Below are positions 1 through 38,139 of a DNA stretch of 38,139 nt, one piece after another. The DNA lies in NCBI GenBank assembly GCA_003283415.1, contig QBXH01000010.1:1-38139 (forward strand), in the 5' to 3' direction. The notes under the pieces are model-generated. The model did no database searches. It had not been told where the DNA came from and was given only the letters and a program-made list of their open reading frames with translations. Position numbers and translations under genes: made by a program. The number at the start of each line of letters is the position of its first letter. Position 1 is the first letter of the stretch. The DNA comes from Prochlorococcus sp. AG-321-E21. Lineage in GTDB: Bacteria > Cyanobacteriota > Cyanobacteriia > PCC-6307 > Cyanobiaceae.

Positions 1-1142
1 CTCAAGCAATCTGCGACCTCTTTTACATCTTTATCTCTTACTTGCTCATCATTTCTACAACCACTATTAACCAAAGCTTGAACAGTCGTAAATCTATATT
101 TATTATGCTCTTTATTAGTCCATTCTTCTATTCGCGAAAAGAAGGGATGCTCTGCTTCAAAATTTAAATTTCTGATGTTAATTTCCTTTTTAAATTCATC
201 CTTTAAATCTAATATCATGCCTTCTTTATAAGCCAAAAGAGCAGCTTTCCAGATTCGATCTCTATCTTTTAAAACCTTATTATTATTAATTAATTTACCT
301 TCTAGATTGATTACCCAAAACCTTCTAGAGCCAGTTGGATCATTTAGAAAATCAGTCCTATTACAACTTGAAACCATTATTGAAGGTCTTGGATAAGCCC
401 CAATACTCCTTCCATAAGGTCTTCTAAATGTATCGATAGGACTTGATAAAAGAGCTTTTAATGATGCCGCTTTTTCAGAATTTGGTGAGATCCTATCAAG
501 TTCAGCAATTTCAAAAATCCAACATCTTTGAAGTGTCATTGCTAGGTCTTGATACTTTGGTTGCCATGTATCTGCAAAGAAATCGTCAGAAGCTAAATAT
601 CTCCAGAAAGTAGATTTTCCTGTTCCTTGCTTACCAACTAATACACAACAATTATCAAATTTAACACCACGATTTTTGACCCTTGCAACGGCTGCAATAA
701 GAGTCATTTTTAGCATCTGGTTGAATAACTTAGATTCAGTTCCTAAGTAGTCGCTTGCAATTGTTTCTATGTCAATTGGTTTAATTGATTTATCTGATGT
801 AATCCTTTCTAGATATGAATTGACTGGATGATATGTATTTTGACGAGCTGCTGTTAATAAACCATCAAAAGCTGCGTCTTTTCTAATGTTATAACCATAC
901 ATATTTAGATAAGTTGAAAAATCCTCGATCATATCTAAAGGAATAGGCAATTTATCAAATTCAGGTTCTAAAGTTAGAAGATTGAATGTTAACCGTGAAG
1001 AACAATTATCAACTAAAAGTTCTACAAGATCACCAGAATCAATTTTCTTTTTTTTATCCCCCTCATAACCTTTTGGGAGTTTTATCTTATTAAGAAATCC
1101 AGTTCTAATAATTTGGTTTTTATTTGTAAAAGTATCAGTCAC
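1..1142 (-). CDS. VapE/VirE-type helicase of a mobile element, partial (3' end outside window)
   Basis: 380 codons are visible and the reading frame is open at position 1, so the C-terminus is missing. The protein has a Walker A motif GKQGTGKST at residues 170-178, a Walker B-like segment with two acidic residues at about 211-214 (IFEIAELD), a sensor-like SSCN ending at 261 and an arginine pair in GSRRFW near 273. That order and spacing match the virulence-associated E (VapE) helicases found in phage satellites, prophages and plasmids, where they act in replication initiation. The start is a GTG at 1140-1142 that overlaps the stop of the upstream gene by 8 bp. A Shine-Dalgarno-like AAGGAGA lies 6-7 nt before it, which favours this start. 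The N-terminal 130 residues match nothing I recognise. The family call is firm; the biological host element is inferred. Confidence 0.85.
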   Translation of the reverse strand, partial: MTDTFTNKNQIIRTGFLNKIKLPKGYEGDKKKKIDSGDLVELLVDNCSSRLTFNLLTLEPEFDKLPIPLDMIEDFSTYLNMYGYNIRKDAAFDGLLTAARQNTYHPVNSYLERITSDKSIKPIDIETIASDYLGTESKLFNQMLKMTLIAAVARVKNRGVKFDNCCVLVGKQGTGKSTFWRYLASDDFFADTWQPKYQDLAMTLQRCWIFEIAELDRISPNSEKAASLKALLSSPIDTFRRPYGRSIGAYPRPSIMVSSCNRTDFLNDPTGSRRFWVINLEGKLINNNKVLKDRDRIWKAALLAYKEGMILDLKDEFKKEINIRNLNFEAEHPFFSRIEEWTNKEHNKYRFTTVQALVNSGCRNDEQVRDKDVKEVADCL

Positions 1143-1506
1143 AAAATTCTCTCCTTATTCTTTTTTTCTTTTTTTTAGATGTACTTGGTTTATATCCTTT
1201 AGTTACTTTGCCTCCTCTAATATTGGCTAAACTTTCTAGAAAAACAATATCATTACTTTTTTGGATATTTGTTTTTTGAGAATTATAAGAAATATTGGAG
1301 GTTCTTTGATTACTGGTAAAACCAATAGATTCAGGATCAAGAACTATTTCTTTATGCTTGTTTTTTAGTAGCTGTGAATAACGCCCTATAACAGCTAAAT
1401 GAGCATCAAATTGTTCTTCAACAGATAAAAATCTGGAAGAACCACATCTTTGAAAAGCTTCCCATTCTTGAGGGAATTTCTGTGAATTTTTCAATTTTCC
1501 CTCCAT
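1135..1506 (-). CDS. Hypothetical protein, 123 aa, in the VapE operon
   Basis: I do not recognise the family. The protein is hydrophilic with no signal peptide or membrane segment. Residues 10-50 look helical, with several aromatic residues. The C-terminus is very basic, with a run of five lysines followed by R and K residues at about 108-119, as in some nucleic-acid-binding proteins. Its ATG overlaps the end of the preceding 78-aa gene by 16 bp and its stop overlaps the GTG of the VapE-like gene by 8 bp, so the three are almost certainly translated from one mRNA, probably with coupling. The position just before VapE suggests a replication accessory role, but this is guesswork. Confidence 0.7.
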   Translation of the reverse strand: MEGKLKNSQKFPQEWEAFQRCGSSRFLSVEEQFDAHLAVIGRYSQLLKNKHKEIVLDPESIGFTSNQRTSNISYNSQKTNIQKSNDIVFLESLANIRGGKVTKGYKPSTSKKKKKRIRREFCD

Positions 1507-1727
1507 GCTTTAGGAATCCAAATATTCATTTGTTCATCCAGGGATAAGTAGTTTTGTTCTGCTACTTTTTTACAGGCAATAATTAAAGCAATTTCTTTCA
1601 ACCTATCTTTTGATTGATAGCTTTCTAACTCATTGATATTTTCTATCTCCTGAAACTCATCTACAATATGAGTATTAACTCTTTTGTTTGTAGGTTCTCT
1701 GTCAAAGGAGGTTTTTTTTTGATTCAT
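1491..1727 (-). CDS. Hypothetical protein, 78 aa, in the VapE operon
   Basis: No family recognised. It is a small hydrophilic protein, acidic in the middle (residues 23-40) and probably helical towards the C-terminus (RLKEIALIIACKKVAEQ). A strong AGGAGG lies about 10 nt before the ATG and inside the last codons of the upstream ribbon-helix-helix gene, whose stop is only 2 bp away. This supports the start and shows the gene is real and co-translated. It overlaps the next gene by 16 bp. A function cannot be assigned; it travels with the VapE-like helicase. Confidence 0.7.
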   Translation of the reverse strand: MNQKKTSFDREPTNKRVNTHIVDEFQEIENINELESYQSKDRLKEIALIIACKKVAEQNYLSLDEQMNIWIPKAWREN

Positions 1728-1729
1728 TT

Positions 1730-1912
1730 TTAAATGACCTCCTTATGCCTTTTCAGACCGTTATCTATTAAGGCTCTTAGTAGCTCGGCATTAGAACAGT
1801 TATAGTGTTCAGCTAACTTACTAAATTTTTTAAAAATGGAATCAGTTACACGACATTGAATAGTTGGAGTAGCATCAACTTTTCGTGATCTTTCCTTAAC
1901 ATCAATCAACAT
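1730..1912 (-). CDS. Ribbon-helix-helix (CopG/Arc-like) DNA-binding protein
   Basis: A 60-aa protein with the layout of an RHH repressor: a short strand at about residues 15-23 (TPTIQCRVTD), helix A at 24-37 and helix B at 40-54 after a turn (YNCSNAELLRALIDNGLKR). Such proteins bind DNA as dimers and usually control their own operon; in mobile elements they act as copy-number or excision regulators or as antitoxins. It is the first gene of the operon that continues to the VapE-like helicase. No strong Shine-Dalgarno precedes the ATG, unlike the next gene. No toxin-like partner of a known family follows, although the 78-aa protein cannot be excluded. The fold is fairly sure; the regulon is inferred. 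Confidence 0.75.
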   Translation of the reverse strand: MLIDVKERSRKVDATPTIQCRVTDSIFKKFSKLAEHYNCSNAELLRALIDNGLKRHKEVI

Positions 1913-1935
1913 AAAATTAATTAAATTAAACTACT

Positions 1936-1968
1936 TTTATATTTTCGCTTGCTTGAAACTTATTGCAA
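1936..1968 (-). promoter_or_regulatory. Possible promoter of the RHH-VapE operon
   Basis: On the minus strand a TATAAA (1936-1941) lies about 24 nt before the ATG of the RHH gene. The nearest -35-like TTGCAA (1963-1968) is 21 bp upstream, longer than ideal, so the -35 assignment is weak. Two direct copies of TACGTT at 1988-1993 and 2015-2020 lie further upstream and could be repressor half-sites. Confidence 0.3.
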
Positions 1969-2028
1969 TCACTACGATCTTATGGAATACGTTGTTAGGT
2001 ATAAATAGGCTAATTACGTTATGAGAGT

Positions 2029-3612
2029 TTAGAATTGCCAATCTTGAATTCTTATGTGTGGGAATATATTATCTTCTTCTTCAATATCTTTAAGAAATTT
2101 ATAATCAATAATAGATTTATCTTCTAACATCTCAATTAATTTCCAGAATCTAAATAGGTGTCTATCAATCCTTTCTTTGGCAAGTTCAGTTGTAGTTCCC
2201 GCTTTTAAAATGAAACTCCAATCAGAGGATTCAGAAAGAAGTAATTCTCTTGCCGCTTGCTTTAATAATCTTATAGAAAAATTATCATTAAATTTCCTAC
2301 TTGATAATTCAACAAAAACCGACCCCGCTTTTGTAATTTTTGGAACTATCCAGGCATTCTTATCATTTAGCCAGTAATTATGAAAGCCCCCTTGTCCCCA
2401 ACTTGAAGGAGAAGGATCACAAATTTGGAGGTTAGGTTTATGGAGGAGAATTTCTTTTAGATTTGTGAGCTTAATTGAATATTTTTTAGATTTTTTAAGT
2501 ATATTTTCAATAAATTTTGGTCCTTCATACCACCAATGTCCAAATAATTCAGCATCAAATGGAGCAATTAACAAAGGTTCGAATGATGATGACAAAGAAA
2601 GGTTCTTTAATTGTTTAGATCTTGATAAAAGATAATTTTCAGCATGTTCTTCAACTTTTTTTATAGCTTCATCTTGTAGGTAAAATTCTTTTTTGCCTAA
2701 TGAACCTTTATTATTTGTAATTCTATGAAATTTTAATCCTAAAGGCCTGCTTGTTGGAATTCCTTTTTTTTGTAGTTCTGAGGAAGATAATTCCCACCCT
2801 AAGTCTTTATGAAATTCTCTATAAAATGGATTTCCTGGATATCCTTCTCTTGAGGACCAAACGGGCAAAGTTGATTCACTATCTCTCCCAAAAAAAGCCA
2901 CACCTCTCTTTGAGCAAATAGGTGCATAAACTCCATACTTTGGCCTTGGTGATCCATTCAAAATCCCATGACCATCCAAAACAGCATATCTAATTCCACA
3001 ATTCACTAATATTTCATCTAAATTTTCGTAATAAGCGCACTCAGGCAACCATATGCCTAAGGGTCTTGTTCCTAAAAAAATTTCATGACTTCTTATCGCT
3101 GTATTTATTTGCCCTAAAACTGTTTCAGGGTTTTCTCTAAGAATTGGCAAATATCCATGTGTTGCCGCACAAGTAAGAATATCTAAATTTCCAGTCAAAT
3201 TTAATTTTTTAAATCTCTCTATTAAATCACCAGAACATTTTTCCCAATATGAAAAATTATTTTTAATATTTCTCAAAAGAAATTCAGCGGCAGCTAATTC
3301 TTTTTGAGGTAAATCACTCAAAAATTCTATTCTTGTTTTAATCCAAGTTGAATATTTCTTTTGAATTTGTTTATTTTTGAGAAGAGATAATAAGGTTGGA
3401 GATAAACTAAGAGTTAACTTTGTATTCCTAATATCTTTTTTTTTGCTTGATTCCATTACTTGAAGTAAAGGAATATAACATTCTAGTATTGCTTGGAATA
3501 ACCAATCTTCTTCTAATGAATTTTTTTCATGTTTTCGAACATATGGGAGATGAGCATGTAGAACTATTGCCAATTTGCCTAAGAATTTTTTATTAGGGAT
3601 AGGCCCATTCAT
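2029..3612 (-). CDS. GH57 1,4-alpha-glucan branching enzyme
   Basis: A 527-aa member of glycoside hydrolase family 57, the branching-enzyme (DUF1957) type, which forms alpha-1,6 branches in glycogen in the cytoplasm. The GH57 conserved regions are visible: HAHLPY at residues 19-24, ATHGYLP at about 150-156, GIWLPECAYY with the predicted nucleophile Glu191, and FDAELFGHWWYEGP with the predicted acid/base Asp. The length is normal for the family and no frameshift is seen. It is divergent from leuA. Its 3' end faces the accessory VapE region, so it marks the edge of the conserved chromosome. With malQ (19795-21315) it belongs to glycogen metabolism. An amylopullulanase activity is the main alternative, less likely given the GHWWYEGP motif. 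Confidence 0.88.
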   Translation of the reverse strand: MNGPIPNKKFLGKLAIVLHAHLPYVRKHEKNSLEEDWLFQAILECYIPLLQVMESSKKKDIRNTKLTLSLSPTLLSLLKNKQIQKKYSTWIKTRIEFLSDLPQKELAAAEFLLRNIKNNFSYWEKCSGDLIERFKKLNLTGNLDILTCAATHGYLPILRENPETVLGQINTAIRSHEIFLGTRPLGIWLPECAYYENLDEILVNCGIRYAVLDGHGILNGSPRPKYGVYAPICSKRGVAFFGRDSESTLPVWSSREGYPGNPFYREFHKDLGWELSSSELQKKGIPTSRPLGLKFHRITNNKGSLGKKEFYLQDEAIKKVEEHAENYLLSRSKQLKNLSLSSSFEPLLIAPFDAELFGHWWYEGPKFIENILKKSKKYSIKLTNLKEILLHKPNLQICDPSPSSWGQGGFHNYWLNDKNAWIVPKITKAGSVFVELSSRKFNDNFSIRLLKQAARELLLSESSDWSFILKAGTTTELAKERIDRHLFRFWKLIEMLEDKSIIDYKFLKDIEEEDNIFPHIRIQDWQF

Positions 3613-3824
3613 AATTCTTAAAATTTATGTTTAAAGTGATTTGAAAGAATCAAAGTTTACTTTTAGAGAAATATAAAAAATTTTTATTTTATAAACAATA
3701 CTTTATTAATTGAATATAAGTAATTTTTATTTATAATAATTTAACCAAAACAATTAAAGATTACCTCCAAAAAAGTCAGTTTAAATAATCCATGCCTAGT
3801 AATTTTATTTTAATTAGCTTACTA

Positions 3825-3830
3825 TATAAA
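3825..3830 (+). promoter_or_regulatory. Candidate -10 element for leuA
   Basis: A TATAAA sits 16 nt before the leuA ATG in the 234-bp divergent gap. It would give a very short leader. No convincing -35 box is seen, and the gap is so AT-rich that chance matches are likely. Confidence 0.25.
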
Positions 3831-3846
3831 TAGTCATACTCAACAA

Positions 3847-5487
3847 ATGTCAAAAGATCCAGGCAGGATATTGATCTTTGATACAACACTAAGAGATGGT
3901 GAACAATCTCCTGGTGCAAGTTTAAATCTTGAGGAGAAGCTTGCAATTGCTCATCAACTTGCAAGATTAGGAGTAGATGTTATTGAAGCAGGATTTCCTT
4001 TTGCTAGCCCAGGAGATTTTAAAGCAGTAAATAAAATCGCGGAGGTAGTTGGAGGAGAAAATGGTCCAATAATTTGTGGTTTAGCAAGGGCATCTAAAAA
4101 TGATATAAAAGCTTGTTACGAAGCTATAAGACCCGCACCAAAAAAAAGGATACATACTTTTATAGCTACTAGCGATATCCATCTAAAACATAAACTTAGA
4201 AAAACAAGAAAAGAGGTACTTTGTATAGTTCCAGAAATGGTTAGTTATGCAAAATCATTAGTCGAAGATATTGAATTCTCTTGTGAAGATGCCTCGAGGA
4301 GTGATCCTGAATTTCTCTATGAAGTAATTCAACAAGCAATAACATCAGGGGCTACAACAATAAATATTCCAGATACTGTTGGGTTCACAACTCCAAGTGA
4401 ATTTGGAAAGCTTATATTTGATATTAATAAAAATGTACCAAATATAGATGAAGCTATTATTTCAGTTCATGGTCATAATGATTTAGGTTTAGCCGTTGCT
4501 AATTTTCTTGAAGCAGCAAAGAATGGAGCAAGGCAATTAGAATGCACAATAAATGGAATAGGTGAAAGAGCAGGGAATGCCTCCCTAGAAGAATTAGTAA
4601 TGGCATTACATGTGAGGAAAAGTTTTTTTAATAGTTTCTTTGGAAGAAGATCAGATTCACCTACACCACTAACTGCTATAAGAACAGAAGAAATAACAAA
4701 AACTTCGCGATTAGTATCAAACTTAACTGGAATGAATGTTCAGCCCAATAAGGCAATTGTTGGCGCAAATGCTTTTGCTCACGAGTCAGGAATCCATCAG
4801 GATGGAGTACTAAAAAATAGACTTACATATGAAATTATTGATGCAAAAACTGTTGGGTTGAATGATAATAAAATTTCATTAGGTAAACTTAGCGGGAGAA
4901 GTGCAGTAAGAGCAAGATTGGAAGAGATGGGATACGATTTAAGTAGGGAAGACTTGAATGATGCTTTTGCTCGTTTTAAAGATCTAGCTGATAGAAAACG
5001 AGAAATTACTGATAGAGATTTAGAAGCTATAGTCAGTGAGCAAGTTCAACTTCCAGAATCTAAATTTCAACTAAGTCATGTTCAAGTTAGTTGTGGAAAT
5101 ACATCCAAACCTACTGCTACAGTAACTCTTATAAATACCGAAGATGATACTGAAAATACCTCTGTTGCTATAGGTACTGGTCCTGTAGATGCGGTTTGCG
5201 AAGCCCTCAATGCATTAGCTAAAGTTCCTAATGAACTTATAGAGTTTTCAGTGAAGTCTGTAACAGAAGGTATAGATGCATTAGGTGAAGTTACTATAAG
5301 AATAAGGAACGAGGATAAAATTTATTCTGGACATTCAGCTGATACAGACGTAGTTGTTGCGGCAGCGAATGCTTTTGTAAATGCTTTAAACAGGCTTGTA
5401 TTTTCAGAGAAGAAAAACTCTATTCACCCCCAATTTGATAATTTAGAAAATCCAAAAAAAAATTTATTATCAAATCCAAAAAGTTAA
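3847..5487 (+). CDS. leuA: 2-isopropylmalate synthase
   Basis: Condenses 2-oxoisovalerate with acetyl-CoA in the first committed step of leucine synthesis. The 546-aa protein starts with the DRE-TIM metallolyase signature [16 protein letters not shown] (about residues 10-26) and continues with the metal-binding [12 protein letters not shown], the [14 protein letters not shown] segment and the HESGIHQDG motif typical of LeuA. The C-terminal third (from about 380) is the LeuA regulatory domain, which in this family binds leucine for feedback inhibition. Length is as expected for the long cyanobacterial form, which separates it from homocitrate synthase and citramalate synthase. The ATG is well placed at the family's usual N-terminus. 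The gene stands alone, divergent from the GH57 gene. Confidence 0.95.
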
Positions 5488-5577
5488 GTTTATTTTGTGA
5501 TTATTAAGTTTACCTAATAACTTGTAACGAAATAATGTAGATTAAAGCTTTAATTTAAAATTTAAACAGATAAAGTA

Positions 5578-5970
5578 ATGAGAGAAAGGGTATCAGGATA
5601 TTGGACTCTTGCATGGGTTGGTTTGATAAGTAATATCATTGCTTTACCTATAATCGCCTTAATAGTAAGTTATGGGCCCCCATTAAAAGTGGCTAATATT
5701 ACTCTAGCTATAAGCCTTGGATGGCCTTCAGCAATAGTTGGAATAGTTTCTTCTTCTGCTCTTTTAGCGGAGAAGAAATGGGGGGTTACCTTAACCCTGG
5801 TATCTCTTTCAATGATAATTTCGGGGACAGCTCCATATTCTATTTTTCGATTAGCAATTTTGAAAGATATTTTTGGTATTGGTGGTTTTACACTTTTATC
5901 TGCTTTATTTAGCATCTTGGCAATAATATATTGGTGTAATCCAAAACATCGAAGGAATATCAGATTATAA
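5578..5970 (+). CDS. Small integral membrane protein, 130 aa
   Basis: Unrecognised family. Four hydrophobic segments at about residues 10-32, 39-62, 70-88 and 97-122 predict a four-helix inner or thylakoid membrane protein, with basic termini (MRER and KHRRNIR). A PSYG/YGPP-like turn follows helix 1, and a GWPSAIVGIV stretch lies in helix 2. It sits 90 bp after leuA on the same strand and converges with the 7TM-HD gene 10 bp away. The steady reading frame and clean hydropathy pattern favour a real gene over the two overlapping frames. No function can be given. Confidence 0.75.
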   Translation: MRERVSGYWTLAWVGLISNIIALPIIALIVSYGPPLKVANITLAISLGWPSAIVGIVSSSALLAEKKWGVTLTLVSLSMIISGTAPYSIFRLAILKDIFGIGGFTLLSALFSILAIIYWCNPKHRRNIRL

Positions 5971-5980
5971 AATTATTGAA

Positions 5981-7453
5981 TTAAGAAAAAGTGTTATTTT
6001 TTGTTGTGGGATATTGAATTCGTCTATGTCTAATTCTTTTCCAAACATTTAAGAATGATTTTTTTATCAGAAAAATTTCTCCCTTGGAAAGATTACTATC
6101 ATTTAATTGGCCATCAACTTGCCTTGAATCAAAAATTTTGGATAGTGTTTCTAGGGCTTCATAATCGGAAGCATTTATATCCATTGCCCTTAAAGCAGCT
6201 TCACATCCATCTGCAAGCATCAAGATAGCTGTTTCCTTAGATTGAGGGATAGGACCTTTATATCTAAAATCGCTCTCATTAAATTTTAATTTTTTCTCTT
6301 CAGCTTTATTAAGAAAATATCCCATTTTTAGAGTTCCTTGATGTTCTGGAATGAAATTAGCTATTGGTTTTGGCAATCTATTTTTTCTTGCAAACTTTAG
6401 GCCTTGATCAACGTGGGCTTGTAAAATCTCAGCGCTTTTTAAAGGATCATCTATCTCGTCATGCGGATTTTTTGCTCCATCTTGATTCTCAATAAACCAA
6501 TTTGGAGCATGTAATTTGCCAACATCATGATAGAGAGAACCAGTTTTAATAAGATCGATATCTCCTCCAATCATTCTTGTCGCCTCTTCAGCTAGTCCAC
6601 ATATCAATAAAGTATGTTCAAAAGTACCAGGAGCTTCAATAGAGAGTCTTCTAATAAGAGGTTTTTCTTTATCAGCCAATTCCATTAATCTTGCCTTCGT
6701 TAATAATCCAAATATTGACTCAAAAATGGGAATAAATAATATAATTATGAGCATTATTATTGCCAACAGTAGAGAATCAGAAAATATTTTGCCATTTAAT
6801 TCAAATAATGCTTGATTATCTATTAAGGAATATTCCTCATTTCCAATTAGTATCCATTGGGAAATCAAAGCCCCAATTGGAACAAATATTGATAATTGAA
6901 GTAACTGAGCTCGACTTCTTATTTTTCCTCCAAGGACAGAAACGACACATGCGCAAATCAGGGTTATGAAAAGCAAATTATTATTAATATTCGTAATAGA
7001 TTCAGGCCAGCTTAAGCTTGCTATTGATATCCAAGCTAAAGCAGTTATGGTTCCCATCCCTTGAGAAATAATTAAAGCAGGAGGAACTATAATAGATAAA
7101 GGACTTAGGCTAGATCCATATATGTTTTTTATCATTTGAACTATTAACAGAAGCGAAATAATTAAGAGTATTTGTCTAGCATTAATGTTTGGATTTTCTT
7201 TTCTAGATATTAGTATTAAAAGTCCACAAGAAAATAAAACCTCAGCAAAAGTAAAGCCCCAAGAAAAAACATCAGAAACTTCTAAAGTTTGAACAAGCAG
7301 TATTTTATAAGAAGATATTATCGAAATAACAATACATATTAAGAAAATAATTAATTTATCTATTGTTGAAATCTTTACAAGACCTTTTGCAGGGACTTGA
7401 CTTCTTTTCCAAAAATAATTTATTTTTTTTAAAATTCTTATAGGTTTTTGCAC
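5981..7453 (-). CDS. 7TM-HD phosphohydrolase, PgpH-like (candidate c-di-AMP phosphodiesterase)
   Basis: A 490-aa membrane protein: one helix at about 33-54, then six or seven further helices between about 65 and 250, then a cytoplasmic HD domain. Metal-binding residues are visible: His280 (FEHTLL), HD at 309-310 (LYHDVGK), His331 (NPHDEI), His347 (LQAHVD), His371 (PEHQG) and a late Asp in MLADGCEA. This is the 7TMR-HD family, whose members in Listeria (PgpH) hydrolyse c-di-AMP. Unlike those proteins, there is only a short loop between helix 1 and the 7TM block, so the large extracellular 7TMR-HDED domain is missing. A diadenylate cyclase gene is present at 32725-33615, which supports the c-di-AMP role, but the substrate is inferred. 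Confidence 0.85.
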   Translation of the reverse strand: MQKPIRILKKINYFWKRSQVPAKGLVKISTIDKLIIFLICIVISIISSYKILLVQTLEVSDVFSWGFTFAEVLFSCGLLILISRKENPNINARQILLIISLLLIVQMIKNIYGSSLSPLSIIVPPALIISQGMGTITALAWISIASLSWPESITNINNNLLFITLICACVVSVLGGKIRSRAQLLQLSIFVPIGALISQWILIGNEEYSLIDNQALFELNGKIFSDSLLLAIIMLIIILFIPIFESIFGLLTKARLMELADKEKPLIRRLSIEAPGTFEHTLLICGLAEEATRMIGGDIDLIKTGSLYHDVGKLHAPNWFIENQDGAKNPHDEIDDPLKSAEILQAHVDQGLKFARKNRLPKPIANFIPEHQGTLKMGYFLNKAEEKKLKFNESDFRYKGPIPQSKETAILMLADGCEAALRAMDINASDYEALETLSKIFDSRQVDGQLNDSNLSKGEIFLIKKSFLNVWKRIRHRRIQYPTTKNNTFS

Positions 7454-7527
7454 AGAATATAATTAAATCTAATTGTCTAATTTAAAATTATAGGCATGCT
7501 AGTAGTAAAAAGGAGAAGTTTTTCTAA

Positions 7528-8424
7528 ATGTCATTAAAATTAGATGGTAAAAAATTATCTTTAGAAATCGAAGAAAAATTAAAAAATTATATCTATATTA
7601 ATAAAACAATTGTAAAAAGAAATCCTGGATTGGCTGTTATAAGAATTGGCGAAGATCCAGCTAGCGGGGTTTATGTTAAAAACAAAGAAAAAGCTTGCTC
7701 TAGAGTTGGGATAAAGAGTTTTATTTTTCATCTAAAAGATACAGTAGAGCAAAAAGAAGTTGAAGAATTATTAAATAAATTAAATCTTGACAATGATATT
7801 GATGGTATTTTATTACAACTTCCCATACCAAAGAAATTTGATGAGCAAAGATTAATAAGTTATATCAATCCAAAAAAAGATGTCGATGGATTAAATGAGC
7901 AAAATATTGGCAAGTTAGTAAAGAATGAGCCTGCAATGAGATCTTGCACACCCGCGGGGATTGTTAATTTACTAAGATCCCAAAATATTACAATTGAAGG
8001 AAAGAAAATTGTAGTCATAGGAAGAAGTCTGTTGGTTGGTAAACCCATATCTCTTATGTTATTAAATCTTAATGGGACGGTGACAATGACTCATTCAAAA
8101 ACTAAAAATTTAAACAAAATATGCAGAGAAGCGGATATATTAATTGCGGCGGCAGGAAAACCTAACCTCATAGACGCAAGTTTTGTTAAAGAAGGTGCTG
8201 TAATTATTGATGTAGGAATACATCGATTAACAAGTTCCGATAAAAGAAAAGTTAGATTATGTGGAGATGTATTATTAGAAGATGTTATTCCCAAAGTATT
8301 TGCTTATACGCCCGTCCCTGGAGGTGTCGGTCCAATGACAGTAACAATGTTACTAGTAAATACTATTTACAGCTGGCAAAAACAATTTGGTTTATCATCA
8401 ACTCTTAATGACCTGCTGCCATAA
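7528..8424 (+). CDS. folD: Bifunctional methylenetetrahydrofolate dehydrogenase/cyclohydrolase
   Basis: Interconverts 5,10-methylene-, methenyl- and 10-formyl-tetrahydrofolate for purine and formyl-methionine synthesis. The 298-aa protein has the YVxxK motif with Tyr49 and the catalytic Lys53, the [10 protein letters not shown] and PKKDVDGLN stretches, the Rossmann [12 protein letters not shown] segment for NADP, and the C-terminal [15 protein letters not shown] signature. An AAGGAG lies 12-13 nt before the ATG, slightly far but supporting it. It is the first gene of a plus-strand run with crtE (37 bp gap) and the PAP2-like gene (14 bp gap). Confidence 0.95.
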
Positions 8425-8461
8425 AACTAAAGATGCAGAAAAAATTTATTCAAAGTAAAAA

Positions 8462-9364
8462 ATGACAGAAGTTATAGATAATATTTCAGATTTTGAAAAA
8501 TATCTAAAAGATACAAAAAAAGTAGTCGAAGAAGCTCTTGATTTCTCATTAGGTCCTGAGAATCCAGAAATACTTAGAGAATCAATGAGATATTCTCTCC
8601 TGGCTGGAGGTAAAAGGATACGTCCAATTTTATGTTTAGCATCATGTTCACTAGCAGGAGGTGAACCCTCTTTAGCTGTTCCTACGGCAGTTGCCATAGA
8701 GATGATTCATACCATGTCATTAATACATGATGATTTACCTGCTATGGACAATGACGACTTAAGGAGAGGTAGACCTACTAATCATAAAGTTTATGGAGAT
8801 GCATTAGCTATTCTGGCTGGCGATGCATTGTTAACAAGAGCCTTTGAAATGATCGCATTAAGAAGTCCTGGTGTAGATCCAAATAGATTATTAAATGTGG
8901 TTGGAGAACTTTCCCTAGTAGCGGGAGCACCTGGACTAGTTGGTGGTCAAGTTGTTGATTTGGAATGTGAAGGAAAAGAAGTTGACCTCGAAACTCTTGA
9001 GTATATTCATCTTCATAAGACTGGTGCCCTACTAAAAGCTTGTGTAAGAACTGGTGCGATGATTGCAGGAGCCAATGAGGAATTATTAAAAGCCCTAACC
9101 ACATATGCGGAGGGAATTGGTTTGGCATTTCAAATTATAGATGACATTCTTGATTTAACTTCAAGCAGTGAGAAACTTGGTAAAACAGCCGGTAAAGATC
9201 TTTTGGCAGATAAAACTACTTATCCTAAATTACTAGGAATGGAAGAATCAAAGAAAAGAGCTTTCGATTTAGTAGGTAAAGCGAAAAAAGCTATTGAGCC
9301 TTGGGGTTTAAATGCAAAATATTTAATCTCCTTAGCTGATTTTATTACAAGTAGAGATAGGTAA
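8462..9364 (+). CDS. crtE: Geranylgeranyl diphosphate synthase
   Basis: A short-to-medium chain trans-prenyl transferase of 300 aa that makes the C20 precursor of carotenoids, phytol for chlorophyll, and quinone tails. The first Asp-rich motif is [10 protein letters not shown] at about 90-99, with the two extra residues typical of bacterial GGPP/FPP synthases. GGKRIRP lies at 49-55, and the second Asp-rich motif is FQIIDDILD at about 226. Chain length cannot be read with certainty; GGPP is expected because a cyanobacterium needs this enzyme and the order folD-crtE is common in picocyanobacteria. It is likely co-transcribed with folD. Confidence 0.92.
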
Positions 9365-9378
9365 AGAGTATTAAACTT

Positions 9379-9858
9379 ATGTCAGAATTTTCAGCTTTCT
9401 TCGATAATTCAGTTCTTTTCTGGAGTTTATTATCTTGTTTACTAGCTCAATTTTTAAAAATTATATTTAATTTCTTTAAAACAGGAACGATTAGATTTGG
9501 AATTATGTTCGAAACAGGAGGCATGCCTTCAAGTCATTCCGCTCTGATAACAGGTACTACATCAGGAATAGGCATACAGTTAGGATTTGATAACCCAATA
9601 TTTGCATTAGCGTTTGCAGTTTCATTAATTGTTATGTACGACGCAAGTGGGGTTAGAAAATCAGCAGGTATTCAGGCTGCAGAAATTAATAAACTTTCAA
9701 AAAAAGTAGATCCTATATCTCAAGTAGCTCTGAAAGAAACTCTTGGTCATACCAAATTTGAGGTTATTGTAGGTAGTCTTTTAGGCCCACTAATTACTTT
9801 ACCAGGAATGGTTTTTATAGGTTCTCCTCTTAAAATCTTTGATTTGATAATAAATTAG
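9379..9858 (+). CDS. Divergent PAP2 family protein (DUF212)
   Basis: A 159-aa membrane protein of the family often labelled acid phosphatase/vanadium-dependent haloperoxidase-related. The family signature GGMPSSHSALITG is at residues 47-59 and DASGVRKSAGIQAAEIN follows at about 90-106; the rest is hydrophobic. The SSHS motif recalls the active site of PAP2 phosphatases, suggesting action on a lipid phosphate or isoprenoid diphosphate, in keeping with crtE 14 bp upstream. No member has a well-established substrate that I can name. Its stop overlaps the stop of the convergent cobB-type gene by a few bases. Confidence 0.85.
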   Translation: MSEFSAFFDNSVLFWSLLSCLLAQFLKIIFNFFKTGTIRFGIMFETGGMPSSHSALITGTTSGIGIQLGFDNPIFALAFAVSLIVMYDASGVRKSAGIQAAEINKLSKKVDPISQVALKETLGHTKFEVIVGSLLGPLITLPGMVFIGSPLKIFDLIIN

Positions 9859-11249
9859 GAATCATGAGAATGATTATTTTGTATGGCATCAACAAAGTTT
9901 TTTGCAACTTCTGGGCAACTTGGCAAATGTAAGTGTACCCAACTTGCATGTAATTTTTGATCCGACCAACCTTCCTTTTTATATTCAGTACCCCATGATT
10001 TAATTTCCCATGGTGAAGATAATTGTTTTTGAGACTCATTTTTTTTTAAATCAAATTCTGATGAAGAACGTTCAACTTCCCAATAATGAAATTCATGTCC
10101 TCTAATAGATTGATTTTGTTTAATTATTGGAGTATCTTTTAAACCCTTTATATATCTATAACCTACCGACAAATTACTTTTTTTTGATTTAAAAGGTAAT
10201 ATTCCACTCATTTTGTGATTGTTACCATTTTCATCTTTTATTATGTCTCCTAAGATCATCATCCCACCACACTCTGCATAAATAAACCCTTTTTTACGGA
10301 ATTCCCTTAAGGACATTAAGCTTTTATATGAATCACTTATATGACTAGCATATTTTTCAGGAAAACCTCCTGGAATAAGTAAAGATGAAGCCTCATTTGG
10401 AATTTCTTCATTATCAAAAATACTCCATGAAATTAGTGGTATTCCTATTTCATGCAGAAACTCTTTCGTTTCAGGGTATTGAAAGTGAAAGATTTTATCT
10501 TCTGCAATTGCGATAGGCTTACTTTTATCTATTTTAAAATCTTTACTATTAGAGTTATTTAATATAATTTTTTTTTGAGGAGATTTCAGTAAATTGCTTA
10601 GAGAAATTACATCAAGATTTTTTTCAGCAAAACTTGCAAAATAGTCAACATCAATTTTTCTTTCACTATCAAATGGTGAAATTAAACCTAAATTAGCTTT
10701 ATTAACATTTATTTTTGAATCAGAGGGTAAAAATCCAAGGATTTCGATTTCTTCATTTTTAAAAACTTCTCTAATTAATCTTTTATGTCTATCTGAATTG
10801 ACGTTATTAAATATAATTCCTTTTATTGATAATCCATTATCAAAAGCTCTAAAGCCTCTAAAAGTTGGCAGAAGAGAGGCCACTTGGCCTCTAGCATTAA
10901 TAATAAATATTATTGGAGTATCGAGAAGTTTGGCAATATTTGCGGTACTTGAATAAGCAGTTGCACCTAATCCATCAAAAAGACCCATAGCACCTTCAAT
11001 TAATGAGAATTCATATTTCAAAGAATTTTTTAAAAAATTTTTTTTAACCCATTCTTCACCACTTAAAAAAATATCTAAATTTCTACAAATAGGTTGACCG
11101 ATTGAACTAAGTTGTTGCTGATCAAGGTAATCTGGTCCGACCTTGAAAGTTTGTATTTTTATACCTTTTGAAAAAGCCCAACAAGATATCAAAAGAGATA
11201 AAGTAGTTTTCCCACTATCAGTTGAAGGAGAGGATATTGTACAAGGCAT
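9855..11249 (-). CDS. cobB: Cobyrinic acid a,c-diamide synthase
   Basis: ATP-dependent amidase of corrin synthesis that converts the a and c carboxylates of cobyrinic acid to amides, using glutamine. The 464-aa protein starts with a P-loop-like STDSGKTT (about 9-16) of the dethiobiotin-synthetase-like domain. The C-terminal class I glutaminase domain has its nucleophile in YAECGGMM (Cys326) and a histidine-rich end with SWVHLHLPS. An internal VGPDYLD matches the substrate-binding region of CobB/CbiA. Length is normal. It is the last gene of the run zwf-opcA-cobB, with 10 bp to opcA. CbiA is the name used for the anaerobic-route form; the two are homologous. Confidence 0.92.
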   Translation of the reverse strand: MPCTISSPSTDSGKTTLSLLISCWAFSKGIKIQTFKVGPDYLDQQQLSSIGQPICRNLDIFLSGEEWVKKNFLKNSLKYEFSLIEGAMGLFDGLGATAYSSTANIAKLLDTPIIFIINARGQVASLLPTFRGFRAFDNGLSIKGIIFNNVNSDRHKRLIREVFKNEEIEILGFLPSDSKINVNKANLGLISPFDSERKIDVDYFASFAEKNLDVISLSNLLKSPQKKIILNNSNSKDFKIDKSKPIAIAEDKIFHFQYPETKEFLHEIGIPLISWSIFDNEEIPNEASSLLIPGGFPEKYASHISDSYKSLMSLREFRKKGFIYAECGGMMILGDIIKDENGNNHKMSGILPFKSKKSNLSVGYRYIKGLKDTPIIKQNQSIRGHEFHYWEVERSSSEFDLKKNESQKQLSSPWEIKSWGTEYKKEGWSDQKLHASWVHLHLPSCPEVAKNFVDAIQNNHSHDS

Positions 11250-11259
11250 TTAGTTACTT

Positions 11260-12561
11260 TTATTTATTAAAATCATTGAATATTTTTACTGCAACTTTAA
11301 TAGCACTCTCAAAAAGTGGGCTAGTATTTCCTCTACTACTTCCCAATAACTTACTTACATCAGATTCTGACGAAGAAAAAGCATTTGGAACAACTTGCTC
11401 TATTAATTGCATATCAGCCATACCTCCAGCTTCAAGTCTCATACATTCAACAGATTCACATCCAAGAATTACACAAGTATTGTTTTTACGAACCTCACTA
11501 ATTTTGGAAATTAATCTTAATCCAATAACTTGGCCTGAATGAATACTTGGATTACCCAAAGGAACATGGTTTATAAATGTTGAAATCTTCTCTCTATTAT
11601 TTCTTTTGAATTCTATTTTTATTAATTCTCCATGGTTATCTATTTTTGAAAATACCCATTCTAGTTTGTCACTAATCCACGATATTAAAAGTAACGCCTG
11701 AAGAAAATTACCTTCTGCTATGTCTATATCTATATCTGTGATATGGTCTAAAATTGGTCTCCTGGATGGAGGATCAAAAATCATTGCTAATGATTCACGC
11801 CAACTTTTAAGTCTTATCCAATTTAAATCATTAATAGCTTTATTTGATCTTATTGATTGATAAAGAATCTTCAAGGATCTTTTGGGCGATCCATTTGCAG
11901 TGTCAATGATTAATCTGATACCACGATCGGTAAAATAATTAAAAATATCTATTGATTCATCAAGGCTTCCATTCCACCATAACCATGTAGGTAAATCTTT
12001 TAAAGATAGGTCATCAATAATTTTCAATCCATTCTTTTTAATAGAATTAGAGTCCCCTCTTATCACAACTAAGTCACCACATATAGTTTGGGATATCGTG
12101 TTATCGCTTAATGGGCAATAAGCAGATACAAACGTTTTTATCTCTGATTCTTTATTTAAAGTTGGTGCTAAAGTAATCAATCTTCTAGGGTTTAAAGTAC
12201 TTATTGAAGATTCAAAGAATTGCCCTCTTAAGTCTTCATAACCTTTATTTGATAAATTTTCCTTCAATAAAGTCAATAATTCTTCACTATTTATAGAAGT
12301 AGTATGTGAGAGACCTTTATCTATAATTAATTTTTTAGCAACTTTTATTATCTCTGGACTTAAAGTTCCAGTAATTGGTCCATTTATTAAGCCTGATTGA
12401 ACTAAACATTGTTCAAGCCACGCAGGCTGCCAGACCATCAAAGTAAAAGTATTTGCTCCAGCGCTATCTTCATCTTCAGAAATCCATAATTGATTTAGGT
12501 AATTAGATATTTCTTGATGTGGAAGTTCTAATGGAGTTTGAAGTGTTAATTGAGGTTTCAT
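11260..12561 (-). CDS. opcA: OpcA, glucose-6-phosphate dehydrogenase assembly/activator protein
   Basis: A 433-aa protein with the layout of cyanobacterial OpcA, which tunes glucose-6-phosphate dehydrogenase according to redox state and is needed for its dark activity. Support comes from its position 7 bp after zwf on the same strand, its length, and characteristic segments such as LPTWLWWNGSLD, SPKRSLKIL and the C-terminal GCESVECMRLEAGGMADMQLIEQVVP. Cysteines in the region 360-385 could be relevant to redox sensing by analogy with other cyanobacterial OpcA proteins; this is inference. No catalytic motif is expected. It is surely co-transcribed with zwf. Confidence 0.9.
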   Translation of the reverse strand: MKPQLTLQTPLELPHQEISNYLNQLWISEDEDSAGANTFTLMVWQPAWLEQCLVQSGLINGPITGTLSPEIIKVAKKLIIDKGLSHTTSINSEELLTLLKENLSNKGYEDLRGQFFESSISTLNPRRLITLAPTLNKESEIKTFVSAYCPLSDNTISQTICGDLVVIRGDSNSIKKNGLKIIDDLSLKDLPTWLWWNGSLDESIDIFNYFTDRGIRLIIDTANGSPKRSLKILYQSIRSNKAINDLNWIRLKSWRESLAMIFDPPSRRPILDHITDIDIDIAEGNFLQALLLISWISDKLEWVFSKIDNHGELIKIEFKRNNREKISTFINHVPLGNPSIHSGQVIGLRLISKISEVRKNNTCVILGCESVECMRLEAGGMADMQLIEQVVPNAFSSSESDVSKLLGSSRGNTSPLFESAIKVAVKIFNDFNK

Positions 12562-12568
12562 TATAAAG

Positions 12569-14092
12569 TTAAGGTCTGCGCCAAAAAATATTGTCTTTTG
12601 AAAGTAATTGATCTGATTCAGGAGGTCCCCAAGTCATTGATTCGTATCTATAAATAGGTAACTTCCAAGGAGCATTTTCCATTAATTCTATTAGTGGTGT
12701 ATAAAGTTTCCAAGCTGCCTCAACCTCATCACTTCTTGTAAACAAGGTAGGATCAGAAAGCATAGCATCAGCCAATAACCTTACATAACCTTCATCAGAA
12801 GGTTCTCCAAAAGATTCATCATAGGAAAATTCCATCTCAACTGGTCTTGATTTCATACCAGAACCAGGTGATTTGACTTCAAATTTAAAAGTAGCTCCCT
12901 CATTAGGTTGAATCCTAAGAATAAGCTGATTTGGTGCGGGATTAATTATTGTTGATTCAAACAAATGTACTGGGACATCTTTAAATGTCAATACAATTTC
13001 GCCAAGTCTTTTAGGTAGTCTTTTGCCTGTTCTTAAGTAGAAAGGAACTCCTTGCCATCGCCAATTATCTATAAAAACTTTTGCAGCTATGTAGGTTTCT
13101 GTAGTACTGTTCAAATGCACTCCAACTTCTTCTCTATAATCTTTAAGTCTTTTTTGGCTATTCCCTCCTTTTGCATACTGCCCTCTAATACAGCAATTCC
13201 AGGGTTGGTTCTCATCCGCAAGTTTTGAAGCTTGAAGAACTTTCGCTTTTTCATTTCTTATTGCCTCAGGTTCAAATTTGCCAGGTGGCTCCATTGCCGT
13301 GACAGCAAGCATTTGAGTTAAATGATTTTGTAACATATCTCTTAAGGCTCCAGAACTTTCATAATATCCCGCTCTTTCTTCGACCCCCACTGTTTCGGAA
13401 GATGTAATTTGTACACTTGAAATATAATTTCTGTTCCAAATAGGTTCAAAAATAGTATTAGCAAACCTCATCACAAGTATGTTCTGAACAGTCTCTTTAC
13501 CTAAATAATGATCTATACGATATATCTGACTTTCATCTGCACAACTTTGAACTATCCTATTCAATTTTTTTGCACTTGAATAATCTCTTCCAAATGGTTT
13601 TTCAATAACAATTCGACTTTTCTTAGGATCATCTATTAACCCAGCAGCTTTAAGAGCTTTACATCCACTTCCATAGAAATTGGGAGATACTGATAAATAG
13701 AAAGTCTTATTTCCATGAGTAGCTTGTGATTTGTCAATTTCATTTAATCTTTTAGAGAGTCTTACAACATGCTCACTTTGTTGTAAGTCAACTGGCTCAT
13801 AAAAAAGATAATTAGAAAACTGATCCCACTCTTTTTCATTACCTAAAATTTGACCTGATAATTTAGCTTTCATTTTTTCCTTAAACTCTTGATCACTCCA
13901 AGGTCTTCTAGCACATCCAATAATTGCAAATTCACTAGGAATTCTTCTTTGTAAAAAGAGTTCAAATAAGGCGGGTATAAGTTTTCGATGAGTAAGATCT
14001 CCGCTAGCACCAAAGATTATTAGGCATTGTGGAGAAATAACTCTCTCTTGTCGCAAACCCAATCTAAGGGGATTACTTAAAGTTGAGGGCAT
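12569..14092 (-). CDS. zwf: Glucose-6-phosphate 1-dehydrogenase
   Basis: First enzyme of the oxidative pentose phosphate pathway, giving NADPH and 6-phosphogluconolactone; in cyanobacteria it is the main path for burning glycogen at night. The 507-aa protein has the nucleotide-binding FGASGDLTHRKL (about 27-38), IEKPFGRD at about 163, and the active-site RIDHYLGKETVQN at about 193 with the catalytic His and Lys. Length is normal for the bacterial enzyme. It leads the zwf-opcA-cobB run; the 113-bp gap to petH holds a TATAAG-like sequence that may be its own -10 box. Confidence 0.95.
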   Translation of the reverse strand: MPSTLSNPLRLGLRQERVISPQCLIIFGASGDLTHRKLIPALFELFLQRRIPSEFAIIGCARRPWSDQEFKEKMKAKLSGQILGNEKEWDQFSNYLFYEPVDLQQSEHVVRLSKRLNEIDKSQATHGNKTFYLSVSPNFYGSGCKALKAAGLIDDPKKSRIVIEKPFGRDYSSAKKLNRIVQSCADESQIYRIDHYLGKETVQNILVMRFANTIFEPIWNRNYISSVQITSSETVGVEERAGYYESSGALRDMLQNHLTQMLAVTAMEPPGKFEPEAIRNEKAKVLQASKLADENQPWNCCIRGQYAKGGNSQKRLKDYREEVGVHLNSTTETYIAAKVFIDNWRWQGVPFYLRTGKRLPKRLGEIVLTFKDVPVHLFESTIINPAPNQLILRIQPNEGATFKFEVKSPGSGMKSRPVEMEFSYDESFGEPSDEGYVRLLADAMLSDPTLFTRSDEVEAAWKLYTPLIELMENAPWKLPIYRYESMTWGPPESDQLLSKDNIFWRRP

Positions 14093-14205
14093 ATTTTTTA
14101 ATGATCTTATATAAATAAAATCGTTGTTTTTTAGTTAATTAGCTACATTTTGTGTCTAAATCAAAAAAGTATAAAGCTTATTTAAAGCAAAATACATAAC
14201 AAATA

Positions 14206-15432
<1,227 letters not shown>

Positions 15433-15589
15433 TTATCAATTTGTATCCTAATTTGTACTCGTTTTATAAAAATGGTTACGTTTTGAGATCGGAATATATA
15501 CATATAAATTTGTTTTTTTATTTTTTTTTTTTTAGTTTTATCGGTATAGTTACACAGGAATAATTTTTTATTTAATAAAAAATTCATCT

Positions 15590-16129
15590 ATGAATAATTC
15601 TCAAGGATCAGTAACACATTTTCAAAATAACGATTATAGAACAATTGAGCAGACTATGGAAAAGCTTTCTGGAGGAACAAGAAGGCTTGCCGCTCAGTTA
15701 ACAACTTCAGCCACCTTCAACTCTTTATGGAATGTTCTAACTGATTATGACCGCCTAAATCTCTATATACCAAATCTTTTATCAAGTAAAAAGATTTATA
15801 AAAATAATAATAATGTTCACTTAAGACAAGTTGGAGCACAAGATTTCCTTGGAATGAAATTTTCAGCTGAAGTAACTATTGATTTATTCGAAGAGAAAGA
15901 ACTTGGTTTATTAAAATTTAGTTTAATTAAGGGAGATTTTAGAAGGTTTGAAGGAAGCTGGAAAATTAAAAAAATTAGAGACACTTCAAAAAACTCATTA
16001 ATATATGATCTCACTGTGCAAGGTTGTCAATGGATGCCAATTGGAATGATAGAAAAAAGGTTAAAAAAAGACCTTTCTGAAAATTTGATCGCAGTAGATA
16101 AACAAGCGAAAATTTCAATAATTAATTAA
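15590..16129 (+). CDS. START/COQ10-like (SRPBCC) cyclase/lipid-binding protein
   Basis: A 179-aa protein with the pattern of the polyketide cyclase/START-like SRPBCC fold: SATFNSLWNVLTDYDRLNLYIPNL at about 42-65 (the typical helix before an open cavity), VHLRQVGAQDFLG, a beta-rich middle and a long C-terminal helix (MIEKRLKKDLSENLIAV). Homologues occur across cyanobacteria and in COQ10, which binds ubiquinone; the ligand here is unknown. It is divergent from petH with a 181-bp gap and converges with the tRNA-Glu gene. The ATG is assumed; a second ATG at codon 20 is also possible, since the first 19 residues look non-conserved. Confidence 0.8.
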   Translation: MNNSQGSVTHFQNNDYRTIEQTMEKLSGGTRRLAAQLTTSATFNSLWNVLTDYDRLNLYIPNLLSSKKIYKNNNNVHLRQVGAQDFLGMKFSAEVTIDLFEEKELGLLKFSLIKGDFRRFEGSWKIKKIRDTSKNSLIYDLTVQGCQWMPIGMIEKRLKKDLSENLIAVDKQAKISIIN

Positions 16130-16152
16130 TTAAATTTTTTAAAATTAATTGA

Positions 16153-16225
16153 TAGCCCCAAGGGGATTCGAACCCCTGTCGCCTCCGTGAAAGGGAGGTG
16201 TCCTAGGCCTCTAGACGATGGGGCC
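16153..16225 (-). tRNA. trnE: tRNA-Glu (anticodon UUC)
   Basis: On the minus strand the 73 nt fold into a standard cloverleaf. The acceptor arm starts GGCCCCA and pairs with TGGGGCT, with a G-U wobble at the first pair. The D arm contains GTCTAGAGGCCTAGGAC, the anticodon arm is CCTCC-CTTTCAC-GGAGG with anticodon TTC, and the T arm is AGGGG-TTCGAAT-CCCCT. The discriminator is A and CCA is not encoded. Besides translation, tRNA-Glu feeds 5-aminolevulinate synthesis for chlorophyll and heme. The gene lies 40 bp after sasA on the same strand, and I see no insertion at its 3' end. Confidence 0.97.
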
Positions 16226-16250
16226 AAGGAAATAGCATGTAGCTTATAAA

Positions 16251-16280
16251 AAATTAGGAGTAAAGCTATCCTTTCGTCAA
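16251..16280 (-). promoter_or_regulatory. Candidate sigma-70-type promoter for tRNA-Glu
   Basis: On the minus strand TTGACG (16275-16280) is followed after 18 bp by TAATTT (16251-16256), placing a start roughly 20 nt before the tRNA. A TATAAG at 16243-16248 is an alternative -10. The -35 box lies within the last codons of sasA. Confidence 0.4.
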
Positions 16281-17384
16281 GTGTTGATGATCTTTGTTTT
16301 GGCCTTGCCACACTGGAACGGTAAAATGAAAGCATGAACCTTCACCAACTTCTGATACAACCCATATTCTTCCTCCATGGACTTCAACAATTCTTCTACA
16401 AACAGAAAGTCCAATACCAAATCCTGATGTTCCCTCAGATGTCTGTGGCAGCCTAACCCTATCAAGAAATATTCTTTTTTGTTCACTTAAAGGTATTCCA
16501 GTACCTTTGTCACAAATCGTTATCTCTACCCATTGATTTGTTTTATGTATCATTGTAATTTTTATTGATCCAGAATCTTCTGAAAATTTAAGGGCGTTTT
16601 CAATTAAATTTAAAAAAACTTGTCTCATTCTTCTTTGATCTGCAAATACGTTTGGGAGATCTGAAGGTATATCAGTATCAATTTCTATTTTCCTTAATCT
16701 CCAAAACTTTTCTAATTCAAGAATGGCTTCAGCACTTATATTTCCTAAGTCAATTTTTTGAGGATTAAAAAGTGCTTCCCATTTAGTTGTTCCAACTTCA
16801 AGAAGATCTTGAGATAAAAGTTCAATTTCTTCTAAACGTCGTTTGATAACGTCTTGTAATTTTTTTATATCAATTTGTCCTAATTTTTGACTTTGAATGG
16901 CAAGAGTAGCTGCCGTTAGTGGGGTTCTTAATTCATGTGCAACCATTCTTAATAGTCTTTCTTGAGATTCGATTCTTTTTGTAAGTGTTTCATTTTCTTG
17001 TCTAAGGACCAATAATTCATCCTCAAGAAGAAACTCTTTTTGTGTTCTAATTGAATCTATTTTAGAAGGCTGAAGATTAATACCTAAATTTTTTGTGACC
17101 CCTTCCTGTTTCCATCTGGGCAGCCAAGTCTGCAGCTGAACAAAAATATTACTTCCTGCAAATATTTGCTTTGGCGCTGGTGAAACTTTAATTAGAGCTG
17201 GGATAGCCACTAAACGATGCAACTCAAGTAATTCAGGTTGTTCGGTTGGCTCAGAAATCTGAAGAGAAATCTCAAACTCACATTCGTCAGACTCTAAATA
17301 AGATAATAATGATTTAAGGTCACATCTAGAAAGATGATTTCTGGCAGCTACCAATATTAGTTTTAATTCTTTTTTTTCATTCAA
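16266..17384 (-). CDS. sasA: Circadian clock output sensor histidine kinase SasA
   Basis: A 372-aa kinase with three parts. Residues 7-92 are a KaiB-like thioredoxin-fold sensor domain ([13 protein letters not shown] ... [20 protein letters not shown]). Residues 118-146 form a coiled coil. The kinase follows with the H box [11 protein letters not shown] (phosphorylated His150), N box [12 protein letters not shown]1 DKGTGIP and G2 [22 protein letters not shown]. SasA binds KaiC through the KaiB-like domain and passes phosphate to RpaA, driving day/night gene expression. No transmembrane helix is seen, as expected for this soluble kinase. Length matches SasA and the domain order is diagnostic. 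Confidence 0.95.
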
Positions 17385-17490
17385 ATCATTTGACCTAAAG
17401 TTTTGAAAAGTTGTTTTTGCTTATAAACACATTAAGGTAATTATATTTATTTTACAGATAAGCTATGAGTTAAATAGATGAAATTTATAA

Positions 17491-18039
17491 ATGGTTGATA
17501 TTAATCAAAACAATAACTTGAATTGCGAGGAATATAATTTTTCTGAAGTTAGCATAAACAGTAATTTAAAAAGATGGTTTTCTCGTAACCTTGGGCTTTG
17601 GAAATCCAACAGGACATATTTTCTTGAAGAAAAAGAAAAAAAGAAAACTTATAACTTATGCATGTATATAAATATTGAATCTATTGAGAATAAAAAAGAT
17701 TGGGAACCTCATTATAAATTTACTTGGTATCCAGAAAAGAAATATAGTTTTTTTGATGAGCATCCGAGGTATAAAGAAAAAGGCGAAATGCAAGCATTTA
17801 TAAAAGATCATCAATTAATAAGAGAAAATTTTTATTTAAGTGATATTGATGGAATATCTAATATTAAACAAGTTGATGAACATGAGATGATTTTCGAATC
17901 CTCCTATGAAGACTGGTACATCCTTGAGCACACAAGACTTATTGACGAAGATAATTATAGATATAGGGTAATATATTCATGGAATAAAGATAAACTTAAA
18001 ATAGTAGAGAATCATCATGAAATAAAAATTATTACATAA
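17491..18039 (+). CDS. Conserved-looking protein, possible CpcS/CpeS-like phycobiliprotein lyase
   Basis: A 182-aa soluble protein rich in aromatic residues. Residues 29-45 (WFSRNLGLWKSNRTYFL, with Trp37 and Arg41) recall the start of CpcS/CpeS-type chromophore lyases, which share a lipocalin-like barrel with a conserved GxWxSxR segment. Later segments alternate polar and aromatic residues as in a beta-barrel (EDWYILEHTRLI, NYRYRVIYSW). If correct, it could bind a bilin or another small ligand. The match is from pattern only, and another lipocalin-like or DUF3598-type protein is equally possible. It is divergent from sasA and followed by a secreted protein gene 67 bp away. Confidence 0.5.
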   Translation: MVDINQNNNLNCEEYNFSEVSINSNLKRWFSRNLGLWKSNRTYFLEEKEKKKTYNLCMYINIESIENKKDWEPHYKFTWYPEKKYSFFDEHPRYKEKGEMQAFIKDHQLIRENFYLSDIDGISNIKQVDEHEMIFESSYEDWYILEHTRLIDEDNYRYRVIYSWNKDKLKIVENHHEIKIIT

Positions 18040-18106
18040 ATTCTATTGGCTAATTAAGTTTAAAAATAAAAAATGTTATCTTTAAAAAAGTAAATAATTA
18101 AAACTA

Positions 18107-18532
18107 ATGTTTATAAATTTGTCTCCAAAAAAATTTTTTAAAATTTTAAGCCTCCCTATATTTTTATATTTAATTATTTTTGACATAACAATTTTAAATA
18201 GAGAAATTAAAGCCGACAAGAACTTAGAAGCTGCTACAGAAGAAGACTTATATTTATATAAAGGTATGGGAGCTTCTTATCTTTGTATAGCGTCAAAAGC
18301 CGGAATAGAATTTCCAAAAGCTTTAGGAGTTGCTACTGCTACATATGTACAAGTAATTGAAGGCAAACATGGAGGGATAGTTAAAGAATTAGGGGATACA
18401 AAATTAGAACGAGATAAATTATTTGCTGGAGCAGAATTTCAAATAGTTACTACAGCAATTCAATATTGTCCGGATAGCGTTCCAAAAGAGGTGAATAAAA
18501 AAGTTGAGAAAATATTAAAAGAAAATAAATAA
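18107..18532 (+). CDS. Small exported protein, 141 aa, unknown function
   Basis: A hydrophobic segment at about residues 10-30, after a basic start (SPKKFFK), predicts a signal peptide or an N-terminal anchor, with the mature part in the periplasm or lumen. The mature part contains two cysteines about 59 residues apart (SYLCIASK and QYCPDSV) that could pair, a conserved-looking GIEFPKALGVATATYVQVIEGKHGG and a charged C-terminal helix. I do not recognise a named family. The gene converges with prsA, the two stops being 8 bp apart. Confidence 0.72.
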   Translation: MFINLSPKKFFKILSLPIFLYLIIFDITILNREIKADKNLEAATEEDLYLYKGMGASYLCIASKAGIEFPKALGVATATYVQVIEGKHGGIVKELGDTKLERDKLFAGAEFQIVTTAIQYCPDSVPKEVNKKVEKILKENK

Positions 18533-18540
18533 TAAATTTA

Positions 18541-19536
18541 TTATCTAAACATAGAGCTAACCGAGCTTTCTTCATGAATTCTCCATATAGCCTCTCCTAA
18601 CATATTTGCGACAGAAAGTACTTTTAATTGTGAGAAATTCCCATTGTCAATGACTGGAATACTATTAGTAACTATAACTTGTTCAAATAAATCTTTCGCA
18701 CTTAATCTTTCATAAGAAGGCGGAGAGAAAACCGCATGAGAGGCACATGCAAAAATCCTCTTTGCACCTTCTTTTTTTAATAAATTTGCACCAGAGCAAA
18801 TAGTTCCCCCTGTATCAATCATGTCATCTATAAGAATAGCGGTTTTCCCCTTAACTTCTCCAATAACTGTCAAACTCTCTGCAATATTATGAGCAGATCT
18901 TCTCTTGTCAATAATCGCTAATGGAGCATCATTCATTAATTTAGCAAATGCTCTTGCTCTGGCTACTCCGCCAACATCGGGAGATACAACTACAACTTCT
19001 TTTAACTTTAAAGTTTCAAGATAATCAATTAAGACTGGAGATCCATATATATGATCACAAGGTATATCAAAATATCCTTGTATTTGAGCTGAATGTAAAT
19101 CCATAGCAAGAACTCTGTCTACCCCCGATTTTTCAAGTAAATTTGCGGTAAGCTTCGCTGTAATTGACTCCCTTCCTGAAGTTTTCCTGTCCGCCCTTGC
19201 ATATCCAAAATAAGGGATAACAGCTGTAATTTGTCTAGCTGAAGCTCTTTTACAAGCATCCACCATTATCATTAGTTCCATTAAACTATCGTTGACAGGT
19301 GCGCATGTAGGCTGAATAAGAAATACGTCACATCCTCTTATAGATTGTTGTATCTGAACATAAAGTTCACCATCAGCAAACCTTTTAGAAACTAACGGGA
19401 CGTTTTCAATACCTAAATAGGATGCGATTTCTTCTGCTAATTTAGGATTAGAGGTGCCGCTCACTAGCCTTAGTCGACTATTAGTAAGATTGAAAGTTGG
19501 TTCTTCATTCTCTACTGCCGTGATAAAACTAGTCAC
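18541..19536 (-). CDS. prsA: Ribose-phosphate pyrophosphokinase
   Basis: Makes PRPP from ribose 5-phosphate and ATP for nucleotide, histidine and tryptophan synthesis. The 331-aa protein shows RFADGELYVQI, the ATP-loop region TAVIPYFGYARADRK, VVVSPDVGGVARARAFAK and the PRPP-binding VILIDDMIDTGGT signature of class I enzymes. The N-terminal 15 or so residues before NLTNSRLRLVSG extend past the usual start, so a downstream start cannot be excluded. The upstream gap holds a 9-bp inverted repeat. Confidence 0.95.
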   Translation of the reverse strand: MTSFITAVENEEPTFNLTNSRLRLVSGTSNPKLAEEIASYLGIENVPLVSKRFADGELYVQIQQSIRGCDVFLIQPTCAPVNDSLMELMIMVDACKRASARQITAVIPYFGYARADRKTSGRESITAKLTANLLEKSGVDRVLAMDLHSAQIQGYFDIPCDHIYGSPVLIDYLETLKLKEVVVVSPDVGGVARARAFAKLMNDAPLAIIDKRRSAHNIAESLTVIGEVKGKTAILIDDMIDTGGTICSGANLLKKEGAKRIFACASHAVFSPPSYERLSAKDLFEQVIVTNSIPVIDNGNFSQLKVLSVANMLGEAIWRIHEESSVSSMFR

Positions 19537-19579
19537 GAAATTAGCTTTTAAAAATTCTAATAGTATCGTAGTGCCTAAT

Positions 19580-19600
19580 ATTAATTTCGCAGAAATTAAT
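19580..19600. promoter_or_regulatory. Short perfect inverted repeat upstream of prsA
   Basis: ATTAATTTC (19580-19588), a 3-nt spacer GCA, then GAAATTAAT (19592-19600): a 9-bp perfect inverted repeat, 44-64 bp before the prsA start codon. It could be an operator for a dimeric regulator or a hairpin in the leader. In such AT-rich DNA it could also be chance. Confidence 0.3.
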
Positions 19601-19794
19601 TAACTTATTTATTTTTAATAGTTCTAAGTAATAAGTTTGATAATAAATACTGATCAAATTTATAATTAAAAATTAAAAGACAAATATAAGAAACTTCAAA
19701 AATTTATTTGTTAAATGATCTATATTTAACTATTGTTAGTTTTATTTAATTTTGATAAACGTTCTACAAAATTAAAAATTTTTCTTAATATTAA

Positions 19795-21315
19795 ATGAGC
19801 TTAAGATCAGTTCTTAAAAAAAAATCTTTGGGTATACTTGTTCATCCTTCGAGCCTACCGGGGGGTAGTTACTGCGGGACCTTTGGAGAAGGTGCTAAAA
19901 ACTGGATTAAGAAGCTTTGTAAGCATAAGATTAAATACTGGCAATTCTTGCCTCTTAATCCAACAGATTCAATCGGATCTCCATATAGTTCACCATCTAG
20001 TTTTGCATTGAATCCATGGTTTCTTGATATCAATAAATTAATTGAAAGTCAATTTATCATTTCATCTAATGAACAGGATTTAAAAACACCTAATCATAAC
20101 TTAGATCATTTTGATTTTGATTACGCAAATAATTTATCGAGAAAGTTAGGGGAATATCTTTTATTTGATTGGGAATCTCAATCTAAAGAAAGGAAAACTG
20201 ATTTTTATATATGGAATAAAAAGAATACTTGGGTTGAAGATTATTCAATATTTATGGTCATAAGAAAGGAATTCAATATGTTGCCTTGGTGGGAGTGGCC
20301 ATTGGAGTTCAAACAAAAGAAAAATGAATTTCTAAAAACATGGATAAAAGACAAAAAAAATGAACTGCTTAAAACAAAATTAATACAATGGCATCTTGAT
20401 AAACAGTGGATGGAAATCAAAGTCTTTGCGAAAAAAAGAGGAATTATACTTATAGGTGATTTACCTTTTTATGTCTCAAGAGACAGTGCCGATGTATGGA
20501 GTAATAAATCACTTTTTTCAATATCTCAAAATGGAGAGTTACTATTTCAAAGTGGAGTACCTCCTGATTATTTCTCATCTACAGGACAATTATGGGGTAC
20601 GCCCACTTACTATTGGGCCAAACACAAAAGAACAAATTTTGAGTGGTGGAGAAAAAGATTTAAAAGGCAATTTGAACTTGTAGACATTTTAAGACTTGAT
20701 CATTTCAGGGCGTTGGCTGGATATTGGAGAGTTGATGGCAAGGCCAAAAATGCTATTAATGGGACTTGGATTAATTCCCCTGGTAAAGAGCTATTAAACA
20801 TTTTAAAAAAAGATTTAAAAACTGATAATTTACCTATCATTGCTGAGGACTTAGGAGTAATAACTAAAGATGTAGAACTTTTAAGGGAAAATTATAATTT
20901 ACCTGGGATGAAAATTTTGCAATTCGCATTCGACGGTAATGAAAATAATCCTTATCTACCTAAAAATATCGAAAAAGAGAATTGGGTTGTTTATACAGGA
21001 ACTCACGATAATGCTACTTCCACTTCATGGTGGGAAAATTTAGATAATAATATCAAAAATCATATTAAAAATAACTACAAATACTCAAATAATCCCGCTT
21101 GGAATTTAATAGAAATTGGCATGAAAACAAAAGCAAACCTATTCATCTCTCCAATTCAAGATATTTTATCTTTGGATGACTCAAGTAGATTAAATACTCC
21201 TGGTACAATTACTAACAATTGGAGATGGAAATTAAATCAACCCCTTGATGAAGTAGATATGAATTTACAAAAATATAGTGATCTTGGAAATTATTATGGA
21301 AGAATAATTAATTAG
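19795..21315 (+). CDS. malQ: 4-alpha-glucanotransferase (amylomaltase)
   Basis: GH77 enzyme that transfers glucan segments between malto-oligosaccharides during glycogen turnover. The 506-aa protein has the N-terminal LGILVHPSSLPGGSYCGTFG, then GDLPFYVSRDSADVW, LRLDHFRAL with the predicted nucleophile Asp, IIAEDLG with the predicted acid/base Glu, and the late YTGTHDNATSTSWW. Length is typical of bacterial MalQ. It is divergent from prsA and its stop lies 15 bp from the convergent RodZ-like gene. It works in the same pathway as the GH57 branching enzyme at 2029-3612. Confidence 0.95.
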   Translation: MSLRSVLKKKSLGILVHPSSLPGGSYCGTFGEGAKNWIKKLCKHKIKYWQFLPLNPTDSIGSPYSSPSSFALNPWFLDINKLIESQFIISSNEQDLKTPNHNLDHFDFDYANNLSRKLGEYLLFDWESQSKERKTDFYIWNKKNTWVEDYSIFMVIRKEFNMLPWWEWPLEFKQKKNEFLKTWIKDKKNELLKTKLIQWHLDKQWMEIKVFAKKRGIILIGDLPFYVSRDSADVWSNKSLFSISQNGELLFQSGVPPDYFSSTGQLWGTPTYYWAKHKRTNFEWWRKRFKRQFELVDILRLDHFRALAGYWRVDGKAKNAINGTWINSPGKELLNILKKDLKTDNLPIIAEDLGVITKDVELLRENYNLPGMKILQFAFDGNENNPYLPKNIEKENWVVYTGTHDNATSTSWWENLDNNIKNHIKNNYKYSNNPAWNLIEIGMKTKANLFISPIQDILSLDDSSRLNTPGTITNNWRWKLNQPLDEVDMNLQKYSDLGNYYGRIIN

Positions 21316-21330
21316 ATCACCAAATATATT

Positions 21331-21843
21331 TTATTTTTCCTTTTCCTCGATAATTTGAATTTCAATAATATTAAAATTTGTAATAAAGTATCTATTAAGG
21401 CAAAATAGTATCAAAATTAAAAATAAAAAATAAAAAATACTTCCCTTCCACGAATCTAGAAAATCAAACTTTCTTATAATATATTTCTTTTTATTTTTTT
21501 CGAAATTATTTATTTCATTAAGTTTTAACCCAACCAAGGTATTATTTCTCAAAGATAAACATTTTTCTAACTTAAATAATATTGACCTTAGGAAAGGATC
21601 TTTTGGTCTAAGGTCTTTAATATTATTCTCAATTGAATTTATAGAAGATTCTGGAATTTTAGAGATATTTGATAATTCTTTAACAGAAAGATTATTTTGA
21701 ATCCTTGCTTCTTTTACTAATTTACCAATTTCGAAATATTGATCATAATTTTTACTAAAGTTTTGTTCCTCTAATATCTTTTTTTTATTTTTGGGAAAAT
21801 TAATATTGAAAATTCTCATTAGTTTTTTTCTTTTACTATTCAA
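21331..21843 (-). CDS. RodZ-like protein: cytoplasmic HTH and one transmembrane helix, short periplasmic tail
   Basis: A 170-aa protein. Residues about 41-90 are a helix-turn-helix of the RodZ/HTH_25 type (GKLVKEARIQNNLSVKELSNISKIPESSINSIE), followed by a basic stretch (KNKKKYIIRKFDFL) and a single membrane helix at about 138-156. After the helix only about 14 residues remain, so the periplasmic domain of full-length RodZ is missing. In other bacteria RodZ couples MreB to the cell-wall elongation machine. It lies 75 bp downstream of the ABC1 kinase gene on the same strand. A truncated RodZ in a small coccoid cell is plausible; a membrane-bound regulator is the alternative. Confidence 0.7.
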   Translation of the reverse strand: MNSKRKKLMRIFNINFPKNKKKILEEQNFSKNYDQYFEIGKLVKEARIQNNLSVKELSNISKIPESSINSIENNIKDLRPKDPFLRSILFKLEKCLSLRNNTLVGLKLNEINNFEKNKKKYIIRKFDFLDSWKGSIFYFLFLILILFCLNRYFITNFNIIEIQIIEEKEK

Positions 21844-21918
21844 TTTATATATCTAGAGGATTATTTAATTTTAATCACTTCAAAAATTATATTTTAATAG
21901 TTGATATAAAATCAAAAA

Positions 21919-23577
21919 CTAAACTGGAGATATAATGTTTTGAACAACACTTCTCGCCAATTTTAAAGGACTAAAAGTATCTCTTAGTAAAATTAAGAGT
22001 TTTTCAGCGTCTTTAAATTCTAACCTGTCATCCTTAACAAGGCTTAATAAAAGGTTTTTTCTTACTTCAGATCCCTTTTCACTTACAAATAGTTTCAAAC
22101 CTGCATTCGCAACTGGTATGAGATCTGAATTAATATTTTCGGTATCCTTAAATAAAGTATTTAATAAACTTTCAAGCTTATCTATTTGAATCCTACCTTC
22201 ATTATCAAATACAACTTCAAGAAGAATATCTACAATTTCATCCGAATCATCTGTTAAAAGTTTTTTTGCAATATATGGATATGCAATATTTAAAATCTTA
22301 AATTGAGGATCAAGTCTCAAAGCTAAACCTTCTTGACTTACAACAGCTCTAATTATTAATGCGAACCTACTTGGAACTCTAAAGGGATAATCATACATAA
22401 GTTTTGAGAATTTATCAGTCACATTTTTTAAATTAAAATTACCCACCTCAGCCCCAAAAGATCCTCCAAGGACTTCTTTCAGTGGTTCTACAAGTTGCTC
22501 AAGATCTTGTTCTTTGGTTAAGAAACCTAATTTCTGGAAATCTTTAGCCATAAGTAGATACTCTTGATTTATTAAATGGACAATAGCCTTGATGAGTGTA
22601 AGCCTATCTGAATTTGTAATAGTATCCATCATGCCAAAATCAACGTATGCTAAGTTTCCAGAATTTTCACTTCCACCTTTAAGAGCAAACATGTTTCCAG
22701 GATGAGGATCTGCATGAAAATAGCCGTACTCAAATAATTGCTGTAATCCACTTATTACGCATGTTCTAACATAAGAAGAAGGTATCAGATTATTTCGCTC
22801 TAAAATTTCTCTGTCCCTTAATTTAACTCCATCAATCCAAGATGTTGTAATAACCCTTTTTGAGGAGAAATCTTTTTCTAATTTTGGTATAAAAACATTA
22901 GGATTAGATTTAAAAAAATCAGCAAACTTTAGTGCATTTTTCCCTTCTTGTTCGTAATCAATTTCTTCAAAAAGAGCTTTACCAAATTCATCTATTATTT
23001 CTCCAATACCAACACCTATATTAAGAGGTAAAAATGATCCGAAAGTAGTTGCTAAAATTTTTAGAATTACAATATCTCTTCTAATAAGAAAATATAAATT
23101 AGGTCTTTGAACTTTTACAGCACAAAAATTATTTTTTTTTGTTTTTGCTTTATAAACTATTCCTAAGCTTGCTGATGCAATAGGTTCCTTTGGAAAATCA
23201 TCAAATAATTGATTAGCAGGAAGTCCAAGTTCTTCTTCTATTGTTTTTAACGCTATTTTATGCTCAAAAGGTGGGAGATTATCCTGTAAATTAGTAAGTT
23301 CTGTTAACCAATCCTGACTGACAAGATCCGGTCTTGTGGAAAGTGCTTGTCCTAATTTAATAAAACATGGTCCCAAATCTGTAATAACATCAAAAAGATA
23401 TTTTGAGAGATTTTTCTGTACATTCTTACTATTACTGTTACCTTGAAAGAGTATTCTTAATAAAAGAAAAATTAAAGTTAAAAGTATATATAAAACTCTT
23501 GGTAATAATATCCATGGTCTTAAGATCAACCAAATCATATCTCCTTTAGGTGAATATTTTGAATAAGAAGTTGTCAT
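21919..23577 (-). CDS. ABC1/AarF/UbiB family atypical kinase
   Basis: A 552-aa protein of the UbiB/ABC1K family, linked to quinone synthesis and to plastoglobule or thylakoid lipid metabolism in phototrophs. The family features are visible: CFIKLGQALSTRPDLVSQDW (KxGQ motif), PIASASLGIVYKA (the Ala-rich replacement of the P-loop), KVQRP with the ATP-binding Lys, FHADPHPGNMF (catalytic loop) and VDFGMMD. A hydrophobic stretch at about residues 20-45 suggests membrane contact. ATPase rather than protein kinase activity is reported for related members; the substrate here is unknown. Divergent from the PLP decarboxylase gene. Confidence 0.9.
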   Translation of the reverse strand: MTTSYSKYSPKGDMIWLILRPWILLPRVLYILLTLIFLLLRILFQGNSNSKNVQKNLSKYLFDVITDLGPCFIKLGQALSTRPDLVSQDWLTELTNLQDNLPPFEHKIALKTIEEELGLPANQLFDDFPKEPIASASLGIVYKAKTKKNNFCAVKVQRPNLYFLIRRDIVILKILATTFGSFLPLNIGVGIGEIIDEFGKALFEEIDYEQEGKNALKFADFFKSNPNVFIPKLEKDFSSKRVITTSWIDGVKLRDREILERNNLIPSSYVRTCVISGLQQLFEYGYFHADPHPGNMFALKGGSENSGNLAYVDFGMMDTITNSDRLTLIKAIVHLINQEYLLMAKDFQKLGFLTKEQDLEQLVEPLKEVLGGSFGAEVGNFNLKNVTDKFSKLMYDYPFRVPSRFALIIRAVVSQEGLALRLDPQFKILNIAYPYIAKKLLTDDSDEIVDILLEVVFDNEGRIQIDKLESLLNTLFKDTENINSDLIPVANAGLKLFVSEKGSEVRKNLLLSLVKDDRLEFKDAEKLLILLRDTFSPLKLARSVVQNIISPV

Positions 23578-23641
23578 TTAAATTTAAAATATTAAAGAAG
23601 ATTTTCTTTTCAATCCATTCTATATGTGCCAATAATACTTT

Positions 23642-25039
23642 ATGAGTATTTCTTCTTTTCTAACTAAAAAGTTTTTAAAGTCACTTTTTTTCCCTGCCCA
23701 TAATAGAGGAAAAGCCTTACCAAAAGGCTTGATTAGATTATTAAAAAAACAGCCCGGTTTTTGGGATTTACCAGAACTTCCTGAAATAGGTTCTCCATTA
23801 TCCAACAGTGGATTAATACATGATGCACAAATCTCAATTTCAAAAAAAGTAAATTCAAGAAATTGTTTTTTTGGAGTTAACGGAGCGTCTGGTTTAATTC
23901 AATCAGGAGTAATAGCGATGGCTAATCCTGGTGAATATATTCTTATGCCAAGGAATGTTCATATTAGTGTTATTAAAGCTTGTGCTTTGCAGAATATTAT
24001 TCCAATATTCTTTGACATAGAGTTTTCTACAGAAACTGGGCATTACATGCCAATCACTAAAAAGTGGTTTATAAATATATTCAATAATATAGATTTTGAT
24101 AGAAAAAAAATTGTTGGAGTAATACTGGTTAGTCCTTACTATCAAGGTTATGCAACGGATCTTGAACCTTTAATTGAAATTTGCCATCAACATGATTTAC
24201 CTGTTTTAGTTGATGAAGCGCATGGATCTTATTTTCTCTTCTGTGAAAACTATAATTTACCGAAATCAGCCTTAAGATCAAAAGCGGATTTAGTAGTACA
24301 TTCATTACATAAGTCACTTAATGGACTTACTCAAACAGCAGTAATTTGGCATAATGGAGATCTAGTAGAAGAAAATAAATTAATCAAAAGCCTAAATTTA
24401 CTTCAAACTACTAGTCCTAATTCTCTTTTACTTTCATCTTGTGAGGAGTCCATTAAAGACTGGCTTAATAAAGATAATCTAAATAAGTATAAGACAAGAA
24501 TTTTAGAAGCTAAATTAATTTTTAAAGAGTTAAGAAAAAAAAAGATTCCTCTTATTGAAACTCAAGACCCACTAAAAATAATATTAAATACCTCTGAAGT
24601 TGGAATTGATGGTTTCACTGCAGATAGATTTTTTTACAATAACGGACTAATTGCCGAACTACCTGAAATGATGACACTTACTTTTTGTCTAGGATTTTCA
24701 AATCAAAAGGATTTTATTTTCTTATTTCAAAAATTATGGAAAAAGTTACTAATGCATACTAATAAATCTTATAATTTGAGACCTTTAAAGCCACCTTTTA
24801 GATTAGTTCAATCACCAGAAATACCCATAGGAGTTGCCTGGAAAAGTAAGACTTATAGTATTCCTCTTGCTAAGTCCTTAGGAAAAATTTCTGGGGATAT
24901 TATTTGTCCTTATCCTCCTGGAATACCTTTAATAGTTCCTGGAGAGAGAATAGAAAAAGAAAGAATAGATTGGATAAAAGCTCAAAGTTTGTATAACGTA
25001 GATCTGTTAAATTCTTATATAAGAGTCCTACATAACTAA
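23642..25039 (+). CDS. Fold-type I Orn/Lys/Arg decarboxylase-like PLP enzyme
   Basis: A 465-aa protein of the short (YaaO/Cad-like) group of the Orn/Lys/Arg decarboxylase family. Motifs: FFGVNGASGLIQSGVIAM at about 76-92, PRNVHISV with His107, LVDEAHGSYF with Asp191 and His194 next to the PLP ring, and VHSLHKSLNGLTQ with the Schiff-base Lys224. The C-terminal domain has the expected PPGIPLIVPGE. It could act on arginine, lysine or ornithine as a polyamine source; the substrate cannot be read from sequence. The usual K-S/T after the N-H motif is V-H-I-S here, a small variation. The gene is 9 bp from cdsA and likely co-transcribed. Confidence 0.85.
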   Translation: MSISSFLTKKFLKSLFFPAHNRGKALPKGLIRLLKKQPGFWDLPELPEIGSPLSNSGLIHDAQISISKKVNSRNCFFGVNGASGLIQSGVIAMANPGEYILMPRNVHISVIKACALQNIIPIFFDIEFSTETGHYMPITKKWFINIFNNIDFDRKKIVGVILVSPYYQGYATDLEPLIEICHQHDLPVLVDEAHGSYFLFCENYNLPKSALRSKADLVVHSLHKSLNGLTQTAVIWHNGDLVEENKLIKSLNLLQTTSPNSLLLSSCEESIKDWLNKDNLNKYKTRILEAKLIFKELRKKKIPLIETQDPLKIILNTSEVGIDGFTADRFFYNNGLIAELPEMMTLTFCLGFSNQKDFIFLFQKLWKKLLMHTNKSYNLRPLKPPFRLVQSPEIPIGVAWKSKTYSIPLAKSLGKISGDIICPYPPGIPLIVPGERIEKERIDWIKAQSLYNVDLLNSYIRVLHN

Positions 25040-25048
25040 AAATAAAAT

Positions 25049-25906
25049 ATGAGATTGCGAAGTGGGTTACTAATCGGATTATTTGGGTTAGTTGTTGTTT
25101 TGTTAGGGGGTTGGTATTTCACAATAGCTATTTTATTACTTACCTATATTGCACTTCTCGAATTTTTTAGAATGGCAGAATTCACTGGAATTAGACCAGC
25201 AACCAAAACTACATTATTTTCATGTTTCATAATTACAGTTTCTACATATCTTGAAGCCATTGGATTTATTGATAGAGAAATATATCATGCAATATTACCA
25301 ATATCCTCAGTAGGAATATGTACGTGGTTATTGCTGCAGCCTAAGTCAGGCACTATTTCTGATATTGCAGCATCAATTTTCGGATTATTTTATCTAGGTT
25401 TTTTACCTAGTTATTGGATTAAATTAAGAGCAATTCAATCGTCTATAAATAACTCATCCGAGGGAATATTATCATTTGAAAACTTCTCTAATTCTTCAGG
25501 TCTTTATTTAACATTAATTTCTTGTTTATTAATTGTTGCAAGTGATATTGGCTCCTATTTTATTGGAAAGTCATTTGGTAGAAGCGCTCTTTCCCCTATA
25601 TCTCCAAGTAAAACTATCGAAGGTTTGATAGGAGGAATAATAAGCTCAATTTCAGTAGCAACCTTTTTTGGTTTTTTACTAAATTGGCAGAATCCATTCT
25701 TAATTGGCATTTTATATGGAATATTAGTTTCTCTTATGGCATTAGTAGGAGATTTAATTGAATCTATGATGAAAAGGGATGCCAAAATAAAAGATTCCGG
25801 AACCTTATTGCCTGGTCATGGTGGCATACTTGATAGAATTGATAGTTATATATTTACACCTTCAGTTGTCTATTATGTAATTATAATTTTGAATTATTTT
25901 AATTAA
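25049..25906 (+). CDS. cdsA: Phosphatidate cytidylyltransferase (CDP-diglyceride synthase)
   Basis: Integral membrane enzyme that makes CDP-diacylglycerol from CTP and phosphatidate, leading to phosphatidylglycerol, an essential thylakoid lipid. The 285-aa protein has about seven hydrophobic segments and the C-terminal family signature SPSKTIEGLIGG followed by GDLIESMMKRDAKIKDSGTLLPGHGGILDRIDS, which carries the metal-binding Asp residues. Length is normal. It follows the PLP decarboxylase gene by 9 bp. Confidence 0.94.
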   Translation: MRLRSGLLIGLFGLVVVLLGGWYFTIAILLLTYIALLEFFRMAEFTGIRPATKTTLFSCFIITVSTYLEAIGFIDREIYHAILPISSVGICTWLLLQPKSGTISDIAASIFGLFYLGFLPSYWIKLRAIQSSINNSSEGILSFENFSNSSGLYLTLISCLLIVASDIGSYFIGKSFGRSALSPISPSKTIEGLIGGIISSISVATFFGFLLNWQNPFLIGILYGILVSLMALVGDLIESMMKRDAKIKDSGTLLPGHGGILDRIDSYIFTPSVVYYVIIILNYFN

Positions 25907-26065
25907 TTATATAGTCTTAATTTGATGATAAATCTATATTTATAAATTCTTTTTTTTACTACAACTATTTAAATTAATGTTTTATCTGAAGAAAAATATA
26001 TTTTGTCTTTATTATTTATATCCTTTAAAAATATCATATTTTAATTCTATTTATTAATAATACTT

Positions 26066-26968
26066 TTATTTATCACAAAAATAATCGTAAATAATCTTGC
26101 TGGATAATGATGGCAAATCTACATGTGGAAGGTGACCACAATTTTTCAACCCAGTTAAATTTAATTGATCTATTTGTTTTATTTTATTAATTTCTTTTTT
26201 ACCAAGAATACGATCATTCTCCCCGCAAATAGTTTTAATTGAAATATTTTGTATGTCTTTATATGTCCCCGCAAATCCGCCACTTTTTGCAAAAGAAGCC
26301 AACGAGTTTCTCCAACCAGAACACCCTAAATGAATTGAGGCAATTTGTTCTTCCATAAATCCAACACTTTTATCTGGATAAGCAAAAGCTTGCCTACAAA
26401 GACTCTTTCTTACTTGAGATAGACCTAAAAAGGATGCTCCAATCTGGTTTAATGGAAAAGGAATATTTTTGGATTCTCCAAACAACCCTGCCGGAGATAA
26501 GAGAATTATCTTATCAATAAGATCTGGCATTTCCTTCGCTAAGTTTATCGCAACAGATCCTCCCATAGAAGCGCCTACAATCATCAACTTATTTTTTAAG
26601 TTTAGATTATTAATAATATCCTTAAGATTAGATACTATTTTGCTAGGACTATATTGATTGGAAGCAATTCTTGGCGTAAATCCAAACCCTAACAAATCAG
26701 GTATTATAAGATTGAATTTATTTTTTAAAAATGGATAAATTCTCCTAAATTCAAGAAAACTACTATCAAATCCATGTAAGAAAAGGATAGGTTGACCAGT
26801 TCCTCCAATAACAACTGGAAATTGACATGAATTCCATTTTTCGTTAAGTTTTATCCAATTAACATCTTTAGATATGTTCAATCCTAATGGATCTTTAAGA
26901 GAACTTTTAACTTTATCGAAGTAATCAATATTCAACTTATTAAAATCACTATAAATGTTCTTATTCAA
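26066..26968 (-). CDS. Alpha/beta hydrolase fold protein
   Basis: A 300-aa soluble hydrolase. LFLHGFDSSFLEF (about 62-74) gives the oxyanion-hole HG motif, VGASMGGS carries the nucleophile Ser135, GENDRILG has the likely acid Asp near 251, and NCGHLPHVDLP supplies the catalytic His near the C-terminus. Substrate unknown; cyanobacterial relatives are often annotated only as alpha/beta hydrolases. It is 5 bp after the GldA-like gene on the same strand, so the two and clpC probably share a transcript. Confidence 0.87.
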   Translation of the reverse strand: MNKNIYSDFNKLNIDYFDKVKSSLKDPLGLNISKDVNWIKLNEKWNSCQFPVVIGGTGQPILFLHGFDSSFLEFRRIYPFLKNKFNLIIPDLLGFGFTPRIASNQYSPSKIVSNLKDIINNLNLKNKLMIVGASMGGSVAINLAKEMPDLIDKIILLSPAGLFGESKNIPFPLNQIGASFLGLSQVRKSLCRQAFAYPDKSVGFMEEQIASIHLGCSGWRNSLASFAKSGGFAGTYKDIQNISIKTICGENDRILGKKEINKIKQIDQLNLTGLKNCGHLPHVDLPSLSSKIIYDYFCDK

Positions 26969-26973
26969 AATAT

Positions 26974-28068
26974 TTATAATGTTTTCATATTTTGTTTTTC
27001 AAAATTGATAATAGTTTCCTTTATATCTTGCTGATTAATTTCAAAAGGTAAAAAATGAATCTCAGATTTATCTCTGCATGCAAATTCAGCAATTTTTTGT
27101 AAATTATTATTTTCAAAAACATTGATTCCTAATTCGGAAATAGTGGTTGGTAAATTCAATTTTTTCATTAATAACAAAAGCTGTTTTATAGTTTGATTAG
27201 CTAATTTATTATCATTTTTAGTTTCTTCTAATCTTAATTGCAACAATATTCCAACTCCAACAATTTCACCATGTAACGGTTTATTAGTTGGAACTAATTG
27301 AGTAATAGCATTATGAAGAGCATGAGCTGCGGCTGTTCTACACTTTTGTCCTCCAATACCTCCTATCAATCCAGCAGTAATCGCACATCCCTCGACAACA
27401 TTGCACCAAGCAACATTCTGAACAGACTGATTCATATAAGCACTTTCTCCATCAATAAGTAATTGATCTCTTAATACTCTGGATATTTGAATTGCCTGTT
27501 GAACAAGTCCATCTTCTATTTTTGAACTAGTTAAAAAAGATTCGTACCATTTTGCCAAAGCATCAGCTATTCCGCTAGCAAGTGTCCTCTTAGGAGCTGT
27601 TTTTATAAACCCATGATCTAGCACCATTATTTTTGGACAAGACTTCAACTCAATATCTTTAATGAATTGCCCATTAATTGAATAAATATTTGATAAAGCA
27701 GTCCAACCTGCACAAGTAGATGCACTTAAAGGGATAGTGATAACTGGGATAGAAAGAGAATCTCCTAAAAATTTTCCTGCATCTAGAACTTTACCGCCGC
27801 CTATTGCAATAATAGAATCACAATTATTTTCAGATATTATATTTTTTATCTTATCAAGATCTTCGTAACAACAATCGAATCTCAAGTTAGAAGAATGTAT
27901 AGAAACATTTTTATCATATAAATCTTTATAAATTTGCTGCCTTATTTTATTAGTTGATTTGCTTCTACCTAAAAGCAAGGGTCGTCTACAGATTTTTTTT
28001 ATGTGTGGTATTGCATTTAACCATGCTTCGTTTCCCCTAAATACTTTTTCTGGAGATATTAATTGCAT
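26974..28068 (-). CDS. GldA-like iron-containing alcohol dehydrogenase family protein
   Basis: A 364-aa protein of the glycerol dehydrogenase/glycerol-1-phosphate dehydrogenase-like superfamily. Visible features: the NAD-binding IAIGGGKVLDAGK at about 88-99, TIPLSASTCAGWTALSNIY, and a metal site made by Asp in SGIADALAKWYE, His in RTAAAHALHNAI and His in PLHGEIVGVG. All three ligands are present, so it is probably active, with Zn or Fe. The substrate cannot be named: glycerol, glycerol-1-phosphate or another polyol. It sits 14 bp after clpC and 5 bp before an alpha/beta hydrolase. Confidence 0.82.
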   Translation of the reverse strand: MQLISPEKVFRGNEAWLNAIPHIKKICRRPLLLGRSKSTNKIRQQIYKDLYDKNVSIHSSNLRFDCCYEDLDKIKNIISENNCDSIIAIGGGKVLDAGKFLGDSLSIPVITIPLSASTCAGWTALSNIYSINGQFIKDIELKSCPKIMVLDHGFIKTAPKRTLASGIADALAKWYESFLTSSKIEDGLVQQAIQISRVLRDQLLIDGESAYMNQSVQNVAWCNVVEGCAITAGLIGGIGGQKCRTAAAHALHNAITQLVPTNKPLHGEIVGVGILLQLRLEETKNDNKLANQTIKQLLLLMKKLNLPTTISELGINVFENNNLQKIAEFACRDKSEIHFLPFEINQQDIKETIINFEKQNMKTL

Positions 28069-28082
28069 ATAGGATCAAGAAT

Positions 28083-30611
28083 TTAGAAATTAGCCCCTGC
28101 CAATTCTTGAGAAGATTCTTCTGATGAAATATTTACTGTAACTTTCTTATTCTCGTCAATATCAACTAAAGCTTTGTCTCCATCTTTGATTCTTCCTGAT
28201 AAAACTTCTTCAGCCAAACTATCTTCTAATAAGCGCATGACAGCTCTTCTTAAGGGTCTTGCTCCGTAAGAAGGATTATATCCTTCTTCAACAAGTCTTT
28301 CTTTGAATGCATCAGTAACATTTAATTTTATACCCTTCTCGTTTAGACGAGAAAAAACTTCTTTTAACATTATTTCTGCAATATCTTTGACTTCATTTTT
28401 TGTTAGTTGCCTAAACACAATTATTTCATCGAGTCTATTTAAAAATTCTGGTCTAAAGTATTGTTTTAATTCCTCATTGACTAAAGATTTTATCCTATTA
28501 TACTGGCTATCTTCAACAGAATCTCCTGAAAATTCGAAACCTAAACCTCCACCACCTTTCTCAATTACTTTAGAACCAATATTAGAAGTCATTATTAAAA
28601 GTGTGTTTTTAAAATCAACTGTTCTGCCTTTTGAATCTGTTAGCCTTCCATCTTCAAGTAATTGTAATAGTAAATTAAACACGTCTGGATGAGCTTTCTC
28701 AACCTCATCAAAAAGTACAACAGTATATGGTCTTCTTCTTACTGCCTCTGTAAGTTGACCTCCTTCATTAAAACCTACGTATCCTGGAGGAGAACCAATT
28801 AATTTACTGACAGTATGTCTTTCCATAAATTCAGACATATCTAATCTGATCATGGCTTCTTCACTTCCAAAGAAATATGTAGCCAACGATTTAGTTAATT
28901 CTGTCTTACCAACGCCAGTAGGTCCTGAGAATATAAAACTTGCAATAGGTCTGTTTGGATTTTTCAACCCGACTCTAGCTCTTCTAATAGCTCTTGATAC
29001 TGCTTTAACAGCCTCATCTTGACCTATTAACCTTTGGTGTAAAGTCTCTTCCATGTTGAGAAGTTTAACTGACTCAGTTTCTGTTAATTTCTGAACGGGA
29101 ACACCAGTCCATGAAGCTACTATATGTGCTACATCCTCCTCACTTACAAGAGGATTTTGAATAATATTTGAATTATTTTTTGTAGTTTCTAAAGCATTGC
29201 TTGTTTCATCTTTATCTGAACTTTCTTTTTTATTTTCTAATAGCTCTTTTATTTTTGCAGATAATTCTATTTCTTTTTCTCTTAACTGCCCAGCTTGATT
29301 AAAGTTTTGATCTCTTACTGATACTTCTTTTTGTTTCTGAACTTCTCTTAATTCTTTATCAATTTGTTTGGCTTCGGGAGGGAGTTTTGAATTAATCAAC
29401 CTTACTCTACTACCAGCCTCATCTATGAGATCTATAGCTTTGTCTGGTAGAAACCTATCAGAAATGTAGCGATCCCCTAAATGTGCAGCTGCTTCTAAAG
29501 CTTCATCTGTAATCTTTAAACGGTGATGTTGCTCATAGCGTTCCCTTAAACCTTTTAAAATTTCAATAGTGTCTTCAATAGATGGCTCACCAACCGTTAC
29601 TGGTTGAAATCTTCTTTCAAGTGCCGCATCTCTTTCTATATGCTTTCTATACTCATCAAGAGTTGTAGCTCCAATACACTGAAGCTCACCTCTGGCTAAT
29701 GCTGGTTTTAATATGTTAGCAGCATCAATCGCACCTTCAGCGGCTCCTGCCCCAATTAAAGTGTGAACCTCATCAATCACTAAGATGACGTTGCCAGCAG
29801 ATTTAATTTCTTCCATTATCTTTTTTAATCTTTCTTCAAATTCGCCTCTATATTTTGTTCCTGCCACAAGCAAACCAATGTCTAGAGTTAAGACTCTTTT
29901 ATCCTCAAGAATATCAGGAATTTCTCCAAGTTGGATTCTTTGCGCTAAACCTTCCGCAATTGCAGTTTTTCCTACTCCAGGCTCACCTATTAAAACAGGA
30001 TTATTTTTAGTTCTTCTACCCAAAATTTGTATAACTCTATCTATTTCGGCATGGCGACCAACAACTGGATCAAGTTTTGATTCACTTGCAAGTTTTGTTA
30101 AATTGGTACCAAATTCGTCTAGAGTAGCTGTCTTTAAATTCCCCTTACTTGAAGAACCACCGGTACCAACTTCAGCAGTTTCTCCAAGCATCCTAATTAC
30201 TTGAGTCCTAACTTTTGTTAAATCAATACCAAGATTTTCTAAAACTCTTGCCGCAACTCCTTCTCCTTCTCTAATTAAACCTAAAAGTAAATGTTCAGTT
30301 CCTATATAGTTATGACCAAGTTGACGTGCTTCTTCTAGGGATAATTCTAAAACTCTTTTAGCTCTTGGGGTAAAAGGAATTTCAACTGCAACAAAGCCTG
30401 AGCCTCTACCTATTATCTTCTCAACTTCTATTCTAGAATCTTTCAAATTCACGCCAAGTGATTTAAGTACTTTTGCTGCTACACCTGTTCCTTCACCTAT
30501 TAAACCCAAAAGAATTTGTTCTGTTCCAACAAAATTATGTCCTAGTCTTCTCGCTTCCTCTTGAGCAAGCATGATGACTTTTATGGCTTTTTCTGTAAAT
30601 CTTTCGAACAT
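28083..30611 (-). CDS. clpC: Clp protease ATPase subunit ClpC (HSP100)
   Basis: AAA+ unfoldase that feeds proteins to ClpP-type proteases; essential in cyanobacteria. The 842-aa protein has two N-terminal Clp repeats ([20 protein letters not shown] and the related [21 protein letters not shown]), the first AAA+ module with GEPGVGKT, a UVR-type middle segment near [17 protein letters not shown] typical of ClpC, and the second AAA+ module with [14 protein letters not shown] motif (GSPPGYVGF) is also seen; in the second module, VGF-type loops are linked to ClpP binding elsewhere. A linker at about 455-485 is low in complexity (Lys/Ser/Asn-rich). Full length and no frameshift. Confidence 0.97.
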
Positions 30612-30678
30612 TGAAGGTTTAATTTCTTACTAATAACCTACCAGTATTAAGACAATTTTGTGTTCAGAATGAGCTTTT

Positions 30679-30707
30679 GTGAATACCTAAAAGTATAAAT
30701 TAGTCAA
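30679..30707 (-). promoter_or_regulatory. Candidate clpC promoter
   Basis: On the minus strand TTGACT (30702-30707) is followed after 16 bp by TATTCA (30680-30685), which would give a leader of roughly 60 nt to the clpC ATG at 30611. Both boxes are imperfect, so this is tentative. Confidence 0.3.
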
Positions 30708-30792
30708 TATAAATTTTACTTATTGATGATATAGCCGGTTATTAAGGTGATTTCAGAGATTCTGGTTATCCGCACAAAAAAATTTATAATAA

Positions 30793-31230
30793 TTATTTTA
30801 TTAATTTTTTTTCTTTCAATACAGCATCACTACCGTTCTTATAATAATTTTTTCTCCTTCCAACAGTAAAAAAATTAAATTTGCTATAAAATTTATCAGC
30901 AATTGAATTAGTTTCAGAAACTTCCAATAATAGTTTTTTTATATTTAGTTTTTTGCATTCTTTGATCAAATAGCTCATGAGGTAACTGCCATAAGCTTTT
31001 CTACGAAATTTTTGTTTTATTGAAAAGTAATTTATTTGAGCCTCGTCAATTATCATTTGAACCACATAAGTTCCAATTATTTTATTTTTTAAAAATATTC
31101 CAACTACTTTGACACCTCTTTTATTAAATTCGCTATGCCATTGTTTTTTTGTCCATAAAGAAATTGTATCTGAATCTAATTCATAGCATAATTCAAATTC
31201 TTTTTGATCTATTTCTTTAATTGAGAGCAT
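30793..31230 (-). CDS. GNAT acetyltransferase, RimI-like
   Basis: A 145-aa single-domain N-acetyltransferase. The acetyl-CoA-binding region is KFRRKAYGSYLMSYLIKECKKL at about 73-95, a Q/RxxGxG/A-like loop, and it is followed by LLLEVSETNSIADKFYSKFNFFTVGRRKNYY, which closely follows the RimI pattern (ExLEV..N..A...Y...GF). RimI acetylates the N-terminus of ribosomal protein S18; whether this protein does so is not shown. It is downstream of, and in the same direction as, clpC's neighbours but separated from clpC's start by 181 bp, and divergent from lysA. Confidence 0.8.
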   Translation of the reverse strand: MLSIKEIDQKEFELCYELDSDTISLWTKKQWHSEFNKRGVKVVGIFLKNKIIGTYVVQMIIDEAQINYFSIKQKFRRKAYGSYLMSYLIKECKKLNIKKLLLEVSETNSIADKFYSKFNFFTVGRRKNYYKNGSDAVLKEKKLIK

Positions 31231-31307
31231 CGAAGTAATTGTTATCTCTTTAAAAGTTTTTATGATTTAATTTAATATAAATGTTCTGAAAGTTGTAGAA
31301 TATCTAA

Positions 31308-32696
31308 ATGAAAGAGACTTCAATGAATTTAAAAACATCGTTCTTAAAAAATAGAATAGATGCAGATAGTCCCAATAAAAATATTGTTCCTGTCACAACT
31401 TTGATTGACAATGCTAATAAATTATCTATTGGGGGATGTTCAATTGAAGATTTAGTTTTAAAGTACGATTCACCTCTTTATATTTTGGACGAAATTACTT
31501 TAAGAAATTCCTGTAGAGCATATAAAAAAGCATTAGTAAAATATTATCCAGGAGAATCCCTTCCTATTTACGCATCCAAGGCAAATAGTTCTATATTTAT
31601 GAGTAATTTAGTTGCATCAGAAGGATTTGGACTCGATGCGGTTTCAGAAGGGGAATTATTGACAGCTTTAAAAGGTGGGGTTCCGAATGACAAAATTGTC
31701 TTTCATGGAAACAATAAATCTGATAAGGAAATGGAATTTGCGATAAAAAATAATATCAAAGTAATTGTAGATAATGACCATGACTTAAAAAGATTAGAAG
31801 AGATTTCTAATTCTTTTAATCGCGATATTGAAATAATGATTAGATTTACACCTGGAATAGAATGTCATACTCATGAATACATCAAAACAGGCTCACTAGA
31901 TAGTAAATTTGGATTTGGAATTGAATCTTTAAGTAAGCTATTCGAGGCTATAAGAAAAACTAAACATATTAAATTAATAGGATTACATGCTCACATTGGT
32001 TCTCAGATATTTGAACTAGACCCTCATAATGACCTAGGGGAAATAATGGTAAATGTTATTTCACAAGCTGAAAAATTTGGTCACAACATAATAGAATTAA
32101 ATGTTGGTGGTGGATTAGGTATTAAATATACGGAAGAAGATGATCCTCCTTCCATTGAAGAATGGATTAAAACAGTATCATCATCCATTGTAAAAGCTTG
32201 CAATAAAAAAAATTTAAATTTGCCAATACTTATGTGTGAACCTGGAAGGTCTATTGTTTCAACAGCAGGAGTTACTATATATAAAATTGGTTCATTTAAG
32301 GAAATTCCAGGGATAAGGACATACTTATCTGTAGATGGAGGAATGAGCGATAATCCCAGACCAATTACATATCAATCAAATTATTCCGCTTGTCTAGTAA
32401 ATAATCCTTTAAATAATAATTCCAAAAATAAATATACAGTGGCAGGAAAACATTGTGAATCTGGAGATGTATTATTTAAGGAACTTGAGCTTGGTGATTG
32501 CAAAACAGGTGATTTGATATGTGTTTTTGGCACTGGTGCATATAATAATTCTATGAGTTCTAATTACAATAGAATTCCAAAACCCTCTACTATTTTAGTC
32601 TGTAATGGAGAAGCAGAAATTATCCAGAGAAGGGAAAGTCCACATGATCTTCTAAGATATGATGTCTTACCTGATCGCTTTATTAAACAAAGTTAG
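31308..32696 (+). CDS. lysA: Diaminopimelate decarboxylase
   Basis: Last step of lysine synthesis, converting meso-diaminopimelate to lysine. A 462-aa fold-type III PLP enzyme: YASKANSS with the PLP Lys91, GFGLDAVSEGEL, FHGNNKSDKE, HAHIGSQIFE, ELNVGGGLGIKY and CEPGRSIV, and C-terminally the CESGDVLF that supplies the partner-subunit cysteine. The first 15 residues precede the usual start, and a second ATG (31323) is an equally reasonable start. It opens the plus-strand run through cdaA, uppS, bioB and trhO, with 28 bp to cdaA. Confidence 0.94.
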   Translation: MKETSMNLKTSFLKNRIDADSPNKNIVPVTTLIDNANKLSIGGCSIEDLVLKYDSPLYILDEITLRNSCRAYKKALVKYYPGESLPIYASKANSSIFMSNLVASEGFGLDAVSEGELLTALKGGVPNDKIVFHGNNKSDKEMEFAIKNNIKVIVDNDHDLKRLEEISNSFNRDIEIMIRFTPGIECHTHEYIKTGSLDSKFGFGIESLSKLFEAIRKTKHIKLIGLHAHIGSQIFELDPHNDLGEIMVNVISQAEKFGHNIIELNVGGGLGIKYTEEDDPPSIEEWIKTVSSSIVKACNKKNLNLPILMCEPGRSIVSTAGVTIYKIGSFKEIPGIRTYLSVDGGMSDNPRPITYQSNYSACLVNNPLNNNSKNKYTVAGKHCESGDVLFKELELGDCKTGDLICVFGTGAYNNSMSSNYNRIPKPSTILVCNGEAEIIQRRESPHDLLRYDVLPDRFIKQS

Positions 32697-32724
32697 GTAC
32701 ATTTAAAAAAAGTTAAATTTTAAT

Positions 32725-33615
32725 GTGAATATTTGGGGGTTTATAAATTTAAAGTTTTTATTAGATGTATTATTTGCTATTGGATTTGGGCTTTTATTAT
32801 TTTCAAGAGTCAAAGAACAGAGAACATTATGGTTATTAAGAGGTTATCTATTTTTAGTTTCTTTTGCTTGGTTTATTCAAAGATATGCCTTTCTTCCTCT
32901 AACTTCAAAATTAATTGATGCTGTAGTGCTTGCTTGCTCTCTATCTTTAGCCATCCTTTGGCAGGGTGAACTTAGACGATTAATGGAACTACTTGGGACT
33001 GGAAGGCTAGCTGTATTACTCGGAAACCAACCCAAAGAATTTAGAGCCAGGTCAACGACGGTAAACCAATTAGTTGATGCTGCAGGAAAGCTATCACAGA
33101 ATAGAAAAGGAGCTTTAATAGTTGTTGATTTAGGGAGCGATTTAAGACCAGAAGATTTTTTATACTCAGGTATTAATATTGAAGCACAATTATCTACAGA
33201 CCTATTAATAAATTTATTTGCAACAGATACCCCTTTACATGATGGAGCAGTTTTAGTAAAAGGTAATAAAATAATTTCAGCTGGAGTAATATTACCTCTA
33301 TCAAGGCAAGGTATTAGCAGATATGGGACAAGACATCTTGCCGCTTTGGGTATTACAGAAAGATTTGACAGATGTATCTGTATTGTTGTGTCTGAAGAAA
33401 CAGGAACTTTATCTTTAGCTAATCAAGGAAAGCTGGAGAGGCCTATAACAAGTAGCCGATTACAGGAGCTTCTTGTAGAATTAGGGGAAAATCAAAGTCC
33501 ATTTGGGATTCCAAAATCATCTTCGAACAAAATCAATCCATCCAAAAAAATAAAGACAAATGATAATATTACAATTAAAAATAAGTTAGATAAACAAAAT
33601 ACTATCCAAGACTAA
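32725..33615 (+). CDS. cdaA: Diadenylate cyclase, CdaA type
   Basis: Makes the second messenger c-di-AMP from two ATP. The 296-aa protein has three hydrophobic segments (about 9-27, 36-52, 61-79) then the DAC domain from about 105: LHDGAVLV with DGA at 173-175, GVILPLS, GTRHLAALGITE (203-209 region) and VVSEETGTLSLA. The family motif is RHR; here it is Arg203-His204-Leu205. I believe RHL is shared by cyanobacterial members, but this should be checked. The start is GTG at 32725; the ATG two bases earlier is followed at once by a stop in its own frame. A Lys/Asn-rich tail follows from about 258. It lies 28 bp after lysA and 3 bp before uppS. Confidence 0.9.
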   Translation: MNIWGFINLKFLLDVLFAIGFGLLLFSRVKEQRTLWLLRGYLFLVSFAWFIQRYAFLPLTSKLIDAVVLACSLSLAILWQGELRRLMELLGTGRLAVLLGNQPKEFRARSTTVNQLVDAAGKLSQNRKGALIVVDLGSDLRPEDFLYSGINIEAQLSTDLLINLFATDTPLHDGAVLVKGNKIISAGVILPLSRQGISRYGTRHLAALGITERFDRCICIVVSEETGTLSLANQGKLERPITSSRLQELLVELGENQSPFGIPKSSSNKINPSKKIKTNDNITIKNKLDKQNTIQD

Positions 33616-33618
33616 TTT

Positions 33619-34440
33619 ATGAGATTTAATAACCTAAATACAAATAATAGGAATATAAATTCATTTAATGATTTAGATATGGAGAAAATTCCGGAACACG
33701 TAGCAATAATTATGGATGGAAATGGGAGATGGGCAAGTAAAAGGGGGTTCCCTCGATCATTTGGTCATAATAAGGGTGTTAGTGTTCTTAAGGAAATTAT
33801 TAAGGTATCTAAGAATATAAATTGTAAAATTCTAACTGTTTATGCATTCTCAACTGAGAATTGGACAAGACCGTCGAAAGAGATTGATTTTCTTATAAAT
33901 CTGTTTGAAGAAGTTTTGAAAAAAGAAATTTCTGAGATTCATCAAGAATCAATAAAAATTAATTTCATTGGAGATTTATCACCTTTTCCTAGGGCATTAA
34001 AATCAATAATTAATAGTTCAGAAGCTCTTACAAAAGATAATAAAAAATTTACTTTAAATATTTGTATTAATTACGGTGGTAGGCAAGAAATAGTAAAAGC
34101 CGCGAAAAAAATAGCAATCAAAACTTCCTCAGGAGAATTAAAACCCAGTGAAATAAATGAACAATTATTTATTTCAGAACTTGCAACACATGAGTATAAG
34201 GATCCTGAATTATTAATACGCACTAGCGGCGAAAAAAGGATAAGTAATTTTCTTTTATGGCAATTAGCTTATTCTGAAATTTATATAACTGATGTACTTT
34301 GGCCTGATTTCACTGAGATTGAATTTTTAAAAGCAATAATAGATTACCAATCGAGGAATAGGCGTTTTGGAGGTATAGAATCATTATCAAATGAATCTTT
34401 TGAGGATTCTTGCTATTCTTCCCTAAGTAAAAATGATTAA
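33619..34440 (+). CDS. uppS: Isoprenyl (undecaprenyl) diphosphate synthase, cis-type
   Basis: Cis-prenyltransferase that elongates farnesyl diphosphate to the carrier lipid of peptidoglycan synthesis. In the 273-aa protein [17 protein letters not shown] holds the catalytic Asp33, followed by [18 protein letters not shown] and a C-terminal [23 protein letters not shown] with the diphosphate-binding Arg residues and the FLLWQ/AYSE signature. The first 22 residues are a non-conserved Asn-rich leader, so a start at Met21 is possible. It is 3 bp after cdaA and overlaps bioB by 8 bp. Confidence 0.94.
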
Positions 34441-35440
34441 ATTAGATAATCAAAAATTTAGCGAAATTAGATTTGATTGGGCAAGAAATGAGATTTTGGA
34501 AATATTAAATTACCCATTAGTAGATTTAATGTGGGAAGCTCAAATTATTCATCGAAGATTTAATCAATACAAAGTTCAATTAGCCTCCCTTTTCAGTGTA
34601 AAAACTGGAGGGTGTGAAGAGAATTGTTCTTACTGTAGTCAATCAATTTATAGCTCTAGTCAAATAAAGAGTCACCCTCAATTTGAGGTTGAAGCTGTTA
34701 TAAATAGAGCGAAAAAAGCAAAAAAAGAAGGTGCAGATAGGTTTTGTATGGGTTGGGCTTGGAGAGAAATTAGAGATGGCAAACCTTTTAACTCAATGTT
34801 AGAAATGGTTAAAGGAGTAAAAGAACTCGGAATGGAGGCATGCGTAACCGCTGGTATGCTCACAGATGAGCAGGCCCTGAAACTTGCCGATGCGGGACTA
34901 ACGGCATACAACCATAATCTCGATACGAGTCCTGAATACTATAAAAATATTATTACGACAAGAACTTATCAGGATAGATTAGATACTATTAAAAGAGTAA
35001 GAAATGCAGGTATAAATGTATGTTGCGGTGGAATAATAGGTCTTGGAGAAAATAATGGAGACAGAGCATCTCTTTTAGAGGTCCTCTCAAACATGAATCC
35101 TCATCCTGAAAGTGTTCCAATCAATGCTCTGGTAGCTATAGAAGGAACAGGTTTAGAGGAGAAAAAAGAAATTGATTCTATTGAGATGATAAGAATGATA
35201 GCAACTGCTCGAATTCTTATGCCAAAAAGTAAAATAAGATTAAGTGCAGGGAGGGAGAATTTAACTAAAGAAGCTCAGATTCTTTGTTTTCAATGCGGAG
35301 CAAACTCTATTTTTTATGGAGATGAATTACTGACAACCTCAAATCCATCTTTTCAAGATGACAGAAAACTACTTAAGGATGTAGGGGTTTTATTTAATAA
35401 AGATTTTGAGTATTGTGATAAAACTGTTACCACAGTATGA
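34433..35440 (+). CDS. bioB: Biotin synthase
   Basis: Radical SAM enzyme that inserts sulfur into dethiobiotin. The 335-aa protein has the 4Fe-4S cluster motif CEENCSYC (Cys61, 65, 68), FCMGWAWRE and CVTAGMLT around the middle, [20 protein letters not shown], and the late [10 protein letters not shown] with the Arg ligand of the 2Fe-2S cluster. Length is normal. The start ATG overlaps the uppS stop by 8 bp and its stop overlaps the trhO start by 4 bp, so translation is likely coupled. Confidence 0.95.
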
Positions 35441-36366
35441 ATAATATTTATAAGATAGTTTCGCTTTATTCTTTTTTCTCATTTCAAGAAAATTCAATAA
35501 TTGAACTCAAAGAAAACTTATTAAGTATTGAGAAAAACAATGATCTTTCAGGCTTATTAATAATTGCGAGAGAGGGTCTTAATGGAACCATTTGTGCTGA
35601 AGAGAGTATTATTGACACTATCCTTAAACTAATCAAAAACATTGTTGAAATTAACGAATTAAACATAAAAGTTAGTTATTCAAAAAAGAAAATTTACAAA
35701 AAATTAAAAATAAAAATTAAAGATGAAATAGTAACTATGGGTGTCCCTGAAATAAATCCATTAAAAGATTCTGGAACTTATATTGACTCACTTCGTTGGA
35801 ATAAATTAATTAAAGATCAAAATACGATTCTCATTGACACAAGAAATCATTATGAAGTTTCTATAGGAAGTTTTAATAAGTCAATCAATCCAAATACGAA
35901 AAACTTTAGCGAGTTTCCTAGGTGGGTAGATAATAATTTAGAAAAATATTTAGGCGACAAAAATTCTAAAAATATAGCTATGTTTTGTACTGGAGGTATT
36001 AGATGTGAAAAAGCTACTAGCTTATTAAAAAAGAAAGGCTTCAAAAATATCTTCCATTTACAAGGGGGGATACTTAAATACCTCGAAGACATTTCAATGG
36101 AAGAAAGCCTGTTTGAAGGGGAATGTTTCGTTTTTGATAAAAGAGTAGCTTTAGATCACGAACTAAAAAAAGGTTCCTACTCAATTTGTTATGCATGTGG
36201 GATGCCAATTTCTATAGAAGATCAAAAGAATGAGGAATACCGAGAAGGTATTCAATGTCATTTTTGTGTAAACAAATTCAATGATAATGATAGAAAAAGG
36301 TTTCAAGAAAGGCAAAAGCAAATAAATAAATTAAAAGAGAAAGATCAAAAAGCATCTAAGGATTAA
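35437..36366 (+). CDS. trhO: Rhodanese-domain protein, TrhO/YceA family (tRNA U34 hydroxylase)
   Basis: A 309-aa protein with an acylphosphatase-like N-terminal part (GLNGTICAE at about 48-55), a rhodanese domain ([15 protein letters not shown] at about 132-146, then [12 protein letters not shown] with the active Cys184 and second Cys190, and [10 protein letters not shown]) and a C-terminal part with two CxxC-like pairs (CYACGMP and CHFC) that may bind metal. This is the layout of E. coli YceA/TrhO, which hydroxylates uridine 34 in certain tRNAs. The ATG overlaps the bioB stop (ATGA). Confidence 0.9.
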
Positions 36367-36378
36367 TTGATAATTATT

Positions 36379-36879
36379 ATGAAAGTAGAAGAATTACAAA
36401 ATATTGCATTGTCCTTAGGCCTAGTAATAAAAATACAAGTAAGCGAAACTCTTGGATTATGTTTTTTTAAAATTGTTATTGCGGAACAAACAGATAATAT
36501 CGTCAAGATTTGGGGAGAAATGAAAGGTTGGACTTACCTTAGTAAGCAGGGTATTCAGCTTGATACATTAAGGATCCTAAGTAAATCTCCCCCTTTTGTT
36601 TCTGAATTAATATGGGCATCAGCCATGGCTTGGGCTCTCGAAATGAAAGCTAGTAAAAAAGCAAGATTATTAGCCATCTACGATACAGAAGGATATAGTA
36701 AAAGACTTGTTAGATACTTTAAGATTATTGGATTTAAAGTTGTAAAAGAAGTTGGTTCTAGTCCCATAGATCTCTTTTTAAGATTGATTTGGGGAGGTGC
36801 AGGTACTTTAATGAAAGGAGACTGTTGTTATGTTTTAAACAAAATTGAAAAAAAACTTTCTTTGATTGAAACGGTCTAA
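36379..36879 (+). CDS. Conserved-looking protein, 166 aa, possibly GNAT-related
   Basis: The frame is open from a TTG at 36367 just after the trhO stop, but the ATG at 36379 (MKVEELQNIA) is the better start. The protein has a helical first part, a beta-rich middle (LGLCFFKIVIAE, IVKIWGEMKGWTYLS) and a WASAMAWALEMKASKKARLLAIYD stretch. YSKRLVRYFKIIGFKVVKEVG resembles the last strand-helix of GNAT acetyltransferases. No acetyl-CoA loop (Q/RxxGxG/A) is clear, so it may be a degenerate member. It ends the lysA operon and converges with lipA; the two ends overlap by 4 bp. Confidence 0.65.
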   Translation: MKVEELQNIALSLGLVIKIQVSETLGLCFFKIVIAEQTDNIVKIWGEMKGWTYLSKQGIQLDTLRILSKSPPFVSELIWASAMAWALEMKASKKARLLAIYDTEGYSKRLVRYFKIIGFKVVKEVGSSPIDLFLRLIWGGAGTLMKGDCCYVLNKIEKKLSLIETV

Positions 36880-37775
36880 CCAGCGTGATAGCTACTTCTA
36901 ACTAAAGGTCCACAAGATACTTTTTTAAAACCCAATTTCTTACAAAAACTTTCTAAATATTCAAACTCCCGGGGTTCCCAATATTTCTGAACGGATAAAT
37001 GCTTCAATGAAGGTCTTAGATATTGTCCAATTGTAATTTGATCACAATCAACTTTTTTTAGATCGAGAATCGTAGTTTCTATTTCTTCTAATGTTTCTCC
37101 TAAACCCAACATTATTCCTGATTTTGTTTGAATATCAGGAGCAATAGACTTTGATTTTTCTAAAAGGCTAATTGAATTTTTATAGTTTGCTCCTCTTCGA
37201 ACTTCTTTTTGAAGTCTCTCCACTGTCTCAAGATTATGATTAAAACAAATTGGCTTTTTTTCTAGGATCTTTTTAAGTCTTCCTTTTTGAAGTTTATCTT
37301 TATCTTCGAAATTTTTTCCACCTCCCCATAAATCAGGTGTAAGAACTTCAATTTGAATTTTTGGATCAATTTTTCTAATCTCGTTAATCGTGGTGACAAA
37401 TAAATTAGCTCCATGATCGGGGAGATCATCTCTTGCTACTGATGTTAATACTACATATTTTAATTTAAGGATTTTCACTGCTTCTGCGACTTGAATGCTT
37501 TCATATTTATTTATTTCACTAGGTTTACCTTTACTTACCTGGCAGAACGCACAAGCACGAGAACAGATTGAACCTCCAAGTAAAAAAGTAGCTGTTCCTG
37601 AGGCATAACATTCGGCCCTATTTGGACATCTCCCTTCTTCACAAATTGTATGTATATTTGACTTTTTTATGAGTCTTTGCATTTTCTCAAATTCTGACGC
37701 TTTACTAATAGGAAATTTTATCCAGGAAGGAAGCCTTAAAATTTTTTCTACTTTAATCTGATTTTTATGTTCCAT
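36876..37775 (-). CDS. lipA: Lipoyl synthase
   Basis: Radical SAM enzyme that inserts two sulfur atoms into protein-bound octanoyl groups. The 299-aa protein has both cluster motifs of LipA: the auxiliary cluster CEEGRCPNRAEC (Cys45, 50, 56) and the radical SAM cluster CSRACAFC (Cys71, 75, 78). LTPDLWGG, FNHNLETVERL and KSGIMLGLGET also match, and the late GPLVRSSYHAG contains the RSSY motif. Length is normal. It lies 1 bp after recR on the same strand, so the two are co-transcribed. Some cyanobacteria have two lipA copies; only this one is in the window. Confidence 0.95.
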   Translation of the reverse strand: MEHKNQIKVEKILRLPSWIKFPISKASEFEKMQRLIKKSNIHTICEEGRCPNRAECYASGTATFLLGGSICSRACAFCQVSKGKPSEINKYESIQVAEAVKILKLKYVVLTSVARDDLPDHGANLFVTTINEIRKIDPKIQIEVLTPDLWGGGKNFEDKDKLQKGRLKKILEKKPICFNHNLETVERLQKEVRRGANYKNSISLLEKSKSIAPDIQTKSGIMLGLGETLEEIETTILDLKKVDCDQITIGQYLRPSLKHLSVQKYWEPREFEYLESFCKKLGFKKVSCGPLVRSSYHAG

Positions 37776-37776
37776 T

Positions 37777-38139
37777 TTAAATTAAATTAGTTCTACCCTC
37801 TAAGGCTCTTGCCAAGGTAACTTCATCAACATATTCAAGTTCACTTCCCATAGGTAGCCCATAAGCAATTCTAGTAACCTTAGTAAAAGGAGTTAGTAAT
37901 TTTCCTATATAAAGGCTTGTAGTATCTCCTTCAACACTTGGAGTAAGTGCCAGTATTATTTCATCAATCTCTGATTTGCTTACTCTCTCTACTAAACTTC
38001 TTATCTCTAACAATTCCGGGCTAATTGAATCCATAGGAGAAATCAACCCCCCAATAACATGATAGGTGCCTTTAAACTCTCTTGATCGTTCTAAAGCTAG
38101 TAAATCTTTTGTTTCTGCAACAACGCAAATTATTTTTTG
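37777..38139 (-). CDS. recR: Recombination protein RecR, C-terminal part (5' end outside window)
   Basis: 121 codons are visible and the frame is open through the right edge, so the N-terminal zinc-finger part lies outside. The Toprim domain is present: [39 protein letters not shown], then [21 protein letters not shown] with the Toprim metal-binding residues, and the C-terminal [28 protein letters not shown], which is diagnostic of RecR. RecR works with RecO and RecF in gap repair. An internal Met at 38044-38046 is not the real start because the frame and homology-like sequence continue upstream. Confidence 0.93.

Follow-up and report, generated by a model that had tools for sequence, protein, structure and literature searches.

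The window analysed here, a stretch of 38,139 nucleotides that begins at the left edge of contig C10 of a Prochlorococcus genome (G000), very probably starts inside a mobile element that was inserted by a large serine recombinase (LSR) at the convergent junction of the genes crtL and GH57. At the sequence level, this reading is supported by two element ends on two contigs, by the same dinucleotide at both of them, by an empty site in most relatives and by an intact LSR reading frame. The assembly of G000 comprises 48 contigs and is estimated to be 73% complete; the middle of the element is absent from it, and the LSR and the VapE helicase gene are joined via reciprocal junctions, not by one contig. 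The unassembled middle may hold a second recombinase, and tandem elements may lie between crtL and GH57.

The helicase operon at the left end of the window

Positions 1 to 2022 make up the end of the element that carries the helicase and ribbon-helix-helix (RHH) genes; the element continues past the contig edge, and its integrase end lies at C6:1-3183 of the same genome. Four genes on the minus strand are packed here, with the positions and overlaps that the sequence-only reading had given them from the open reading frame list. The first encodes a VapE-type AAA+ helicase (3..1142; Walker A motif GKQGTGKST), which is truncated by the contig edge: its N-terminal 380 aa are visible, compared to 427 aa in the closest intact homologue. 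This gene has an 8-bp overlap (1135-1142) with that of a 123-aa protein (1135..1506), which in turn overlaps by 16 bp (1491-1506) the gene of a 78-aa protein (1491..1727). Both small proteins are of unknown function and have no match in Pfam, PHROG or PADLOC at the limits used. A spacing of 2 bp separates the 78-aa gene from the gene of the 60-aa RHH regulator (1730..1912).

The identification of the helicase as VapE-like was borne out by matches to PF05272 in Pfam (E=6.4e-58), to the helicase phrog_1313 in PHROG (E=7.4e-61) and to the profile of PDB 7pds ("Similar to D. nodosus vapE"; E=1.9e-29, profile positions 69-283), which we take to be the VapE helicase of a staphylococcal island. These two proteins share the helicase core and differ in host, integrase, regulator and gene content.

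The 60-aa protein has no Pfam match. When its single-sequence structure model (mean pLDDT 72.7) was ranked against the PDB, CopASO, ParG, MatP, PutA and CopG came out on top, all with E-values above 0.7. The gene is best read as ribbon-helix-helix: RHH folds fill the top ranks with matches that are not significant, which supports, and does not prove, the regulator that had been proposed from the sequence. The RHH proteins of six elements align, and homologues that are 47-90% identical occupy the same end in the five other elements. VapE with a small upstream DNA-binding regulator, a trait of phage satellites, is thus present, with the fold of the regulator taken from low-significance matches.

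The feature had been ended at 1912, the outer limit of the RHH gene; the position of the attachment core places its end at 2022. The RHH-side attachment arm (2000..2020, plus strand) consists of TATAAATAGG, then 11 nt to the core, an arrangement common to G000, G199, G245 and G104. The crossover dinucleotide AT (2021..2022) is the putative core, and the same AT occurs at the other end of the element (C6:3182-3183). The host flank follows with a GH57 / 1,4-alpha-glucan branching enzyme-like gene (2029..3612, minus strand), which converges on crtL where the site is unoccupied.

The crtL/GH57 site and the integrase end

A search with GH57 gave 30 loci including the window's own, and gene order was read for 15 of the 29 others. 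In 14 of these 15 loci, GH57 and a lycopene-cyclase-like gene converge across a gap of 4-8 bp; from its sequence, we presume the latter to be crtL. At the fifteenth locus (G199), a serine recombinase stands in the place of crtL. The crtL gene of G000 is found on another contig (C6:3180-4391), where it adjoins a 664-aa LSR (C6:1125-3119) and a 250-aa ligase-like gene. Since crtL is split from GH57 and an LSR stands beside crtL, we read the VapE operon as the end of an element inserted at crtL/GH57. The sequence-only reading had likewise seen an accessory end of a mobile element with the remainder to the left of position 1, in agreement with the contig edge and with the second end on C6; neither an ordinary core left flank nor a broken helicase lacking mobile neighbours was encountered.

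The comparison with relatives lacking the insert, which had been suggested as a check, was made by seeking both genes in 131 genomes of the genus. At least one gene was found in 100 and both were located in 97, with crtL counted among the matches listed, so that fragments of it scoring below a crtL-like paralogue may be missed. The site is empty in 91 of the 97 genomes: 90 have the two genes within 30 bp, and G028 was added on reading (an insertion considered for its gap was rejected, as a broken crtL explains the gap). An insert is present on a single contig in three genomes (G020, G073 and G104), and crtL and GH57 are on separate contigs in another three (G000, G199 and G074). Among the three genomes with one gene listed (G113, G078 and G120), the first two look empty, with the site at a contig edge. 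G245, reached via the LSR search, adds a further occupied site. When the G000 flanks are joined across C6 and C10, they resemble the empty site of relatives, and attB is rebuilt.

Neither host junction has a tRNA: there is none on L092 (C6:1-9000), and the sole tRNA in the window is a tRNA-Glu at 16151. The tyrosine recombinase and tRNA site that had been expected from the sequence are replaced by an LSR at the other end and by a junction of two protein genes. A canonical tycheposon, that is, an element of a tyrosine recombinase sitting at a tRNA gene, with both features hidden in the unassembled part, is accordingly very improbable in our judgement. Such an origin would fit VapE genes 87% identical near tRNA-Pro in G038 (L040) and, with a partial match, in G110:C23 (L044), a broken VapE copy on C16 of G000 with tRNA-Pro 4.7 kb away, and a VapE gene approximately 1.2 kb from a phrog_1 integrase gene in L035 (PF00589 at E=0.013 only). 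However, of the two host junctions of the G000 insert one has the LSR end and neither has a tRNA, and the same insertion point is used in other genomes with LSRs of the same group. A tRNA-borne tycheposon at crtL/GH57 itself was rejected, given the LSR end at the integrase-side junction and no tRNA on either side.

The LSR of the preferred reading, an LSR-inserted element, has Resolvase, Recombinase and zinc-ribbon domains in an uninterrupted frame and matches the integrase phrog_95 (E=2.9e-42). S32, presumably the catalytic Ser, lies in a YxRVST stretch and is invariant among the five LSRs aligned. Relatives of the element recur at three target sites: crtL/GH57, gloA (family PF00903) and a 46-aa ORF. 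The crtL/GH57 LSRs are 65-92% identical among themselves over the parts compared (84-86% for G000 and G245, the LSR gene of G245 being interrupted) and 38-51% identical to the LSRs at gloA and the 46-aa ORF; among the three gloA LSRs compared, identities are 88.5-97.6%. Within the genus, the LSR of G030 had matches in 12 of 266 genomes, several of them with fragments only. When a profile built from five LSRs was run over 399 genomes of the order, 34 gave matches, with lower scores outside the genus. Against IMG/VR, one relative (23% identity) was picked up by the LSR profile and 50 by a VapE profile, none of the latter above 39% identity. An ordinary prophage remnant was rejected: IMG/VR and phage records hold no close relative, and close VapE relatives come from the same genus, four of them on named Prochlorococcus contigs.

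Next to the integrase, LSR elements encode a protein of 240-251 aa that has the adenylation domain of NAD-dependent ligases; genes with this domain lie at L092 376-1128, L094 10514-11263 and L035 4531-5286. The ligase-like gene overlaps the end of the LSR gene by 4 bp in G000, G006, G214 and G030 (where it is broken) and by 1 bp in G110, and is 12 bp apart from it in G245. In L041, a ligase-like gene has no adjoining integrase among the ORFs listed. The 4-bp overlap also follows the phrog_1 integrase of L035, one tyrosine-type case versus four serine-type cases.

Attachment junctions and orientation

The motif CCCCTTTTGTYATAA marks the LSR end. In each of the nine genomes with the exact motif (G000, G006, G020, G030, G104, G110, G199, G214 and G245), it lies 57 nt before an ATGGC at which the LSR gene can start; three of these genomes (G020, G199 and G245) have an additional ATGGC at 51 nt. 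There is no other occurrence of the exact motif in the window and the loci compared; it is altered in G041, G243 and G300 and degraded in G073 and G276. The dinucleotide at the host boundary sits 10 nt outside the ACCCC of this motif. At the RHH side, TATAAATAGG and 11 nt precede the dinucleotide in the four crtL/GH57 elements named above, and G006 and G214 have TGTAAAGCGG in the TATAAATAGG register. Both ends carry the same dinucleotide in six elements: AT in G000, G199 and G245, TT in G104, CT in G006 and AG in G214. By reading, the other end of G030 has AAGA in common with its LSR end, a less exact fit to its core, and in G073, where the motif is degraded, the fixed register reads GA. In G000, attL and attR agree in a 2-nt core, and attB can be rebuilt from the flanks, as in an LSR integrative element.

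The core overlaps the stop codon of crtL, and the adjoining arm supplies the rest of it. The LSR arm starts with GA, for a TGA stop in G000, G104 and G020; the other arm, read from crtL, starts with AA, so that the stop is TAA in G199 and G245.

With both arms present in G000, and with the LSR, ligase-like and RHH genes and the visible VapE uninterrupted, we think it improbable that the module is a decayed remnant that can no longer move. That reading is suggested by relics at the same site in G104, G020, G073 and G074, by the interrupted LSR gene of G245 and by the broken VapE of C16.

For an element that is still mobile, the following course is proposed. The LSR would recombine an attP of the form TATAAATAGG-N11-[AT]-N10-ACCCCTTTTGTCATAA with a putative attB in which the A of [AT] ends the final sense codon of crtL and the T opens its stop codon. 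AT reads the same on both strands, and insertion at crtL/GH57 would therefore lack a set polarity. After excision, VapE would replicate the DNA under the control of the RHH regulator, and phage particles or vesicles may spread it. An AlpA-like small HTH protein of relatives is a candidate excision factor; as a lead to the missing middle of the G000 element, its gene turned up only the copy on C16.

The central dinucleotide of serine integrases controls the productive orientation, according to PMC3783163, where a study of Bxb1 orientation is cited. At crtL/GH57, the elements with core AT have the LSR end at crtL in G000 and at GH57 in G199 and G245; G000 and G245 thus differ in orientation in spite of the 84-86% identity of their LSRs. 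Those with core TT have it at crtL in both G104 and G020, and the degraded LSR end of G073 is also on the crtL side. At the 46-aa ORF, the three insertions with core TT (G030, G243 and G300) all lie the same way. At gloA, the LSR end is toward the C-terminus in G110 (AG) and G041 (GG) and toward the N-terminus in G006 (CT). It is also toward the N-terminus in G214 (AG), which contradicts the dinucleotide rule if the empty site was CT. The gloA core pattern was matched in 20 of 24 loci, with CT in 18 and CA in two, one of the latter being the intact copy of G041; two of the four unmatched loci (L133 and L153) have CA by reading.

These patterns suggest that the palindromic AT core allows both orientations at crtL/GH57 and that non-palindromic cores allow one, a proposal built on the only three AT-core insertions known. 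The insertions that lie the same way, including those with TT, could also descend from one event. We met no natural palindromic core for serine integrases in the literature searched, which does not prove that none is known. Sites with AT, TT, CT, AG and GG cores provide a natural test of the dinucleotide rule, with one exception (G214).

Related elements and known systems

The replication modules of the related elements vary. VapE is found in G000 and G030; G245 has a 782-aa DUF3854/D5-type primase, and G199 a similar N-terminal part. Matches to the window's VapE were present in 38 of 197 relatives, and VapE modules 87-88% identical occur in other islands of the genus, as the sequence-only reading had stated for mobile islands of Prochlorococcus. 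On C16 of G000 (L004), a broken VapE at 6336-7474, in pieces 77% and 90% identical, is accompanied by an AlpA-like gene and by tRNA-Pro(tgg) at 1570-1644; this locus is probably a decayed island.

The element of G006 encodes an AAA_25 ATPase and a prohead protease-capsid fusion with domains PF04586 and PF05065, and like genes, with PF05065, are present in G214. This fusion in LSR elements, together with the match of VapE to PDB 7pds, raises the possibility of a phage satellite, an element that travels with a helper phage, in capsids of its own or in captured ones. We regard this as possible for G000 but on the unlikely side. PF05065, which matched 18 of 266 genus genomes, is absent from G000, G030 and G245 (weakly so for G000, where the middle of the element is missing), no capsid-like ORF was seen on reading the elements of G030 and G245, and IMG/VR holds no close relative of the LSR or of VapE. 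VEIMEs, which are marine phage satellites named in PMC10187409 and PMC11389934, are likewise marine integrative elements of the phage-parasite type. They differ in the tyrosine recombinases with which PMC10187409 cites them, and packaging of the G000 element is hypothetical.

The relative in G245 is complete, at about 15.8 kb (C1, approximately 33.4-49.2 kb), and occupies crtL/GH57. Its cargo is a guanidine-assimilation gene set (L156 16560-20000 and L096 1-2560, G245:C1): an arginase-family enzyme matching PDB 7esr/7oi1 (E=7.8e-227), which we take to be the guanidine hydrolase Sll1077 of Synechocystis, HypA (PF01155; below the NCBIfam cut-off) and HypB, an SsuA-family binding protein, a permease (by reading), an ABC ATPase and a Rieske-type oxygenase (below the NCBIfam cut-offs). 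No guanidine riboswitch was matched with Rfam up to E=0.1 in 6,701 bases of the region. These genes correspond to the guanidine cluster described in PMC10119275, a field study that ties it to nutrient-poor water; the excerpts of that paper at hand make no mention of a mobile element for the cluster.

In elements inserted in gloA, the broken gene has both parts at the element ends (in G006, and by reading in G214). Such elements (L094 8266-17012; L095) also enclose a complete 129-aa gloA copy, which may substitute for the broken gene.

Tycheposons of Prochlorococcus were reportedly first described in Cell in 2023. To our knowledge, the island elements of Prochlorococcus known so far use tyrosine recombinases and tRNA genes. 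PMC10872708, in which tycheposons are described, and PMC10187409 agree with this. Our elements resemble tycheposons in genus, in related VapE modules, in being cargo islands and in having members with capsid or nutrient genes. They differ in carrying an LSR and using protein-gene sites, one of them in both orientations, where tycheposons have a tyrosine recombinase and tRNA genes. For G000, an LSR and no tyrosine integrase was read at the junction, and integration is not at a tRNA; the cargo typical of tycheposons is represented by the guanidine set of G245 at the same site, with the G000 middle unassembled. Compared to large serine integrases of the Bxb1, phiC31 and A118 type, the G000 enzyme is likewise a three-domain LSR, and its arms likewise surround an orientation-setting dinucleotide (PMC3783163). 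It differs in its 26.8-29.4% identity to phage records (among the 10 listed of 16 matched) and in its putative natural AT core, which is palindromic. From gene content and junctions, the element appears to be of a known general kind, an integrative element of an LSR whose replication end resembles that of satellites or tycheposons. Within the literature searched, which did not include the original tycheposon and VEIME papers, it would be a new variant.

We give about even chances to a broader interpretation, a family of serine-recombinase islands parallel to tycheposons. In such a family, the end regulator and the ligase-like integrase partner would be fixed, and integrase class, replication module and cargo would be exchanged; the AT core at crtL/GH57 would lose the polarity that non-palindromic cores fix. 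A second integrase class at protein-gene sites would represent a second route of gene exchange in an abundant ocean microbe, besides tRNA-targeting elements. Prochlorococcus is a genus with few genetic tools, and the elements offer candidate integrases with putative attP/attB pairs for it.

Several loci carry further genes. G276 has an N-terminal LSR relic with a degraded end motif at a further, different site (L101 7326-7571). The degenerate crtL/GH57 element of G104 carries a protein of the candidate defence family PDC-S11 (L097 7844-8752; E=7.6e-99). In L035 (9650-18874), matches to Vsr, MzaB, MzaC, MzaD and MzaE and a type II methyltransferase-like gene adjoin the VapE module, and the modules of L040 and L041 adjoin ArsR-, GAPDH-, MFS-, chromate-transporter- and PstS-like genes (named by reading).
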